This document shows, one piece after another, positions 1-64,000 of a DNA stretch of 64,000 bases. How positions within the stretch are numbered: position 1 is the stretch's first letter; each line of letters opens with the position of its first letter. The position numbers were made by a program, and so were the translations under genes. Source of the stretch: Phycisphaeraceae bacterium (GTDB lineage Bacteria > Planctomycetota > Phycisphaerae > Phycisphaerales > SM1A02); NCBI GenBank assembly GCA_015709595.1, contig CP054178.1:496001-560000 (forward strand), written 5' to 3'. Below the pieces are notes generated by a model. The model had not been told where the DNA came from. It was given only the letters and a program-made list of their open reading frames with translations, and did no database searches.

Positions 1-2419
1 CCAGCGTCTCGGCGATGGCCCACGCCAGCGACAGCCCGTCGAGGGTGGAGGTGCCCCGCCCGATCTCGTCGAGGATGACCATGCTGCGTGGCGTGGCGTG
101 ATGCAGGATGTTGGCCGTCTCCGTCATCTCCACCATGAACGTGGACTGCCCGGCGTGCAGTTCGTCCTGCGCCCCGATGCGGGTGAAGATGCGGTCGGCC
201 AGCCCGATGGTCGCCGCCTCGGCGGGCACGAAAGACCCCGTGTGCGCCAACAGCACGATGAGCGCCACCTGGCGGATGTACGTGGACTTGCCCGCCATGT
301 TGGGGCCGGTGATGAGGGCGAGTGAGGCCGTTGGCAGGTGGCTTGCGGCTCCCGGCTCCTGGATCGAATCCCCCTCCGGCTGCGGGCTGACGGATGACGG
401 ATGACGAATCTCCCCCAACTCGCAGTCGTTGGGCACGAAGCGGTCGGCCAGAATCCGGTCCAGCACGGGGTGGCGTCCCTGCGTGATCGAAAGGACCGGC
501 GCCTCGACCAGTTCCGGCTTCACGTAGCGATAGCGCGTCGCCACCTCGGCGAAGCACAGCAGCACGTCCAGCCGCGCGATCAGGTCGGCGTAACCCGTCA
601 GGTCATTCACGCGATCCAGCGCCTCGCGGCACAACTGGTCGAAGAGCTGCTGCTCGCGCTCGATGGCGCGGGCTTCGGCGGTGGTGATCTTCTCCTCGAA
701 CTCCTTGAGCTGCGGCGTGATGTAGCGCTCGGCGTTCTTGAGCGTCTGCTTGCGCGAGAACGTGTCAGGCACGCGGCGGGTATTGGCGTGACTGACCTCG
801 ATGTAGTAGCCGAACACCTTGTTGAAGCCGACCTTCAGCGAGGCGATGCCCGTCTGGTCGATCAGCTCCTTCTGATAGCGGGCGAGGAACGTATGCCCGT
901 CGCGCTGCAGCAGGCGGCACTCGTCGAGCTCCGCGTCCACGCCGTCACGGAAGAGCCCGCCTTCGCGCAGATGGCCGGGCGGCGCGTCCACGCACATCGA
1001 GCCGATGCGGTCGGCCAGCGGCACAAGACGGGCGGCGAGGTCGCTGAGCCGCTTCGATTCGTAGTCGAACGCGGGATGCCCGGCCAGCGACTCGTTGACC
1101 GAGGCGATCACGGCCACGGAGCGGCCCAGCGCGGTCAGGTCGCGGGGCGTGGCGCGTCCCGTCGAGAGCCGCCCGGCGATGCGGGCCACATCCTGCACGT
1201 TCGAGAGCCGCTGCGAGAGCTGCTCCGCGAGGTCACGATCCTGAACGAACGCCCCCACGGCCCGCTGTCGGCGGCGCAGACGCGCCAGGTCGCGGATGGG
1301 GAAGCACAGCCATTGCCGCAGCAGCCGCTTGCCCATGGGGCTGCGGCAGTGCTGCAGGGTGGCGAGCAGCGAGCCATCCACGCCGCCCGTGCGCAGGGTG
1401 CGCTCGATCTCCAGGGCGCGCAGCGACGTGGCGTCGATGATCACGAAGTCGTCCGCCCGTTCGCGCCGGGGCGGGCGCAGGTGGGCCAGCGCGGGGGTGG
1501 AGACCGCATCGCCTCCCGCGCGTGTCGGGCGGCGAATGCTGGCGGTGTCGGCGTCGGAGGAGCGGGCCTCTCCCGAGAGGTGTCCCACCTGCGTCTCGCG
1601 CAGGTAGCGGAGCAGCGCGCCGGCGGGGCCGATCGCCGCGTCGTCGTCGCTGAGCCCGAAGCCCGTCAGCGTGGCCACGCCGAAGTGCCCGAAGAGCGTC
1701 TCCCGCGCTTCCGCGGGACGGAACGTCCACGCGGGCCGGGGGGTCAGCGCGCAGGGGGCCGCCTCGCGCAGCCGCGCCACGCGCGGGGGCGGCTGACCCG
1801 TCGCCGTCTCGACGTACAGCACCTCGCTGGGCGCCAGCCGCGCGACCTCGTCGGCGACGCGGTCGGCGGGCAGGTCGTGCAGCGTGAACGAGCCGGTGGA
1901 GAGTTCCGCCATCGCCAGCACGGCGGGGGCGTCGTCGCCGGCGCCGGTGAAGAGGATGGCCGCGACCTGGTTGGGACGGGACTCGTCCAGCAGCGTCTCA
2001 TCGACAAGCGTGCCGGGCGTGAGCACGCGCGTCACAGCCCGCTCGACCACGCCTTTGGCAAGTTTCGGATCCTCGATCTGCTCGCACACCGCGACCCGGT
2101 GGCCCTGCTCGATCATGCGCCGCAGGTAGCCCTCCACGCTGTGGAAAGGCACGCCCGCCATGGGCACGCCCTTGGTGCGCTCGGTGAGCGTGATCCCCAG
2201 CACGCGATGGCAAAGGATCGCATCGTCGAAGAACATCTCGTAGAAGTCGCCCATGCGGAAGAAGAGCACGCACTCGGGGTGCTGCTTCTTGAAGCGCTCG
2301 TACTGGCGCATGGCGGGGGTCAGCCGCGCCTCGGGCGACAACGGCCCAGCGGCGAAGTCGCCCGCGCCCGCGGACGAGCGGGCCTTGGACAGAGGGGGTC
2401 GCATGCTGGCGGGTGCCAT
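1..2419 (-). CDS. mutS: DNA mismatch repair ATPase MutS (3' end cut by window edge)
   Basis: MutS recognises mismatches and small loops in DNA and recruits MutL. The frame opens at ATG 2419 and runs off the left edge, so about 806 codons are present and the last part of the ATPase domain is missing. An extension of about 34 residues precedes the mismatch-binding domain, whose FYEMF motif (the Phe that stacks on the mismatch) is at residues 59-63. The P-loop TGPNMAGKST is near residue 705, and MVILDEIGRGTST follows near the edge. Between FVPND and the P-loop sits an unusual insert of roughly 28 residues encoded by 7-base tandem repeats (331-410). No convincing ribosome binding site precedes the ATG. 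Confidence 0.97.
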   Translation of the reverse strand, partial: MAPASMRPPLSKARSSAGAGDFAAGPLSPEARLTPAMRQYERFKKQHPECVLFFRMGDFYEMFFDDAILCHRVLGITLTERTKGVPMAGVPFHSVEGYLRRMIEQGHRVAVCEQIEDPKLAKGVVERAVTRVLTPGTLVDETLLDESRPNQVAAILFTGAGDDAPAVLAMAELSTGSFTLHDLPADRVADEVARLAPSEVLYVETATGQPPPRVARLREAAPCALTPRPAWTFRPAEARETLFGHFGVATLTGFGLSDDDAAIGPAGALLRYLRETQVGHLSGEARSSDADTASIRRPTRAGGDAVSTPALAHLRPPRRERADDFVIIDATSLRALEIERTLRTGGVDGSLLATLQHCRSPMGKRLLRQWLCFPIRDLARLRRRQRAVGAFVQDRDLAEQLSQRLSNVQDVARIAGRLSTGRATPRDLTALGRSVAVIASVNESLAGHPAFDYESKRLSDLAARLVPLADRIGSMCVDAPPGHLREGGLFRDGVDAELDECRLLQRDGHTFLARYQKELIDQTGIASLKVGFNKVFGYYIEVSHANTRRVPDTFSRKQTLKNAERYITPQLKEFEEKITTAEARAIEREQQLFDQLCREALDRVNDLTGYADLIARLDVLLCFAEVATRYRYVKPELVEAPVLSITQGRHPVLDRILADRFVPNDCELGEIRHPSSVSPQPEGDSIQEPGAASHLPTASLALITGPNMAGKSTYIRQVALIVLLAHTGSFVPAEAATIGLADRIFTRIGAQDELHAGQSTFMVEMTETANILHHATPRSMVILDEIGRGTSTLDGLSLAWAIAETL
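331..410. repeat. Heptanucleotide repeat arrays inside mutS
   Basis: Two runs of imperfect 7-base units are visible on the plus strand. The first is at 331-365 (TTGGCAG, GTGGCTT, GCGGCTC, CCGGCTC, CTGGATC). The second is at 376-410 (CCGGCTG, CGGGCTG, ACGGATG, ACGGATG, ACGAATC). They encode the extra residues just before the MutS P-loop and leave the frame open. The same kind of array occurs at 4337, 4557, 4624, 17666, 43462 and 61741. Confidence 0.75.
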
Positions 2420-2486
2420 CGTCACGCGGGCATTCTACCGCCTCCGGCGGGACGTTCGGCGATCCGCGCCACCCGACCGCGCCGTC

Positions 2487-3680
2487 TCACACCGCCGCCG
2501 CTGCGTGCTGCTCCACGAAGGCCACGATGGTGCCCGCCACGTGATCGACCTGCGCGTCGGTGAGTTCGGGATAGATGGGCAGGGCGATCACCTCCCTCGC
2601 AGCGGCCTCGGCCTGGGGCAGGTCGCCCGGCTTTCCGCCCAGCGGCGCGAAGCACTCCTGCAGGTGGAGCGGCAGTGGGTAGAACACCTCGTTGCCGATC
2701 GCGCGCTCGGTGAGGTGCTTCCGAAGCGCGTCGCGCAGGGACGCAGGCACGCGAATCACGTACTGGTGATAGGCGTGATGCGCCCGCGTCTGGCGGACGT
2801 GCGGGAAACGCAGGGGCAGGCCGCCCGCGGACCAGCCCTCGGCGCTGCTCCTGGCTCCGGCGGCGGCGAAGGCGGCGTCATACCGCGCGGCGTGCCGGCG
2901 GCGACGTTCGTTCCATGACTCCAGGTGCCGCAGCTTCACGCTCAGCACCGCGGCCTGCAGGGCGTCCAGTCGCGAGTTCATGCCGATCAGGTCGTGGTAG
3001 TATCGGTCCTTGCCGCCGTGAACCCGCAGGCGGCGGATCACGTCGGCCAGTCCATCGTCGTTGGTGGTCACGAATCCCGCGTCGCCGAATGCGCCCAGGT
3101 TCTTCGTCGGGTAGCACGACCAGCCGTGAAGGCGCGAGGAGGCGCCGATCCGCCGCCCCTGCTGGTCGAGCGTGCCGATGGCCTGGGCCGCGTCCTCGAT
3201 GACCGGCACGCCCAGTTCATCCGCGACCTGCTGGATCGCGACCATGTCCGCGCTCTGCCCGTACAGATGCACGGGCATGATGGCCTTGAGGTTGCGGCAT
3301 CGCGAGGCCTTCTCCCGAAGCGACCGGGGGCAGAGGTTGTACGTGGCGAGGTCGATGTCGGCGAACACCGGCGTCGCCCCGGTTCGTGCGATTGTTCCCG
3401 CCGTGGCGAAGAACGTGAACGTGGGGCAGATGACCTCGTCGCCGTGCCCGATGCCCAGGGCCATCAGCGGCAGCAGCAGCGCGTCACCGCCGGACGCACA
3501 CCCGATGGCGTGTTTCGCCCCCAGCCACGACGCCACCTCCTGCTCGAAGCGCTGCACCGTGGGACCGAGCACGAAGTATTGCGACTCCAGGATCGAGGCG
3601 ATCGCCGGCTCGATCTCGTGCCTGATTGCGGCGTACTGGGCCTTGAGATCCAGGAGAGGGACGTTCACGGGTGTGGTCAC
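2487..3680 (-). CDS. DegT/DnrJ/EryC1-family PLP aminotransferase
   Basis: This is a sugar aminotransferase of the DegT/DnrJ/EryC1/StrS family, which makes amino sugars for surface polysaccharide or antibiotics from nucleotide keto-sugars. The predicted protein is 397 residues, normal for the family. The PLP lysine is K193 in CYPTKNLGAFGD, and IEDAAQ (about 161-166) carries the Asp that contacts the cofactor nitrogen. The frame is open much further upstream, but similarity begins at VPLLDLKAQY, so GTG 3680 (or GTG 3668) is the likely start; neither has a strong ribosome binding site. No other sugar-biosynthesis genes lie next to it, so the substrate cannot be named. Confidence 0.9.
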   Translation of the reverse strand: MTTPVNVPLLDLKAQYAAIRHEIEPAIASILESQYFVLGPTVQRFEQEVASWLGAKHAIGCASGGDALLLPLMALGIGHGDEVICPTFTFFATAGTIARTGATPVFADIDLATYNLCPRSLREKASRCRNLKAIMPVHLYGQSADMVAIQQVADELGVPVIEDAAQAIGTLDQQGRRIGASSRLHGWSCYPTKNLGAFGDAGFVTTNDDGLADVIRRLRVHGGKDRYYHDLIGMNSRLDALQAAVLSVKLRHLESWNERRRRHAARYDAAFAAAGARSSAEGWSAGGLPLRFPHVRQTRAHHAYHQYVIRVPASLRDALRKHLTERAIGNEVFYPLPLHLQECFAPLGGKPGDLPQAEAAAREVIALPIYPELTDAQVDHVAGTIVAFVEQHAAAAV

Positions 3681-3778
3681 AAGCGGAATCCGGGAGCGGC
3701 GTGAGATCACGGCCGCTCGAGTTGACAATGGCGCCAATGGTATTCCGGGCTGGGGGTTGGTCCGAACGCATCGGTCGG

Positions 3779-4846
3779 TCAAGGCGACGCCGCCGCCTCC
3801 AGCACCCATTGCCCCTTCCGATCGGGGTGGGCCGCCACCCGCACCACCGGGTGCGGCCCCGGCTCGTGGTCCAGGGCCAGGCGCCAACCCTCGCGGCACG
3901 CTCGATCCAGCAGGGCCCGCTTGGTCTGCATGTTCGTCCAGGGTTCCATGTCGTAGCCGATCGAGAACGCGAGACCGACGTGGTTGATGGTCGGAATCAC
4001 GTCGCCCACGAATGCCACGACGCCCCCCGCGTCATGGAAGCGGATGCCCTGTTGCCCCCACGTATGGCCCGGCAGGGGCCAGACGGTGATGCCGCCCACG
4101 CCCCTGGGAATGCCGGGGATTCGATCGTCGATCTCAGTTTCACCATCCACGAGAATGACCCGGTCAGCGATGGGGTCGAGATGGTCGCGCAGGTAGGTCT
4201 TCGTCATCGTGGAGCGGTTGTCGAGGGCGTCTTCCCATTCCCGTCGCTGGACGACGATGCGGGCGTTGGGGAAGGTGGGAACGATGGCAGACGAGACGCC
4301 TGCCCCACTGACACCTGTGCCACTGGCGCCCGACTTCCCATTTCCCAGTGCCTGATGCCCAGTGCCTTCCCCCACCTGCGTCAACCCCGCCGCGTGATCG
4401 AAGTGCAGGTGCGAGACGATGACGAGGTCGATCTGTTCGGGCGTCACGCCGACCTCGGCGAGGGCATCGACCACGGTTCGCCGCTCGATGGCGAAGATGT
4501 CGCGGTCCTTGTCCGACCACTTGTCGCCGAAGCCGGTTTCGATGAGGACGCGGATGGGTTGTCGGTGGACGGTTGTCGGTTGTCGGTCCGGTGCGGCGGG
4601 ACTCCCCTCCGCTGGTCGCTGGTGGCTCCTGGCTGTTGGCTGTTGGCTGCTGGCTGACGGCTGACGGCTCTCCCCCCTCACCGGCCCCTCCAGCAACAGA
4701 CAGTTCGTCTGCAGCGGGATGCGGTTGCGATCGTCCGGATCGACCATCTTCGACCAGAGGACTTTGGGGACGACGCCGAACATGCCGCCGCCATCGAGGC
4801 GAAACGAACCCGCGCGGAGCAGTCGCCATGACCAGGTGATGGACAT
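3779..4846 (-). CDS. MBL-fold metallo-hydrolase with two low-complexity inserts
   Basis: A metallo-beta-lactamase-fold hydrolase of the lactonase/methyl-parathion-hydrolase-like group. The metal motif VSHLHFDHAAG is at about residues 144-154, the later metal His is in LPGHTWGQQG, and the bridging Asp is in FVGDVIPT. Two stretches do not fit the fold: about residues 55-97, rich in Gln, Pro and Ser, and about 156-188, rich in Gly and Ser. Both are encoded by 7-base tandem repeats and a palindromic element (4283-4384 and 4557-4669) that keep the frame open. The core looks intact, so the protein may tolerate the inserts as surface loops, or may be losing function. It is divergent from nuoH with about 109 bases between them. 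Substrate unknown. Confidence 0.88.
   Translation of the reverse strand: MSITWSWRLLRAGSFRLDGGGMFGVVPKVLWSKMVDPDDRNRIPLQTNCLLLEGPVRGESRQPSASSQQPTARSHQRPAEGSPAAPDRQPTTVHRQPIRVLIETGFGDKWSDKDRDIFAIERRTVVDALAEVGVTPEQIDLVIVSHLHFDHAAGLTQVGEGTGHQALGNGKSGASGTGVSGAGVSSAIVPTFPNARIVVQRREWEDALDNRSTMTKTYLRDHLDPIADRVILVDGETEIDDRIPGIPRGVGGITVWPLPGHTWGQQGIRFHDAGGVVAFVGDVIPTINHVGLAFSIGYDMEPWTNMQTKRALLDRACREGWRLALDHEPGPHPVVRVAAHPDRKGQWVLEAAASP
4286..4304. repeat. Short dispersed palindrome, GGCAGGCGTCTCGCCTGCC type (copy 1)
   Basis: The sequence GGCAGACGAGACGCCTGCC is an imperfect inverted repeat. Nearly the same element, with perfect arms, is present at 45692-45710 (opposite orientation) and 54779-54795. This copy lies inside the MBL hydrolase gene next to a 7-base array. 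Confidence 0.6.
4337..4371. repeat. Heptanucleotide array (CCCAGTG type)
   Basis: Five 7-base units: CCCATTT, CCCAGTG, CCTGATG, CCCAGTG, CCTTCCC. It lies within the MBL hydrolase gene, just after the HxHxDH metal motif in protein order, and encodes part of the Gly/Ser-rich insert. Confidence 0.75.
4557..4669. repeat. Heptanucleotide arrays (GGTTGTC and GGCTGTT types)
   Basis: Five units run from 4557 to 4591 (GGTTGTC, GGTGGAC, GGTTGTC, GGTTGTC, GGTCCGG). Six and a half units run from 4624 to 4669 (GGCTCCT, GGCTGTT twice, GGCTGCT, GGCTGAC twice). Seven is not a multiple of three, so the arrays are read in shifting phase and yield a Gln/Pro/Ser-rich stretch in the minus-strand MBL hydrolase. 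Confidence 0.85.
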
Positions 4847-4955
4847 GGGGCGATGGTATCCGTTGGCGGGCGTGGGACTGTGCCGCGCACTCTCACGAAC
4901 CGCGATGGAACACTGCTTCCCACCCCGCCGCCCCCCGTCCTACACTCGTGGGCCC

Positions 4956-6260
4956 ATGCCAGAGTTCATCACCCCGCAGCTTGTCACGTCGGTCATCGTC
5001 ATCCTCACGGTAATTCACCTGATGCTGGGCGCGTGCGCCTACCTGATCATGCTGGAGCGCAAGCTCAGCGCGTGGATTCAGGACCGCGTGGGGCCCAACC
5101 GCGTGGGGCCGATGGGGCTGCTGCAGCCGCTCGCCGACGGGCTGAAGTTCATCCTGAAGGAGGAGTTCTTCCCCCGCGGGGCCGACCGCGTGCTGTTTCT
5201 GCTGGCCCCCTGCCTCGTCATCATCCCGGCGCTGATCGGCTTCGCGGTCATTCCGTGGGGCGGCACGCTGGACCTTTCTTCGCTCCCCTTCGGGCTGGCC
5301 GACACGCTGGGCGTGGCGGGTGAAAAGGTGTCGATCGTCGCCGCGGATGTCAACATCGGACTGATCTACCTGATCGCGGTGGCCTCGCTGGGGGTGTACG
5401 GCGTGGTGCTGGGCGGGTGGGCGAGCAACAGCAAGTACTCCTTCCTCGGCGCGCTGCGGGCCAGCGCGCAGATGGTGTCGTACGAGATTCCCATGGGGCT
5501 GGCCATCCTGTGCATCGTGCTGCTGGCGGGCACGGTGATGCCGGGCGAGATCGTCCGCCAGCAGGTGGATGGCATGTGGTTCCTGCTGCACCAGCCCATC
5601 GCGGCGGTGCTGTTCTACACCTGCATGCTGGCGGAGAACAACCGCGCCCCCTTCGACCTGGCCGAGGCGGAGAGCGAACTGGTGGGCGGCTACCACACCG
5701 AGTACTCGTCGATGAAGTTCGCCATGTTCTTCCTCGCCGAGTACGCCCACATGATCACAGGCAGCGCGTTCTTCGTGATCCTGTTCCTGGGCGGCTGGTC
5801 GCTCAACCCGCTGGGAATCGGCCCGGACCTGCCCAATGACGGCGGCATCCTGCTGATCCTGGCGCAGTTCGGCATCATCGCGTTCAAGATCTTCCTGGTG
5901 ATCTCGTTCACGATGGCGCTGCGGTGGACGCTGCCGCGATTCCGCTTCGATCAGCTCATGCGGCTGGCGTGGGAGGGCATGATTCCCACGGGCCTGCTGA
6001 TCCTGCTGGTGACCTCGTTCATGGTATACGCCGGCGCCACGCCGTGGATGTGGCTGGCGTCGCTGGCGACGATCGTGTTCATCTGGCTGATCCACCCGAT
6101 GATGCCCAGGCAGCCGGAGCCCAACCGCCGCATCCCCATGATCGGCAGCCGCTTCAGCCCGCTGCGCGATGCGGATGTGGACACGCGGCCGACGCACCCC
6201 ATCGCACTGACCGACAGCCCGACGCCCGGACGGTCGTCGGGGACGGTGTCGATGCATTGA
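4956..6260 (+). CDS. nuoH: NADH-quinone oxidoreductase subunit H (complex I), stand-alone
   Basis: NuoH is the membrane subunit of respiratory complex I that forms much of the quinone-binding channel. The 434-residue product carries both family signatures: ALRASAQMVSYEIPMGL and AENNRAPFDLAEAESELVGG. It has about eight hydrophobic helices, and the conserved loop ERKLSAWIQDRVGPNRVGP follows the first helix. The start is ATG 4956 because the family N-terminus (MPEFITPQLVT) begins there. A polar C-terminal tail of about 50 residues follows the last helix. No other nuo gene is in the window; the next gene downstream is a gamma-carbonic-anhydrase-like protein. Confidence 0.96.
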   Translation: MPEFITPQLVTSVIVILTVIHLMLGACAYLIMLERKLSAWIQDRVGPNRVGPMGLLQPLADGLKFILKEEFFPRGADRVLFLLAPCLVIIPALIGFAVIPWGGTLDLSSLPFGLADTLGVAGEKVSIVAADVNIGLIYLIAVASLGVYGVVLGGWASNSKYSFLGALRASAQMVSYEIPMGLAILCIVLLAGTVMPGEIVRQQVDGMWFLLHQPIAAVLFYTCMLAENNRAPFDLAEAESELVGGYHTEYSSMKFAMFFLAEYAHMITGSAFFVILFLGGWSLNPLGIGPDLPNDGGILLILAQFGIIAFKIFLVISFTMALRWTLPRFRFDQLMRLAWEGMIPTGLLILLVTSFMVYAGATPWMWLASLATIVFIWLIHPMMPRQPEPNRRIPMIGSRFSPLRDADVDTRPTHPIALTDSPTPGRSSGTVSMH

Positions 6261-6287
6261 GCCGGTGGGCGATCGCGCGGAGTTTTC

Positions 6288-6881
6288 ATGCCCATCTACC
6301 AGTTCGAAGGCGTCCGCCCCGTCATCGACCCCACCGCGTTCGTGCACCCCACGGCGTCGGTGATCGGCGATGTCATCATCGGTCCCGGCTGCCTCGTCGG
6401 GCCGGGGGCGTCGCTGCGGGGCGACATCGGCCGCATCGTCATGCATGCGGGCAGCAACGTGCAGGACAACTGCACGGTACACGTCTTCCCCGGCAAATCG
6501 GTGACCATTCACGAGCAGGGGCACGTGGGGCACGGGGCGGTGCTGCACGGCTGCACCGTGGGGCGCAACGCGCTCGTCGGCATGAACGCCGTCATCATGG
6601 ATGACGCGGTGATCGGCGAGGAGTCGTTCATCGGCGCCATGGCGTTCGTCAAGGCGGAAACGATCATTCCGCCGCGCTCGCTCGCGGCGGGCGTTCCGGC
6701 CAAGGTGATTCGCGAGCTTTCCGCCGACGAGATCGCGTGGAAGACCGAGGGCACGAAGGTCTACCAGGAACTCGCCCGTCGATACCTGGCGACGATGCGC
6801 GAGTGCGAGCCGCTTCGCTCGATGACAACGGATCGCCCCGTCCTGCCGCCCATCGGATACAAGCCCAAGCACCAGCAGTGA
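6288..6881 (+). CDS. Gamma-carbonic-anhydrase-like left-handed beta-helix protein
   Basis: A 197-residue hexapeptide-repeat (left-handed beta-helix) protein of the YrdA/PaaY/CamH group. Hexapeptide turns cover about residues 13-145. The residues that bind zinc in gamma-class carbonic anhydrases are recognisable: Asn-Val-Gln-Asp-Asn before the first metal His (TVHVF) and two His in GHVGHGAVLHG. A C-terminal helix follows. It starts at ATG 6288, 27 bases after nuoH on the same strand. Gamma-carbonic-anhydrase homologues are structural parts of complex I in plant mitochondria, so the adjacency is suggestive, but a free-standing enzyme or acyl-CoA thioesterase role of the PaaY kind is equally possible. 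Confidence 0.9.
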   Translation: MPIYQFEGVRPVIDPTAFVHPTASVIGDVIIGPGCLVGPGASLRGDIGRIVMHAGSNVQDNCTVHVFPGKSVTIHEQGHVGHGAVLHGCTVGRNALVGMNAVIMDDAVIGEESFIGAMAFVKAETIIPPRSLAAGVPAKVIRELSADEIAWKTEGTKVYQELARRYLATMRECEPLRSMTTDRPVLPPIGYKPKHQQ

Positions 6882-6907
6882 GGCGGCCGCGCGGACGACC
6901 ACGCTGC

Positions 6908-7798
6908 TCAGTTATTCTTCTTGTCGCCTCCGAGCAGGCCGCCCAGGCCGTCGCCCACGCCCTTCAGCCCCTCTCCCAACCCTTCGCCGACGCCCTTGAG
7001 GCCTTCGCCGACCTTATTCAGTTCGCCGGCCGCGCCCTTGAAGAGCGAGTCCACCTGCTTCATGGCCTCGCCCCCGACGGATACCGCGACGTTGCCAAGT
7101 CCTTCCAGCCCCTTGAGCCCCTCGCCCAGGCCGTTGAGGACGTCGCCGGGAATCAGGTTCCTGCCATTCTGAATCGCCGCGGCGAACACGGTTTTCACAA
7201 TGAGGCCAGCGAGTTCGCCCAGCGTGAGGCCACTCTTGCCCACGCCGCTCTCGCCCACGTTCTTCATCGAGATTTCCTTGATGGGCACCGTCACCGTGGA
7301 GAGGGCGCCTCCAAGCGGCAGCACCTCGACGTTGATGGCGACATCACGGATCAGCACTTCGCGGATGACGAACCGCTTGCCCTCCTCCGCCGGTTCGGTG
7401 GACTCGAACCGCTTGAGATTGTCCATGATGGTCTGGTAATTGGCCTTGCCGTCCTTGTTCTCCAGGTTGACCGTCAGCGTACTGAGCGTGAGCGTGGGCA
7501 GTTCGACCACCTCCTGCCGCAGCGAGCCGAAGGAGACGCTCACGCCGCCCTCGCCCAGGGACATGAAGGCGTCGGACTTGAAGCCGGCGGGGTTGGCGAC
7601 CTTCAGCCCGCTCATGGCGAAGGTGCCGTCGAAGACGCCCACATCCGCGCTGTCAAGCGTGGTTTGAACGCCCAGGGCGTACGTGCCCCCCTTCTCAATG
7701 CCGTGCTTGGCGATGGAGTCGATGTACAGAAAACCGACGCCCACTGCGGCGATGAGCAGAATGACCAGCACCAGCACGAGCCGAAGGATCTTCTTCAT
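6908..7798 (-). CDS. AsmA-like membrane-anchored protein with glycine-rich tail
   Basis: A 296-residue protein with one N-terminal membrane helix (about residues 5-25) and then a beta-rich segment resembling the start of the AsmA/DUF748 family (SADVGVFDGTFAMSGLKVAN). AsmA-like proteins sit in the envelope and are linked to lipid transport between the membranes. The last 60 residues are an unusual run of short units such as GEGLKGVGEGLGEG, probably an amphipathic or flexible tail, ending in KKNN. The start is ATG 7798. It is convergent with the preceding gene, with 26 bases between stops. The assignment to AsmA is by overall pattern only. Confidence 0.65.
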   Translation of the reverse strand: MKKILRLVLVLVILLIAAVGVGFLYIDSIAKHGIEKGGTYALGVQTTLDSADVGVFDGTFAMSGLKVANPAGFKSDAFMSLGEGGVSVSFGSLRQEVVELPTLTLSTLTVNLENKDGKANYQTIMDNLKRFESTEPAEEGKRFVIREVLIRDVAINVEVLPLGGALSTVTVPIKEISMKNVGESGVGKSGLTLGELAGLIVKTVFAAAIQNGRNLIPGDVLNGLGEGLKGLEGLGNVAVSVGGEAMKQVDSLFKGAAGELNKVGEGLKGVGEGLGEGLKGVGDGLGGLLGGDKKNN

Positions 7799-7873
7799 GG
7801 CGGTTCTCCCACGCGAAAAGGGCGCGACAACGCAACCCCGTGACGCTTGGCATGATAGGAGCGTCGCCGCCGG

Positions 7874-8851
7874 TCACGATGCCAGCACGTCGGCGACGCC
7901 CAGTCCGCCCACCACGCATGAGACAAATCCGTTGAGCGCGAAGAACGCCAGCGCCAGGCGAGTCGTCCCCCAGCGGGCCACCGTGGCATGTTCGTAGATC
8001 AGCAGCGCCAGGACCAGCGCCACACCCGCCGCAAACACCACGCCGAGCCGGTCATCCACCGCCAGCAACCCGCCGAGGCAGAGCACGGACGCCGCATGCA
8101 GCCCGCGGCTGACCCACATCGCGCGGCCGATGCCCAGCCGGCTGGGGATGGAGTGCAGCCCCTGCGCCCGATCGACCGCCACATCCTGCAGCGCGTAGAT
8201 GATGTCAAACCCGGCCACCCAGCAGAGCACCATGCCGCAGAGCAGGAACAGGCCCGGCTGCACTCCCCCTCCCCCCGATGCTCCCGCCAGCACCCCTCCC
8301 AGCCCCACCGCCGTGGGATCAACCGCTATGGCCGCCGCCAGGGGTGAAATGGCCAGCGACGATCCCAGGTAGAGGTGGCACAGTGACGTGAATCGCTTGA
8401 GCCATCCGTAGGCGCTGATCCACGCCAGCACGGGCAACCCCAGCACGAGCGGCCACCAGTTGCCGAACCACGCGCCGAAGCCCGAGCAGACCAGCAAGAA
8501 GGCCGCCCCGAAGGCGATGATCGCCGCCTGCACGCTGCCTGCCGAAAGTCGCCCGGCGGGGATCGCCCGCCCCTGTGTGCGCGGATTGCGCGCGTCGATC
8601 TCCCGGTCGAGGTAGCGGTTGGCCAGCATCGCCACGGTTCGAGCGCAGACCATCGCCCCGATCACCAGCGCCGCCTGGCCGGCGAAGCGCCGCCACTCGA
8701 TGCCGCCTCCCGCCGGCGCCGCGGCCATGACGGCTCCCAGCAGCGCGAAGGGCAGTGCGAAGATACTGTGCGCGATCTTGATGTCCGCCGCGATCTCTCG
8801 CAGCACCCCCCCAAGCGAACGGGCCGGCATCGAGAGCGACGACTCACCCAT
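7874..8851 (-). CDS. UbiA-family prenyltransferase (UbiA/MqnP-like)
   Basis: An integral-membrane prenyltransferase of about 325 residues that attaches a polyprenyl chain to an aromatic acid in quinone synthesis. The first Asp-rich motif NRYLDREIDARNPRT is at 78-92 and the second, YALQDVAVDRAQGLHS, lies in the second half; eight or nine helices surround them. ATG 8851 overlaps the end of the thiE-type gene by 8 bases, so the two are probably co-translated. In bacteria using the futalosine route to menaquinone this family is called MqnP; no other menaquinone gene is visible here, so the exact substrate is inferred. Confidence 0.9.
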   Translation of the reverse strand: MGESSLSMPARSLGGVLREIAADIKIAHSIFALPFALLGAVMAAAPAGGGIEWRRFAGQAALVIGAMVCARTVAMLANRYLDREIDARNPRTQGRAIPAGRLSAGSVQAAIIAFGAAFLLVCSGFGAWFGNWWPLVLGLPVLAWISAYGWLKRFTSLCHLYLGSSLAISPLAAAIAVDPTAVGLGGVLAGASGGGGVQPGLFLLCGMVLCWVAGFDIIYALQDVAVDRAQGLHSIPSRLGIGRAMWVSRGLHAASVLCLGGLLAVDDRLGVVFAAGVALVLALLIYEHATVARWGTTRLALAFFALNGFVSCVVGGLGVADVLAS

Positions 8852-9971
8852 GACCGGCGTACTCCGCGCCTGATTGCACCCGCCCTGACGAAGTCCGGTC
8901 ACACTCCAGCCCGCGCCGAATCGCGCGCGTCGCCGCTTCCGCGTCATCCGCGCCGCAGATCGCGCTGCTGACCGCGACGCCCCACGACGTGCATCCCGCC
9001 TTGTCCACGCTCGCCGCGACATCCACAAGCGTGGCGACATGGCTCGGCGTGATCCCACCGATCGCCAGGCCCGGCAACCTGTCCCACGCCAGGTACTCGC
9101 GCAGGTAGGCCGGGCCTGCGAGGTGCTCCTTGTGCTTGGTGGTCGTGGGGAACATCGGGCCCACGCCGCAGTAGTCCGCACCATCCTCAAGAGCCCGCCG
9201 CGCTTCCTCGATCCGCGAAGTGCTCACGCCGATCAGCAATCGCCGGCCGACCAGTTTCCGCGCCTCGCGGCACGGCAGGTCGTTCTGGCCCAGGTGGACC
9301 CCATCCGCGCCCGCCAGCAGGGCGATGTCGGGTCGATCGTTCACGATCACCGTTGCACCGTGCCGGCCCTCTGCGCCAAGGGTGAATCCCCGGCAAATCG
9401 CGACGACCTCCCGCACCCTCGCCAGCAGCGCGGCGTCCGCCATGTCCTTCTCCCGCACCTGCACGCAATCCGCCCCGCCGCGCAGGGCGGCCTCCAGCGT
9501 CGCGCGCCAGCCGTTGACGCAGAGCGCTTCCGTCAGCAGCAGGCATAGCCGCCAACCCCGCGCCCGCCCGCCGCTCAACCGGGCGTTGAGTCGCTGGTCC
9601 AGCTCGTACCCGCGGTACCGCAGCCGCTCGACGCCCGCGGCGAAGGCGGGATCGACCACCTTGCCGTACTCCTCCATGACGCGAAGGGCCTCGCTGAGCC
9701 GCGCCCCCGCCGCGGACGCCACGTCGGCCACGCCCTCGCGTGCCGCCTCGCGCGGCGTGGTCAGGTCGGTTCCCACGTCACCCTTCACGTCGCGCCAGAA
9801 GGGAAGCGTGTCGAATCGCAGCAGGAGCGTGACCAGGTCGTGCCGCAGGTGCTTGAGCGACTCCGTCAGGTCGGCGTCGTTCAGCACGAAGCGAGCCGCC
9901 TCCTCCATCACGCGCAGCGCCTCGCGGGCCCGGTTGGCGTTGGCATCGAGGATTCGCAGCACGTCGAACAT
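8844..9971 (-). CDS. thiE: Thiamine-phosphate synthase with N-terminal ThiD2 domain
   Basis: A two-domain enzyme of 375 residues. Residues about 1-130 match the ThiD2 type of domain (LDANANRAREALRVMEE and LKHLRHDL), an alternative hydroxymethylpyrimidine-phosphate kinase usually fused to ThiE. Residues about 140-350 are ThiE, a TIM barrel that joins HMP-PP to thiazole phosphate. ThiE motifs are QVREKD (171-176), VNDRPDIALLAGADGVHLGQ, IGVSTSR and VGPMFPTTTK. ATG 9971 is chosen because AGGA lies 8 bases upstream; an in-frame ATG at 9995 has no such site. The gene overlaps the downstream prenyltransferase. One protein would thus supply two consecutive steps of thiamine synthesis. Confidence 0.93.
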   Translation of the reverse strand: MFDVLRILDANANRAREALRVMEEAARFVLNDADLTESLKHLRHDLVTLLLRFDTLPFWRDVKGDVGTDLTTPREAAREGVADVASAAGARLSEALRVMEEYGKVVDPAFAAGVERLRYRGYELDQRLNARLSGGRARGWRLCLLLTEALCVNGWRATLEAALRGGADCVQVREKDMADAALLARVREVVAICRGFTLGAEGRHGATVIVNDRPDIALLAGADGVHLGQNDLPCREARKLVGRRLLIGVSTSRIEEARRALEDGADYCGVGPMFPTTTKHKEHLAGPAYLREYLAWDRLPGLAIGGITPSHVATLVDVAASVDKAGCTSWGVAVSSAICGADDAEAATRAIRRGLECDRTSSGRVQSGAEYAGHG

Positions 9972-10054
9972 GCGTGATCCTACGCGGCGACCCACCGCCG
10001 ACTTGGCCCCGGAGAGGTTCTACACTCCCGCCCCGCCTGTCCAGGAGCCGCCGC

Positions 10055-11563
10055 GTGTTCGCATCGATCCGCCTCGCCTCAAAGCCCCTCCGTCACGCCC
10101 ACCTCGTCCTCGGCATCCTTGCCGATGGGCTGGGTGCGAATGGTTCGACGCCCGCCGTCCGCCTCGCGCTGCCCTCGTCGCTGAGTCGGGCGGATCGAGA
10201 CGCCGCGGCCCAGGCGCTTCGCGCGCCCGGCTTCAAGGCCGATCCCGGCGAGACCATCGCCGCAGGCGAGCATGTGCTGCTCGTGGGGCTGGGCAAGCGG
10301 GAATCGCTGACGGACGCGACCTTCCGCCGCATCGGCGCTGGGCTGGTGCGGGCGCTTGATCGCATGGATATCCGCGAGATCACGATGGCCATCGACCCCG
10401 TCAGCGGTCGTGATGCCGACCCTCAGCAGACCGCCCGCTGCATCGCCGAGGGCATGGCGCTGGCCAACTTCCGCGTGGATCAGTTCGACGGCAAGGCGAC
10501 GAACCGCACCCCGGCCCGCGGTCCGCTTTCCATCGCCGGCATCGACGCCGCACGCACGCGCGGCATCGCCCGCGGTCTGCAACTGGCCCAGTCCACCAAC
10601 TACGCCCGCCGCCTGGCCGCCGCTCCGCCCAACATTTGCACGCCTGCATTCGTCGCCGGAGAGGCCCGCAAACTGGCCCGCTCCACGGGTTTGAAGTGCA
10701 AGGTCATCGGCTACGCCGAGGCCCGGAAACTGGGCATGGGCGGGCTGGTCAACGTGGGCAAGGGCAGCGACGCCAAGCCCTGCCTCATCATCCTGGAACA
10801 CGCGCCCAAGCGCATCAGCCCCAGGGCCAAGGGCGTCACGCTCGCCCTCGTCGGCAAGACCATGACCTACGACACGGGCGGCTACTCCCTCAAGATCAAC
10901 AACGGCATGAAGGGCATGAAGTACGACAAGAACGGCGGCATGGCGGTGCTCGGCGCCATGCACGCCATCGCGTCGATGAATCTGCCCGTGCGCGTGGTGG
11001 CCCTGCTCCCCTGTGCTGAGAACATGGTCAGCGCGGATTCCTACCGCCCGGATGACATCATCACCATGCACAACGGCGTGACGGTGGAGGTGACCAACAC
11101 CGACGCGGAAGGTCGGCTGATCCTGGCCGACGCCCTGTCATACTGCTGCCGCACATACAAGCCCGCCGCCATCGTGGACCTGGCCACGCTGACGGGCGGT
11201 GTGGTGGTGGCGCTTGGCTCATGGTGCGCCGGGCTGTTCTGCAACGACGCCGCCCTGCGCAGCGCGCTGGAGCAGGCCGCCGACCGATCGGGCGAACGCG
11301 TCTGGTCCCTGCCCCTGTGGAGCGAGCACCGCGACTTCATGCGTGCCAAGCACGCCGACCTCTGGAACAGCGGTCCCAAGCGCGACGGCCACCCCATCCA
11401 GGGCGCGGCGTTCCTGTCTTTCTTCGTGGATGAGAAGACCCCCTGGGCCCACATTGACATCGCGGGAACCAGCGCGGTGGAGTCGGACACGGACCTGTTC
11501 GTGACGGGACCAACAGGGTACGGCGTGCGGCTGGTGACGGAGTGGGTGGCGGGGTGGGGGTGA
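10055..11563 (+). CDS. pepA: Leucyl aminopeptidase (M17 family)
   Basis: A cytosolic, normally hexameric two-metal aminopeptidase that removes N-terminal residues from peptides. The 502-residue product has the family signature NTDAEGRL near 348. The metal/catalytic set is complete: Lys and Asp in GKTMTYDTGG, Lys in SLKI, Asp in KYDKNGG, and Asp, Glu and Arg in the signature. GKTMTYDTGG replaces the more usual GKGITFDSGG. The start is GTG 10055, with AGGAG 8 bases upstream; the open frame extends further but without a ribosome site. Divergent from the thiE gene. Confidence 0.95.
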   Translation: MFASIRLASKPLRHAHLVLGILADGLGANGSTPAVRLALPSSLSRADRDAAAQALRAPGFKADPGETIAAGEHVLLVGLGKRESLTDATFRRIGAGLVRALDRMDIREITMAIDPVSGRDADPQQTARCIAEGMALANFRVDQFDGKATNRTPARGPLSIAGIDAARTRGIARGLQLAQSTNYARRLAAAPPNICTPAFVAGEARKLARSTGLKCKVIGYAEARKLGMGGLVNVGKGSDAKPCLIILEHAPKRISPRAKGVTLALVGKTMTYDTGGYSLKINNGMKGMKYDKNGGMAVLGAMHAIASMNLPVRVVALLPCAENMVSADSYRPDDIITMHNGVTVEVTNTDAEGRLILADALSYCCRTYKPAAIVDLATLTGGVVVALGSWCAGLFCNDAALRSALEQAADRSGERVWSLPLWSEHRDFMRAKHADLWNSGPKRDGHPIQGAAFLSFFVDEKTPWAHIDIAGTSAVESDTDLFVTGPTGYGVRLVTEWVAGWG

Positions 11564-12051
11564 CGTTGGTTCGACGGCAACTCGGAACCTGACCGGTCTT
11601 GGTTCTGCGCCACTGGTGCACACCGGTCAGTCCATCGACCTCATCGACGTATCTCACACCAATGCCCCACCAGCAACCGGGCTCACCCGTGGGCGAACGC
11701 TGTTGATCGACGAAAACTGGTCGAGCCATCCCTCTCATACGGGCATTTACCAATTTCAAGGACGATCGGCCTCGCGCCGCTTCTGGAAGCCGATCTCATC
11801 TCTTGATTCTGACCTCGGGCAGCCCGTTCACACTGGGCGATGATTCTGTGAATCTGGGCTGTTCGGGCACATCGGAAAACCGGTTGGGCGTCGCAAGTCG
11901 GCCGCGACCTGACCTGCCGCCAGTGTCAGGTGGAAACCCGATGGAATCCGGCATTGGGATGATCCACGACAACCCGCAACATCGCGGAACATCACTGATG
12001 GGGCCTCGCTGGCCCTGAAGGGTGCAACCACGGAGAACAGGAGAATCAGTG
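11564..12051. other. Intergenic stretch, apparently decayed sequence
   Basis: About 490 bases after pepA without a convincing gene. Short open frames exist on both strands but none has family-like content, and base use is less GC-biased than in neighbours. A short plus-strand segment near 11803-11875 (LTSGSPFTLGDDSVNLGCSG) reads like a fragment of a secreted repeat protein. Together with the frameshifted PEP-CTERM remnant that follows, this looks like gene decay. Confidence 0.4.
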
Positions 12052-12335
12052 ATGCGTCGTCTCACCCGGATCGGACGCTTCTTCTTATCGGTGCGGCCGC
12101 CGCAACACCGGCTTCCGCCGGCACCGTCTTCGCCAACCAGCCCGGCGACGACGGCGGGGCCTTCACCACCGACGCCTTCCGCACCAACTGGCAGTACTTC
12201 GACGGCGCCGAGTCGACCAACAACATGGCCTTCGTTCTGGAAGGCCACATCGTCCCTGTTCCGCCCGCCGCCTTGCTTGGCGCAGCCGGTCTTCTGGGTC
12301 TGATCGTGCGCCGAAGACAACTCGTGCGGCGATGA
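12052..12335 (+). pseudogene. Frameshifted, shortened PEP-CTERM-type surface protein
   Basis: AGGAG lies 8 bases before ATG 12052. The start MRRLTRIGRFF looks like a signal-peptide beginning, but about 35 bases in, the frame must shift to continue as IGAAAATPASAGTVF (rest of a signal peptide). It then reads about 45 residues and ends in VPVPPAALLGAAGLLGLIV plus RRRQLVRR, a PEP-CTERM sorting signal (Pro-rich motif, hydrophobic helix, Arg cluster) before stop 12333-12335. The mature part is far shorter than usual, so an internal deletion is likely as well as the frameshift. A single-base assembly error could explain the shift but not the shortness. Confidence 0.7.
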
Positions 12336-12360
12336 GCACGCATGATTCCGCAAGAACTGG

Positions 12361-13884
12361 TCAGGGCGTCCCCGGGCGGAACTGCCTCACCGTGAGCGGA
12401 TCGGGCAGCACGGGGAGACCGAGCGACTCGCGCAACTGGTTCTGACGCGACAGACGCTCCGTCATCTCGCTGCGGGGAACGGCGATCACGCGGCCGTCAG
12501 CCAGTCCGATGGCGACGGGATCCAGCGCGGGCAGACTGGTGACCAGGTCCGGGTCGTCGCACATCACCAGCAGCCACAACTCCGGGTCGGGCGACGGAAT
12601 CGACAGCCCGCCCGTGGTGAAGACAAAGTCGCCGACGCGATGGGCCGGCGTGCCGGGCGGAAGGATGGTGCGCACCGCGATGCTGATGTTGGCCCGGTCA
12701 ATGGGCGGAAGCGTGAAGTACTCGTCGAGCGTCGTGGAGGCGCCCGTGGCGGGATCGGGCATCCAGATGTCGATCAGGTCCGTGGCGGTGGCCTGCGCGA
12801 TGAAGTCGCTCGGCCACACGGGCACGGGGGTCGTGGCGGAATCCAGCAGCATCAGGCCGTGCGCCGGCGCGGCGCCGCCGTTGCGCCCCGCGTGGGCGAT
12901 CAGTCGCGTCGTCATGCTCTGGGCCTGGGCGACGGGCGTGGCGTAGGTGACGACGGGCCCGGCGGTCACCACCATCTGCCGCGAGAACGTCATGGCCGAA
13001 AAGACCAGGGCCATGTAAGCGGCGAAGAAGAGGCCCAGGATCACGACGGGCGGGGTGACGACTGCGAAGGTCGCCTTGCCGCCCGAGGTCCGCTGTGCTT
13101 CCTTGAGCGCCAGCACCGCGCTGACGATCCACCAGATGACGCCCAGCCCGTTGCTCCCCAGGCAGGGCACGGCGGTGAGCAGGTTGGCGCCCGAGGCGTA
13201 GCCGATGGCGGCGTACGTGTGCCCGATGGGGCGCGTGACGCCCTTGACCAGGGAGAGCAGCCAGTGCGACAGCACGCCCCAGAGCCCGAGGAACACGAGC
13301 GTGCCACCGAAGGCGATCGCCATGAAGAGAAGCATTCCGACCATCATCGGGCCGGCGAATGCCGCCCCCCCCCCACCACCACCACCAGCGGCAAAAAGTC
13401 CTAGTCCGCCGAAGAACAGGCAGATCGGGCCGATCGAAAGGACGCTGGTGACGAGCGACGTGATCGCGGCGAACCACCACGCCTGACCGGCGGGCCGTTC
13501 GGGCGGTATGGCCCGCCCCAGGCGACCCGGCATGACAAGCGCTCGACCGATGGTGGCCATCCATCGCCCGACGAACCCGCGCTGCCCTGGCGCCAGCCAG
13601 GGCAGGATGTCGCGCATGGCGCCATCGTCCTTCACGCCCGCCGCGGGGCGCAGCACCATCTGGTCCATGTCCACCGGGGCATTGCATTTCACGCACTGGA
13701 ACGCGCGAGGGACGAGGTGACCCTTCTCATCCGTGCCGTAGTAGGGCTGATTGCAGTGCGGACAGCAGAACTGCACCGCGTTGGGCGCGAACTCGTAGTC
13801 GCTGGGCAGAAAGCCGCCGCCGCACTCCGGACAGTTCCGGGTGGGCAGGTTCCAGAGTGTGTACTCGCACTGCCGGCAGCGCAT
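12361..13884 (-). CDS. Zinc-ribbon and Yip1-like membrane protein
   Basis: A 507-residue protein with paired CxxC knuckles at the N-terminus (CRQCEY, CPECGG, CPHC, CVKC; about residues 3-70) that should bind zinc. A membrane region of five or so helices (about 125-320) resembles Yip1-type domains, and a soluble C-terminal part of about 170 residues follows. The arrangement is common in planctomycete proteins of unknown function. The gene contains a run of ten G on its coding strand next to GGT repeats (13365-13383). It starts 6 bases after the ilvE stop on the same strand and is probably co-transcribed with it. No function can be named. Confidence 0.7.
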   Translation of the reverse strand: MRCRQCEYTLWNLPTRNCPECGGGFLPSDYEFAPNAVQFCCPHCNQPYYGTDEKGHLVPRAFQCVKCNAPVDMDQMVLRPAAGVKDDGAMRDILPWLAPGQRGFVGRWMATIGRALVMPGRLGRAIPPERPAGQAWWFAAITSLVTSVLSIGPICLFFGGLGLFAAGGGGGGGAAFAGPMMVGMLLFMAIAFGGTLVFLGLWGVLSHWLLSLVKGVTRPIGHTYAAIGYASGANLLTAVPCLGSNGLGVIWWIVSAVLALKEAQRTSGGKATFAVVTPPVVILGLFFAAYMALVFSAMTFSRQMVVTAGPVVTYATPVAQAQSMTTRLIAHAGRNGGAAPAHGLMLLDSATTPVPVWPSDFIAQATATDLIDIWMPDPATGASTTLDEYFTLPPIDRANISIAVRTILPPGTPAHRVGDFVFTTGGLSIPSPDPELWLLVMCDDPDLVTSLPALDPVAIGLADGRVIAVPRSEMTERLSRQNQLRESLGLPVLPDPLTVRQFRPGTP

Positions 13885-13890
13885 GGGGGC

Positions 13891-14766
13891 TCAGCGGGCC
13901 GCCGCGGCGTGCTCGCGGGTGCGCTCGCGGAAGTGCTCGATCAGGTGCCTCGTGATCGGTCCCACGCCTCCCTCGCCGATGACGTGGTCATCCACCTGGC
14001 TGACGCCGATGATCTCCGCGGCGGTGCCGGTGAGAAACACTTCATCCGCGGCCAGCAGTTCATCGAGCCGGAAGAGCCGCTCGCGCACGGGGTAGCCCAG
14101 CGACGGGGCGAGGGTCTTCACCACGAACTGGCGCGTGATGCCGTGCAGGATGCCCGCCTTGGTGTCGGGCGTGGAGATGACGCCGTTCTTGATGATGAAG
14201 ATGTTGTCGCCGGTGCACTCGCTCACGTAACCCTCGAGGTTGAGCATGATGGCCTCGAGTACGCCCGCGTCGATGGCCTCGATCTTGGCGAGGACGTTGT
14301 TGAGGTAGTTGAGCGACTTGATGGCCGGGTCAAGACAGGCGATGGGGATGCGCGGCCTCCTCGCCACGATCACCTTCATGCCCTTCTCGTAGAGCTCCTC
14401 CGGGTAGAGCTGAATGTGATCGGTGATGATGATGGTGCCGGGCCTGGGGCAGCGGAAGGGGTGCAGCCCCAGCGTGCCCACGCCGCGCGTGTAGATCAGG
14501 CGGATGTAGGCGTCGCGCAGGTTGTTGGCTTCGAGCGTCTGGTAGATGGCCCTGGCGATCTCATCGCGCGTGTAGGCGGGCTTGAGACGGATCTTCTCCG
14601 CCGAGGCCTCCATGCGGCGCAGGTGCTCTTCGAGCAGGAAGACCTTGCCGCTGTAGGCGCGGATGCCCTCGAAGCAGCCGTCGCCGTACAGCAGCCCGTG
14701 GTCGTAGACCGAAACCCTGGCCTGGTCCTTGTCAACGAGTTGCCCGTCCATCCAGATCTTGAGCAT
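13891..14766 (-). CDS. ilvE: Branched-chain amino acid aminotransferase (class IV)
   Basis: A PLP enzyme that interconverts branched-chain amino acids and their 2-oxo acids with glutamate. The 291-residue product has the fold-type IV hallmarks: YDHGLLYGDGCFEGIRAY near the N-terminus, the PLP lysine K150 in AIKSLNYLNNVLA, and a VSECTGDNIFI motif near residue 195. The start is ATG 14766 with GAGGA 6 bases upstream. A D-amino-acid aminotransferase is a less likely alternative because the motifs fit IlvE better. Confidence 0.92.
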   Translation of the reverse strand: MLKIWMDGQLVDKDQARVSVYDHGLLYGDGCFEGIRAYSGKVFLLEEHLRRMEASAEKIRLKPAYTRDEIARAIYQTLEANNLRDAYIRLIYTRGVGTLGLHPFRCPRPGTIIITDHIQLYPEELYEKGMKVIVARRPRIPIACLDPAIKSLNYLNNVLAKIEAIDAGVLEAIMLNLEGYVSECTGDNIFIIKNGVISTPDTKAGILHGITRQFVVKTLAPSLGYPVRERLFRLDELLAADEVFLTGTAAEIIGVSQVDDHVIGEGGVGPITRHLIEHFRERTREHAAAAR

Positions 14767-14871
14767 GATCGTCCTCGTGCGGTGTCGTGGAAGTGTACCA
14801 CCCGCACAGGGCCCGGGACGATGCGCGTCGCTGCGAGGTGTTCACCGCGTGGGACGAGTCACGTCGCCGGT

Positions 14872-15498
14872 TCACGCCGCGGCGGCGAGTCGACCGACAA
14901 TCGCCCGCGGCGCGAACCGCTTGACGCGGCCGGGGCGCATCAGGCGCAGGATGCGCGTGGCCTCGGGGGTCAGCCCGTGGGTCACGGCGCGCAGACCGTG
15001 CTCGCGGGCGCAGGCCTCGATTTCGAGAATCATCGCCAGCGCGGCGCTGGAAACGGTCTGGACGCGGGAGCAGTCGAGCACGATGGCCTCCGCCGCGCCC
15101 CCCACCGCCTTCACCGCGCCGCGCACTTCGCTGGCGATCACCTGGGCCCGACGCGCGTCGATGCCCGGCTCATGCACCACCGCGCTGATGACGCGCGACC
15201 TGATCTCGATGCTGACGAACGGAGCGACCGCGGCCCCGCCCGACCGCTGGGCCATCGAGCGCGCCTCGGACGCCAGCCGCGCCAACAGGCGGCGGGCGCT
15301 CTCGCGGGCCTCGCGGGCGATCTGTCCTGCGCGGTGCAGCCGCTCCACGATGGTCGCCACGGGCAGGAGCACATCGCGCAGAAAGCCATCCACCGGCTCG
15401 CCGCCGCGGAGTGCATCTTCGGTGAGCAGCATCGCGCCGCCCGCATCCCCGGAGATCAGCAGCGTGAAGAGCCGTTCGATCGTCAGTTCTCGACTCAT
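14872..15498 (-). CDS. Protein with B12-cap-like helical domain and STAS domain
   Basis: A 208-residue cytosolic protein. Residues about 1-85 form a helical segment (LLISGDAGGAMLLTEDALRG, then VLLPVATIVERLHRAGQI) that resembles the cap domain placed before cobalamin-binding domains. The cobalamin-binding Rossmann domain itself, with its DxHxxG motif, is absent. Residues about 95-200 resemble a STAS domain, as in anti-sigma-factor antagonists (IVLDCSRVQTVSSAALAMIL holds the usual phosphorylatable Ser region). A regulatory role in a partner-switching pathway is inferred. No anti-sigma kinase or phosphatase lies nearby. Both domain calls are by pattern. Confidence 0.6.
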   Translation of the reverse strand: MSRELTIERLFTLLISGDAGGAMLLTEDALRGGEPVDGFLRDVLLPVATIVERLHRAGQIAREARESARRLLARLASEARSMAQRSGGAAVAPFVSIEIRSRVISAVVHEPGIDARRAQVIASEVRGAVKAVGGAAEAIVLDCSRVQTVSSAALAMILEIEACAREHGLRAVTHGLTPEATRILRLMRPGRVKRFAPRAIVGRLAAAA

Positions 15499-15672
15499 GA
15501 TCCCACGATTCCTCGCCAGGTGACCGGCCCCGACGCCGCACGCGCGGCCTCCGGGTGCAGGTTGATCGGCGAGATGGGGGTCGATCTGAAGCGGCTGGCG
15601 AAAGAATCGGGCTTATCGGCTTGGTTCTGATAACCGCCCGTGCAGCCGTGCCTGGTTCGACTTTGACATGGA

Positions 15673-17616
15673 TCAGATCGGGGCCAGAACGTATCGATGG
15701 ATCGCCTTGGCGACGCCCTGATCGTCGTTGCTGGGCACCACCACGTCGGCCAGGTCGCGCACCAGCGGGCAGGCATTCTCCACCGCCACGCTGAAGCCGG
15801 CCCATTCGATCATCCCCGCGTCGTTGGGTCCGTCGCCGATCGTCATCACCTCATCCCGCGAGACGCCCAGCCGGTGCGCGAGGCGCTGCAGCGCGATGGA
15901 CTTGTCCACCATCGGGCTGACAATCTGAATCAGGTGCGGGTCGGTCAGGAACATGGCGATGCGGCGCTGCCGCCAATACCGATCGCGAATCATCTCCAGG
16001 ACGGGCGAGAGCCGCCCGGGGTCTTCCAGCAGCATCAGCTTGGTGATGGGTTGATCAAGGAACGAGTCGATGGGACCGACGTAGTCGGGGTCGAAGACGC
16101 GGCTGGTTTCAGTGTGGAACCTCGCATCCACGCGATCGGTGAACCAGCGGTCGAGAATCTCCACGCTCACGATGGTGTCGGGCAGAATCGCGCGTGCCTC
16201 GGCGATGATGCTCGACGCCAGCGCCGCATCCATCGACTCGTGATGCTGCGGCTTCTGTTCAACGGGATTCCAGACCACGGCGCCGTTGTAGTTGATCGTC
16301 GGACCGGAAAGCCCCAGGGTCTGCAGGATCGTCCGCATGGCTCGAGGCGGACGCGCCGTGGCGGGAATGACCACGCACCCGGCCCGGACGGCGGCGCGGC
16401 AGGCGTCGATCACGCCCTGGGACAGCCCGCCGTCGCTCCGCAGCAGCGTGCCATCCACGTCGATGGCGAGCAGCCGAACCCGGGCGGGCGGGCGATCCCG
16501 CCGAGGTCGATCCGGCGCTCGTGCGGACGGCGTCACCGCGGCGGCCGCCGCGCCGTCTCCCGCGGGACGGCCGGTGCCTGTTCCGCCCGTCGCCGGGGGT
16601 TCGGACGGCGTGATCGAATTGACGGTCTCGTTGATCTGGGCGATGACCCGCGTTGTCTCGCCGCTCCCATGCCGTTTGCGCCAGGCGGCGGCCAGGTCCG
16701 CCGCGGCGGACTCGATGTCGGGAAACAGGAACCCGTAGCCCTGCGACATCGCCACGCCCGGAATGATGTGCTGGCTCATCATCGCGTATCGCCCCAGTTC
16801 GCCCAGAACCAGCCGCAGCGCGAAGGGCGGCGTCGGCAGCCATGACGGACGATGATGCGATCGTGCAATCGCCGCCATCAGGTCACGGTTCCGGGCCGGA
16901 TTGGGCGACGCCAGGTTGATCGGACCCGCCACGCCCGGCCGCGACAGCGCCATCTCCACCAGACCGGTCACATCCCGATGATGCACCCACGGCATGAACG
17001 CGCGTCCCAGTCCGATGGGACCTCCGACGAAGAGACGGATCGGTCGCAGCAACTGGGAATAGGCGCCGCCGCGCTCGTCCAGCACGAGGCCGGTACGGAG
17101 CGCCACCACGCGCACCCCCAGATCGACGGCTCGGCTGGCCTCCCCCTCCCACCGCTCACAGAGGTCGGCGAGAAAATCGCCGGGGTCGGCCGCCCGAGGC
17201 GCGGATTCGTCCGTTTCGCGCTCGCCCGTCTCACCGTAGTACCCGACCGCGGAGCCGCTCAGCAGCACGCGCGGCCGCTTCGTGGCTCGTTGAATGGCCT
17301 GCACCAGGAGTCGGGTGGACTCGATCCGGCTGTTCACGAGTTCCTGCTTGTAGGGCCCGGTCCAGCGCCGGTCGGCGATTCCCGCGCCCGCCAGGTGAAT
17401 CACGCCGTCGCAGCCATTGATCGCCTCCTGCCAAGGACCGGGCCGCGTCGGATCACCCTCGACGACCTCCACGTTGGGGTTGGCGTCGGCGGCGAAAAGC
17501 CGCGCGGCACGGACGGCGTCGCGTGACAGCACGACCACCCGGTCGCCTCGCTCCAGACGATCCACCACCAGCCGACGACCGATGAGACCCGTGGCCCCTG
17601 TCAGGAAAAGCCGCAT
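15673..17616 (-). CDS. Fusion: TIGR01777-type sugar epimerase plus Cof-type HAD phosphatase
   Basis: A 647-residue two-enzyme fusion. Residues 1-312 are a short-chain-dehydrogenase-like epimerase of the TIGR01777/YfcH group: nucleotide-binding TGATGLIGRRL, GVIHLAGAGIADRRW, and the SAVGYYG active-site region (122-128). A linker rich in Pro, Gly and Ala (about 330-378) leads into a Cof-type HAD hydrolase (380-647) with motif I DVDGT (386-390), lysine motif KLML and motif III GDGPNDAGM. Cof-type enzymes dephosphorylate sugar or flavin phosphates. Both parts appear catalytically complete. The start is ATG 17616. Confidence 0.88.
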   Translation of the reverse strand: MRLFLTGATGLIGRRLVVDRLERGDRVVVLSRDAVRAARLFAADANPNVEVVEGDPTRPGPWQEAINGCDGVIHLAGAGIADRRWTGPYKQELVNSRIESTRLLVQAIQRATKRPRVLLSGSAVGYYGETGERETDESAPRAADPGDFLADLCERWEGEASRAVDLGVRVVALRTGLVLDERGGAYSQLLRPIRLFVGGPIGLGRAFMPWVHHRDVTGLVEMALSRPGVAGPINLASPNPARNRDLMAAIARSHHRPSWLPTPPFALRLVLGELGRYAMMSQHIIPGVAMSQGYGFLFPDIESAAADLAAAWRKRHGSGETTRVIAQINETVNSITPSEPPATGGTGTGRPAGDGAAAAAVTPSARAPDRPRRDRPPARVRLLAIDVDGTLLRSDGGLSQGVIDACRAAVRAGCVVIPATARPPRAMRTILQTLGLSGPTINYNGAVVWNPVEQKPQHHESMDAALASSIIAEARAILPDTIVSVEILDRWFTDRVDARFHTETSRVFDPDYVGPIDSFLDQPITKLMLLEDPGRLSPVLEMIRDRYWRQRRIAMFLTDPHLIQIVSPMVDKSIALQRLAHRLGVSRDEVMTIGDGPNDAGMIEWAGFSVAVENACPLVRDLADVVVPSNDDQGVAKAIHRYVLAPI

Positions 17617-17665
17617 GGGCGATCATATGAGGACAGGGGCCAAAGCGCCCGGGAAGACGGAGGGT

Positions 17666-17707
17666 CACCCAGCACTCCTTCCCCTGACGCCTTGATGCCC
17701 TGATACC
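17666..17707. repeat. Heptanucleotide array between nrdR and the epimerase fusion
   Basis: Imperfect 7-base units (CACCCAG, CACTCCT, TCCCCTG, ACGCCTT, GATGCCC, TGATACC) fill most of the 95-base gap between two minus-strand genes. They resemble the CCCAGTG/CCTGATG units at 4337-4371. Confidence 0.55.
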
Positions 17708-17711
17708 GCGC

Positions 17712-18203
17712 CTACGAGAACAGCTCCACCTGGTTGGGCAGGTTGCGCGGCCGCTGCTGCAGTTCGTTGAGTTCGCGTTCGACCTCTTCGAGCGTCTTGT
17801 AACCGTAGTACTCGATGGCGTAGCGGATGTAGGCGATCGGGTCGAGCTCACGAAGCCGCGCCGCGACGCGAAGCCCGATCTCGGAGCTGGGCACCTCGTG
17901 ATCAAACTCGCGGTGAACCTCGTCTTCGACGGCGCGGGCCAGATTCATCTTGGCCTCTTCGGAGATGGGGCGCTTCCCGCATGCCGCCTGGATGCCTCGC
18001 AGGATGTTCTCGAGATCAAAAGCGACGCGTGATCCATCCTTCTTGACCACCATGAGCCGGGCGGTGCGCTCCACGCGCTCGTAGGTGGTGAACCGTTTCT
18101 CGCACGCGAGGCATTCGCGGCGACGGCGCACCGCCGCCCCGTTCTCGCTGGCTCGGCTGTCGATGACCTTGTCATTGTCGGCGCCACAGTACGGACAAAT
18201 CAC
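17712..18203 (-). CDS. nrdR: Transcriptional repressor NrdR
   Basis: NrdR represses ribonucleotide reductase genes in response to ATP/dATP. The N-terminal zinc ribbon has Cys3, Cys6, Cys31 and Cys34, followed by the RFTTYERVE region. The ATP-cone begins near residue 50 (MVVKKDGSRVAFD) and extends to about 140. GTG 18203 is preferred because the family starts one or two residues before the first Cys and AGGGG lies 8-9 bases upstream; GTG 18212 is the alternative. Length (163 residues) is typical. A palindromic site resembling a NrdR box lies just upstream. Confidence 0.95.
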   Translation of the reverse strand: MICPYCGADNDKVIDSRASENGAAVRRRRECLACEKRFTTYERVERTARLMVVKKDGSRVAFDLENILRGIQAACGKRPISEEAKMNLARAVEDEVHREFDHEVPSSEIGLRVAARLRELDPIAYIRYAIEYYGYKTLEEVERELNELQQRPRNLPNQVELFS

Positions 18204-18217
18204 GGCCAGCACCCCTG

Positions 18218-18232
18218 CCCAATATATGGGCG
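18218..18232. promoter_or_regulatory. Possible NrdR box upstream of nrdR
   Basis: GCCCAATATATGGGC has matching 5-base arms around an AT core. The central CAATATATGG (18220-18229) agrees at nine of ten positions with the published NrdR-box core CWATATATWG. It lies about 15 bases before the chosen nrdR start, and a TACAAT that could be a -10 element lies just upstream of it. Only one box is seen, whereas NrdR usually binds two. Autoregulation is therefore a guess. Confidence 0.4.
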
Positions 18233-18312
18233 TAAAAACCCCCGCGACACCGACCCATTGTAGCGGGAAGCGGCGACGCGGGGGCTCTGAGAGTAGGAGC
18301 CGGGTTGGTCAA

Positions 18313-19851
18313 TCAGGGCGTCGAACCCTTCTCCCATCGGGCGCCCTGATTGGCCGCGTGATTCAGAACGCCCGCGAAGGCGTCCGCGGTCAGGACTTCC
18401 ACATGGCCGTCAGCGAAGAGGGCGGCGGTGTGCCGACGCGCACGAAGCATGGAGGCGTCGTACGCCAGGACGCGCTTCGACAAGTCAACGTTCGCGTTCA
18501 GATCAGTCGCCGCAGGATCGAACAGGATGTCCGCTTCACCCTCGGGCGCGGGACCGAACGGCGACGCGACACGGTCCGAAGTCAGGTAGCCGCGCTCGAC
18601 CAGCGCCTCGAGCGACGTCAGCGGCTCATCCGGCGTGGCCTGCTCGAACATCTGCACCGCCATGAAGAGATCGCGCAGGCGCGTCGTGGCGAGGCGAACG
18701 CGCGCCGCCTCGGCGCGGGCGGCGTCGTCGGGCATGGTGTTGGGCACGGGTCGCCAGCGCGGGTCAGTCGGTTCAGGATTGGTCCTTCCCCCGTGCAATG
18801 CATCGAGGATGGGCGTTTCCTGTCCCCCGGGGGCGCCAGTCCCAAGGCGCGCTGCGACCCCATCACCCTTCAGCAACTCGGCGAGGATCCACTGACACTT
18901 CTCGTGCATGCGCGCCGGAGCGTCGATGAACAGCCGTCCGTTGACCACCTTGGCCTGCGCCAGCGAGCCGCCGTTGTCCACCCACATCTCCGGCTCGACG
19001 AAGCCGGTCAGCAGCCCGATCACCTCGGCCACCGCCTCGTCATAAGGCGTCTCGAAACGGCCCCACATCGAGTCGATGATCGGCGTCAGGTCGTACGCCG
19101 CCAGCACCTTGCTGCGTCCGTCGAAGATCTCCTTCGGCCCGAACTCGATGAGATTCTCGCCATACCACCACGCCATGGGCGCGGTTCGGCTGAGCGAGCG
19201 TTCGAGCGAGTCCATCACGACCTTCAGTGACACGTTTCGCAGATCAAGCGTGATGGCCTGATCCGGGTGGATGCCGTAGTCCTCGAGCGCATCCCAGTGC
19301 ACCAGCACCGTCGAGTCGATGCGGTCATCCAGCGCCTCGAACACGACGCTGAGCGGCTCACCGCGATAGACGATGGCGTCGACGCGCTGATCGAGCGCCC
19401 TGGGCGGCGCGACGGCGCCGGTCGCCTGGTGAAACACCGATGGCTGCATGACGCCGCCCGGCTGCGCCATGTAGAAGGCCCCCGCCGCCGCCACGAGCAC
19501 GCCGCAACCGATCGTCAGTCCATGCATGATTCGTCTCCTGATGGGAAGGCGACCCGCCTCGTGAAAGCGACGGGCGAGGTCGGCCAGTGATCCAAGTTCA
19601 TCGAGAGCGGTGCGCACCGCCTCGTCATCATTCATGCCGCGCAGCGTCAGGTCGCGCGATCGTTCCAGCAGGTGCTCACGCAGCTCGCAGGCGATCGACT
19701 CGCGCTGGACGAGCGGCAGGCGCAGCATCCGATCGAGCATGGCGAGCCAGGCGTCGATCGACGCAGCGGATGGAGCCGCCGTACTGCCCGCCGGGCCGGT
19801 CTGACCCGTCGAACGGGTCGCTGACGACGTGATGTCAAGATTTCGCACCAT
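18313..19851 (-). CDS. HAAS-type membrane protein paired with PadR regulator
   Basis: A 512-residue membrane protein. Residues about 25-105 are a helical HAAS-like segment (LVQRESIACELREHLLERS), a signalling domain that typically partners PadR regulators. One membrane helix follows at about 110-130. The periplasmic part has a secretin/TonB-like short domain (RVDAIVYRGEPLSVVFEALDD), as used in anti-sigma-type sensors. The C-terminus ends with TAALFADGHVEVL, a motif of planctomycete surface proteins. ATG 19851 has GGAGGG 9 bases upstream; GTG 19857 is an alternative. It overlaps the padR stop, so the two are probably translationally coupled. Confidence 0.7.
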   Translation of the reverse strand: MVRNLDITSSATRSTGQTGPAGSTAAPSAASIDAWLAMLDRMLRLPLVQRESIACELREHLLERSRDLTLRGMNDDEAVRTALDELGSLADLARRFHEAGRLPIRRRIMHGLTIGCGVLVAAAGAFYMAQPGGVMQPSVFHQATGAVAPPRALDQRVDAIVYRGEPLSVVFEALDDRIDSTVLVHWDALEDYGIHPDQAITLDLRNVSLKVVMDSLERSLSRTAPMAWWYGENLIEFGPKEIFDGRSKVLAAYDLTPIIDSMWGRFETPYDEAVAEVIGLLTGFVEPEMWVDNGGSLAQAKVVNGRLFIDAPARMHEKCQWILAELLKGDGVAARLGTGAPGGQETPILDALHGGRTNPEPTDPRWRPVPNTMPDDAARAEAARVRLATTRLRDLFMAVQMFEQATPDEPLTSLEALVERGYLTSDRVASPFGPAPEGEADILFDPAATDLNANVDLSKRVLAYDASMLRARRHTAALFADGHVEVLTADAFAGVLNHAANQGARWEKGSTP

Positions 19852-19853
19852 GG

Positions 19854-20234
19854 TCACGCGCCCTCCCCTTCCGGCGCGGGCTGGGGCAGGAAGCGCTCAA
19901 TGAGCGACACGCCCGCCCGGTGCGATTCGATCCGCTGCGCCAGCCGCCGCCGACCCGCCGGGCTCAACTGGTACCACTTGCGGCGGCGCCCCTCGCTCCC
20001 GCTGTCGTCATCCGCACGATCCGAGCGAACCGCCTCCCAGGAAGCAGTAATCAACTTCTCCTTCTCCAACTGGTGCAGCAGCGGGTAGAGCACACCCGGC
20101 GTGAGGCGCATGGCGCCCTCCGACTGGGCGGCGACCCGCTTGATGATCGCGTAGCCGTACAGCGGCTCATCCGCCAGCACGGCGAGCACGATCAACTCCA
20201 GGGAATCCGTCTGCTTGGTTCGACCGAGAGGCAT
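19854..20234 (-). CDS. PadR-family transcriptional regulator
   Basis: A 126-residue winged-helix regulator. The hallmark region PLYGYAIIKRVAAQSEG (about 24-40) leads into LTPGVLYPLLHQLEKEKLI, the recognition helix and wing, and a KWYQLSPAGRRRL segment. PadR proteins of this short type repress small operons and often sit beside a HAAS-domain membrane partner, as here. ATG 20234 has AGGAG 6 bases upstream. The promoter contains an inverted repeat within its spacer (20256-20276), which suggests autorepression. Confidence 0.93.
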   Translation of the reverse strand: MPLGRTKQTDSLELIVLAVLADEPLYGYAIIKRVAAQSEGAMRLTPGVLYPLLHQLEKEKLITASWEAVRSDRADDDSGSEGRRRKWYQLSPAGRRRLAQRIESHRAGVSLIERFLPQPAPEGEGA

Positions 20235-20254
20235 GCGGTGCTCCTTCCATCGCC

Positions 20255-20283
20255 AATATATCCGTATTCGATATATCGGTCAA
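20255..20283 (-). promoter_or_regulatory. padR promoter with embedded inverted repeat (candidate operator)
   Basis: On the minus strand TTGACC (20278-20283) and TATATT (20255-20260) are separated by exactly 17 bases, a near-consensus sigma-70 promoter ending about 20 bases before the padR start. ATATATC and GATATAT (20256-20276) form a 21-base inverted repeat with a 7-base centre, and CGATATATCG (20269-20278) is itself a perfect palindrome. A repressor bound here would cover the -10/-35 region. PadR binding is inferred from position and from the TATCGATA-like sites known for related PadR proteins. Confidence 0.7.
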
Positions 20284-20455
20284 CAGAGTTCCGTCAAAGT
20301 TCCGAAAAAACGGCAGATTGGCCCGCACCGGGCGCGATCGGGAGACATCCGGGGAACTGTCTCGCGGATCGGGCGGATGGTCAGGGCATTCATCGCGTTT
20401 TCACTGGGGCGTCAACCCCCTCCTGAAGGGCGTCGATATCCACACGGGCCTACCC

Positions 20456-21421
20456 ATGCAGACGGAAGACACGCTCATTCTGTCCGACCTGCACCTCGGA
20501 CGCCCCGGGTTCGGCATTGCCTCGGCGGAAGGGCTGCGCCCGCTGTGGCGGGATGTGCGCCGCGTGATCTTCAACGGCGACACCGCCGAGGTGCATCATC
20601 CGCGGCACCGGGCCGTCGCCGCCCGAGAGACGATTCGGCTGCTCGACCTGTGCGAGCAGGACGGCGTCGAGCCGGTGCTGCTCTCGGGCAACCACGACCC
20701 CTACGTCAGCGATGTGCGCCATCTCGAACTGGCGAACCGTCAGGTGTTCATCACGCACGGCGACGTGTTCCACCCGGCCATCGCCCCGTGGAGTCCGCGG
20801 GCCGGTCGGATGCGGGCCGCACATCGCGCCGCCATGCAGGCCATGCGTCACGATGGCGGCGTCAACGGACGGCCTCGGCTGGGAGTCGAAGAGCAGCTTC
20901 GCGTCGCGCAGCACGCCTCGCACGCGGAATGGGACGAACTGGCCAGCGAGGCGCTGCATTCCACCGTGCGGGCCATGCTGACCCGTCCCTGGGCGGTGAT
21001 GCAGGTGCTGTGGTACTGGAACGCCTTTCCCAACCTCGCCGCGCGGTTCGCGGTCGAGCACGAACTGCCCGCCCGGTTTCTGATCACCGGGCACACGCAC
21101 CATCCTGGCGCATGGGAGACCGCCGGTCGCACCATCATCAACACGGGCAGTTTCGGCTTCCCCGGTCGTCCGCTCGCGGTGCGCATCGGTCGCCAGGCAC
21201 TCACGGTGCATCGCGTGATCCGCCACGGGGCGCGATTCGTCCTGGAAGAGTCGCCCCGGCGGCTCTACTCGCTCCGGCCCACGTCGGAGGATCGACCGCG
21301 CCCCATGGCCGCTGACACGCGTGAGGTGAGGTCGCGCCTGAGCGCCGAGGCGATGCGCGTCCCCGCCTCGAGCAGAGCATCCAGACGCACGCCGGTGGTC
21401 ACGCCCATCCGGTCGCAGTAA
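20456..21421 (+). CDS. Calcineurin-like metallophosphoesterase
   Basis: A two-metal phosphoesterase of 321 residues. The metal motifs are in order: SDLHLG (10-15), FNGDTAEVH (40-47), GNHD (78-81), ITHGDVFHP (99-107) and GHTHHPG near residue 220. The overall look is of the UDP-2,3-diacylglucosamine-hydrolase-like group, but the substrate is unknown. ATG 20456 is used because the motifs begin just after it; the ribosome site is weak. The last 50 or so residues, Arg/Ser-rich and unlike the core, overlap the end of the convergent HMG-CoA lyase gene by 157 bases, so the natural end may have been lost. Confidence 0.88.
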   Translation: MQTEDTLILSDLHLGRPGFGIASAEGLRPLWRDVRRVIFNGDTAEVHHPRHRAVAARETIRLLDLCEQDGVEPVLLSGNHDPYVSDVRHLELANRQVFITHGDVFHPAIAPWSPRAGRMRAAHRAAMQAMRHDGGVNGRPRLGVEEQLRVAQHASHAEWDELASEALHSTVRAMLTRPWAVMQVLWYWNAFPNLAARFAVEHELPARFLITGHTHHPGAWETAGRTIINTGSFGFPGRPLAVRIGRQALTVHRVIRHGARFVLEESPRRLYSLRPTSEDRPRPMAADTREVRSRLSAEAMRVPASSRASRRTPVVTPIRSQ

Positions 21422-22194
21422 TAGACGAGATCCTCGGTGGCCAGGTTCCCCGCCGCGCCGGGAGCGTACGGGCAGCCGCCCAGTCCGCCGCAGGAGGCGT
21501 CGAAACTCCGCACGCCCAGCCGCAGCGCCCGATCGGCGCACACCAGCGCGGTGCCCCGCGTGTCGTGCAGGTGCAGCGTGGTCGCCTCGGGCGCGAGGAG
21601 ACCCGCCAACCCCTCGTAGAGCCGGTCGATGTCATTCGGCACGGCGACGCCGATCGTCTCACCCAGGTCGATCTCATCGACGCCCATGTCCAGCAACTGC
21701 GCGGCGACCTCCCGCACCATGGCCGGGGCGATCGGCCCCTCAAACGGACACGCCACCACGCAGGAGATGTACCCCCGCACCGTCAGCCCCGACGCCTTCG
21801 CCCGGCGGACCACGGGCCGGAACCGCTCGATCGTCTCGGCGATGGAGGCGTTGGTGTTCCTTCGAGCGAAGGTTTCGCTGGCCGCGGTGAACACGGCGAC
21901 CTTGTCCAACTTCGTCTCCATCGCGCGGTCCAGGCCCGCCTCGTTGGGCACCAGCGCCGAGTACGTCACGCCCGGTCGTCGCGTGACGCCGGCCAGCACC
22001 TGAGCCGCGTCCGCCAGTTGCGGCACCCACTTGGGGCTGACGAAACTGGTGACTTCAATCTCCGCCACCCCGCTGGCGGAAAGCGCATCAATGTACGCCA
22101 CCTTGTGCTCGGTGGAGATGACGACCTTCTCGTTCTGCAGCCCATCGCGCGGGCCGACATCGGTGACACGGATGGAGTTGGGCACGTCGCTCAC
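21265..22194 (-). CDS. mvaB: Hydroxymethylglutaryl-CoA lyase
   Basis: HMG-CoA lyase cleaves HMG-CoA to acetyl-CoA and acetoacetate, the last step of leucine breakdown. The 309-residue TIM-barrel protein has the catalytic Arg in VGPRDGLQNE, the metal-binding His pair in LHLHDTRG, and the signature Cys in GGLGGCPYAPGAAGN. GTG 22194 shares bases with the stop codon of the upstream YgfZ gene (GTGA), so the genes are translationally coupled. The 3' end overlaps the convergent phosphoesterase. No acyl-CoA carboxylase genes of the leucine pathway are nearby. Confidence 0.95.
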   Translation of the reverse strand: MSDVPNSIRVTDVGPRDGLQNEKVVISTEHKVAYIDALSASGVAEIEVTSFVSPKWVPQLADAAQVLAGVTRRPGVTYSALVPNEAGLDRAMETKLDKVAVFTAASETFARRNTNASIAETIERFRPVVRRAKASGLTVRGYISCVVACPFEGPIAPAMVREVAAQLLDMGVDEIDLGETIGVAVPNDIDRLYEGLAGLLAPEATTLHLHDTRGTALVCADRALRLGVRSFDASCGGLGGCPYAPGAAGNLATEDLVYYCDRMGVTTGVRLDALLEAGTRIASALRRDLTSRVSAAMGRGRSSDVGRSE

Positions 22195-23483
22195 GTCGCA
22201 GTCCCTTTCTCAATAGGCCAGAACCGCAGCGACTGCACGACGGCGGCATACGCCGCACCCTCTGCATGCACCACCAGGCGCGTGCCCGGCGCGGCGTGAC
22301 TGGAGCGCACCATGCCGAAGGCGATCGGCGTCGCGCCGAGCATGGGGCTGAGCGTGCTCGAGGTCACCACGCCCACCTGCGGGCCGGGAGCATCGCTCAC
22401 AACCCCTGATTCCGGCAGCGCGAAGATCTGCGCCTCGGCCACGGGCAGTCCCTCGCCTTCCACGCGAAGCCCCACCAACTGCTGCTTCGGCCTGCCCAGA
22501 TGGTGCAGGCGCGAGACGACCTCCTGGCCCAGGTAGCAACCCTTGGTGAAAGACACACGCTGGTCCACGATGCCCGTTTCGTGAGGCAGCTCGGTCACGC
22601 CGAAATCCACGTTGAACAGCGGCGTGCCATGTTCGATGCGCGCGATGTTGTACGCATACCACCCCACAGGCCGGATGCGGCGCTTGCCTTCCGCCAGCGA
22701 CGCGTCCGAGTCCAGCAGCGCATCCCACGCGCCCACCACGGACTCGCGCGACACGAACAGTTCAAACCCCGGCTCGCCCGTGTCGTCGAATCGCACCGCG
22801 TGGATCGTGGCGCCGAAGATCTCGCCTGACCAGACGCCGCCGACCGGTGGCGCGGGCATCGGCGGTGCAGGCGTCCCGCCGGCCCACCGCAACACCTCCC
22901 ACGCGCGCGGGCCGTGGATCGACAGCCGGTGGAACGACTGCCGCGCATCCTCGAACACCACGTCCTCGGCGAAGGCGTAGGAGCCGAGCGACTGGATCGT
23001 CGGCCCGACCAGGTGCGCATCCACGTCGATCAGCAGGTCATCGGCACGCGCCATGAGCAGCAGGTCGGCCTCGATGCGGCCCTTGCGATTGAGCCAGAAC
23101 GATCGCACGCCGCGAGCCGTCTCCGCCGGGCCTGCCGCCAGTCCCCGCAGATCCTGCGTGAGCATGCGATGAAGAAAATCCACGCGATCCGCCCCCGTCA
23201 CGCGGATCACGCCTCGCTCTGGCCGGTCCATCAGCCCCGCCCCGCGGCGGATGGCGGCGTACTCCGCCTCCACCAGACCCCACGTGGCGACGATCTGCGT
23301 CGACTGGTCAGGCGGACCGTACGGGATCGTCTCGACTTCCGCCCGGAGCAGCAACGACGCGGCTTCGGTTTCTGAAATCACGCCGCCTGCCTGCGGCGCC
23401 GTCCCGCTTCGCCCGCCCCCCAGGGCGCGCAGCGACCGCGCGTAGTCATCGTGTCGGTTGCGAAGTGGCGAGGTTTCGGCCAT
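22191..23483 (-). CDS. ygfZ: YgfZ/GcvT-domain folate-binding protein
   Basis: A folate-dependent protein that helps iron-sulfur cluster assembly or repair. The 430-residue product is related to the glycine-cleavage T protein and carries the YgfZ signature KGCYLGQE with its essential Cys. Residues about 60-330 form the T-protein-like part and about 340-425 the barrel end. ATG 23483 is chosen because GGAGGG lies 9 bases upstream; the earlier in-frame ATG 23492 would abut that site directly. It is coupled to the HMG-CoA lyase gene. The N-terminal 40 residues are extra compared with short YgfZ proteins. Confidence 0.93.
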   Translation of the reverse strand: MAETSPLRNRHDDYARSLRALGGGRSGTAPQAGGVISETEAASLLLRAEVETIPYGPPDQSTQIVATWGLVEAEYAAIRRGAGLMDRPERGVIRVTGADRVDFLHRMLTQDLRGLAAGPAETARGVRSFWLNRKGRIEADLLLMARADDLLIDVDAHLVGPTIQSLGSYAFAEDVVFEDARQSFHRLSIHGPRAWEVLRWAGGTPAPPMPAPPVGGVWSGEIFGATIHAVRFDDTGEPGFELFVSRESVVGAWDALLDSDASLAEGKRRIRPVGWYAYNIARIEHGTPLFNVDFGVTELPHETGIVDQRVSFTKGCYLGQEVVSRLHHLGRPKQQLVGLRVEGEGLPVAEAQIFALPESGVVSDAPGPQVGVVTSSTLSPMLGATPIAFGMVRSSHAAPGTRLVVHAEGAAYAAVVQSLRFWPIEKGTAT

Positions 23484-23567
23484 GATCTGCATCCCTCCGG
23501 GGACCGCATGGTAGTCATGCGGTCCCCGGCGTCAGCCGTTCGCCATCAGCAAGAAACCAACAGCACC

Positions 23568-24644
23568 ATGAACATCGACCTTCTCCGTCGTCTCTGCGAA
23601 ACACCCGGCATTCCCGGCCGCGAGGAGCGCGTCCGCGCCTTGATCGAGCGGGAAGTTGCCGGCCTCTTCGACGAAGTCATCACCGACTCGATGGGCTCAC
23701 TCATCTGCACGCGCCATCCCACACGTCCCCCCGTGGGCCGGAACAAATCCGCCCGCCCCACGCGCGTGATGATCGCCGCCCACATGGATGAAATCGGCTT
23801 CTACGTGCGCCACATCGACGAAAAGGGCTTCCTGTGGGTCAACCCCGCTGGCGGGTTCGACACGCGCAACCTCTTCTCCCGCCGCGTGCTCGTCTGCACC
23901 CGGCACGGCGACTTCGTCGGCGTGATGAACCCCGGCGGCCGCCCCGTCCACATCTCGAAGGAAGATGAACGCAAGAAAGTGCCCACTGTCTCCGAGTTCT
24001 TCATCGACCTGGGCATGGACGCCAAGGAGGTGAGCAGGAAGGTGCTCATCGGCGACTATGTGGTCATGCACGAACCCTTCATCGAGCAGCCCCAGAGCAT
24101 CGTCTCCAAGGCCCTGGACAACCGCATCGCCTGCTGGGTGGGCGTCGAGACCATCCGCGCCCTGACCCGTGCCAAGGGCGACGCAGGCAAGCACAGCGCG
24201 TCGATCACCGTGGCCTTCACCGTGCAGGAGGAGGTCGGGCTGCGCGGCGCGCTCACCAGCGCCAACCGCGTCAGCGCCGACATCGGCATCGGTCTGGACG
24301 TCACGCTCGCCTGCGACACGCCCGGCGTGCCCGACAACGAGCGCGTGACGAAGCAGGGCGACGGCGTGGGAGTCATGGTGCAGGATTCATCCATGATCGC
24401 CGACCATCAGCTCACCGAGGAGCTCTGCGCGGTGGCGACGAAGAAGAAGATCAAGCACCAGCGCTGCATCCTGCCCGCGGGCGGCCAGGACGGGGCCGCG
24501 ATCCAGCGCTCCGGCCACGGCGCCCGCTGCGCCGCGGTGGTCGTCGGCACGCGCTACATCCACACCGTGACGGAGTCCATCTTCAAGAAGGATCTGCAAG
24601 GCGCGGTCGATCTGCTCGCGGCGTGGCTGCCCACGGTCAAGTGA
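23568..24644 (+). CDS. M42-family metallo-aminopeptidase
   Basis: A co-catalytic two-metal aminopeptidase (358 residues) of the tetrahedral aminopeptidase/FrvX group, which digests short peptides in the cytosol. All metal or catalytic residues are visible: His72 in IAAHMDEIGF, Asp in ALDNRIACW, Glu-Glu in QEEVGLRG, Asp in GLDVTLACD and His in GTRYIHTV. An insert ending in VGRNKSARPTR (about 50-66) precedes the first His. The start is ATG 23568, where the family N-terminus begins. Divergent from ygfZ. Confidence 0.94.
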   Translation: MNIDLLRRLCETPGIPGREERVRALIEREVAGLFDEVITDSMGSLICTRHPTRPPVGRNKSARPTRVMIAAHMDEIGFYVRHIDEKGFLWVNPAGGFDTRNLFSRRVLVCTRHGDFVGVMNPGGRPVHISKEDERKKVPTVSEFFIDLGMDAKEVSRKVLIGDYVVMHEPFIEQPQSIVSKALDNRIACWVGVETIRALTRAKGDAGKHSASITVAFTVQEEVGLRGALTSANRVSADIGIGLDVTLACDTPGVPDNERVTKQGDGVGVMVQDSSMIADHQLTEELCAVATKKKIKHQRCILPAGGQDGAAIQRSGHGARCAAVVVGTRYIHTVTESIFKKDLQGAVDLLAAWLPTVK

Positions 24645-24699
24645 CGTGGCGCGAGACGGCGGGGTGCAGCCGCCACCCAACACCCCTCTACCATCGCCC

Positions 24700-25698
24700 A
24701 TGTCCACGCACGAAATCATCATCACCCGCCCGCTGCCGGGCGATCCCGCCGGGCGGCTGCGGCAGGCGGGGTTCACGCGGCTCTGGATCAACCCGGCGGA
24801 TGAGCGGCTGTCGCCCGAGCAGTTCCGTGAAGTGGTGAACAGCGCACACGGTGTCCGCGCCATCATCACCACGCCTGTTGATCGCGTGGATGGCCCGCTG
24901 CTCGACGCGGCGGGCGGGGGGCTGGTGATCGTCAGCAACTACGCCGTGGGCGTGGACAACATCGATCTCGCCGAGTGTCAGCGGCGGAGCGTCATCGTCG
25001 GCCACACGCCCGACGCCGTAACCGAGCCGACCGCGGACATCGCGTGGCTGCTGCTGCTGGGTGCGGCCCGTCGCGCCTGGGAGGGGGTTGACCTCATCCG
25101 CACCGCCGGGCGGACGGATGGCACGGCGTGGAAGGGCGTGGCCCCGTGTGAACTCAACGGCACGCGCGTACTGGGCAAGACGCTGTTCATCGTCGGCGCG
25201 GGGCGCATCGGGCTGGCCACGGCGAGACGGGCGCTGGGGTGGAACATGCGCATCCTGTACCACGCGCGGTCGCGCCATGCCGAGTTCGAGGCGTCGCCGG
25301 TCAACGCACAGCGCGTGACACTCGAAGAGGGGCTGCAACTGGCGGACTTCGTGTCACTCCACACACCGCTGACGAATGAAACGCGGCACCTCATCAATGC
25401 GCAGCGACTGGCGCTGATGAAGCCCGAGGCGATTCTCATCAACACCGCCCGCGGTGCGGTGGTGGATGAAGCCGCGCTGGTCGAGGCGCTGCGGACACGG
25501 ACCATCGCCGCGGCGGGGCTGGATGTCTACGAACATGAACCGAAGGTGCATCCGGGACTGCTGGCGCTGCCCAACGTGTTCCTGCTGCCTCACCTGGGCA
25601 GCGCCACGCGCGAGGATCGCGAGTGGATGATGCGTCTGGCGGTGGACAACGCGGTCGCGGCCCTGCGGGGTAAGCCCGTGCCGCACCGGGTGGCGTGA
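24700..25698 (+). CDS. D-2-hydroxyacid dehydrogenase (glyoxylate/hydroxypyruvate reductase type)
   Basis: An NAD(P)H-dependent 2-hydroxyacid dehydrogenase of 332 residues. The Rossmann motif FIVGAGRIGLATARR is near residue 170. The catalytic Arg is in NTARGAVVDE, the Glu in YEHEP, and the His in LPHLGSAT. The pattern fits the GyaR group that reduces glyoxylate or hydroxypyruvate, but D-lactate or phosphoglycerate relatives cannot be excluded. ATG 24700 gives the standard N-terminus. It lies 55 bases after the M42 peptidase on the same strand. Confidence 0.92.
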   Translation: MSTHEIIITRPLPGDPAGRLRQAGFTRLWINPADERLSPEQFREVVNSAHGVRAIITTPVDRVDGPLLDAAGGGLVIVSNYAVGVDNIDLAECQRRSVIVGHTPDAVTEPTADIAWLLLLGAARRAWEGVDLIRTAGRTDGTAWKGVAPCELNGTRVLGKTLFIVGAGRIGLATARRALGWNMRILYHARSRHAEFEASPVNAQRVTLEEGLQLADFVSLHTPLTNETRHLINAQRLALMKPEAILINTARGAVVDEAALVEALRTRTIAAAGLDVYEHEPKVHPGLLALPNVFLLPHLGSATREDREWMMRLAVDNAVAALRGKPVPHRVA

Positions 25699-25813
25699 GG
25701 AATGCTCTCGGTGAGCCGCGCGTGCGAGCGCGCGGTCGGTCCATCGCTCCCCGACGGTCGCGGCTCGCTTGGAGCGCCCCCCTATCCTCCTCCTCCGAGG
25801 GGCTGGGCCGGGG

Positions 25814-26455
25814 CTAATCCTCGGCTCCGGAGGGCGGCGCGATCGCGGGCCAGCCGAGTTCGGCGCGGGCGGCGGCGTCGCGTCGCCAGGCCTCGTTCCA
25901 TCCAGCGGCATCGACCTTGCGGGCGTCGCCGTTCTCGGAGACGATGAACCGGCGACCATCGGGGTCAGGCAGCGCCCAGCCGAAGATCAGGTCCGCGCGG
26001 TTCTTCCACGTCGTGTTGCGGATGAACCAGTAATCGCCGAAACGGTAGATCGGCCGGTCGGCGACCGACGCGATGGCGCGTTCGAGCAGGCCGCGGTCGA
26101 GCAGCTCCATGCCGCGGGCGGCCTTGTCGCCTCGCATCTCCTCGACGTAGGGCTTGGCATCCACGGCGAGATCGCCTTCACCCACTGTCCACACCGTACC
26201 GCCCGGCTGGCGCGGATCGACCAGCAGTTTGGCGCGAAAGTAGTTGTTCGGCAGCAGCAGGGCCATGTGCTCGGGGTAGCGGCCCTCATGCTCCTCGGCC
26301 CAGACGGCGGCGGCCTTCCACACCATCGCCAGGCCGATGCCCGCCTGATTGGAGCGCACGTTGGCCGCCCCGTCGATCATGACCAGCGTCGAGGCCACGC
26401 CCGTCACAAGCACGACGGCGAGGAAGACGATCACGATGAGCTTGCCGGTGGTCAT
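25814..26455 (-). CDS. Pseudopilin-like membrane-anchored protein
   Basis: A 213-residue protein with one N-terminal hydrophobic helix (LIVIVFLAVVLVTGVAS, about 6-22) and then a soluble domain. The text WAEEHEGRYPEHMALLL resembles the early part of planctomycete pseudopilin-type proteins, but the classical GFTLIE processing site is absent. ATG 26455 starts exactly before the helix. It is divergent from the PaaN-type gene. Function unknown; a structural or sensor role at the membrane is possible. Confidence 0.6.
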   Translation of the reverse strand: MTTGKLIVIVFLAVVLVTGVASTLVMIDGAANVRSNQAGIGLAMVWKAAAVWAEEHEGRYPEHMALLLPNNYFRAKLLVDPRQPGGTVWTVGEGDLAVDAKPYVEEMRGDKAARGMELLDRGLLERAIASVADRPIYRFGDYWFIRNTTWKNRADLIFGWALPDPDGRRFIVSENGDARKVDAAGWNEAWRRDAAARAELGWPAIAPPSGAED

Positions 26456-26572
26456 GCCTGCTCCCGCGGAACGAGGGATGATAGGGAGCGATCGCGTACG
26501 GACCCGAAGCCCGTGCTCGGCTAGCATCCACCGCGTTCCCGAACGATCATCCCCCGACCGCGAGGCGCCGCC

Positions 26573-28285
26573 GTGACTCACCCCGCTCAGCAGCTCTTTG
26601 ACACCCACCGCTCAACGCTCGATCACGCGCTGAGCGCCATCCGCAACCGCACGTACTGGAGCGCGTACCCCGAGGTGCCCAGCGGCAAGGTGTACGGCGA
26701 GACCGCCCGCGACGACGGCCAGAAGGCGTACGAAGCGCGGCTCAACGCCCGCTTCGATCCGGATCAGCCCGCCACGCTGGGGTGGGTCGGCGGCGAGGTG
26801 TCGCCCTACGGCCCCGCGCTGGGCGTCACGTATCCCAAGGTGGATGTGCCGGGACTGCTTGCGGCGGCCCACAGCGCGATGAAGTCGTGGGGAAGCGCTT
26901 CCATCGAAGCGCGCGTGGGCGTATGCCTGGAGATTCTCCACCGCCTCAACAGGCGGTCCTTCGAGATGTCCTTCGCCGTCATGCACACCACCGGGCAGGG
27001 CTGGATGATGGCGTTTCAGGCCGGTGGTCCGCACGCGCAGGACCGCGGGCTGGAGGCGGTGGCCTACGCCTACGACGAGATGACCCGCACCCCGGCGCAC
27101 GCGACCTGGGTGAAACGCGTGGGCAAGGAGGAGACGGTGACGCTGGAGAAACGCTACCGTCTCGTACCGCGCGGCGTGGCGGTGACCATCGGCTGCTCAA
27201 CCTTCCCCACCTGGAACGGCTATCCGGGGCTGTTCGCGTCGCTGGCCACGGGCAACGCGGTGGTGATGAAGCCCCATCCAGGGGCGATTCTGCCGCTGGC
27301 GATCACGGTGGAGATCGCGCGGGCGGTGCTGAAGGAAGCCGGCTTCGACCCCAACGTGGTCACCCTGGCCGCGGACACGCACGACGCCCCGATCACCAAG
27401 GAACTGGTGACGCACCCGCTGGTGCGCATCGTCGATTACACCGGCGGCAGCGCGTTCGGGGAATGGATCGAGCAGCACGCGCGGCAGGCGACGGTCTACA
27501 CCGAGAAGGCGGGCGTCAACTCGGTCGTCATCGACAGCGTGGAGAACCTCAAGCCCGTCACGGGGAATCTCGCCTTCTCGCTGTCGCTCTACTCCGGACA
27601 GATGTGCACCACGCCGCAGAACATCTTCATCCCCCGCACGGGCATCGATACGGCGGAGGGGCGGAAGTCCTTCGATGAGGTGGCCGGGGCGATCGTCAAG
27701 GCGCTCGACTGGCTGCTTGGCGACCCCAAGCGCGGCGCGGAGATTCTCGGGGCGATCCAGAACGAGCACACGCTGAGGCGAATTGGTGAAGCCCGCGCCG
27801 TCGCTCTGGCCGCGGGGGGGGCGGTGCTGCGCGAGAGCACGCCCGTGGCGAACGAGCAGTATCCCGCCGCACGGGTGCGAAGTCCGCTCGTGGTGCGCGT
27901 GGAGGCGGCGCGTGAGGAGGCGTTCATGCGCGAGTGGTTCGGGCCGATCGTGGTCATCGTCCCTACCGACGGAACGGAGCAGTCGATCGACCTGGCGGCG
28001 AAGGGGGCGAAGCGCTGCGGGGCGATCACCGCGGCGGTGTACTCCACGAACGCCGACGTGCTGGCGCGGGCGGAAGAGGCCCTGGCTGAGGCGGGCGTGT
28101 CGCTTTCGTGCAATCTGACGGGGTCGATCTGGGTCAACCAGGCGGCGGCGTTCAGCGACTTTCACGTGTCCGGGGCGAACCCCGCCGGCAACGCCACGCT
28201 GTGCGACAGCGCGTTCGTGGCGGGTCGATTCCGCGTGGTGCAGAGCCGCGTGCTGGCGCCCACGGCGGCCGCGGTGGCGGGGTGA
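26573..28285 (+). CDS. paaN: PaaN-type aldehyde dehydrogenase
   Basis: An aldehyde dehydrogenase of the phenylacetate-degradation PaaN group without the MaoC-like hydratase domain, 570 residues. The catalytic Cys is in LYSGQMCTTPQN (about residue 345) and the general-base Glu in TVYTEKAGVNS. The family-specific GCSTFPTWNGYPGLF lies near 207. GTG 26573 is the only start compatible with the family N-terminus, although its ribosome site is weak. No other paa gene is seen, so it may act on another aromatic or open-chain aldehyde. A run of eight G occurs near 27814. Confidence 0.88.
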   Translation: MTHPAQQLFDTHRSTLDHALSAIRNRTYWSAYPEVPSGKVYGETARDDGQKAYEARLNARFDPDQPATLGWVGGEVSPYGPALGVTYPKVDVPGLLAAAHSAMKSWGSASIEARVGVCLEILHRLNRRSFEMSFAVMHTTGQGWMMAFQAGGPHAQDRGLEAVAYAYDEMTRTPAHATWVKRVGKEETVTLEKRYRLVPRGVAVTIGCSTFPTWNGYPGLFASLATGNAVVMKPHPGAILPLAITVEIARAVLKEAGFDPNVVTLAADTHDAPITKELVTHPLVRIVDYTGGSAFGEWIEQHARQATVYTEKAGVNSVVIDSVENLKPVTGNLAFSLSLYSGQMCTTPQNIFIPRTGIDTAEGRKSFDEVAGAIVKALDWLLGDPKRGAEILGAIQNEHTLRRIGEARAVALAAGGAVLRESTPVANEQYPAARVRSPLVVRVEAAREEAFMREWFGPIVVIVPTDGTEQSIDLAAKGAKRCGAITAAVYSTNADVLARAEEALAEAGVSLSCNLTGSIWVNQAAAFSDFHVSGANPAGNATLCDSAFVAGRFRVVQSRVLAPTAAAVAG

Positions 28286-28323
28286 ACAGTTGGGTGCGAG
28301 GATGAGGGGCGAGGCGAAGACCC

Positions 28324-28400
28324 TCACCCCGGCCCTCTCCCGGAAGGAGAGGGAGTTCGAGCGTTCTCACCCCGGTCTTTTCCCATGGGAAGAGGGGAAG
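28324..28400. repeat. Two tandem palindromic elements (CCCTCTCC-N5-GGAGAGGG family)
   Basis: CTCACCCCGG is followed by an 8-base stem with a 5-base loop, CCCTCTCC and GGAGAGGG, at 28333-28353. A second, diverged unit (CTCACCCCGG, then a TTTTCCCATGGGAAGA hairpin) lies at about 28366-28398. The same element occurs at 60594, 61706 and 63400. It fills much of the 142-base gap between two convergent genes, where the hairpins could also end transcription. Confidence 0.75.
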
Positions 28401-28427
28401 AACGCAACACGACGCTTGGGGACTCCA

Positions 28428-29063
28428 CTACTCGGTCGCGGCGCGTTCGATCACGATCGTGGCGTCGTGCCCGTTGAGGTAATCCTGCCGGAAGCGCACC
28501 AGCGGCGACTGGTCGAGCGACCACTCCAGCATGGCCACGGTGTCGAACCGGCGGGCCGGTCGCATGACGTGAGGGTTGATGCTCGCATCGTGCCGATCCG
28601 AGAGAAAGTTGAAGACGACGCCCCGCCTGGCGGCGACGAAGGCGGCGTGGATCACACCGCGGGCCTTGCTTTCGGACAGCGTGTTCAGCGAGCCGGAAAA
28701 GCAGACCCAGTCCGGCTCGATCAGCCGAAAGGCCCCGGCGTCGCGCACGAAATCCGCCACGTGAAACTCGCAGCGCGGCAGCCGGCGCTCACGGGCCAGA
28801 GCGATCTGCTGCTCCACCGCGTCCACGCCGATGAACCGGGCGAAGGGGACGTGACGTTCGATGAGCCGGACCGCGAAGTCGCCCGACCCGCACCCGGCAT
28901 CCAGCAGCGTGGCGCCATGAAAGCAGGCCATCTCGGCCATGATGTCGAACCGCAGCACCTGGGCCTCGCGGCTCTTCCACATGGTGGCCTCGAACCCCCC
29001 GCCGTGCCGCTCGGCGGCGGCCCGGTACGGCGCGAGATAATCTTCGTTTCCAACCGGGTTCAT
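28428..29063 (-). CDS. Class I SAM-dependent methyltransferase
   Basis: A 211-residue methyltransferase with the SAM-binding motif LLDAGCGSGDFAVRL (about 53-67) and a second acidic strand FIGVDAVEQQ. Motif II/III positions are CEFHVADFV and DWVCFSGSLNTL. The Rossmann core is complete, but nothing in the sequence or neighbours identifies the substrate. The start is ATG 29063. It is convergent with the aldehyde dehydrogenase and divergent from the DUF4159 gene. Confidence 0.85.
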   Translation of the reverse strand: MNPVGNEDYLAPYRAAAERHGGGFEATMWKSREAQVLRFDIMAEMACFHGATLLDAGCGSGDFAVRLIERHVPFARFIGVDAVEQQIALARERRLPRCEFHVADFVRDAGAFRLIEPDWVCFSGSLNTLSESKARGVIHAAFVAARRGVVFNFLSDRHDASINPHVMRPARRFDTVAMLEWSLDQSPLVRFRQDYLNGHDATIVIERAATE

Positions 29064-29174
29064 GGAGGAACGATGCTATGCAGACGGGACATGCCCGCCG
29101 GAGAAGCGACGGCGCATCATGTCCCGGATCGACCGGCGGCGACTCGATTCGCCCGGTACACTGGATGCGGACGC

Positions 29175-31592
29175 ATGGTCCAACCACCCTGTTCATCTCG
29201 GCTGCCCGCCCCGGCGGCGCGATTGGCGACGTTGCTGATGTGCCTCGTCGCGTGGACCGCCGCGGCGCAGACCGACATCACCGCCGACAACCTGCGCGAT
29301 GAGCACGTGCAACTGGCGATCAACGCGTTGGTGGAGGAGATCCACGCCCGCAGAACCGTCGACCGCTTCTGGGAACCGAACCCCTACCCCGGCGACACCA
29401 CGCGCACGCAGGCGGGCGGCTACACCGCGCTCGCCGTGCTGGCCCTGTTCTACGCGGGCGAAACCTACCAGAGCGAGCGGCTGAAGGACGCAATCGAATA
29501 CCTCACCCGGACGGACTTCGGCGGCACGTACGCCATCGGCATCCGCGCCCACGTATGGGCGATGCTGCCTCCCAAGTTCGATGCGCTGCTGGACAAGGAT
29601 CGCACCTGGCTGCTCAGCGCCTTCAGCGACCGCGCCGCCGGGTGGAACTACGAGCACGAGCCGACTACGGGCCGGCGCGACAACTCGATCACGCAGTACG
29701 GGGCGCTGGGGTTGTGGGAGGCCGCCAAGCGCGGGCAGCGCGTCGAGCCGCGCTACTGGCAGCTCATGGAGGATCGCTTCATCGCCATGCAGCTGGCCGA
29801 CGGCGGCTGGAACTACACCGGCGACGGCCCATCCACCGGCTCCATGACGACGGCGGGACTGACCGTGCTCTTCATCACGCAGGACTTCCTGCACGCGCAG
29901 GACGCCGCCAGGGTGGGCGCGGCGAAGGAATCGCCCAACCAGGCGGCCATCAACCGCGGGCTCCAGTGGATGGACGCCAACTTCTCCGCCACGAACAACC
30001 CCGGCCGCGATCTCGATTACTACTACTACCTCTACGGCGTGGAGCGCGTGGGGCTGGCCAGCGGGTACAAGTTCTTCGCCGGGAAGGACTGGTACCGGGA
30101 AGGGGCGGCGGAACTCATCCGCCGACTCTGCGCCTGGAACCCCGAGGCGAAAACCATGACCATTCACCGCACGCTGGGCGGCAACCCGCGCGCGGGTGAA
30201 CTGCGCACCGTGGACCTGTGCTTCGCGCTCATGTTCCTGTCGCGCGGGCGCGTGCCCGTGGCCATCAACAAACTGAGCGACCCCGCCAGCACGTGGAACA
30301 ACCGGCCCCGCGACGTGGCCAATCTGACGCGGCGCATCGCCGAGAACGCCGAGGCGGGGCTGAACTGGCAGATCGTGAGCACCCAGGCCGAGCCGGAGCA
30401 GTGGCTGGATGCGCCGCTTCTCTACCTGGCCTCGCATGAGTATCCCGCGTGGATTCCGCGCGACCCGGCGGTCATCAGGCGGGCGACGGAGGAGCAGCAG
30501 CAGTTCCGCGCCCGCCGCGCCGCGGGCGAGGCGAACGGGCAGACGCCCCCCGCGCTGCCCACGACGGAGCTGGACAAACTTCGGCGCTACCTCGACCTGG
30601 GCGGCACACTCTTCGCCGTGTCCGAAGGCCGCAGCACCGCGCTGGCCGACGCCGTCCTGGCCGCGGGACGCATGATGTATCCGCACCTGGAGTGGCGCGA
30701 CCTGCCCCGCGATCACCCGGCGTACACGATCTACCAGCCGGTGCGCGGCGCCATCCCGGTGCTGCGGGGATTGTCGAACGGGGTGCGGGAGCTCATCATC
30801 CTCTCGCCCGTCACCGACTTCAGCGAGATGTTCCAGGTTTCGCCCGGCAAGGAAGACCCGCTGTTCAACATCGGGATGAACATCTTCCTGTACGCCTCGG
30901 AGATGAACCGGGCGCGCCCCCGGCTGGATCAGCACGTGCTGCAGCGCGATGCGGCGCGGGTTGGCTCTGTGCCCGCCACGATCGTTCACGCGACGCACGC
31001 CGGGGCGTGGGACGCCGAACCGCTGGCCCTCGACGTGTTCGCGGCGTGGGCATGGAACGAACGTGGGCTGGATGTCACCGTGCTGAACCGCCCCCTCGCG
31101 ACGATCCACACGATCTCGCCGAGACCGTCGCTGGTGATCGTGAGCGGGCTGACCGGCCTCGAACTGTCCGAGGCCGAGCGTCACGCCGTTCGCGCCTTCG
31201 CCGAGGCGGGGGGAATGATCCTCTTCGAGAACACCGGGGGCCGGGGCGATTTCACGCTGAAAGCGGAGGACGCCCTTCGCGGCCTGTTCGCCAACCCCAT
31301 CCGCGCGCTGCTGCGTCACCCCGTCATCACCGGCGAGGGAACGCCCGGCGCGACATCCGTGGGACGCATCACCTACCGTCCGTTCTCGTTCGAGGTGTTC
31401 GGCTCGCGCGAGACGGCGACGCGCATCCGCGGCATTCTCGGCGCGGATGATCGCCCGCTGGCGCTCTTCAGCCGCGAAGACCTGCTCAACGGCGTGCTCG
31501 ACCAGCCGACATGGGGCGTCAACGGGTACGCCTCGAACTGGTCGCGCGAGATTCTCGCCAACATCGTGCAGTACGCGGCGACGCGGCGATGA
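29175..31592 (+). CDS. Secreted DUF4159 protein with terpene-cyclase-like toroid
   Basis: An 805-residue exported protein. The first 32 residues form a signal peptide ending near TAAAQ. Residues about 35-330 contain alpha/alpha-toroid repeats of the squalene-cyclase/prenyltransferase type (QLADGGWNY, GWNYEHEP). Residues about 410-600 match DUF4159, with LRRYLDLGGTLF and DLPRDHPAYTIY. The last 200 residues look like an amidotransferase-like fold (LVIVSGLTGLELSE). The combination is known from planctomycetes, where DUF4159 genes often accompany aerotolerance-type MoxR clusters; no such cluster is here. ATG 29175 gives a clean signal peptide. Confidence 0.8.
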   Translation: MVQPPCSSRLPAPAARLATLLMCLVAWTAAAQTDITADNLRDEHVQLAINALVEEIHARRTVDRFWEPNPYPGDTTRTQAGGYTALAVLALFYAGETYQSERLKDAIEYLTRTDFGGTYAIGIRAHVWAMLPPKFDALLDKDRTWLLSAFSDRAAGWNYEHEPTTGRRDNSITQYGALGLWEAAKRGQRVEPRYWQLMEDRFIAMQLADGGWNYTGDGPSTGSMTTAGLTVLFITQDFLHAQDAARVGAAKESPNQAAINRGLQWMDANFSATNNPGRDLDYYYYLYGVERVGLASGYKFFAGKDWYREGAAELIRRLCAWNPEAKTMTIHRTLGGNPRAGELRTVDLCFALMFLSRGRVPVAINKLSDPASTWNNRPRDVANLTRRIAENAEAGLNWQIVSTQAEPEQWLDAPLLYLASHEYPAWIPRDPAVIRRATEEQQQFRARRAAGEANGQTPPALPTTELDKLRRYLDLGGTLFAVSEGRSTALADAVLAAGRMMYPHLEWRDLPRDHPAYTIYQPVRGAIPVLRGLSNGVRELIILSPVTDFSEMFQVSPGKEDPLFNIGMNIFLYASEMNRARPRLDQHVLQRDAARVGSVPATIVHATHAGAWDAEPLALDVFAAWAWNERGLDVTVLNRPLATIHTISPRPSLVIVSGLTGLELSEAERHAVRAFAEAGGMILFENTGGRGDFTLKAEDALRGLFANPIRALLRHPVITGEGTPGATSVGRITYRPFSFEVFGSRETATRIRGILGADDRPLALFSREDLLNGVLDQPTWGVNGYASNWSREILANIVQYAATRR

Positions 31593-31617
31593 GTTCCGGC
31601 TCGACCGAGGGTGATCC

Positions 31618-31905
31618 GTGGAGGTGTTTGAGCAGCATGGTGAGGATGTGCTCATCCGCGTCAAGGCGGTGCCGGGATCGTCGCGCGACGAAGTTTCCGG
31701 CGTTCTCGGCGATCGGTTGAAGGTGCGCCTCAGCGCGCCGCCGGAGGGCGGCAAAGCCAACCGGGCGCTGCGCGGGCTGCTCGCCGCCGCTCTGGGCGTA
31801 CGGACGCGCGACGTCACCGTGGAATCGGGAGCGGCGAGTCCCGAAAAGGTGGTGCGGGTGCAAGGCGTGAACGTGGCTCACGCACGACAACGACTCCTGG
31901 CCTGA
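31618..31905 (+). CDS. yggU: YggU/DUF167 family protein
   Basis: A 95-residue single-domain DUF167 protein with the usual core VKAVPGSSRDEVSGV and the conserved PPEGGKANRAL near residues 41-51. The family is widespread; function remains undefined, often near envelope or proline-synthesis genes. The start is GTG 31618, 25 bases after the DUF4159 gene. The next operon starts about 100 bases downstream on the same strand. Confidence 0.92.
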   Translation: MEVFEQHGEDVLIRVKAVPGSSRDEVSGVLGDRLKVRLSAPPEGGKANRALRGLLAAALGVRTRDVTVESGAASPEKVVRVQGVNVAHARQRLLA

Positions 31906-32007
31906 CCATCGCGATATTCGTCCCGTCGCAGCGCCCGGCGACGCGCGAAATGACCTCGATCCGGTACGATGGTTTGTCATGGGCGGCGGCCCCGTGGGAT
32001 GACCCGC

Positions 32008-32808
32008 ATGTCTGACGATGAAACCGCAATCACCGTTGTGTCGCTCGTCATCGGGCTGATCCTGTGGTTCAGGTGGTACCTGCGCGTGGCGCGGGTTTCA
32101 CGCCGACTCTCCTCGCCCGCGCGGCGGCTGCCCCTGATGCTCACGCCGCCCGCGGCGGCAGGCGGGTTGTTGATCGTGCTTCGGCTCTTCGCCGATGACG
32201 AGGTGCGGTACGCGCCGCAATACCTGCTGCTGTACAGCGCGATGGGGTTCGCCTGGACGGGCGTCTTCATCCACGTGATGGCCTCGATGGGGCTGTGCGC
32301 CCGCGACGATGTCGCCGAACGCAACAACGCCGCCGCCGTCCCCGCGCTCATGGGAGCCATCCTCGGCTCGATGGGCGCGTTCGCGGGCGGCAACATCGGC
32401 GAGGGACCGGGGTGGTGGGTGGTGGTTTTCTCCAGCGGGCTGGCGACGATCACGCTGCTGGCGATGTGGATCATTTTCGACCGCACCTGTCACGTCATCG
32501 AGCACGTCACCGTCGACCGCGACCCCGCCACCGGCTGGCGCGCCGGAGCAATGCTGCTGGCGACCGGGGCGATCACGGGCCGGGCGGCGGCGGGAGACTG
32601 GGAGTCACCCATCGGCACGGTCATCGACTTCGCGGTGCTGGGCTGGCCCGCCGCGCTGGTGCTGATGATCGCGATTCTGCTGGAGCGCGTGTTCGGCGTG
32701 AAGCCGCAGCATGAGCCGGGCGGCGCATTCCTCACCGGCTTCCTGCCGGGGCTGGTCCTCCTGTCGCTGGCGACCGCGTACCTGGTCCTGCTGGGGTGGT
32801 GGACATGA
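32008..32808 (+). CDS. DUF350-like multi-helix membrane protein
   Basis: A membrane protein of 266 residues with about eight hydrophobic helices. The second half resembles the DUF350/YjfL family. ERNNAAAVPALMGAILGSMG matches the NN-x-AA-x-(6)-G-x-LLG pattern at the start of a DUF350 unit, and DRDPATGWRAGAMLLATGAI matches the start of the next. ATG 32008 has GGGA upstream; ATG 31999 is possible. The stop overlaps the start of the ATP-grasp gene (ATGA). DUF350 membrane proteins are recurrent neighbours of glutathionylspermidine-synthase-like ligases, as in the E. coli yjf cluster. No transport activity is known. Confidence 0.7.
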   Translation: MSDDETAITVVSLVIGLILWFRWYLRVARVSRRLSSPARRLPLMLTPPAAAGGLLIVLRLFADDEVRYAPQYLLLYSAMGFAWTGVFIHVMASMGLCARDDVAERNNAAAVPALMGAILGSMGAFAGGNIGEGPGWWVVVFSSGLATITLLAMWIIFDRTCHVIEHVTVDRDPATGWRAGAMLLATGAITGRAAAGDWESPIGTVIDFAVLGWPAALVLMIAILLERVFGVKPQHEPGGAFLTGFLPGLVLLSLATAYLVLLGWWT

Positions 32809-34088
32809 CGGCGCCGTGGATGCCGGTGAGGTCGCTGGATGAAGCCGAGCGGCGGACGCTGCGCCGCCGCATGATCTTCGAGCATGGCAAGTTCGACCCG
32901 CGTGTGGGAGACGTGGAGGTGATCGCGCCGTTTCCCATCATCCTGCGGCCCGAGGCGTGGAGCGAGATTGCTGACGCCGCGGAAGCACTGGCAGCCGAGG
33001 CGATGGCGGCTGAACAGGAGTTGATGGACAGGCCGGAGCTGCATCGCTCGCTCGGGTTGCCCCGGTCGATCCGGGCCGCGCTGCGTCGAGGCGATGCACC
33101 GGTTTCGATCGCACGGCAGATTCGCTTCGACTTCCACTGGACGACCGAGGGATGGCGCATCTCCGAGGCCAATACCGACGTACCGGGCGGCTACCTTGAG
33201 GCGGAGGGACTCTCCCGGCTGATGGTGGAGCATCATTCCGACTTCCACCCATGCGGCGACCCCATGGCGGCGCTGGTGCGATCCGTCGCGGCGGGGACCG
33301 ACCCGGACTCGGTCATCGCGCTCGTTCACGCCACCGCCTACACGGACGATCGTCAGACCATGGCGGCGATGCAGCGCCGTTTCGAGGTGATCGGGCGGCG
33401 GGCGGTGCTCATCGCGCCGGACCACGTCACATGGCGAAGCGGCAGGGCGCGCCTCGACCACGCGTGGGCCGACGGCGACATGGGCGCGATGATCCGATTC
33501 TTCCCGGCGGAGTGGCTGGCCAATCTCCCGCGGCGCACTGGCTGGCGTCACTTCTTCGCCGGTTCGACAACGCCTCAAAGCAACCCCGCCTGCGCGCTGC
33601 TGACGCAGAGCAAACGCTGGTCATTGCTCACCGATCGGCTCAGGGCGCCGCTGGAGCACTGGCGGACCTTCCTGCCCGAGACGCGCGACCCGCGTGAGGT
33701 GGCGTGGAAACGAGATGAGGGCTGGGTCATCAAGCCCGCGCTGGGTCGCGTGGGTGATGGTGTGGGCATCCGGGGCGTGACGCCGGAAAAGGATTGGCGA
33801 CGCATCGCCCGCGCCTGTTCGTGGTTCCCCGGCCACTGGGTCGCGCAGCGACGCTTCCAGTCGGCGCCGATGGAGACGGACGACGGGCCGGTATATCCGT
33901 GCATCGGCGTGTTCGCCATCGACGGCCGCGCCTGCGGGGCATACGGGCGCGTGAGCCGCATGCCGCTCATCGACCAGCACGCGATGGAGGCGGCGGTGCT
34001 GGTGGCCGCGCCGCGGCCCGTGGGCGACAGCCGCGGATCGGGCGCGAGGGGAAAGGAGGCCGCACATGCAGCCGCTCGACCTGTTTGA
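32805..34088 (+). CDS. Glutathionylspermidine-synthase-like ATP-grasp ligase
   Basis: An ATP-grasp amidoligase-like protein of 427 residues. IRFDFHWTTEGWRISEANTD (about 106-125) matches the substrate/metal region of the glutathionylspermidine synthase C-terminal domain. WVIKPALGRVGDGVGI (about 307-322) is the ATP-binding Lys region. The amidase domain of the full E. coli enzyme is absent. ATG 32805 overlaps the upstream stop; GTG starts at 32796 and 32799 are alternatives. It probably forms an amide bond between an amine and a carboxylate. Substrate unknown; the DUF350 partner suggests work at the membrane. Confidence 0.82.
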   Translation: MTAPWMPVRSLDEAERRTLRRRMIFEHGKFDPRVGDVEVIAPFPIILRPEAWSEIADAAEALAAEAMAAEQELMDRPELHRSLGLPRSIRAALRRGDAPVSIARQIRFDFHWTTEGWRISEANTDVPGGYLEAEGLSRLMVEHHSDFHPCGDPMAALVRSVAAGTDPDSVIALVHATAYTDDRQTMAAMQRRFEVIGRRAVLIAPDHVTWRSGRARLDHAWADGDMGAMIRFFPAEWLANLPRRTGWRHFFAGSTTPQSNPACALLTQSKRWSLLTDRLRAPLEHWRTFLPETRDPREVAWKRDEGWVIKPALGRVGDGVGIRGVTPEKDWRRIARACSWFPGHWVAQRRFQSAPMETDDGPVYPCIGVFAIDGRACGAYGRVSRMPLIDQHAMEAAVLVAAPRPVGDSRGSGARGKEAAHAAARPV

Positions 34089-34830
34089 CGTGTGGGCGCC
34101 CTCCGGCGGACGCTGGACCGGATGGGCCAAGCCGGTGCTCTTCGCCAGCGTGCGCCCGGACGCCCTGCGAGACGTGCCGGCGACGTTCATCGAGGCCGTC
34201 CGTTCGATGGACGTGTCGTGGGCGCCGCCCTCCAAGGAGGACGCCGCCCTGGTCATCGACCTGCCGGGGGCGCAGTCCCTCACCACGGGGCTTGCCCTGG
34301 CGTTCCGGGGCTACTGGCCCGTGCCGCTCTACAACACCACGATGCACCGGGCGGCGATCGTGGAAGTGGATTCGATCATCGGCCTGCTGGAGCAGGGTGC
34401 GGCGGTGCTTCGGAAAGCCGACCCGCCTCAGACCGGCCCGCCGGCCTTTCTGCTCGACAGCCGCCGGATGACCGGCAGCCCCGCGCCGCTCAAATACGAC
34501 AACCGATGGATGACCTTTCCGCAGGACTTTCCCTCCGCGACGTACCTGCAGCGATACAAGATTCTCGACGCGGTGGTGGTGCAGGAGAAGACCGGGCAGC
34601 CCGCCTCGGACCTGCAGCACATCCTGCGGCGATGGCAGGAGGCGGGCATCCGCATCTCGACCGTGCGCCCGGAAGCGGGACAGAAGCCAACGTCGATCGA
34701 TGTCGCCAGGCCTTCGGGCTTCCGATCGCTGTGGCACCGGATGATGGCCACGTTCGGGCTGCGGCGCAACAGCGCGGGGGGCTTCGGCGCCGTGGTGCCG
34801 CAGCCGTCGCAATCCGGCGGGTATGGTTGA
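34066..34830 (+). CDS. Unrecognised soluble protein, third gene of the DUF350/ATP-grasp operon
   Basis: A 254-residue protein with no signal peptide or membrane helix. I do not recognise a family. It begins MQPLDLFDVWAPSGGRWTGW and shows alternating alpha/beta character (AALVIDLPGAQSLTTGLALA, DAVVVQEKT). The last 30 residues are Gly, Ser and Gln-rich. ATG 34066 has a perfect AAAGGAGG 7 bases upstream and lies 23 bases inside the ATP-grasp gene, so it is part of the same operon. It may be an accessory or substrate-handling protein. Confidence 0.75.
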   Translation: MQPLDLFDVWAPSGGRWTGWAKPVLFASVRPDALRDVPATFIEAVRSMDVSWAPPSKEDAALVIDLPGAQSLTTGLALAFRGYWPVPLYNTTMHRAAIVEVDSIIGLLEQGAAVLRKADPPQTGPPAFLLDSRRMTGSPAPLKYDNRWMTFPQDFPSATYLQRYKILDAVVVQEKTGQPASDLQHILRRWQEAGIRISTVRPEAGQKPTSIDVARPSGFRSLWHRMMATFGLRRNSAGGFGAVVPQPSQSGGYG

Positions 34831-34859
34831 GGGCCTCGTCTCAGCCGCGTGAGCGCGCC

Positions 34860-36194
34860 CTATCCCGCCGCGGCCTGGCGCCTCTCAACGCTGGCGTGCC
34901 TGGGCGTCGCCGCCCATTCGGCCAGACGGTCAACGCCCTCCACCACGTTGCGGCAGTGATGGTGCAGGAAGTCATCCGGCAGGGGTTGGTCGAGCGGGAT
35001 CGACTCCGAGGCGGCCAGCGCGGCGGCGCCGTCGAAGTCCACCAGGGCGAGCCGGGCGGTCAGCTCCGCCCGGGAGCGTCCGAAGGACGCTCCCGGCAGG
35101 GCCGCCGCGCCGACATCCGTCAGCGCGCGCTCGCAGAGCGACCAGCCGTCCACCACCTCGCGCGAGGCGAGTGCGTCGGAGTGGGGCGAGAAGTCGGGGA
35201 ACAGGTAGAACGCGCCATCCGCGGATATCAGACGCGCGCCCGAGCCGCGCAGCGAGTCGGCGCAGCGGGCGGCCAGCGCGGCCAGAATACGCCGCGCGTG
35301 CGCCAGATAACGCTCGATCTCAGGCCCGCAGCGAAAGGCCTGGATCGCGGCGTACTGAATCGGGGCGCTGACGGCGGTGTACGTCTCGCTGGCCACCGCG
35401 GTCATGGCGTCGCGCAGCCAGCGCAGGTCGGGCGGGAAGGTGAACGTGCCCAGCCGCCACCCGCCGGCGCCGCACCACTTGGACAGTCCCGAACTCTGAA
35501 TCGTGCCTTCAGGGTAGAAATGCGCAATCGACGTGTGTCCGCCTGAGAAATGCAGCTGGGCGTAGATCTCGTCGGAGAGCACGACGACCTCGTATTCGCG
35601 GGCCACGTCGGCGATGGCGCGAAGCTCCAGTTCGTTGTAGGTGCCGCCGGTGGGGTTGCCGGGGTAGTTGAGGATGAGCAGGCGCGGCCGCGAATCGTCG
35701 CTGACGGCCTTCAGCGCGTGATGAAACTGCTCGGCGGTCAGCTTCCAGCCGGATTCGTGCGTGGTGTGGATGAGACTGATGCGCCGCCCGATGATTCGCG
35801 CCTGCGGCAGGTACGAGACCCAGCAGGGCGTGGGCAGAATGATCTCGCCGTAGTAGGCGATCTGCAGCAGGAACATCAGCTCCTTGGAGCCGGGGCCGAC
35901 GATCACATCATCCGGATCGCGGTCGATGCGATCCTTGCGCCGGTGAAAGTCCGCCACGGCCTCGCGAAGGGCGGGCAGGCCGCGCACGGGCAGGTAGTCC
36001 TTCTCCGGCGCCGCCAGCCGCAGCGCCTCCACCACCGGCTCGGGCACGGGAAACGGCGACTGACCCAGCCCCAGGTCGTAGACATGGCGACCCTCGCGGC
36101 GCAGCGTGCGTACGCGGTCCTTGATGCCCAGCGTGGCGGATGTTCCCATGCCGCGGACGTTGAGATTGAGACTGACCTGCTTGCGAAGCGTCAT
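34860..36194 (-). CDS. Class I/II aminotransferase (aspartate-aminotransferase fold)
   Basis: A fold-type I PLP aminotransferase of 444 residues. The PLP lysine is in SSGLSKWCGAGGWRLG (about residue 251), with the binding Asn and Pro in LNYPGNPTGGTYNE, the Asp in LSDEIYAQL, and a C-terminal Arg region. Such enzymes transfer amino groups from aspartate or other amino acids; substrate not predictable. ATG 36194 has GAGG upstream. It lies 109 bases after the KamA-family gene on the same strand. Confidence 0.88.
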   Translation of the reverse strand: MTLRKQVSLNLNVRGMGTSATLGIKDRVRTLRREGRHVYDLGLGQSPFPVPEPVVEALRLAAPEKDYLPVRGLPALREAVADFHRRKDRIDRDPDDVIVGPGSKELMFLLQIAYYGEIILPTPCWVSYLPQARIIGRRISLIHTTHESGWKLTAEQFHHALKAVSDDSRPRLLILNYPGNPTGGTYNELELRAIADVAREYEVVVLSDEIYAQLHFSGGHTSIAHFYPEGTIQSSGLSKWCGAGGWRLGTFTFPPDLRWLRDAMTAVASETYTAVSAPIQYAAIQAFRCGPEIERYLAHARRILAALAARCADSLRGSGARLISADGAFYLFPDFSPHSDALASREVVDGWSLCERALTDVGAAALPGASFGRSRAELTARLALVDFDGAAALAASESIPLDQPLPDDFLHHHCRNVVEGVDRLAEWAATPRHASVERRQAAAG

Positions 36195-36303
36195 GCGTGA
36201 CCTCAGTCGCCCCTGATCTCTGATCGGTCGGCGAAGGGCGATGCGTTCAACTTGCGCCGGACGCCCATGCCGCAGAGCCACGGCGACAGCACGGGCGCCC
36301 CGT

Positions 36304-37500
36304 TCAATCCGGACCATCCGAGGCGTCAAACGCCTCCGGGGACGGGAATCGAGGCGCATCTGCCGCCGCCGGCTTGAGGTCGTCGAGCCAGTGCGCCTGA
36401 TCGTTCCGCTCGTAGATCATGAAGCGCCCGCGATTGGCGGCGTCCTTGGCGCGGTGGTAGCGCAGGTAGATGTGCCGCTCATCCACGGCGAGAATCTCCA
36501 CCTTGCCGGTCTCATGCGACATGGTGTAGCGGGCCCGACGCGCCAGCCCGGAGCCATGGCGCAGGGCTTCGCGGAAGATCTCCCACCCGCGCGTCAGCGG
36601 CACGCTGTAGGGCTCGTTGCCCGCCGTCGGGCGGCACTGGAACAGGTAGTAGGGCGGCACGCCGATCCACGAAAGCGTGCGATAGAGATCGCTGAGCGTC
36701 TTCGGGTCATCGTTGATGCCGCGGATGAGCGGACACTGGTTGACGCAGATCACGCCGCACCTGATGAAGCAGTCCAGCCCGTTGATGGCGTCGTCGGTCA
36801 GTTCGCGCGGATGGTCGAAGTGGGCCATCAGGTAGATGCGGGCCCTGGGGGTCGAGTAGGTGCGGAAGGCGTTCTGCAGCTCCTCATCGCGCGTCAACCG
36901 CCACGGGTCGAAGGCGGGCATCTTGGAGCCGATGCGGATGATCTTGACGTGCGGGATGGCGCGGAGCTGCTTGAGGATCTCCACGATGCGCCGCGTGCTC
37001 ATCAGCAGCGGGTCGCCGCCCGTCAGCAGCACGTTGGTGACGTTGGGGTTGGAAGCGATGTACCTGATTCCCTCGGAGACGTCGTTGGTGACCTCGTCGT
37101 TCTCATCCATGAACAGGCGCTTGCGGAAGCAGTAGCGGCAGTACGCCCCGCACACCTCGTTGCAGAGCAGCAGCACGGTGTGGGGGTACTTATGCTGCAC
37201 GCCCTTGGCCACGGTGACGGCGGCCTCGTTGCTGGCGTCGAGACGGCCCCACTCCTTCAGTTCCTCCTCGCGCGGGATGATGAGCTGCCTGATCGGGTCG
37301 TTGGGGTCGTTCCAGTCGATGAGAGAGAGGTAGTAGTCGTTGGCGCGGAAGACGTATTTTTCGGTGACGGGGCGCAGCGCTTCGCGCTGGTTCTCCGGGA
37401 TGTTGGCCACCTGATCGACCGTGCGGATGTACCTGACCTTGCGTCTGGGGTCGTACGCGCCGGGCGGTGTGTCGGCCACGGGGAGGGAAATGCGCGACAT
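36304..37500 (-). CDS. KamA-family radical SAM aminomutase
   Basis: A lysine-2,3-aminomutase-family radical SAM enzyme of 398 residues. The cluster-binding motif CGAYCRYCF has Cys117, 121 and 124. LLTGGDPLLM and IRIGSKMPAF follow, and the PLP-binding region lies toward the C-terminus (QCRPTAGNEPYSVPL). Relatives make beta-lysine as an osmolyte, or EpmB-type beta-lysine for elongation factor P. No epmA or efp gene is seen here, so the role is open. ATG 37500 has GGAG 8 bases upstream. Confidence 0.9.
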   Translation of the reverse strand: MSRISLPVADTPPGAYDPRRKVRYIRTVDQVANIPENQREALRPVTEKYVFRANDYYLSLIDWNDPNDPIRQLIIPREEELKEWGRLDASNEAAVTVAKGVQHKYPHTVLLLCNEVCGAYCRYCFRKRLFMDENDEVTNDVSEGIRYIASNPNVTNVLLTGGDPLLMSTRRIVEILKQLRAIPHVKIIRIGSKMPAFDPWRLTRDEELQNAFRTYSTPRARIYLMAHFDHPRELTDDAINGLDCFIRCGVICVNQCPLIRGINDDPKTLSDLYRTLSWIGVPPYYLFQCRPTAGNEPYSVPLTRGWEIFREALRHGSGLARRARYTMSHETGKVEILAVDERHIYLRYHRAKDAANRGRFMIYERNDQAHWLDDLKPAAADAPRFPSPEAFDASDGPD

Positions 37501-37684
37501 GGCTGTGCTCCGTGCAGGGTCATCTGTCCGGCGTGCGAACGGAGACGCTGAGTTGTCGTGGGATGGCGGCCCGACCATCCGGTATGCCTGCGCGCCCGCA
37601 CGGGCACGCACCCTTGTTCATCGTTTCTACCCGCGCAAGCGGCGCGGGTCAACGAAGAAGCGGAAGATTGTCAGTCATCGACGA

Positions 37685-39754
<2,070 letters not shown>

Positions 39755-39820
39755 GTCGGTCCTACTGGGTTCCCCCCGCAATGGTTCGTCAGGTGAGGTC
39801 GGCGGTTCCACCCGCCCGGT

Positions 39821-40336
39821 TCACCAGTCGGCCCGCATTTCGGCGACGATGTCCTTCGCCAGCCGCTGGGCCGCCGCAAAGACAGCATAGTCCTGCGGTT
39901 CGGAATGCGGCTGGGAGGGCACGAACAGCGAGTTCGCCGTGAACCCCCGCCTCGATTCGATCACCTGCCCGCTGCGGGCGTCGACCCACTCAAAGTCCAC
40001 CGTCACGCTGAGGATGACTTCCTCGCCCAGCCCGGTGCGCCGGGACTTGGAAATCTGGTCCCGCTTCACCTCCACGATGCGACCGCGCAGCACCGTGTCC
40101 GCCCGCGACGAGGCGGTCACCTTGTATGGTGTCCGCTGCTCGATCTCCTTCACCAGCGCATCGGCCAGCTCGAACTCGATGTCGCGGTCAAAGGTGTCGT
40201 TCTCGAAGATCGGCACCGCCACCGTGCGGTAGCCCGCCGGAAAGGTGGTCGCCGTGGAATATCCCTGGGTCGGGTCGCTGGCGCAACCGACAAGCGCAAG
40301 AAGCAGAACCGCAACGGCCGCCATCGGTCGCATCAT
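39821..40336 (-). CDS. LptE-like outer-membrane lipoprotein
   Basis: A 171-residue lipoprotein. The lipobox LVGC puts the lipidated Cys at residue 18, with ASDP after it. The core (TVAVPIFENDTFDRDIEFEL, then DTVLRGRIVEVKRDQIS) resembles the LptE family, which with LptD inserts lipopolysaccharide into the outer membrane. ATG 40336 overlaps the bamD-like stop (ATGA). The location between bamD-like and ftsH genes supports an outer-membrane assembly role. Similarity to LptE is by pattern, not by alignment. Confidence 0.78.
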   Translation of the reverse strand: MMRPMAAVAVLLLALVGCASDPTQGYSTATTFPAGYRTVAVPIFENDTFDRDIEFELADALVKEIEQRTPYKVTASSRADTVLRGRIVEVKRDQISKSRRTGLGEEVILSVTVDFEWVDARSGQVIESRRGFTANSLFVPSQPHSEPQDYAVFAAAQRLAKDIVAEMRADW

Positions 40337-41427
40337 GGCTGCGACCCTCCCTCGGAACCGCCCGGAGTTTCTGAACCGGCCTCAACGGTTTCCTCACCCA
40401 GAATGGCCAGCCGCTTGGCGGCGTAGAACGGCTCCGCCTCCGCGCGCACGTTGGCTGAAAGTCGTTCGATGACCTCGGGAGCCAGCCGGATCGCCTCCGT
40501 GGCGGCAATCGTCCGCTCGTGCTTGCGCAGCAGGCGGCGCAGCGTCAGGTCCGCCGCGATCACATCGTTGGTCTTCAGGTAGTACCGCGCGGTGACCAGC
40601 ATCTTGGCGGCCATGCGCTCGTCGATGCCCGCCAGCAGCCCTTCCGCGCCCAGCTGCTCGGCGGCGGCGGGCTCCAGCACGCGCATCTCGCGCAAGCGCT
40701 CGCGGGCGTTCTGCAATCCCGTGGCGTCGAACGCCGGGCCCTTGGACGACGCCAGGTGAGCCGCGATCAACCGCTGCCGCGCCCGCGTGACGCGCGGCGA
40801 ATCCGGGTAGTTCTGGATGAACAGGTCGTAGGCATCCGCCGCCAGGCGCATCTCGCCCCGGCGGAAGTAGAAGTCGCCCAGCTCCATGCCCGCCTCCTCG
40901 GCGAGGTTGCTGCCCGGCAGTCGCTCCTGCACCCGGATGAGCAGTTCCTCGCCCTCGGATGACGCCCCGACGATGCGCATGCCCCACAGCTTCCGCTTGC
41001 CGCCCCGCGCGTAGTCGCGCCCGATGGCCAGCTCGCGCTCCAGCGCGGTGATGAACACGTCGCTGCCGGGGTAGACGCGGGCGATGGTCTCGTAGTCGAA
41101 CAGGGCCTTGTACTCGTTGCCGCCGAAGTACAGCGCGTCCCCCCGTGTCAGGTACGCCAGCGGCGCCAGCGCGTGACGCGGGTGCTGCTTGAGCCAGTTG
41201 TCCGTGATCTGTCTGGCCCGGGCGTACTGCTTGTCGGCCAGCGCCCGCCGGGCGGCGGCCAGTTGCCCCTCGGGCGACGCCGGGTCGGCGGAGTCGACCA
41301 GCTTCCACGCATCGTCCGCGCCGAGGTCGTAGGTGTCCTGCGCCGCAGCCCGGTGGGTCAGCGGCGTGGCCGCCAAGACGAGCAGCAGCACCGGCACGAT
41401 GGTGGGGATGGAGAAACGACCTCGCAT
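40333..41427 (-). CDS. BamD-like tetratricopeptide protein
   Basis: A 364-residue exported protein made largely of TPR-like helix pairs (KQYARARQITDNWLKQHPR, EMRLAADAYDLFIQNYPDS). BamD is the essential lipoprotein of the outer-membrane beta-barrel assembly machine. The signal peptide covers about residues 1-28 (ending AAAQ), but there is no lipobox Cys, unlike classical BamD. ATG 41427 is the start after MPYHRVP is excluded. It overlaps the lptE-like gene. A general TPR envelope protein is the alternative. Confidence 0.78.
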   Translation of the reverse strand: MRGRFSIPTIVPVLLLVLAATPLTHRAAAQDTYDLGADDAWKLVDSADPASPEGQLAAARRALADKQYARARQITDNWLKQHPRHALAPLAYLTRGDALYFGGNEYKALFDYETIARVYPGSDVFITALERELAIGRDYARGGKRKLWGMRIVGASSEGEELLIRVQERLPGSNLAEEAGMELGDFYFRRGEMRLAADAYDLFIQNYPDSPRVTRARQRLIAAHLASSKGPAFDATGLQNARERLREMRVLEPAAAEQLGAEGLLAGIDERMAAKMLVTARYYLKTNDVIAADLTLRRLLRKHERTIAATEAIRLAPEVIERLSANVRAEAEPFYAAKRLAILGEETVEAGSETPGGSEGGSQP

Positions 41428-41573
41428 GGGTACGCGATGGTACGGCATTCAGGGGGAATGCTCAATGGGCCGTCAGGGGCTGTCGGCCCCCGGCTGTCAG
41501 CCGCCGTCCGGAAAGGTCAGGCACCACCGCGATGATCACCTCCCAATTCGTGGCGACGCCCGCTGAGGGGACT

Positions 41574-42101
41574 TCACAAGGGCCCATCGGGCTGGTCGGC
41601 CGCGTGGATGGCACGCACGGCGCGCCCCTCGCTGGGAAAGTGCAGCGCCGCCATCAGCACCACGCAACCGCCCGCGATGGCCAGATCGATCGGCTCACGA
41701 CCGAGCAGATGAATCACGACGCCGAACAGCGCCGGGCCTTCGAGCAGCGCCAGTCCAACGATCGTGGCTACGAAGAACCGCTGAAATGCCCAGTGCTCCG
41801 GACTGGAAACCTGCATCGTCATTCCCGACGTGGGCGCCGGGAGACGCGACATCGACTGCCTGATGACCAGCCCGCCAACGAGGCCGCTCCCGGCCAGCCC
41901 CAGGCAGATCAGGCGCAACATCTGGATGTCCAGCCCCGGCGCGCCCGCCCCGCCCCCTCCACCGCTTCCCGCGCCGCCGGTCATCGGCGGCATCGCCGCA
42001 ACCACGGCGCCGAAGATCATCACGCCCATCACCAGCGCGGCGGTGATGACCTGAAGGACACGCAAACGCGGCCGCAGATCGGGGGGAAGTTCCTGGATCA
42101 T
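41574..42101 (-). CDS. Small four-helix membrane protein of unknown function
   Basis: A 175-residue protein with four hydrophobic segments: about 14-36, 58-80, 108-128 and 135-155. A Gly/Ser/Ala-rich loop (TGGAGSGGGGGAGAPG) lies between the first two. No recognised family. ATG 42101 has AGGAG 9 bases upstream. It heads a long minus-strand run toward bamD-like, but about 146 bases separate them. A membrane-accessory role is all that can be proposed. Confidence 0.6.
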   Translation of the reverse strand: MIQELPPDLRPRLRVLQVITAALVMGVMIFGAVVAAMPPMTGGAGSGGGGGAGAPGLDIQMLRLICLGLAGSGLVGGLVIRQSMSRLPAPTSGMTMQVSSPEHWAFQRFFVATIVGLALLEGPALFGVVIHLLGREPIDLAIAGGCVVLMAALHFPSEGRAVRAIHAADQPDGPL

Positions 42102-42225
42102 CGAAACGCTCTCCTGATGGCGCGATCGCGCGGAAACCACTTCCTCTCCGCGTTCGGGGTCATTCTTCGGTATTATGCCCGCGTTCGTTCAGCGGTGCAA
42201 TCCGCCAGTTTGAGGAGAGTCGCCT

Positions 42226-43416
42226 ATGCACGATCCCCTTCGCCGACACGTGTTCGCCTTGTTGACCGTGCTGGCCGTCATCGTTGGCGCCAGCGCCGAG
42301 GCCCAGCCCGCGCTCAATCTGCCCGACGGGCTCGCCCCGCGCCTGATCGAGCGCCTCGAACAGGAGATCGAGAAGCAGGGGCTGGTCGGGCTTTCCGCGG
42401 GCGTGGTGATGGACGGCAAGGTCGCGGGCACGCTCCACTTCGGTCACGAGGATCGCGAGAACGGCATCGCCTCCTCCAGGGACACCATGTACCGCTGGGC
42501 CTCGATCTCCAAGCCGCTCACCGCCATCGTGGCCATGCTCGCGGCGGAAGATGGAAGACTCGACCTTGATGCCGACATACGGACTTACGTGCCCGAGTTT
42601 CCCGAGAAGCCGTGGACCATCACCGCGCGGCAGCTGCTCACGCATCAGGGCGGCGTCGTCCATTACTCCAACGGGCCGGTCATCCGCACCAGGCGCGAGT
42701 ACGACGTGGCGAACCCGTACAAGGACACCATCCTTTCGCTCGACACGTTCAAGGAATCACCCCTCGTCTGCGAACCGGGCACGAAGCACTCGTACACCAC
42801 GCACGGCTACATGCTGCTGGCGGCCGTGGTCGAGCGGGCCACGAACACGCCCTACGCCGAACTCGTGCGAAAGCGCATCGCCCGGCCGCTGGGCATGAGC
42901 ACGCTGCGGCCTGACTACCAGTGGGAGGACATTCCACATCGGGCCGTCGGGTATCGCACGAACCGGCAGGGCGAAGCCGTCCAGTCCACCAACACCGATG
43001 TGAGCTGGAAACTGGGCGGCGGCGGGTGGATCTCCTCCGTCGAGGATCTGGCCCGGCTGGCCGCGGGGCTGATGGATGATTCGATCGTGCCAGCGCCCGT
43101 GCGTGAGCGAATGTGGACGCGACAGCGCACACGCGACGGGGCGGAGACCGGCTACGGACTGGGCTTCACCGTCGGCGTACTGGATGGCATGCGGCTCGTC
43201 GGCCACAGCGGGTCGCAGGAGAAGACGCGCACCAACATGCTCCTCTGTCCGGAACTGGGGGCCGCAATCGTGCTGATGAGCAACTCGGAACACGCCGAAC
43301 TTGGCGCGCTCACACGCGACCTGCTGCGGGCCGTGGTGGAGGCGACGAAAGCCGCACGCGACGAATCACAAGACACCGGGACCGGCGACAAGCAGCCGCT
43401 CAAGCAGGAGGCGTGA
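42226..43416 (+). CDS. Class C beta-lactamase-family serine hydrolase (exported)
   Basis: A 396-residue exported protein with a signal peptide ending near GASAEAQ. The nucleophile motif is SISK (about 91-94), and the KTG-like motif is replaced by GHSGSQ. The second motif is YTT rather than the usual YSN. Such proteins are esterases, D-amino-acid peptidases or lactamase relatives; nothing shows true beta-lactamase activity. ATG 42226 has GAGGAG upstream. A second, diverged copy of the family lies at 49138-50268. Confidence 0.88.
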   Translation: MHDPLRRHVFALLTVLAVIVGASAEAQPALNLPDGLAPRLIERLEQEIEKQGLVGLSAGVVMDGKVAGTLHFGHEDRENGIASSRDTMYRWASISKPLTAIVAMLAAEDGRLDLDADIRTYVPEFPEKPWTITARQLLTHQGGVVHYSNGPVIRTRREYDVANPYKDTILSLDTFKESPLVCEPGTKHSYTTHGYMLLAAVVERATNTPYAELVRKRIARPLGMSTLRPDYQWEDIPHRAVGYRTNRQGEAVQSTNTDVSWKLGGGGWISSVEDLARLAAGLMDDSIVPAPVRERMWTRQRTRDGAETGYGLGFTVGVLDGMRLVGHSGSQEKTRTNMLLCPELGAAIVLMSNSEHAELGALTRDLLRAVVEATKAARDESQDTGTGDKQPLKQEA

Positions 43417-43461
43417 GATCGACGCGCGAACCGGAGCATCGCGCCACCCACTCCCTGGCGG

Positions 43462-43496
43462 CTCACACCTCACTCCTTCCCTCATCCCTTCCCCTC
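43462..43496. repeat. Heptanucleotide array between convergent genes
   Basis: Five 7-base units (CTCACAC, CTCACTC, CTTCCCT, CATCCCT, TCCCCTC) occupy the gap between the serine hydrolase stop (43416) and the stop of the RCK gene (43495). They resemble the 17666 array. Confidence 0.55.
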
Positions 43497-44580
43497 AACT
43501 CATCGCCGTGGCGTACTCCGCCAGCCGCCGCAGCACCTCGTAGGGTCCCTGCACGAGCAGAGAATCCCCTTCGTGGATCGTCGTCGCGGGCGGCGGGAAC
43601 AGCGCCGCCTCGCTTGGCCCGCGCCGCAGTTTCACGATTGACACCCCGTGGCGGGCCATGATGTCGGCGATCGTCATTCCCATCAGCGGCCCGCCGGGCC
43701 TCACATCCCATCGCTGCAGCACCACCAGGTCATCCCCCACGATGAACGAATGGATGATCGACGGCTCCACCGCCGACATGGCGAAGGCCGGCGCCGACAC
43801 CGCCGACTGCGACATCGACTGGTGGATGTTGAATCCCTCGCCCACCTTGTTGGCCATGTTCTGGTCGAACATGCGCAGCACCACGCGGATCCGGGGGTTG
43901 ATCCGACGCGCGTCCAGCGCGACTTCCAGGTTGGCCAGGTCATCGTTGGTGGCCACGATGATGCTCTTGGCGTGGGCGATGTTGGCGTCCCCCAGCAGCA
44001 CGTCGCGACGGGCGTCGCCGATCAGCAGCGGCACGCCGTCGCGCCGCAGTTCCTCGAAGAACTGGTTGTTCGGGTCGCGCTCGACGACGACCACGCTTTC
44101 GCCCAGCCGTCGCAGCAGCAGGTACGTGCTGTAGCCGAGCTTGCCGAACCCCACGAGCACGATGTGATTGCGCAGTTGCGAAGCCATCATCACGCACCAG
44201 CTCCGTTCCGACCGCTTCCGGTCGCGCAGGACGAGGGCGAAGTCGATGATGCCCTCGATGATCACCGTCAGCCCGAGAATCGGCATGACGAAATACATCA
44301 GGTCGAGCACCAGCGAGTCAGGGAAGTCATAGGGCGGGGTCTCGGCGAAGATCAGCAGCCACGCCGACCACAGGGCCTTGAGGTAGGGCATGTCCCGCTC
44401 GGGGCCGAGCGTCTTGAAGAGCAGCGCTCCGCCGTTGAGCACCGCCAGCATGATGATCGCCCGCACCGCGAAATGCCGCCCCAGCACGCGCAGGAAGCAC
44501 CACTCACGCCACACCCGCAGCCGCCACCGATTGCGGCGGGGATGCGCCAGGGCGAGATGATCGAATGGGGTGACGGGCAC
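43495..44580 (-). CDS. RCK-domain membrane protein, potassium-channel-like, without a canonical filter
   Basis: A two-helix-plus-RCK protein of about 361 residues. Residues about 30-120 contain two membrane helices around a pore-like segment (WSAWLLIFAETPPYDFP), but the potassium selectivity filter TVGYGD is absent. After this come a TrkA-N Rossmann domain (HIVLVGFGKLGYSTYLLL, about 152-169) and a TrkA-C part (GDSLLVQGPYEVL). Such proteins gate ion flow by nucleotide or ligand binding. GTG 44580 is used; ATG 44739 would overlap the divergent ABC gene by 16 bases. Ion specificity unknown. Confidence 0.72.
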   Translation of the reverse strand: MPVTPFDHLALAHPRRNRWRLRVWREWCFLRVLGRHFAVRAIIMLAVLNGGALLFKTLGPERDMPYLKALWSAWLLIFAETPPYDFPDSLVLDLMYFVMPILGLTVIIEGIIDFALVLRDRKRSERSWCVMMASQLRNHIVLVGFGKLGYSTYLLLRRLGESVVVVERDPNNQFFEELRRDGVPLLIGDARRDVLLGDANIAHAKSIIVATNDDLANLEVALDARRINPRIRVVLRMFDQNMANKVGEGFNIHQSMSQSAVSAPAFAMSAVEPSIIHSFIVGDDLVVLQRWDVRPGGPLMGMTIADIMARHGVSIVKLRRGPSEAALFPPPATTIHEGDSLLVQGPYEVLRRLAEYATAMS

Positions 44581-44723
44581 AGGGGTTCCGAGGACGGCCT
44601 CGCGGGAGACGCGACGGCGGGACGGACGACCGAGGATACCGCGCTCGTACCGGTTGGGGGGTCGCGTCGAGTCATCATCGACTCGCGCAACAGGCGGGAC
44701 GCTTGATTCCGTACAATCCACGC

Positions 44724-45677
44724 ATGAGCACCGCCGCACTCACCGTCACGGACGCTCGCAAGCACTACGGCCGCACGCCGGCCCTGACGGGCGCCTCCTT
44801 CCATCTGCAGCGCGGCGAATGGCTGGGCCTGCTCGGCCCCAACGGAGCGGGCAAATCCACGCTCGTCAAGGCCATCGCTGGGCGCGTTCGGCTGGATGGC
44901 GGCGCCATCATGCTTCTCGATGCCTGCGTCGCTGGTGAGGGCGCGGCGAGAGACGACCGACCTTCCGCGTCGCCCGCCGACGCCCGGGCGCGGCTTGGCG
45001 TCGTGCCCCAGGAGATCGCCATCTACCCTCTTCTCACCGCGCGTGAGAACCTGGAGGTGTTCGGCTCACTGGCGGGTCTGGCCGGCGCGGCGCTCGCCGA
45101 GCGCGTGACATGGGCCCTGGACTTCGCCGGACTGGCCGACCGGGCGCGCGACCGGGCCGGCACATTCTCGGGGGGCATGAAGCGGCGGCTGAACATCGGT
45201 TGCTCCATCCTTCACAGGCCGCAGGTGATCCTGTTGGATGAGCCGACCGTTGGCGTCGATCCGCAAAGCCGCGAGCGCATCTGGCAGATGCTCGCCCAGC
45301 TGCGGAACGACGGGGCCTCGATTCTGCTCACCTCTCATCAGCTTGATGAGGTCGAACGCGTCTGCGACCGCATCGTCATCATCGACCACGGCAAGGTCGT
45401 GGCCGAGGGTACCGTGGAGTCGTTGATCGCCGCCACCATCGGACGCGAGCGTCGCGTGACGATCACGCTCGACCGCGCCGCGAGCGACGTGTCGCTCAAT
45501 GACTTCACTTTTGATGGTCCGCGCGCTGTCGGGCGCATGGGCAACGTGGCGGCGGAGCTGCCTGCGATTCTCACGCGGCTGGCCGAGCGCGGCTGCCGCG
45601 TGGAAGACGTTCACATCGACACACCCACCCTCCAGGCGGTCTTCATCCACCTCACCGGACGCGAACTGCGGGAGTGA
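44724..45677 (+). CDS. ABC transporter ATP-binding protein (ABC-2 export type)
   Basis: A 317-residue ATPase subunit. Walker [12 protein letters not shown] is at 37-46, the signature [12 protein letters not shown] near 150, Walker [14 protein letters not shown] near 170, and the switch His in [14 protein letters not shown]. The C-terminal extension of about 80 residues is of the DrrA/CcmA type. It is followed by an ABC-2 permease, so the pair forms an exporter of drug, lipid or polysaccharide type. Start ATG 44724. Confidence 0.95.
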
Positions 45678-45691
45678 CCCTTTCCCAGCGG

Positions 45692-45710
45692 CGCAGGCGT
45701 CTCGCCTGCG
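45692..45710. repeat. Short dispersed palindrome (copy 2, perfect arms)
   Basis: CGCAGGCG, TCT, CGCCTGCG: an 8-base perfect stem with a 3-base loop, in the short gap between the ABC ATPase and permease genes. The same element in opposite orientation lies at 54779-54795, and a diverged copy at 4286-4304. Confidence 0.75.
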
Positions 45711-45759
45711 TCACAGAACCCTCGGGAATGCTCGCCCCCAACCTCGACACAACCCATCA

Positions 45760-47151
45760 ATGAACACCCTTCTCCGCATCAACTGGCTCAATCTCAAGCG
45801 CGACCACGTGGCGCTGGGGCTGACATTCGTGCTGCCGATCATCTTTTTTTCGATCTTCGCGTCCATCTTCGCGGGCATGAGCGGCGGCGGCGTGGGAGGC
45901 GACAACGCGATTGATGTCATCGTGGTCGATGAGGATGGCACCGAGGTCGCCCGCCGCTTCATCGACACGCTCACGCGGACGGACGGGCTGGCCATCCACA
46001 CCGCGCCGCGCGCGACGCACGAGAACCCATCCCCAGCGCGGTACACCCGCGACACGGCCCGTCAGCGCGTCCGCTCCGGCGCCGTGCCCGCGGCGGTCAT
46101 CATCCCGCCCGGCTTCGGCGACGGCTTCGGCGACTTCGCCGCCGCCTCGCAGGGAGCTGGCGGAGCGAGCGTGCAACTCATCTACGACCCCGCCGACCCC
46201 ATCGCGCAGTTCGCCGTCAGCGGGTTGATGCAGGCGGCGGCCTTCCGCGCCGCGCCGGACATCCTGATGGAGCGAGGGCTGGGCGCTCTCGACCAATTCG
46301 GCGGCGGACTCACCGAGCAGCAGCGGCAGGCGATTGACCAACTGCGGCCCTTCCTGCGAGGCGAGCAGGCGTGGAACGACATGGAAGGCGTGAGGGACGA
46401 GCCGCCAGCCACCGGAGGCGACAAGCCGGCGGCCGATCGCCAATCGCCCACGGCCGGCTTCGAGGGACTCATCCGCGTCGAATCCCTCAACGTGCGCGCC
46501 GATGACGCCGCGAAGGAATCGCCATCCATGATTCCCTATTACGCCGCGGGCATCGGCGTCATGTTCCTGCTGTTTTCCATGGCCGGCGCGGCCGGGTCGC
46601 TGCTGGAGGAGCAGGAGGCCGGCGTGCTCGACCGCCTGCTCACCGGCCGCTCCACCATGACGGGCCTGCTTGTCAGCAAGTGGCTGTTCTTCACGCTGAT
46701 CGGCTTCATGCAGGTGTCGATCATGTTCATCTGGGGCGCGCTGCTCTTCGGGTTGGAACTCTTCACGCCCACGCGGCTGACGGGGTTTGTCATGATGGCG
46801 CTGATCACCGCCGCCGCCGCCAGCGCCTTCGGCCTGGTGCTGGCCACCCTCAGCCGCAGCCGGGCGCAGTTGAGCGGGCTTTCGACGATCATCATTCTCA
46901 TCATGTCGGCGGTGGGCGGAAGCATGATTCCCCGCATGTTCATGCCCGAGGCCATGAAGGCCGCCGGACGATTCACGTTCAACGGCCACGCGCTGGATGG
47001 CTTTCTGAAGGTGTTCTGGAACGACGATCCCGGCGCGACTGTGGCGTCATCCTTGGCGTCCATCGCGCCGCAGGTGGGCATCCTTGCTGCAATGGGGGCG
47101 GCGTGCCTGATTCTGAGCCGAGTCTTCGCCCGCAGGTGGGAGACGGCGTAA
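45760..47151 (+). CDS. ABC-2-type permease
   Basis: The membrane half of the exporter, 463 residues, with one helix at the N-terminus (about 18-40). A large periplasmic domain spans about 45-255 (SGAVPAAVIIPPGF, IYDPADP). Five or six helices fill the C-terminal part: GIGVMFLLFSMAGAAGSLLE, then VLDRLLTGRSTMTGLLVSKW and onward. This is the layout of ABC-2 (YhgE/NatB-like) permeases. ATG 45760 lies 82 bases after the ATPase gene. Substrate unknown. Confidence 0.92.
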   Translation: MNTLLRINWLNLKRDHVALGLTFVLPIIFFSIFASIFAGMSGGGVGGDNAIDVIVVDEDGTEVARRFIDTLTRTDGLAIHTAPRATHENPSPARYTRDTARQRVRSGAVPAAVIIPPGFGDGFGDFAAASQGAGGASVQLIYDPADPIAQFAVSGLMQAAAFRAAPDILMERGLGALDQFGGGLTEQQRQAIDQLRPFLRGEQAWNDMEGVRDEPPATGGDKPAADRQSPTAGFEGLIRVESLNVRADDAAKESPSMIPYYAAGIGVMFLLFSMAGAAGSLLEEQEAGVLDRLLTGRSTMTGLLVSKWLFFTLIGFMQVSIMFIWGALLFGLELFTPTRLTGFVMMALITAAAASAFGLVLATLSRSRAQLSGLSTIIILIMSAVGGSMIPRMFMPEAMKAAGRFTFNGHALDGFLKVFWNDDPGATVASSLASIAPQVGILAAMGAACLILSRVFARRWETA

Positions 47152-47242
47152 GCAATGGTGAGCGTCGGCGCGACCGCGAACGACGCCAGCGTGGCGGCGG
47201 TTGAACGCATACCCACGCCAGTGCGTGAGGAATGGCCGCAAC

Positions 47243-48142
47243 TCAGCGGTCGCTTCGGTCGTCGAACCGGAACTCGAAATCCTCCCGCTCCGGCGGCAGC
47301 CCCGGCTGGCGCGACTTCTGACGGGATCGAAGAAATCGCAGGCGGCGCTCACCGGCCTCATCCAATCCCGAGTTCTCCGATCCCGGTCGACGCACGTCGG
47401 GCGCAGCGGGCTGCCGCGCCGGCTGGCCGGGCGCCATCGGCTCACCGGCATTCCGCATGGTCGGATCCGATTGCATGGTCTCGCCGCGCATGGGCTGATC
47501 GCCCTGCATCGCCTGGCCTCCCGCGCGTGACCCTCGCTCCCGGGCGGCGCGCTCGGCCATGACTCGGGCGGCCTCTTCGGCCAGCATGGTCTTGAAGCGC
47601 GACTGCTGCTCCTCCGTCAGCAGTTTCCACGCCTGCTCCTGCACCGATTCCAGCCGGGGCATGGCGGACATGAGTCGCTGACTCTCGGCGACCAGGTCGG
47701 GGTCGAGAGGTCGGCGGGACTGCTCGGCCTCGCGCCGGAGGCGGTCCAGCCGGCGCAATCGCTCGCCATGCTCCTCGCGGAAAGCGGCCTGCCGATCGCG
47801 GAAGTCCGCGAGCAGTCGCTGCAAATTCCCCCGTTGATCCTCGGAGAGTTCGAAGGCGAAGAGCATCCGCAACCAGCGCTCGGGCGGGATGGGGGGCTCC
47901 TGGGGGCGTCGATCGCCTCGACGGTCGAAGGGCGAGCCGCCTCGGGCGTCCTCGATGACCTCCGGCCCGCCGAGAATGCCTCCATCGCGGGTGGCAGAGG
48001 CGTCATCGGACTTGTTCCGCTCGCGCTGGGCGGGGGGATCCGTCCGAGAGGATGCGGGCGGGGAATCCTGACCAGATGATGCGCCAAATGACGCCAGCGA
48101 CGTGGCCAGACAGATGGAGAGCAGCAGGACGCCTCGTGGCAT
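47243..48142 (-). CDS. Exported LTXXQ-like (Spy/CpxP-type) protein
   Basis: A 299-residue exported protein. The signal peptide spans about residues 1-24. A charged helical region (about 85-200) contains LSEDQRGNLQRLLADFRDRQ and LLTEEQQSRFKTML, two LTxxQ-like motifs of the Spy/CpxP periplasmic chaperone family. The rest is Gly/Arg/Gln-rich and low in complexity. ATG 48142 has GGAGGA 8 bases upstream. The role is inferred as envelope stress or repair. Confidence 0.62.
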   Translation of the reverse strand: MPRGVLLLSICLATSLASFGASSGQDSPPASSRTDPPAQRERNKSDDASATRDGGILGGPEVIEDARGGSPFDRRGDRRPQEPPIPPERWLRMLFAFELSEDQRGNLQRLLADFRDRQAAFREEHGERLRRLDRLRREAEQSRRPLDPDLVAESQRLMSAMPRLESVQEQAWKLLTEEQQSRFKTMLAEEAARVMAERAARERGSRAGGQAMQGDQPMRGETMQSDPTMRNAGEPMAPGQPARQPAAPDVRRPGSENSGLDEAGERRLRFLRSRQKSRQPGLPPEREDFEFRFDDRSDR

Positions 48143-48195
48143 GTCGATTCCTCCATCGGGAGAGTGACCGCTCGGACAACGAATGGACCTGACGG

Positions 48196-49134
48196 CTATT
48201 GCACCCCCGCGGGGTCGCCGGGACGGGCCTGCGGGGATATCCCGTCTGGACCGATAGGCGCGGGCTGCGGGGGTTCACCGGCCAAGGTGGGTGCGTCGGG
48301 AGACGCTGAAGCCGCATGGTCGGCGGCGGACAGCAACGTGGTTGAAACACGCGTGATTCCCGCATCGCCGGTGTCCGACGAATCCGGCAGGGCGTCATCC
48401 AGAGTCTCTGGCGGCGGGGGCGCGACCTCGCCAGGCGCGTGAATGCTCAGGTGCTCAACCAGCGAGGCGTGCCAGCGCTCCCACCGGTCGATGAGCGCGC
48501 GGGTGCGCCGGACCTCACGAATCAGCTCGTCGCGCGTCATCTGCATCGGGTCGCGTCGGTCTCGGGCCGGCTTGACGCCCAGCCGCCGTCGGAAACGATC
48601 GGTCGCCTCCAGACCGATCAGCAGCGTCACGACGTAGCGGAGCAGCTTCATCCCCACGCCACGCAACGCAAAGACGCGGCTGGTGCGCGCCAGCGCGGCG
48701 ACCCGGATGGGCCGCAGCAGGGGTAGACAGAGGACGACGATGTCGAGCCAGTTGCGACGGCAATACTCGACGCGGCATTCCGCGATGGCCACCTTGATGG
48801 CGAACTCGATGAAGAAGGCCGCCCAGATGACGGCGATCGACGCCGCGCTCGCCCACCATTGCCATGTGCCCGGCTCCGGCGGCCAGAGCAGCTCCCACGC
48901 CAGCAGGGGCAGGATCGCCAGCGCCAGGATGATCATCGGCCAGTAGAACAAGTGATCGACGCGACGGCGCAGGTCGTCATCGGCCACCACCAGCCCGATG
49001 GTGAACACGCGCACATGGCGTACGCCGGGGCGGGGCGGGGGCACGACTTCTCCCCGCCGGATGACGCGGATCGGGTGCACCCGGCCCGCGGCGGACCGGC
49101 GCGATGCATGCTGGCGTCCGGAACCGTCGTCCAT
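48196..49134 (-). CDS. Voltage-sensor-like membrane protein without a pore domain
   Basis: A 312-residue protein with four hydrophobic segments at about 66-175. The third and fourth look like S3-S4 of voltage-gated channels: NWLDIVVLCLPLLRPIRVAA, then ARTSRVFALRGVGMKLLR, with Arg spaced along the helix. Preceding segments (FFIEFAIKVAIAECRVEYC) fit S2. No pore helices or filter follow; instead there is a soluble Pro/Ala-rich C-terminal region of about 110 residues. It starts at ATG 49134, 3 bases after the serine hydrolase stop on the same strand. A voltage-sensor-only protein is inferred. Confidence 0.6.
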   Translation of the reverse strand: MDDGSGRQHASRRSAAGRVHPIRVIRRGEVVPPPRPGVRHVRVFTIGLVVADDDLRRRVDHLFYWPMIILALAILPLLAWELLWPPEPGTWQWWASAASIAVIWAAFFIEFAIKVAIAECRVEYCRRNWLDIVVLCLPLLRPIRVAALARTSRVFALRGVGMKLLRYVVTLLIGLEATDRFRRRLGVKPARDRRDPMQMTRDELIREVRRTRALIDRWERWHASLVEHLSIHAPGEVAPPPPETLDDALPDSSDTGDAGITRVSTTLLSAADHAASASPDAPTLAGEPPQPAPIGPDGISPQARPGDPAGVQ

Positions 49135-49137
49135 GCG

Positions 49138-50268
49138 TCAGTCCTTCAGGACGTGCTCGCGGAGTTTCTTCACCGCCTCCAGCCCCGCCTGCTCGCCCGT
49201 GCCCGCGTTGGAGCAGACGACGATGGCCAGATCATCTTCGGGGAAGACCCACATCCACGCAAAGAACATGCCCGCGCTGCCGTTGTGGGCCGTGCCGGGC
49301 GTGCCGAACTGCCCCGAGGAGAACCACCCCATGGCGTAGTCGTTGAGCGCGGGCTGATGCAGCCGCTTGATGGTTGCGGCCTTGAGCAGTTTCGTGTCCT
49401 CGCCGCGCAGGCCCTTGAGGTGCAGGGCGACGAACCTGGCGAAGTCCTCGATCGTCGCGTGAATGTCGCCGCCGGGTTGGAGCACGGGAGGCAGATTCAC
49501 GCGCGGGTCCGGCGCGATCGGCGCCAGACCATTGCTCATGGCGAAGTGGCCCCACGGCTGGTCGGGCGTCTCCTGCCGCTCGCGCGAGCCGGGGAGTCCG
49601 AAGCCGCTCCGATTCATGTCCAGCGGTTTGAAGATGCGCTCGCGGATGAGGTCTTCCCATGACTGGCCGGTGAGCCGCTCCAGCATCGCCGCGACGATGG
49701 TGTAACCCGCGTTGGAGTACTCGTACTTCGTGCCCACTTCATGCAAAGGCGGCTGCTTGAGAAGCCGTTCGATGAACGCACGCCGCTGCTCCGCGGGCGT
49801 GCCTTCGAGACGACCGGCGACCTGGCTTTCGGTCGGCCCGTTGCGCGTGAAGGCCATCACCCCCGCGCGGTGGGTGAGAAGCATTTCCAGCGTGACGGCC
49901 TCGTACGCAGGGTGAACCACGCCTTTGAGCTCGGGCAGAATGTCCACGATGGTCGTGGACCAGTCGAGTTTCCCCTCCTCGATGAACATGGCGACCAGCG
50001 TGGAGGTGAACGCCTTGGTGCAGGAGCCGATATGGAATCGGTCGTCGATCTGGACCGGGGCGGATTCAGTATTGCGTCGGCGCAGCCCGACGGCGCCGCG
50101 GGCGATGGTTTCGCCGCCCCGCACCACTGCCGCGGCCATGGCGGGCTGCTCGTGCTTGGCGCGGATCGGCTCAAGCACGGGGCCAATGTCGATGACGTCG
50201 CCCGCCCGCGCGGTGAACGCGAGCGAGGCGAGCGCGACCACCAGCAGCCGACGCTCCATCACGCGCAT
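49138..50268 (-). CDS. Class C beta-lactamase-family serine hydrolase (exported)
   Basis: A 376-residue exported hydrolase. The signal peptide ends near TARAGD. The nucleophile motif is SCTK (about 82-85), YSN is present (KYEYSNAGY), and HNGS replaces the usual HSGG. Family members cleave esters or peptides; true beta-lactamase function is unlikely. ATG 50268 has GGAGGA 8 bases upstream. It is probably co-transcribed with the voltage-sensor-like gene. Confidence 0.9.
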   Translation of the reverse strand: MRVMERRLLVVALASLAFTARAGDVIDIGPVLEPIRAKHEQPAMAAAVVRGGETIARGAVGLRRRNTESAPVQIDDRFHIGSCTKAFTSTLVAMFIEEGKLDWSTTIVDILPELKGVVHPAYEAVTLEMLLTHRAGVMAFTRNGPTESQVAGRLEGTPAEQRRAFIERLLKQPPLHEVGTKYEYSNAGYTIVAAMLERLTGQSWEDLIRERIFKPLDMNRSGFGLPGSRERQETPDQPWGHFAMSNGLAPIAPDPRVNLPPVLQPGGDIHATIEDFARFVALHLKGLRGEDTKLLKAATIKRLHQPALNDYAMGWFSSGQFGTPGTAHNGSAGMFFAWMWVFPEDDLAIVVCSNAGTGEQAGLEAVKKLREHVLKD

Positions 50269-50414
50269 GGTCCGAGTCCTCCGAACGCTCCACCCCCCGC
50301 TCGTCTCACCGATCCCGACACGCTCGCCCGTTCACCCAGTCGTCCAATCGCCAGATATCACTGTCCACCCCTCCGCGACTCTCGGTGGCCCCCGTGTTTC
50401 AAACTTCAGGGCGT

Positions 50415-52226
50415 TCACACCGCCGCCGGCAGCTCCACGCGGATGTGCAGCTCCTCCAACTGGTCCGGGTCGGCCACGCTCGGCGCCTCGGCCATCAGAT
50501 CCTGCCCGATGGCCGTCTTGGGGAAGGCGATCACGTCGCGGATGTTCTCCGTGCCCACCATGAGCATGACGATGCGGTCCAGCCCGAAGGCCAGCCCGCC
50601 GTGCGGCGGCGCGCCGTAGCGCAGCGCATCAAGCAGGAAGCCGAACTTGCGCTTCGCCTCGTCGCGCGACAGGCCGAGGATGTCGAACACCTTCGATTGG
50701 ATGTCCTGCCGGTGGATGCGGATCGACCCGCTGGCGCATTCGTACCCGTTGATGACGAAGTCATAACTGGTGGACACGCACTGCCCGGGGTCGGATTCCA
50801 GCAGATGCAGTTGATCGGGGCGCGGCATGACGAAGGGGTGATGCTCCGACACCCAGCGGCCGGCCTCCTCGTCCCGCTGGAACATGGGGAAGTCGGTCAC
50901 CCAGAGCATCCTCCACTCGCCGGTGCGGATCAGCCCCAGGTCGCGCGCCACGCGGTTGCGCACGTGCCCCATGGCGACGGACGCCACGCGCTCGGTGTCG
51001 GCGGTGAACAGAACGACATCCCCGGGCGCCAGATTCAGGCGCTTCACGAGTTCCGCGGCAATGGGCTCGACGAAGCGGGCGATGCCGGTTTCAAAGCCCC
51101 CGGTTGCCGAGCCGCCCGTGTACTTGACGACAGGCACTCCTCCCGCCTTGTAGGACTTGACGAGTTCGCTGTAGCCGTCGGTCAGTTTGCGGGTGAGTTT
51201 CTCCGCACCCCCCCCGGACGCTGAGCCGGGAACGCGCATGGCGCGCACCACGCCGCCCGGCTTGGCCAGCGCATCCAGGAAGACCCGGAACTCCGTCCTG
51301 ACCGCCAGGTCCGACACGTCCGCGATCTCAAGATCGAAGCGCAGGTCCGGCTTGTCGGTGCCGTAGCGGGCCATGGCCTCGGCGTAGGACATCACGGGAA
51401 TGTCGGAGATGGCGGCGTCCACCACCTCCTTGAACAGGTGGCGCATGAAGTCGCTCATGATGGCGAAGATGTCTTCGCGCGTGACGAAGGACATCTCGAG
51501 ATCGATCTGGCTGAACTCGGCCTGACGGTCGGCTCGCGGGTCTTCATCCCGGAAGCACTTGCAGATCTGCATATACCGGTCGCAGCCCGACATCATGAGA
51601 ATCTGCTTGTAAATCTGGGGGCTCTGCGGCAGGGCGTACCACATGCCCGGCAGGTGGCGCGAGGGGACGATGAAGTCCCGCGCGCCTTCGGGCGTGGTCT
51701 TGATGAGGATCGGCGTCTCCACCTCGATGAAGCCGTGGCGATCGAAGAAATCGCGCGTCACCTTGGTGACGCGGTGGCGCGTCCGCAGGATGTGCTGCAT
51801 GCGCGCCCGGCGCAGGTCGAGGTAGCGGTAGGTCAGGCGCGTCTCCTCCGCGATCTTCTCGGCGTCATGCTCGTCGGGCAGGATGGGCGGCGTGTCGGTG
51901 CGGGTGAGCACCTCGAGCTCCTTCGCCACCAGCTCCACCTCGCCCGTGGCCAGCCGCGGGTTAGCGCCGGCTTCGCGCCGGCGCACCTCGCCTCGCACGG
52001 CGATCACGTCCTCGCGCCGAAGCGACCGCGCCTCCTGCATGGTCTGCTCGCTCACGTCCTCGGCGTGAAAGACCACCTGCGTCAGTCCCGCGAAGTCGCG
52101 CAGGTCGATGAACACCAGTCCCTTGCCCTGATCGCGGTAGGTGTTCACCCATCCGTTCAACGTGACGGCTTGTCCGACGTGATTCGTGCGGAGTTGACCG
52201 CAGGTGTGCGTGCGCTTCAGTTGCAT
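50415..52226 (-). CDS. aspS: Aspartyl-tRNA synthetase
   Basis: A class II synthetase that charges tRNA-Asp (or tRNA-Asp/Asn). The 603-residue bacterial form has the N-terminal OB fold (VTLNGWVNTYRDQGKGLVFI), motif 2 FRDEDPRADRQAEFSQIDLE, the GAD-type insert in the middle, and motif 3 GGLAFGLDRIVMLM. A run of eight C on the plus strand near 51208 lies within the gene. ATG 52226 matches the family start (MQLKRTHTCG). No tRNA genes are close. Confidence 0.97.
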   Translation of the reverse strand: MQLKRTHTCGQLRTNHVGQAVTLNGWVNTYRDQGKGLVFIDLRDFAGLTQVVFHAEDVSEQTMQEARSLRREDVIAVRGEVRRREAGANPRLATGEVELVAKELEVLTRTDTPPILPDEHDAEKIAEETRLTYRYLDLRRARMQHILRTRHRVTKVTRDFFDRHGFIEVETPILIKTTPEGARDFIVPSRHLPGMWYALPQSPQIYKQILMMSGCDRYMQICKCFRDEDPRADRQAEFSQIDLEMSFVTREDIFAIMSDFMRHLFKEVVDAAISDIPVMSYAEAMARYGTDKPDLRFDLEIADVSDLAVRTEFRVFLDALAKPGGVVRAMRVPGSASGGGAEKLTRKLTDGYSELVKSYKAGGVPVVKYTGGSATGGFETGIARFVEPIAAELVKRLNLAPGDVVLFTADTERVASVAMGHVRNRVARDLGLIRTGEWRMLWVTDFPMFQRDEEAGRWVSEHHPFVMPRPDQLHLLESDPGQCVSTSYDFVINGYECASGSIRIHRQDIQSKVFDILGLSRDEAKRKFGFLLDALRYGAPPHGGLAFGLDRIVMLMVGTENIRDVIAFPKTAIGQDLMAEAPSVADPDQLEELHIRVELPAAV

Positions 52227-52314
52227 GAGCGGGGATTCCTGTCCGTGTGGGCGGGAATCCTAGCGGCGGGGCACGCGAAGGGAATGAGAAGCGTTCACTC
52301 GTCCGGGGCCGTCA

Positions 52315-53592
52315 TCAGTCCCAGGAATAGACGGACAACCCCTCCTGCTCGCGGACAATCACCTGTCTCCCCGCGACGGCCAGATGCGCCCATGTTTCCG
52401 CGTTCGTGAGCTCCGCCCGGTCGATGATCTCGAACTTCTCGGGATTCGCCCGGATCAGGGACAGGTCGCCGTCCTGGCTCAGCGCCAGAATCCGGTCGCC
52501 CTGAGCGATCAGCGACCAGTATTCGTCGCCGGTGGGACCGCTCGTCCACTTGATGGTCCCCGTGGCAAGTTCAAGGCATGTGAAGCGGTTGCTGCGGGTG
52601 AAGTAATACACGTGACCCGCAATGAGCACCGGGGAGGTCATGTACCCCTGAGCGCCGTTGTCCCAGACGCGCTCAACCGCCCAGACCTTCTCGCCCTTGA
52701 CGATGCGCAACAACTGGGCGCGCCCGCCATACGTGGCGGTGAAGATCGTGTCGCCATCGACGATCGGCGTCAGGATGTTCATCCCCCGGAAGGCGCGAAT
52801 CTCCGCGCTCCAGAGCACGTCGCCAGATCGCGGGTCGATGCCCGCCAGTTGGGTGCGGCTCTGGACCACGAGTTGCCTCACCCCGCACAGTTCCGCCATG
52901 ATGGGAGACGCAAAGGCGCTGCCGTTCATGCCGCCTTCGTCCACCAGCGATCGCCAGATCGTTTCTCCGGTCATCTTGTCCAGTTTGACCACGGAAGCGC
53001 CGGCCTGAACGTAGACCGCGTCGCCATCGATCAGGGGCGATGAGACGAATCCGAACGCCGGGAGCGGCGTTCGATACCGCTCCATGAAGTCGGCCCGCCA
53101 GAGAATGACGCCGGTGCGGGCGTCGAGGCAGCAGAGCACGTCGCGCATCCCGCCCACGTACAGACGATCGCCATCCAGCGCCGGAGTCGATCGAACCCAT
53201 GAGCCATTGCGCGCCGCGAAGAAGGGCACGGCCATGGCGCCTTCCCATTCGGTGCTCCACACCCGTTCTCCGGTGGACCGATCGAAGCAGGTGACCACCT
53301 CCGCTTTCTTGTCGCGGGTTTCGACGGTGTAGATGAAATAGTCGCTCACGATCGGACCCGTGTAGCTCGGACCCAGGTCGCCGGCCCGCCAGGCGAGCCG
53401 CAGGGCCGCCGTGGCGCCGGGCTCAGCGGGCGTGAGACGCTCGGGCCACGTGGGACCGTTCCATTGCCCGTCGCGCGTGGGGCCTCGCCACTGGGGCCAC
53501 TGGTCGCCGACGGCATCCACCTGAAACCCGACCAGCAGTGCGAGGAGGGCCGGAGAACCGAACCGGCACTGGCGCCGTGTTGACCGTCGCAT
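52315..53592 (-). CDS. Exported PQQ-like beta-propeller protein
   Basis: A 425-residue exported protein built from repeated PQQ-type blades (GDRLYVGGMRDVLCCLDART, KLDKMTGETIW, and others). It begins with the WPQWRGP motif after its signal peptide, a signature of planctomycete outer-wrapper propeller proteins. These may act as scaffolds or in sugar or alcohol oxidation; no cofactor-binding residues can be identified. Of three clustered ATGs, 53592 has GAAGG 8-9 bases upstream. Confidence 0.85.
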   Translation of the reverse strand: MRRSTRRQCRFGSPALLALLVGFQVDAVGDQWPQWRGPTRDGQWNGPTWPERLTPAEPGATAALRLAWRAGDLGPSYTGPIVSDYFIYTVETRDKKAEVVTCFDRSTGERVWSTEWEGAMAVPFFAARNGSWVRSTPALDGDRLYVGGMRDVLCCLDARTGVILWRADFMERYRTPLPAFGFVSSPLIDGDAVYVQAGASVVKLDKMTGETIWRSLVDEGGMNGSAFASPIMAELCGVRQLVVQSRTQLAGIDPRSGDVLWSAEIRAFRGMNILTPIVDGDTIFTATYGGRAQLLRIVKGEKVWAVERVWDNGAQGYMTSPVLIAGHVYYFTRSNRFTCLELATGTIKWTSGPTGDEYWSLIAQGDRILALSQDGDLSLIRANPEKFEIIDRAELTNAETWAHLAVAGRQVIVREQEGLSVYSWD

Positions 53593-53792
53593 CGTCATCA
53601 TCCTTCGTCCATGAGACCACCCGCCCCCGGCGACGGGAATCCGGGTGCTTTCGACTCCCGCCGATTCCCGGATTCACGCGTCGGCTGTTTTCAACCCGAC
53701 GGCGCAATCGGCGCACGGATCGGCCGCCCGCAATCACCGCGGCCAGCCCTGCGATGACGCGCCGCACTCGTCGACGCCCTATCCTGCGAGGC

Positions 53793-54710
53793 ATGCGCAT
53801 CATTTCGCTTCTCCCTTCCGCCACTGAACTGCTTGTCGCCGCGGGCGGGGAGCGCCTGCTGGTCGGACGCTCCCACGAGTGCGACTGGCCTCCTTCCATC
53901 ACCGATCGACCGGTTCTGACCGGCCAGCGCACGCACGCCGCGACCAGCACCGAAATCGACGCGCAGGTCAGCGCGTCGCTGGCCGCGGGACAGTCGCTGT
54001 ACTCGCTGGATGTCGAGCGTCTCAAGGCCCTCAGGCCCGATCTCATCCTCACACAGGACTTGTGCGAAGTCTGCTCGATCGACCTGAACACCGTGCGAAT
54101 GGTGGCGGGGTCCATCGACCCGCCGCCGCGCGTGCTTTCGCTCGATCCACGCACGCTGGAGGACGTTTTTGACGATCTGCTTCGCGTGGGCGAAGCCGCC
54201 GGCCTGCAGGACTCGGCCCGCGACGCGATGGTGGCCCTGCGCGGCCGATACTGGGAAGCCCGCGACCACGTGAACGCATACCTCGATGGGCCGGAAGTCG
54301 CGTTTCTGGAGTGGATGGACCCGCTGTACGTCGGCGGACACTGGACCCCCGGCCTGATCCGCGACGCCGGCGGGCGGCACTCTCTCAACCCGCCTGGCGT
54401 CAAGTCGCGCCGGGTGACGCCGGAGGAACTGGTCGCGTCCTCGCCGGACCGCCTCATCGTGTGTCCCTGCGGCTACGACCTGAACGCCATCCGCCGCGAA
54501 CTTCCCGCACTCATGCGGCAGTGGTGGTGGAATGACCTGACCGCGGTGCGGTCCGGCCATGTGGCGCTGGTGGATGGCAACCAGATGTTCAACCGCCCCG
54601 GCCCGCGGTTGGTGGACGCCTTCGAGTGGCTGGTGGGCTGGCTGAATGATCGTCCGGACGTGTCGCCGCCGGACTTTCCGGTGGTCGATGCAATCGCGTC
54701 GAAGTGCTGA
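53793..54710 (+). CDS. BtuF-like cobalamin/iron-siderophore-binding protein (no signal peptide)
   Basis: A 305-residue protein of the periplasmic-binding-protein family used for cobalamin (BtuF). It has the typical start MRIISLLPSATELLVAAGG, the VGRSHECDWP region, and a C-terminal lobe with DLTAVRSGHVALVDG. Cytosolic or uncleaved forms of this family exist, and no signal peptide is visible here. No BtuC/BtuD partner is nearby. Start ATG 53793. Confidence 0.85.
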   Translation: MRIISLLPSATELLVAAGGERLLVGRSHECDWPPSITDRPVLTGQRTHAATSTEIDAQVSASLAAGQSLYSLDVERLKALRPDLILTQDLCEVCSIDLNTVRMVAGSIDPPPRVLSLDPRTLEDVFDDLLRVGEAAGLQDSARDAMVALRGRYWEARDHVNAYLDGPEVAFLEWMDPLYVGGHWTPGLIRDAGGRHSLNPPGVKSRRVTPEELVASSPDRLIVCPCGYDLNAIRRELPALMRQWWWNDLTAVRSGHVALVDGNQMFNRPGPRLVDAFEWLVGWLNDRPDVSPPDFPVVDAIASKC

Positions 54711-54778
54711 AACCCGGACGGGAGCGCAAACGCTCGCGCTTGCGTGCGTTCCCCGCCATGGCGTCGAGAAGGGCGCTT

Positions 54779-54795
54779 GCAGGCGAGACGCCTGC
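54779..54795. repeat. Short dispersed palindrome (copy 3)
   Basis: GCAGGCG, AGA, CGCCTGC: a 7-base stem with a 3-base loop, in the gap before the MgtE-like gene. Reverse orientation relative to the copy at 45692-45710. Confidence 0.7.
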
Positions 54796-54889
54796 GCCAC
54801 CAAAGACGTTGTCGATTCCGGCAGTAATCGCGCCGCGCAAGCCGCGCGCCAGATGGACGAATCCATCACGTCGCCTATCGTCCGCCGTC

Positions 54890-55882
54890 ATGATTCGCGA
54901 CGCCGCCACGCTCAGCCAGCCCGTCTCCCGGCATGTGAAGCCGGTGGAGACGACCATTCAGGCGGATCTCACGATCGCGGACGCCATCCGCTCGCTGCGG
55001 TCGAGGAAGATCGGCCAGACCGTCGTGTACTTCTACGTGGTGGACGGTGACAATCGGCTCGTCGGGGTGGTGCCCACGCGCACGCTGCTGCTCGAGGAGC
55101 CCACCAGGGCCATCCGAGACGTGATGATCGGCGCCGTCATCAGCATCAACGCCGACATGACGCTGGAACTGGCGCTGGAGCTCTTCGCCATGCATCGCCT
55201 TCTGGCCCTGCCGGTGGTGGATGCCGACGGACGGCTGCTGGGCGTGGTGGACGTGCAGCTCTACGCCGATGAGACCTTCGACCTGGCGGAGTCGCGCCGT
55301 CGCGACGACCTCTTCCAGCTCATGGGCGTTTCGCTGGAGCAGGCGCGTCACGCCAAGGCGATTCTCGGCTTCCGGCTCCGCATGCCCTGGCTCACGGCCA
55401 ACATCGCTGGTGGGCTGATCTGCGCGGCGATCGGGGCGGCCTTCGACGACGTGCTGGCGAAGGTCGTCGTCCTCTCCATGTTCATCCCCCTGGTTCTCAC
55501 GCTGTCCGAGTCCATCTCCATTCAGTCAATGACCATGTCGCTGCAGTTCATGCACGGCCGAGATGTGCCCTGGAAGCAGGTGCGTCAGCGGCTGAACCGG
55601 GAATGGAAGACCTCGCTGCTGCTGGGCGTCGCCAGCGCGATCATGGTGAGCACGGTGGCCCTGCTGTGGGTGCGAGGCGGAAGCGTGGCCCCCGTGGGCG
55701 TGATCGGACTGAGCATCGCCGCGACCATGGTCTTCGCCGCCATGGAAGGCGCGCTGGTGCCGGTTCTCCTGCACGCGGCGCGGCTGGACCCGAGACTCGC
55801 CTCCGGTCCGCTGGTGCTGGTGCTGGCGGATATCCTTGCCCTCACCACCTACCTCGGGTTGGGCACGTGGTGGCTGCTGTAG
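54890..55882 (+). CDS. mgtE: MgtE-family magnesium transporter lacking the N-terminal domain
   Basis: A 330-residue form of MgtE. Residues about 15-140 are a CBS pair (VDADGRLLGVVDVQLYADET). Residues about 165-330 are the MgtE membrane domain (MPWLTANIAGGLICAAIGAA, then LSESISIQSMTMSLQ), five helices. The usual N-terminal superhelical MgtE_N domain is absent, and the GNAGTQS-like segment reads LSESISIQS. It may be a magnesium/cobalt channel with altered gating. ATG 54890 gives the CBS start. Confidence 0.85.
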   Translation: MIRDAATLSQPVSRHVKPVETTIQADLTIADAIRSLRSRKIGQTVVYFYVVDGDNRLVGVVPTRTLLLEEPTRAIRDVMIGAVISINADMTLELALELFAMHRLLALPVVDADGRLLGVVDVQLYADETFDLAESRRRDDLFQLMGVSLEQARHAKAILGFRLRMPWLTANIAGGLICAAIGAAFDDVLAKVVVLSMFIPLVLTLSESISIQSMTMSLQFMHGRDVPWKQVRQRLNREWKTSLLLGVASAIMVSTVALLWVRGGSVAPVGVIGLSIAATMVFAAMEGALVPVLLHAARLDPRLASGPLVLVLADILALTTYLGLGTWWLL

Positions 55883-55935
55883 CGGATGCGCCACCGATCC
55901 CAGCCCGAACACAAACCCTCGGATTTCAACGCCCC

Positions 55936-57558
55936 ATGACGACACTGGCATCAGCGTCCGCCGTCACGCTCCCCCGCGACTCCAACCAGGCACTCGGCAT
56001 CGGCCGCTTCGCCGTGGACTTCATGGGTACGGGCGGAACCGCTCAACTCGGTGAACCAGACCCGGCGGTCTTCGAGCGCACCACGATGTTCTTCACCGAC
56101 AGCGTGCTGTGCGGCCTCTCGGCCATTGCATTGGGCGCCAACTCCCCCACCCTGCTGCGGGCCGAGGCGATGGAGTATCCGAAGAAGAACGGCGTGCCCG
56201 TGTTCGGCTCCACCGCGACCGTGGCGCCGGAAAAGGCCATCGTCGCCAACGGCGCCGCGGTGCGGGAGTGGGACAGCAACGGCACCAACTTCGGCTACAA
56301 CCCGGCGCTTGGGCACACCGCGGGCGAGTTCGGCCACAACGACTTCTACGCCGTGCCCGTGGCGGCGGCACAACTGGCCGGGCGGGATGGCGCCTTCGCC
56401 CTGCGCGGCATGGTGCTGCTGGATGAAATCCGAGGGCGTCTGGCCGAGGTCTTCTCGCTCAAGTCGTACAAGATCGACCACGTGGTGCATGGGGCCATCG
56501 CCTCCGCCGCCACCTACGGAGCCATGCTGGGGGCGACGCCCGAACAGATCGAAAGCGCCGTCGGCATGTTCATCGCCCACCACATTCCGTGGCGGGCCAT
56601 CCGGGCCGGCAAGCAGTTGAGTGATTCCAAGGGCGCCAGCGCGGCGATCTCCACCGAGGCGGCGGTGTTGTGCATGATGCGATCGATGCGCGGGTTCATC
56701 GGCCCCAAGGACATCTTCCGCAACCCCGAGGCGATCTTCCGCTTCTTCGAACCCACCACGCAGGGCAAGGAGCGATGGAAAGAGACCGGCCCTTCGCCCT
56801 TCGACCTGGTGCTCAGCCACTCGGGCGACGACTTCGCGGTGATGGGCATGCACTTCAAACTGGGGTTGTACGAACACCAGTCGGCGGGCGCGCTGCAGGG
56901 CATCATCGATCTCGTGGCGAAGCACCCGGAACTGCTCGCCGACCCGACGGGCGGCGCCATCGCGGAGATCCGCATCCTCGCCTACGAGCCCGCCTTCGGC
57001 ATCATCGGCAACCCCGCCAAGATGGACCCGCACACGCGGCAGAGCGCGGACCACTCGATGGCCTACATCGTCGCCACGCTGCTGCGCAAGGCGCTCCAGT
57101 GGCGGGCGAAGCGTGGGGCGCTGCCGGCGGGCGGCGGCGCGCATGACGCGGTGTGGAAAGCCCTCATGCTCCTGCCCGAGGATTACATGGAGGATGAAAC
57201 CGCCATCTTCCACCCGCTCACCCGAGCGCTCATGAAGAAGATCCGCTTCGAGCACGGCGGACCAGAGTACGACGCCAGGTACCCCGACGGCATCCCCACA
57301 TCACTCGTCATCACCGGTACGAACGGCTCGAAGTACGACTCCGGCCTGGTGATGTACCCCGCCGGTCACGCCCGCAACACCACGGCCGACCTGCATGACA
57401 TTCTCGCCGCCAAGTTCGACCGGCTGGGACGCCTGGCGCTGGACGACCCGAAGCCGGTCATCGACCGGCTCAACGCGATCGGATCGCTGTCGGCGCAGGA
57501 ACTGGCGTCGCTGTACGACTTCCGCATCGTGCATCGGGGCGGGTTTGAGGTGAGGTAG
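55936..57558 (+). CDS. MmgE/PrpD family protein (2-methylcitrate dehydratase-like)
   Basis: A 540-residue cytosolic MmgE/PrpD protein. Family landmarks are REWDSNGTNFGYNP near 99, GHNDFYAVPVAAAQLAGRD, and GIGPKDIFRNPE-like FIGPKDIFRNPE near 255. Members dehydrate 2-methylcitrate in propionate breakdown or act as related hydrolyases. No prpB/prpC genes are seen, so the pathway is uncertain. Start ATG 55936. The next, truncated gene starts one base after its stop. Confidence 0.88.
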   Translation: MTTLASASAVTLPRDSNQALGIGRFAVDFMGTGGTAQLGEPDPAVFERTTMFFTDSVLCGLSAIALGANSPTLLRAEAMEYPKKNGVPVFGSTATVAPEKAIVANGAAVREWDSNGTNFGYNPALGHTAGEFGHNDFYAVPVAAAQLAGRDGAFALRGMVLLDEIRGRLAEVFSLKSYKIDHVVHGAIASAATYGAMLGATPEQIESAVGMFIAHHIPWRAIRAGKQLSDSKGASAAISTEAAVLCMMRSMRGFIGPKDIFRNPEAIFRFFEPTTQGKERWKETGPSPFDLVLSHSGDDFAVMGMHFKLGLYEHQSAGALQGIIDLVAKHPELLADPTGGAIAEIRILAYEPAFGIIGNPAKMDPHTRQSADHSMAYIVATLLRKALQWRAKRGALPAGGGAHDAVWKALMLLPEDYMEDETAIFHPLTRALMKKIRFEHGGPEYDARYPDGIPTSLVITGTNGSKYDSGLVMYPAGHARNTTADLHDILAAKFDRLGRLALDDPKPVIDRLNAIGSLSAQELASLYDFRIVHRGGFEVR

Positions 57559-57559
57559 C

Positions 57560-57832
57560 ATGCCATTGCCCGGTGCCGAGTCCATCGCGTCGTCGCTCGG
57601 CGGTTTCGACCGCGACGGCTTCACCATCATCCCCGGCATGCTGGACGAGCCCGATGTCGCCGTGCCGCTGACCATCTGCGAGCGGCTCTCGGCCGGCGAT
57701 GGCGTGCGCCGCCGCGGAAACGCCACGTACGCCGTACGGTCGTTTTTCGAGGCGGCGGCGTCGAGGTTCGTGCTGCACATCGAATACGCCGGCCACCCCC
57801 TACCATCCCCACTCCAATGGGCGACGGCCTGA
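57560..57832 (+). pseudogene. Truncated phytanoyl-CoA dioxygenase-like remnant
   Basis: About 60 residues resemble the N-terminus of phytanoyl-CoA dioxygenase family proteins (FDRDGFTIIPGMLDEPD, then RRRGNATYAVRSFFE). The iron-binding HxD...H core is absent, and the frame ends in the start of chrA. A deletion that removed most of the gene is likely. It begins one base after the MmgE/PrpD stop and its last 16 bases overlap the chromate transporter. Confidence 0.6.
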
Positions 57833-59208
57833 ACCAAACCGCGGCCGAGAACCGACATCCCACCTTCCGCCAGGCCCTGCGGTTCTGGCTGAAACTGGGC
57901 TTCATCTCCTTCGGTGGGCCAACAGGCCAGATCGCCATCATGCACGCCGAGCTGGTCGAGCGGAAACGCTGGATCAGCGAGGCAAGGTTCATCCACGCGC
58001 TCAACTACTGCATGTTGCTGCCGGGTCCGGAGGCCCAGCAACTGGCCACGTACATCGGCTGGCTGCTTCACCGAACGTGGGGCGGCATCATTGCGGGCGT
58101 GCTCTTCGTCCTGCCCTCGATGTTCATTCTCTGGGGACTCTCCTTCATCTACGCGGCGTACGGCTCCGTGCCGACCGTGGAGGCCATCTTTCACGGGCTC
58201 AAGGCGGCGGTGCTGGCCATCGTGGCCCACGCCGTCATCCGCATCGGCCGCAAGGTGCTGAAGAACTGGGTCATGTGGACCATCGCGGCGGCGGCCTTCG
58301 TGGCGATCTACTTCCTGAAGGCCCCCTTTCCCGCGATCATCGCGGGAGCGGGCATGATCGGCTTCATCGGCGGCGTGGCGGCGCCGCGGTGGTTCCGCGT
58401 CCTGAAGTCGCACGGCTCGAAGGGCGGCGATGCGGGGCACGCCAACAACCAGCGGGCCGTCCTCCACGACGATCAGGAGATTGCGGCCCATCATCGCCCC
58501 ACGCTGGGACGCTCCCTGCGCGTGCTGGTCGTGTGCCTGATGCTCTGGGCCGCGCCGATCCTGCTGGCGGGCGGCATGCTCGGCTGGCGCAGCGCGCTCG
58601 CCCAGGAAGGCATTTTCTTCTCCAAGGCGGCGATGGTCACGTTCGGCGGGGCCTACGCCGTCCTGCCCTACGTGGCCCAGCAGGCGGTGGAGAAGCACGA
58701 ATGGCTCTCGAAGGCCGAGATGATGGACGGTTTGGGACTGGCGGAGACCACGCCGGGTCCGCTCATCATCGTGGTGCAGTTCGTCGGCTTCATGGGAGGG
58801 TGGAACCACCCGATCGAGTGGGACGACGGGACGAGGGCGTCTCCCCTCCTCTCCGCCACGCTGGGCGCCTTGATGGCCACGTGGACGACGTTCGTACCCT
58901 GCTTCCTGTGGATCTTCCTGGGCGCGCCGTACGTGGAAGGGCTGCGCGAGAACGTGCGGCTGACCAGCGCGCTGGCCACCATCACCGCCGCCGTGGTGGG
59001 CGTGGTGCTCAACCTCGCCGTGTGGTTCGGCCTGCACGCCATCTTCCCGGGCGATGCCGTGACGCTGGAGAACGTGAACTGGTTCGTGGTCGTCGTGGCC
59101 GCCGCCACATTTCTGGGTCTGCTCAGGTGGAACTGGGGCGTGGTGGGTGTGGTGCTGGGATGCGCCGCGGCGGGGTTGCTGCATGGAGCGGTGACGGGAG
59201 CGTTGTGA
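57817..59208 (+). CDS. chrA: Chromate transporter ChrA
   Basis: A two-half CHR transporter of 463 residues that exports chromate. Both halves start with FGGP-type motifs (LGFISFGGPTGQIAIM near 30; MVTFGGAYAVLPYV near 270) and carry PGP motifs (LLPGPEAQQLAT; ETTPGPLIIVVQF). About ten membrane helices. ATG 57817. It follows the dioxygenase remnant, possibly reusing its promoter region. Sulfate or other oxyanion transport is an alternative for members far from characterised ones. Confidence 0.93.
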   Translation: MGDGLNQTAAENRHPTFRQALRFWLKLGFISFGGPTGQIAIMHAELVERKRWISEARFIHALNYCMLLPGPEAQQLATYIGWLLHRTWGGIIAGVLFVLPSMFILWGLSFIYAAYGSVPTVEAIFHGLKAAVLAIVAHAVIRIGRKVLKNWVMWTIAAAAFVAIYFLKAPFPAIIAGAGMIGFIGGVAAPRWFRVLKSHGSKGGDAGHANNQRAVLHDDQEIAAHHRPTLGRSLRVLVVCLMLWAAPILLAGGMLGWRSALAQEGIFFSKAAMVTFGGAYAVLPYVAQQAVEKHEWLSKAEMMDGLGLAETTPGPLIIVVQFVGFMGGWNHPIEWDDGTRASPLLSATLGALMATWTTFVPCFLWIFLGAPYVEGLRENVRLTSALATITAAVVGVVLNLAVWFGLHAIFPGDAVTLENVNWFVVVVAAATFLGLLRWNWGVVGVVLGCAAAGLLHGAVTGAL

Positions 59209-59368
59209 GACTCGCCGGGAACGCACGATACGGTGATCCCGGCGGCTTCCGCTCCTGACCCTCAGAATCCGGACCTCGGTGCTGGTGTCCACGGCCCGAT
59301 CCTCGCCGCGCCCCCACCCCCTCCCCTCCCCGCCCGGCCGTCGGGAACCGACCTGACCATCCGGCCAC

Positions 59369-59396
59369 TTGATTCCCCATGCCGGCAGGCGATAAT
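59369..59396 (+). promoter_or_regulatory. Sigma-70-type promoter of rpsT
   Basis: TTGATT at 59369-59374 and GATAAT at 59391-59396 are separated by 16 bases, close to the TTGACA-N17-TATAAT consensus. Transcription would start near 59403, giving a leader of about 37 bases before the S20 start at 59440, which is typical for a short ribosomal-protein leader. Confidence 0.65.
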
Positions 59397-59439
59397 CCCT
59401 TCCTGTCCTGTTCCCGTGATCTGAAGCGAGGTTCCTGAC

Positions 59440-59715
59440 GTGCCCAACTCCGTATCGGCCAAGAAGCGCGTGCGCCAGAACGCCCGTCGTCGTGCTCGCA
59501 ACCGGTGGCGTGAGCGGGTGATCAAGGACCAGGTGAAGTCGTTCCTCGGCGCGGTGCAGGCCAAGGATGTCGCCAAGGCGGAGGACGAGTTCCGCAAGAC
59601 CGTCGCCGTGCTGGACAAGATTGCCTCCACCGGCACGATCCACAAGAACACCGCGTCCCGCCGCAAGAGCCGTCTGGCCCGCCGGCTCAACGAACTGCGC
59701 AAGACGCCGGCCTGA
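59440..59715 (+). CDS. rpsT: Ribosomal protein S20
   Basis: S20 binds 16S rRNA in the small subunit. The 91-residue basic protein has the usual N-terminal Lys/Arg-rich helix (KKRVRQNARRRARNRWRER) and the IHKNTASRRKSRLAR C-terminal region. GTG 59440 is the start (family begin MPNS); GAGG lies 8 bases upstream. Single gene with its own promoter. Confidence 0.97.
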   Translation: MPNSVSAKKRVRQNARRRARNRWRERVIKDQVKSFLGAVQAKDVAKAEDEFRKTVAVLDKIASTGTIHKNTASRRKSRLARRLNELRKTPA

Positions 59716-59756
59716 CCCCGCCTCTCGGAGGTCGCGCCGATCGGCCGCCTCGCATC

Positions 59757-60575
59757 ATGGCGCGCCCCAAAGCCACACGCCGCGCTTCGTCAACCAACGC
59801 CGTCCGATCCAACGATCCCGGCCCGCTGGACCGGTACTGGGATCAGTCGCGCCAGCCGCTGCAGATCCTGGTCTTCCTGCTGCCGCTCGTGATCTTCTAC
59901 GAGCTGGCGATGCTGTCCTTTCTGCGGCGGGCGGACGCCACCTTCACCAATCTGGCGCACAAGACATTGCTGACGCTCTTTGACGCGGCGGGCATTCGCG
60001 GGCTGGGGTGGTATCTGCCCGGCGCGGTGCTGGTGGTCGTGCTGCTGGTGTCGCACCTGCTCAGCGGCAAGCGATGGCAGGTCCACGCGCCCACGCTGGG
60101 CGGCATGGTGGTGGAGTCCGCCGCGCTCACCCTGCCTTTGCTGGCGCTGGGGCAACTGGTGGCGCGGCTTCAGAACACAGTGCTGGCGGCGGGGATGGAC
60201 GCCGGACGCGGCGCCGCGGACGTGGCCGCGTTCGACCTGAGCGGGCGCATCGCCTTCAGCGTCGGCGCGGGGCTGTACGAGGAACTGGTCTTCCGCATGC
60301 TGTTGTGCAACGTGATCCACGCCATCGTGGTGGATGTGGGCAAGGCCTCGCAGCGCACGGGGGTCATCTGGGCCGTGTCGATCTCGTCCGTGCTCTTCAT
60401 GGCCTACCACTGGATCGGCGCGGGGCCGGGGTCTTCCACGCTGGTGGTCAGCGCGTTCTACCTGGCGGCGGGCGTGTACTTCGGCCTGCTCTACGAGTGG
60501 CGCGGCTTCGGCATCGTGGTGGCGGTTCACGCCCTGTACGACACCATCACCGTCCTGCTGATGAAGGCGGCGTAG
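59757..60575 (+). CDS. CPBP-family intramembrane metalloprotease
   Basis: A 272-residue CAAX/CPBP membrane protease with about six helices. The catalytic set is visible: EELVFRMLL (EExxxR), the FMAYHW His, and HALYDT (HxxxD). Such proteases process peptides or proteins in the membrane and are used in bacteriocin self-immunity among other roles; the substrate is unknown. ATG 59757 gives a soluble Arg/Ala-rich N-terminus of about 35 residues before the first helix. Confidence 0.93.
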   Translation: MARPKATRRASSTNAVRSNDPGPLDRYWDQSRQPLQILVFLLPLVIFYELAMLSFLRRADATFTNLAHKTLLTLFDAAGIRGLGWYLPGAVLVVVLLVSHLLSGKRWQVHAPTLGGMVVESAALTLPLLALGQLVARLQNTVLAAGMDAGRGAADVAAFDLSGRIAFSVGAGLYEELVFRMLLCNVIHAIVVDVGKASQRTGVIWAVSISSVLFMAYHWIGAGPGSSTLVVSAFYLAAGVYFGLLYEWRGFGIVVAVHALYDTITVLLMKAA

Positions 60576-60593
60576 CGTCATTCCCAGACGCAG

Positions 60594-60626
60594 CCCTCTC
60601 CCTCTGGGAGAAGGTCGGGGTGAGGG
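60594..60626. repeat. Palindromic element, GGGAGAGGG family
   Basis: CCCTCTCCC, TCT, GGGAGAAGG followed by GTCGGGGTGAGGG: a 9-base stem with one mismatch. The same family occurs at 28333, 61706 and 63400. It lies between the CPBP protease gene and the next gene. Confidence 0.75.
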
Positions 60627-60725
60627 TTCTTCTCTTCCTCGAACCCGTGAATCCGACGGAAACCGCTCGCCCGGCCCTCTAGAATCGCAGGAACGCCCGT
60701 TTCCACGTCTCGTGAGGTCGGGTCC

Positions 60726-61688
60726 ATGCGTCACCTTCTGAATCTGGCCATCGCGACGATTCTCGCCCTGCCCGCCGCCGCCCAGTCCGGCGGGGGCGGT
60801 CTGCGGCTCAAGCCGATCGACCCGGCCAAGCCCATCCCGCCGCTGGTGGACATGTCCGATCTGCCCTCGGCGGTGGAACTCGAGGCACGGGCCAAGACCA
60901 AGGATTATCTGCGCGAACTCAAGGCCCTCCGCCACCAGTATTTCGGCGACAAGCGGAACCCGGAAACCCGCGCCAAGGGCCTCGCCCAGATGCGCGAGTT
61001 CACCGACCCCGCCGCCTTCCTGCCCATGATCGAGGTGCTGCGCGAGGAAAAGGACGATGTGCGGCTGGCGCTGCTCGACCACTTCGTCATGCAGGGCGAC
61101 TGGGGCCAGGCGGCCCTGGCGTGGATCGCTCTGTACGACATGGACGCCGACTTCAACTACGAGGCGCTCAAGCGGCTCAAGGCCCCGGTCTCGCGCCAGG
61201 CGCTCAACGTCATCGACGCGGGTCTGCGCTCGGAGAATGACTTCGTCGCCAACCTCGCGGGCCGGCTGGCGGGCCAGCTCGACATCATCGACGCCATTCC
61301 CCTGCTCATTCAGGGTCAGTCCACCGAGCGGCCGGTGCGGCGCGTCGGCGACCTAGCGTGGATTCTCGTGGGCACCCAGCGAGTGGTGATCCAGGCGCTG
61401 ATCCCGATTCTCGGCGAGAACTCCGGCGCCTTCCTGCCCGTGCCGGGCGTGCTGACGGAAGGCGTGATCCTGCGCGTGCTGGACGCGGTGGCGATCATCT
61501 ACCGCACCGAGATTCATTACACGCTCGTCGCCATGACCACGCGCGACTGGGGCCACTCCACCGCCCACCTGGGCTACGACAAGGACCGCTGGACGGCGTG
61601 GTACAACACCGAGTACCTGCCGATGAAGCAGGAACAAGCCCGCATCAAGGAACTGGGCGAGAAGAAGCACGAGAAGATGCCGGGGTGA
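60726..61688 (+). CDS. Exported alpha-helical (HEAT-like) protein
   Basis: A 320-residue exported protein. The signal peptide ends near AAAQSG. The rest is helical with repeat-like pairs (PAAFLPMIEVLREEKDDV, AIPLLIQGQSTERPVRRVGD, RVVIQALIPILGEN), suggesting a HEAT/ARM-type fold. No catalytic motif is visible. ATG 60726. Its 3' end overlaps the tail of the convergent PEP-CTERM gene by 44 bases. Function unknown. Confidence 0.65.
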   Translation: MRHLLNLAIATILALPAAAQSGGGGLRLKPIDPAKPIPPLVDMSDLPSAVELEARAKTKDYLRELKALRHQYFGDKRNPETRAKGLAQMREFTDPAAFLPMIEVLREEKDDVRLALLDHFVMQGDWGQAALAWIALYDMDADFNYEALKRLKAPVSRQALNVIDAGLRSENDFVANLAGRLAGQLDIIDAIPLLIQGQSTERPVRRVGDLAWILVGTQRVVIQALIPILGENSGAFLPVPGVLTEGVILRVLDAVAIIYRTEIHYTLVAMTTRDWGHSTAHLGYDKDRWTAWYNTEYLPMKQEQARIKELGEKKHEKMPG

Positions 61689-62493
61689 GGGTGCTTTCCT
61701 TGGCTCCCTCTCCCTCTGGGAGAGGGCATGGGAGGGTATCGGTTCTCGGTTCTTGGTTTTGATGAACTCGGAACTCGGAACCCGGAACTGAATCAGCACC
61801 CAGCGCGCCACTCACCCGCCGTCGACGCTTCGCGCAGACCAGCCCCGCCGCCAGCAGTGGCAGCGCGCCGGGCGCGGGAATCGTCGCCTCGATGGTCATG
61901 GCGAAGTCGGTGGGGAAGTTCAGGATGCCGGATTGGGAGATGGGCGTCCACTGGGGCACGCCGAAGTGGTCGGAGCGGAAGTAGCCCTCCGACCCGTTGA
62001 CCTGCCCGTTGCCCGCCGTGCCCCACCACGCACGATCCGTCCCTGACCCGTTGCCGATGGCGTAGGGGACGACCCAGTAGCGCTGTTGCGGTGGCAAGAA
62101 GATCTTTGCCATGTCAAACCGAACTGAGTACAGGTGCAGTTCGGGATTGCCGTTCCATGCCCCCAAGTCGGTGACCTGCGAATCGGCAGATGTCTTGAAC
62201 AGCGGGCCGTCTGGTGTGGCTCCTTGCCGAATCTCGAGCCGGAACTCGGTTGGCGCATTCGGGAAAGTCACGATCAACGCCACCGTGATCGACCGGATAC
62301 CTGTTTTACTACCCGGCCAATTGAAGTCGTCGGCAGTCATCGCTTCCGGTGTAGATGTGCCGACTTCGGACGGCGAGCGGTCGACAAAGTCATGTGGTTG
62401 ATTGAGGAAGATGTCGGCGCGCACCTGTGCAGTCAGCGCCAACGCGAACAGAACTGCCGCAACGGATGCGTGTTTACGGCGAGCAAACTGCAT
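61645..62493 (-). CDS. PEP-CTERM-type surface protein with repeat-derived tail
   Basis: A 282-residue exported protein. The signal peptide (about 1-26) precedes a beta-rich domain. The sorting signal IPAPGALPLLAAGLVCAKRRRR is in two parts: the Pro-rich motif and helix at about 205-220, and the Arg cluster at 222-226. PEP-CTERM proteins are processed by exosortase. Normally the protein ends just after the Arg cluster; here about 56 further residues follow (VSGALGADSVPGSEF onward), encoded by a 7-base array and a palindrome (61706-61790). ATG 62493 has a strong GGAGG site 7 bases upstream. No exosortase gene in the window. Confidence 0.82.
   Translation of the reverse strand: MQFARRKHASVAAVLFALALTAQVRADIFLNQPHDFVDRSPSEVGTSTPEAMTADDFNWPGSKTGIRSITVALIVTFPNAPTEFRLEIRQGATPDGPLFKTSADSQVTDLGAWNGNPELHLYSVRFDMAKIFLPPQQRYWVVPYAIGNGSGTDRAWWGTAGNGQVNGSEGYFRSDHFGVPQWTPISQSGILNFPTDFAMTIEATIPAPGALPLLAAGLVCAKRRRRVSGALGADSVPGSEFRVHQNQEPRTDTLPCPLPEGEGAKESTLTPASSRASSRPVP
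61706..61726. repeat. Perfect palindromic element (CCCTCTCCC-TCT-GGGAGAGGG)
   Basis: A perfect 9-base stem with a 3-base loop. It lies 17 bases after the stop of the helical exported gene and inside the extended tail of the PEP-CTERM gene. Confidence 0.8.
61741..61790. repeat. Heptanucleotide arrays (GGTTCTC and GGAACTC types)
   Basis: GGTTCTC, GGTTCTT, GGTTTTG (61741-61761), then TGAACTC, GGAACTC, GGAACCC, GGAACTG (61763-61790). It lies between the palindrome and the true end of the PEP-CTERM coding region and is read through in frame by that gene. Confidence 0.8.
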
Positions 62494-62551
62494 GACTCAC
62501 CTCCGCTTCAAGCCATCAAGGAACATCGTGCCGGATTTTTCTTGACAGTCC

Positions 62552-62734
62552 ATGTTTTTTGCAAAATGTGTGCCGATCAAACACACCGGCTGTGTCGGGC
62601 CGGGCGAATGGGACTTCGTCGCCGATGATGGGCGGATGGATGTGCGGATCGAAATGACCCGCCCGGCGAGCAGCCCCACCGATACGCTGACTTCTCATTA
62701 CGACTTCGTGCAGCTGGTGGTGGTGGACAACTGA
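62552..62734 (+). pseudogene. Possible remnant or tiny gene of unknown function
   Basis: A 60-residue frame ending in TSHYDFVQLVVVDN before a stop. It lacks a ribosome binding site. The text reads like the C-terminus of a larger lost protein. It lies between the PEP-CTERM gene and gpsA. Base use is less GC-rich than in flanks. No family recognised. Confidence 0.25.
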
Positions 62735-62756
62735 CGCGAAAGAACGCCGCCACACC

Positions 62757-63818
62757 TCACCGCTCCGCCTTCGCCTCGCGCTCCATCAGCAGGGCCAGGG
62801 CCTCGGCGGGGGTAAGCCCTTCGAAGAGAATCCGGTGCACCGCGTCGGTGATGGGCATGTCCACGCCCAGCCGCGCGGCGAGCCGCTTCACGCTGGCGGT
62901 GGTGGCGACGCCCTCGATGATGGAGTCGGTGGTTCGGGTGATGGTGTCGAGCGATTCGCCCTTGCCCAGCCGCTCGCCGCACGTGCGGTTGCGCCCCTGC
63001 GGGCAGAAGCAGGTGGTGGCCAGGTCGCCCACGCCCGCCACGCCGTAGAAGGTGTCGGCCCGGGCGCCGAGGGCGACGCCCAGCCGGGCGATCTCCGCCA
63101 GCCCGCGCGCCAGCAGGGCCGACTTGGCGTTGTAGCCCAGTCCAAGCCCGTCCACAATGCCCGCGGCGATGGCGATGATGTTCTTCACCGCCCCGGCAAT
63201 CTCGACACCCTTCACATCGTCGTTGGTGTAGATGCGCAGGTACGGCGTGGACAGCACCGCCTGCGCCTGAATCGCGTCGGCGGGTTCGGACGAGGCCGCC
63301 ACCATCGTCGCGGGCAGTCGCCGCGCCAGTTCCGCGGCGATGGTCGGCCCGGAGACGCAGACGTACGGGCGGCGCGGCGGCGACTGAGCGGCGGAACCTC
63401 CTCTCCCGCCGGGAGAGGGTCGGGGTGAGGGCGGCTCGCCGTCCACCACCTGCTCCAGCACCTGCAGAGGCGTCAGCAGCGTTTCCTGCTCGATGCCCTT
63501 CGACACGGACCAGATCGGCACGCCCGGCTCGACGAAGGGAGCCAGCCGCGACCACACCGGGCGGATGAACTGGGTGGGAATGGCGTCCACCATGACGGCG
63601 GCGTGCCGGCAGGCCTCCGATTCCTCGGCCGTGATGAGAACCGAGTCCGGCAGAGCCAGCCCCGGCAATCGGCGAGGCGACTTGCGCGTTCGGACCAGTT
63701 CGACGATCTCGGAGCGGAAGGGCCCCCACAGGACCACGTCCAGCCCCTTCTCCGCCAGCAGACGGGCCAGAACCAGCCCCATCTGCCCATCGCCGATGAC
63801 CGCCGCTTTGTCCGCCAC
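62757..63818 (-). CDS. gpsA: Glycerol-3-phosphate dehydrogenase [NAD(P)+] with in-frame repeat insert
   Basis: GpsA makes sn-glycerol-3-phosphate for phospholipid synthesis. The 353-residue protein has the Rossmann motif AVIGDGQMGLVLARLLAE at 6-23, SVSKGIE at 104-110, and the catalytic Lys region VEIAGAVKNIIAIAAGI. NAKSALLARGLAEIARLG and FYGVAGVGDLATTC are further signatures. Between LEQVVDGE and YVCVSGPTIAAEL there is an insert of about 23 residues (127-150) encoded partly by a palindromic element (63400-63431) in frame. GTG 63818 has AGGAG 6 bases upstream. Confidence 0.95.
   Translation of the reverse strand: MADKAAVIGDGQMGLVLARLLAEKGLDVVLWGPFRSEIVELVRTRKSPRRLPGLALPDSVLITAEESEACRHAAVMVDAIPTQFIRPVWSRLAPFVEPGVPIWSVSKGIEQETLLTPLQVLEQVVDGEPPSPRPSPGGRGGSAAQSPPRRPYVCVSGPTIAAELARRLPATMVAASSEPADAIQAQAVLSTPYLRIYTNDDVKGVEIAGAVKNIIAIAAGIVDGLGLGYNAKSALLARGLAEIARLGVALGARADTFYGVAGVGDLATTCFCPQGRNRTCGERLGKGESLDTITRTTDSIIEGVATTASVKRLAARLGVDMPITDAVHRILFEGLTPAEALALLMEREAKAER
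63400..63431. repeat. Palindromic element inside gpsA
   Basis: CCTCTCCC, GCC, GGGAGAGG, then GTCGGGGTGAGGG. Same family as 28333, 60594 and 61706. It is translated in frame as part of a Pro/Gly/Arg-rich insert. Confidence 0.8.
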
Positions 63819-64000
63819 GTGGTGCTCCTGATGTTGCCGGGAACCCCGCATCATGGCGTGAACCGTCGAGCATGGCAACCTCCCGGAAAATGCATCTGGC
63901 GCCTTTTCCGGCTCGAACCGCGTGGGAACGGGGTGCGTAGGATGGCTGGCCCAGCCCGCGCCCGACGGGGGCGGCGTCATGTCTTGGGCTGATCGTCCTG

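Follow-up and report, generated by a model that had tools for sequence, protein, structure and literature searches.

A GG[FY]G tail as the apparent natural target of an ATP-grasp ligase encoded with a DUF350 protein in a planctomycete operon

The C-terminal tail of the third protein of a compact operon in a Phycisphaeraceae bacterium, common to otherwise unrelated ligase partners in many microbes, looks like the natural target of the ATP-grasp ligase encoded beside it. The operon lies within the window, i.e. the whole stretch of 64,000 nucleotides of contig CP054178.1 that was analysed. In the preferred reading, the gene 3 product would be the dedicated protein substrate of the ligase, which would recognise the tail and amidate the C-terminus with a polyamine-like amine; the DUF350 protein would be a putative membrane partner. 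In our judgement, this reading has an even chance of being correct.

Organization of the operon

32008..32808, + strand: gene 1, DUF350 membrane protein, 266 aa (Pfam PF03994, hydropathy, family alignment)
32805..34088, + strand: gene 2, probable GSP_synth ATP-grasp peptide-amine ligase, 427 aa (PF03738, fold, residue mapping)
34053..34059, + strand: ribosome-binding site AAGGAGG of gene 3, 6 bases 5' of the ATG (sequence)
34066..34830, + strand: gene 3 (P3), 254 aa, proposed substrate of the ligase; an undescribed alpha/beta protein that ends in a flexible tail
34759..34827, + strand: C-terminal tail of gene 3, LRRNSAGGFGAVVPQPSQSGGYG, residues 232-254 (conservation across 80 loci; low model confidence at the end)

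The GGFG core of the tail is encoded at 34777-34788. Genes 1 and 2 share an ATGA stop/start overlap at 32805-32808, and genes 2 and 3 overlap by 23 bases (34066-34088). Both overlaps and the ribosome site, claimed in a sequence-only reading of this DNA, are present in the sequence.

The membrane protein and the ligase

The product of gene 1 matches PF03994 in two stretches (E 8.8e-7, 29.5 bits, cut-off 26), so that the DUF350 similarity proposed for 32008-32808 is real, and its hydropathy profile has seven hydrophobic peaks. A longer start at 31969 is possible; the start at 32008 is favoured by the family alignment, in which M1 is invariant (n = 15 sequences), partly by construction, since the homologues had been trimmed to the nearest start. 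The description of the system as membrane-associated holds through the DUF350 protein alone, but not for genes 2 and 3, which have no hydrophobic segment above the threshold used.

The second gene was expected to encode a GSP_synth-type ligase, and it matches PF03738 above the cut-off (E 2.8e-17, 63.4 bits, cut-off 29.3). This is the sole Pfam match across the 427 aa, and no amidase domain was found. Foldseek placed YjfC (7uk6, E 9.6e-18) first and YgiC (7uk8) second for the gene 2 model; the same two entries are the best profile matches, and structural alignment gives about 15% identity. Gene 2 probably encodes an enzyme joining peptides to amines. The proposal of a peptide or polyamine-type conjugation system with a new third member fits, because the ligase model is closest to these two E. 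coli enzymes. Clusters of such ligases with DUF350, e.g. yjf, exist as had been claimed, but the yjf and ygi product is less undefined than was stated, since RefSeq names both YjfC and YgiC peptide--spermidine ligase. Relatives of the window ligase were not found on plasmids.

R107, D109, E121, N123, K270, K310 and G317 of gene 2 align with the catalytic set of GspS, and the acidic pair D181-D182 aligns with GspS E391-E392, the amine-site pair. The glutathione residues S335 and T446 of GspS are not kept (aligned to V126 and W237). GspS D610, a spermidine contact, is replaced by M394 and is also not kept in YgiC-type enzymes. A SpeE family match was obtained in 8/12 genomes, one of them marginal (24.0 bits vs a cut-off of 22.9); the NspC cut-off was passed in 0/12, with weaker matches in six. 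Spermidine was rejected as the general amine: barring uptake or other synthesis it cannot have that role, because four of the 12 genomes match neither SpeE nor NspC.

The third protein and its co-occurrence with genes 1 and 2

For gene 3, Pfam gave no match up to E 10 and PADLOC none, the best NCBIfam match (E 0.1) is far below the cut-off of that family, and a search against structures returned no solved relative. None of 16 P3 family members (gene 3 and 15 homologues) matches Pfam at E 0.01. The absence of a known family for the third gene, as first suggested, holds in all of these collections. The AF2 model has a pLDDT of 88, with low confidence at the C-terminal end; Foldseek against PDB and viral models returned nothing at E 0.001, and VIA-align gave a best Z of 3.8 over a common alpha/beta arrangement, for which a new fold is not claimed. 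Membership in DUF1190 (PF06693) was rejected, as gene 3 and its 15 homologues lack a Pfam match and the alignment of P3 with the DUF1190 profile covers only 17 tail residues.

Each of the three genes is found in 6 of 61 related genomes, and the six are identical for all three. Over 68 loci, the distance matrices of the genes are correlated at r = 0.89-0.93 (maximum of 500 permutations 0.16). The three-gene association exceeds chance. Relatives of gene 3 in named genomes number 122, from several bacterial phyla and archaea; Breznakiella homolactica and Geminisphaera colitermitum are examples of hosts in culture. All three genes occur together in 72 of the 80 kept P3 loci; six of the other eight are cut by contig ends, the remaining two being L102 and L120. 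The co-conservation that had been predicted is thus confirmed, and it reaches well beyond planctomycetes. Across the 80 loci no fourth operon member recurs, nor does a protease, a small-peptide synthesis or export gene, PspA, DUF2170 or DUF2491. Extra gene groups in at least four loci (the largest in 7) were, by eye, apparently ORFs overlapping core genes, sensor proteins and pseudopilins.

The C-terminal tail

GG[FY]G is present in the tail of 80/80 P3 proteins. The tail can be written as RN[SA][AT]GGFG followed by a short stretch to a usually Gly end (last residue Gly in 69/80, Ala in 8/80). Among comparison ORFs from the same loci, 35/445 end in Gly and 1/445 has the motif. When shorter ORFs were allowed, two non-core ORFs, in L079 and L082, also had GG[FYW]G close to their ends. 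From motif start to protein end there are 13 to 29 residues. Beyond the core, length and sequence vary, and conservation is lower than in the core itself, which is what a docking motif would show.

The tail might only dock the partner to the ligase, whose product would be a small, diffusible conjugate of peptide and polyamine, with P3 or DUF1190 anchoring or regulating the enzyme. We consider this possible, if on the unlikely side: the last residue varies more than the core, and YgiC and YjfC reportedly act on peptides (title of Pederick et al. 2023, doi 10.1021/acs.biochem.2c00592), but no gene for small-peptide synthesis or export recurs, and the final Gly is kept in 69/80 P3 despite the variable distance from the motif. 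Cleavage of the tail, e.g. at its glycines, with the ligase modifying the released peptide or the new Gly end as in a ribosomal peptide product, is improbable. A glycine-rich core and the many tails that end in Gly would suit it, and trimming could explain tails that end in Lys; on the other side stand the lack of a recurring protease in the P3 loci and the variability of the post-core stretch. Side chains as acceptors, as in graspetides, are not the leading idea, because the last 8 residues hold Asp or Glu in only 14/80 P3. They keep some probability, as an acidic residue lies 8 places after the motif start in 54/80 (Glu 42, Asp 12).

Similar tails end YgiB, YjfM and further, apparently unrelated ligase partners. 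What gene 3 has in common with YgiB and YjfM is a GG[FY]G tail close to the C-terminus and a GSP_synth ligase encoded alongside. The last residue of 59 mixed tailed partners is Gly in 35, Ser in 17, Lys in 6 (one cyanobacterial group ends in Lys) and Ala in 1. A terminal Gly as a universal rule was rejected, given 69/80 in P3 but 35/59 in mixed partners. The 59 partners form 19 BLAST groups, 10 of them singletons, although short fast-changing proteins may be related undetectably. A lipobox-like pattern occurs in 31/59, and several partners look like lipoproteins, which raises the question of how an ATP-dependent enzyme would reach their tails.

Association of the tail with the ligase

A tailed partner is present in 16 of 19 annotated ligase loci (16 plasmid and 3 E. 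coli); the three exceptions are a fragment, a ligase that lacks the catalytic residues, and gss, for which the known acid substrate is free glutathione. The plasmid loci were 19 taken from the 60 listed among 158 plasmid records with a ligase match, and the three without annotation, outside the annotated set, each have an ORF with a glycine-rich tail adjoining the ligase. By a relaxed tail definition, 17/58 genes near the ligase vs 0/120 others in the same 19 loci are tailed, a count that is descriptive because the definition was set after the first loci were seen. One of these 17 (L174) is a glycine-zipper protein adjoining a tailed gene. The relaxed definition would pass only 37/75 P3, for which the strict motif serves instead.

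Under a rule set in advance, a tailed neighbour was found in new loci beside 28/34 intact ligases vs 0/9 not intact; on inspection, four of the six misses do have a tail, and sequence ends truncate the other two. The Fisher value (8.9e-6) overstates independence, because seven of the nine belong to a single look-alike subfamily in which the acidic pair is gapped, and the other two are fragments; the 34 intact ligases are also related among themselves. Any same-strand ORF within 1.5 kb flanks was counted if no more than about 60 bases of it lay within the ligase gene, and the 60 match rows consisted of 43 new loci tested, 2 already in the set and 15 without a locus. In planctomycete loci L072, L073, L076 and L077 the ligase lacks the acidic pair and a tailed neighbour; the second ligase of L179 carries A-E at these two positions. 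This comparison supports the view that the tail accompanies ligases keeping the acidic pair, on bodies without detectable similarity.

That the tails are ordinary low-complexity ends lying near ligases by chance is extremely unlikely. Lipoproteins often have Gly/Ser-rich ends, and the relaxed definition came late, yet near and other genes differ within the same loci, the strict motif is in every P3, and the rule-based test on new loci gave the same contrast. Recognition of the tail by the DUF350 protein, with the ligase uninvolved, is very unlikely: DUF350 accompanies P3 and the ligase in 72/80 loci, but tails also occur beside ligases without an annotated DUF350 neighbour (E. coli ygiBC, L172, L174, L175), and ligases without the acidic pair have no tails alongside.

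Proposed mechanism

In the preferred substrate reading, the link between tail and ligase is comparative; we infer the tail as substrate, the carboxylate as the site, the amine and the role of DUF350. The gene 2 ligase would recognise the flexible tail of gene 3 and activate its C-terminal carboxylate as an acyl phosphate. D181-D182 would hold the primary amine, most probably a polyamine, to which the carboxylate would be joined. Amidation would make the tail more cationic, and in this form it may work together with the DUF350 protein at the membrane. Counted against this reading are the variable last residue outside P3, the gaps in spermidine genes, the loss of D610, the lipoprotein-like partners and the weak post-core conservation. 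A wider version, in which all tailed partners, P3, YgiB and YjfM included, make up a single functional class in bacteria and archaea whose C-termini are joined to amines by ATP-grasp ligases, the amine being protein-borne in some lineages to give a tag like Pup or ubiquitin, is quite unlikely.

Relation to known systems

Gene 2 shares with YgiC and YjfC the Pfam family, aligned catalytic residues, the acidic pair and a tailed protein encoded alongside; unlike in those systems, the partner is P3 rather than DUF1190, and the order is DUF350, ligase, partner. In LysW-LysX, the amino-group carrier system, and with the Pup ligase, a dedicated protein likewise receives an amine at its C-terminal end; these belong to different protein families, and the P3 operon has no biosynthetic or release gene. 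Eukaryotic ubiquitin-like proteins form spermidine conjugates, with the protein C-terminus as acceptor, as proposed here. The enzymes and organisms differ (PMC12270671). E. coli yjfIJKLMC and the ATP-grasp/DUF350/DUF1190/DUF2491 operons also bring together DUF350, ligase and tailed protein; unlike those PspA-survey operons (PMC11237479), P3 loci have no recurring PspA, DUF2170 or DUF2491, and gene 3 is not DUF1190. The ligase fold and catalytic residues are shared with E. coli gss (GspSA), whereas gene 2 has no amidase match and has lost the glutathione residues, and gss itself has no tailed neighbour.

Significance

No statement of the natural peptide substrate of E. coli K-12 YgiC or YjfC was found in the searchable literature; the primary ligase papers lay outside that scope, and a prior proposal of the tail is possible. 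The comparison supplies candidate substrates for both, namely the tails that end YgiB and YjfM; in the present operon the candidate is the tail of gene 3. Gene 3 is a candidate without a predicted membrane segment, whereas several other partners resemble lipoproteins. If the substrate reading is true, C-terminal modification of proteins by these ligases would be widespread, and a role would be assigned to an undescribed protein family in bacteria and archaea.

Operon organization

Three genes on the same strand, each overlapping the next end to end, form a compact operon in the window, in a host genome consisting of a single contig of 3.84 Mb.

32008-32808, + strand: gene 1, DUF350 membrane protein, score over cut-off
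32805-34088, + strand: gene 2, GSP_synth ATP-grasp ligase, score over cut-off; shares ATGA with the end of gene 1
34053-34059, + strand: AAGGAGG, six bases 5' of the gene 3 ATG
34066-34830, + strand: gene 3, no family match; 23-base overlap with gene 2

The sequence-only reading had described an overlapping three-gene operon with a ribosome site, and the ATGA, the 23-base overlap and AAGGAGG are all present in the sequence; its DUF350 and GSP_synth assignments were upheld by family searches, in which gene 3, proposed to be new, matched nothing. The AF2 model of gene 3 (pLDDT 88) has an alpha/beta body and a C-terminal end of low confidence. Structure searches gave it no clear fold relatives, no hydrophobic segment exceeded the threshold, and no signal peptide was evident by eye. 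An ORF that by eye resembles a lysine 2,3-aminomutase lies at 36304-37611 on the - strand, opposite to the operon and 3' of an aminotransferase-like gene.

Distribution and co-conservation

When searched one by one, genes 1, 2 and 3 were each found in 6 of 61 genomes, the identical six every time, with DUF350 first, then the ligase and then gene 3. Gene 3 occurs in 6 of 298 genomes drawn from the class and in 17 of 343 of the phylum, some of these 17 matches being weak and distant; a genome of the host's own family (G025) carries it on a contig corresponding to a Phycisphaerae one (L131), which agrees with the planctomycete host of the sequence-only reading. Named genome contigs yielded 122 relatives, of which 80, mostly from MAGs, were kept as the gene 3 family (P3). 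Hosts of P3 include planctomycetes, Verrucomicrobia, Clostridia and other Bacillota, Treponema, Breznakiella, Anaerolineae, Nostoc, Omnitrophica, Endomicrobium, Bathycorpusculum and a Nitrososphaerota archaeon. The ligase is present in 78/80 P3 loci and all three genes in 72/80, which together with the shared six genomes bears out the expected co-conservation; contig ends cut six of the eight incomplete loci, the other two being L102 and L120. Distances of the three gene pairs are correlated (r = 0.89-0.93 over 68 loci; permutation maximum 0.16), as expected from joint inheritance. No recurrent fourth gene was found in the P3 loci.

The operon at L103, L108, L110, L124, L151 and L154 belongs to archaea, spirochaetes, Endomicrobium and Verrucomicrobia, two of the names being termite-related; insect guts are a possible place of transfer across phyla. 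A single reading frame at L153 (4774-6747) matches both ligase and P3, which could reflect either a gene fusion or faulty assembly. The ligase is split in two at L099, as is P3 at L129.

Ligase

Modelled with AF2 (pLDDT 90.7), gene 2 matches best the folds of YjfC (7uk6, E 9.6e-18) and YgiC (7uk8), followed by glutathione and glutathionylspermidine synthetases; YjfC and YgiC are again the best solved relatives by sequence profile. Gene 2 resembles both in fold, profile and aligned residues; its putative amine site is the acidic pair D181-D182, aligned with E-D in these two enzymes and E-E in GspS, the ligase of E. coli gss. All residues aligned to R316, D318, E330, N332, K498, K533 and G540 of the GspS catalytic set are kept. 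Gene 2 differs from GspS at the glutathione residues S335 and T446, aligned with V126 and W237, and at D610, a spermidine contact, which is aligned with M394 and also absent from YgiC-type enzymes. With the ATP and amine residues kept and S335 and T446 replaced, the alignment indicates that ATP and amine chemistry is likely retained and that the ligase probably takes an acid substrate other than glutathione.

C-terminal tail

P3 proteins end in a flexible tail with the consensus L-x-R-N-[SA]-[AT]-G-G-F-G-x-x-[VI]-P (n = 80; L 77, R 68, N 67, F 77 with Y in 3, P 75), followed by a variable stretch. The last residue is Gly in 69/80 and Ala in 8/80, despite a distance of 13 to 29 residues from motif start to C-terminus; among other ORFs of the P3 loci, 35/445 end in Gly and 1/445 has the motif. 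The E. coli DUF1190 proteins YgiB and YjfM, which adjoin the ligases YgiC and YjfC, terminate in TRGGFGESVAKQS...SRSMGG and SRGGYGRSSSARGHWGG, respectively, and the motif supplies three of the ten invariant columns among ten DUF1190 sequences. Alignment of P3 and DUF1190 profiles is limited to 17 tail residues including GGFG (4% probability). Gene 3 shares with YgiB and YjfM a ligase neighbour and a similar tail, the bodies having no detectable similarity. In seven loci of distant planctomycete relatives (L060-L062, L070, L071, L074, L075) diverged P3 adjoins diverged ligases, the ends are Ser/Gly/His-rich without strict GG[FY]G, and DUF350 had no match within the stretches examined.

Tail-ligase pairing

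Among 19 annotated loci (3 from E. coli, 16 from plasmids), a protein with a Gly/Ser-rich end is encoded close to the ligase in 16. Counted over individual genes, such ends occur in 17/58 near the ligase, counting a glycine-zipper protein adjoining the tailed gene of L174, vs 0/120 others; the strict motif occurs in 11/58 vs 1/120. The tail-less loci are L180, whose ligase lacks catalytic residues, L189, a fragment, and L190, which is gss and uses free glutathione as its acid substrate. All four spirochaete loci (L167-L170) have a tailed neighbour, and tails are also present beside ligases without an annotated DUF350 neighbour. A tailed-neighbour rule was set down first and then used on 43 further loci, drawn from the phyla to which G644 (Clostridium) and G643 (Nostoc) belong; such a neighbour stands at 28/34 intact ligases vs 0/9 that are not intact. 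The six misses are explained post hoc: at L198, L200, L203 and L205 the neighbour is present and masked by an over-extended ligase frame (tails such as ...SHSGFGSSGSSHSFFGG and ...SSGFGSFFRSSGG), at L211 the contig ends inside a P3-like start, and L201 starts at the boundary of the sequence analysed. With tails removed, 59 partners gave 19 BLAST groups, 10 singletons.

The GSP_synth-family protein at L180 4016-5167 (Azospirillum sp. TSH58 plasmid), with most aligned catalytic residues lost and no tailed neighbour, may be a pseudoenzyme with a different role. GSP_synth subfamilies at L212-L218 (phylum of G644) and at L072, L073 and L077 (planctomycetes) keep ATP-site residues and have neither acidic pair nor tailed neighbour; they probably use a different amine or kind of substrate. 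Frames exceeding 800 aa at L201, L202 and L207 (phylum of G644) seem to be ligases fused in tandem, GSP_synth matching twice in each frame or in its relatives; a short protein with a tail adjoins those of L202 and L207.

Proposed function

In the loci examined, ligases keeping the acidic amine site nearly always adjoin a tailed protein, the exception being gss (E-E), and those without it have no tailed neighbour, save the second copy of L179. On this association, the simplest reading would be that the tail is the acid substrate of the ligase, modified at its C-terminal carboxylate. The 59 partners end in Gly (35), Ser (17), Lys (6) or Ala (1); because their GGFG core is more constant than this last residue, the tail may instead serve in docking without modification. 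The six Lys ends, mostly ...GRGGK or ...GRGGVGK, belong to L224-L229 (phylum of G643). As to the amine that would be joined to a tail substrate, neither SpeE nor NspC models matched in 4/12 genomes. A role for DUF350 is conjecture, prompted by its being constantly present.

YgiC and YjfC are named peptide--spermidine ligases in RefSeq, reportedly after Pederick 2023. A survey of PspA describes operons of ATP-grasp/DUF350/DUF1190/DUF2491, and GGFG appears nowhere in the available part of its text (PMC11237479); a second report describes a Pseudomonas aeruginosa PspA/DUF2170 operon (bac) affecting biofilm formation (PMC10948618). Among openly accessible papers, the titles and abstract openings found by searching gave no description of the tail or gene 3. 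The three-gene operon is a real, widespread variant of the YgiC/YjfC kind for which no earlier description was found, and gene 3 suggests a testable natural substrate for the entire ligase family.
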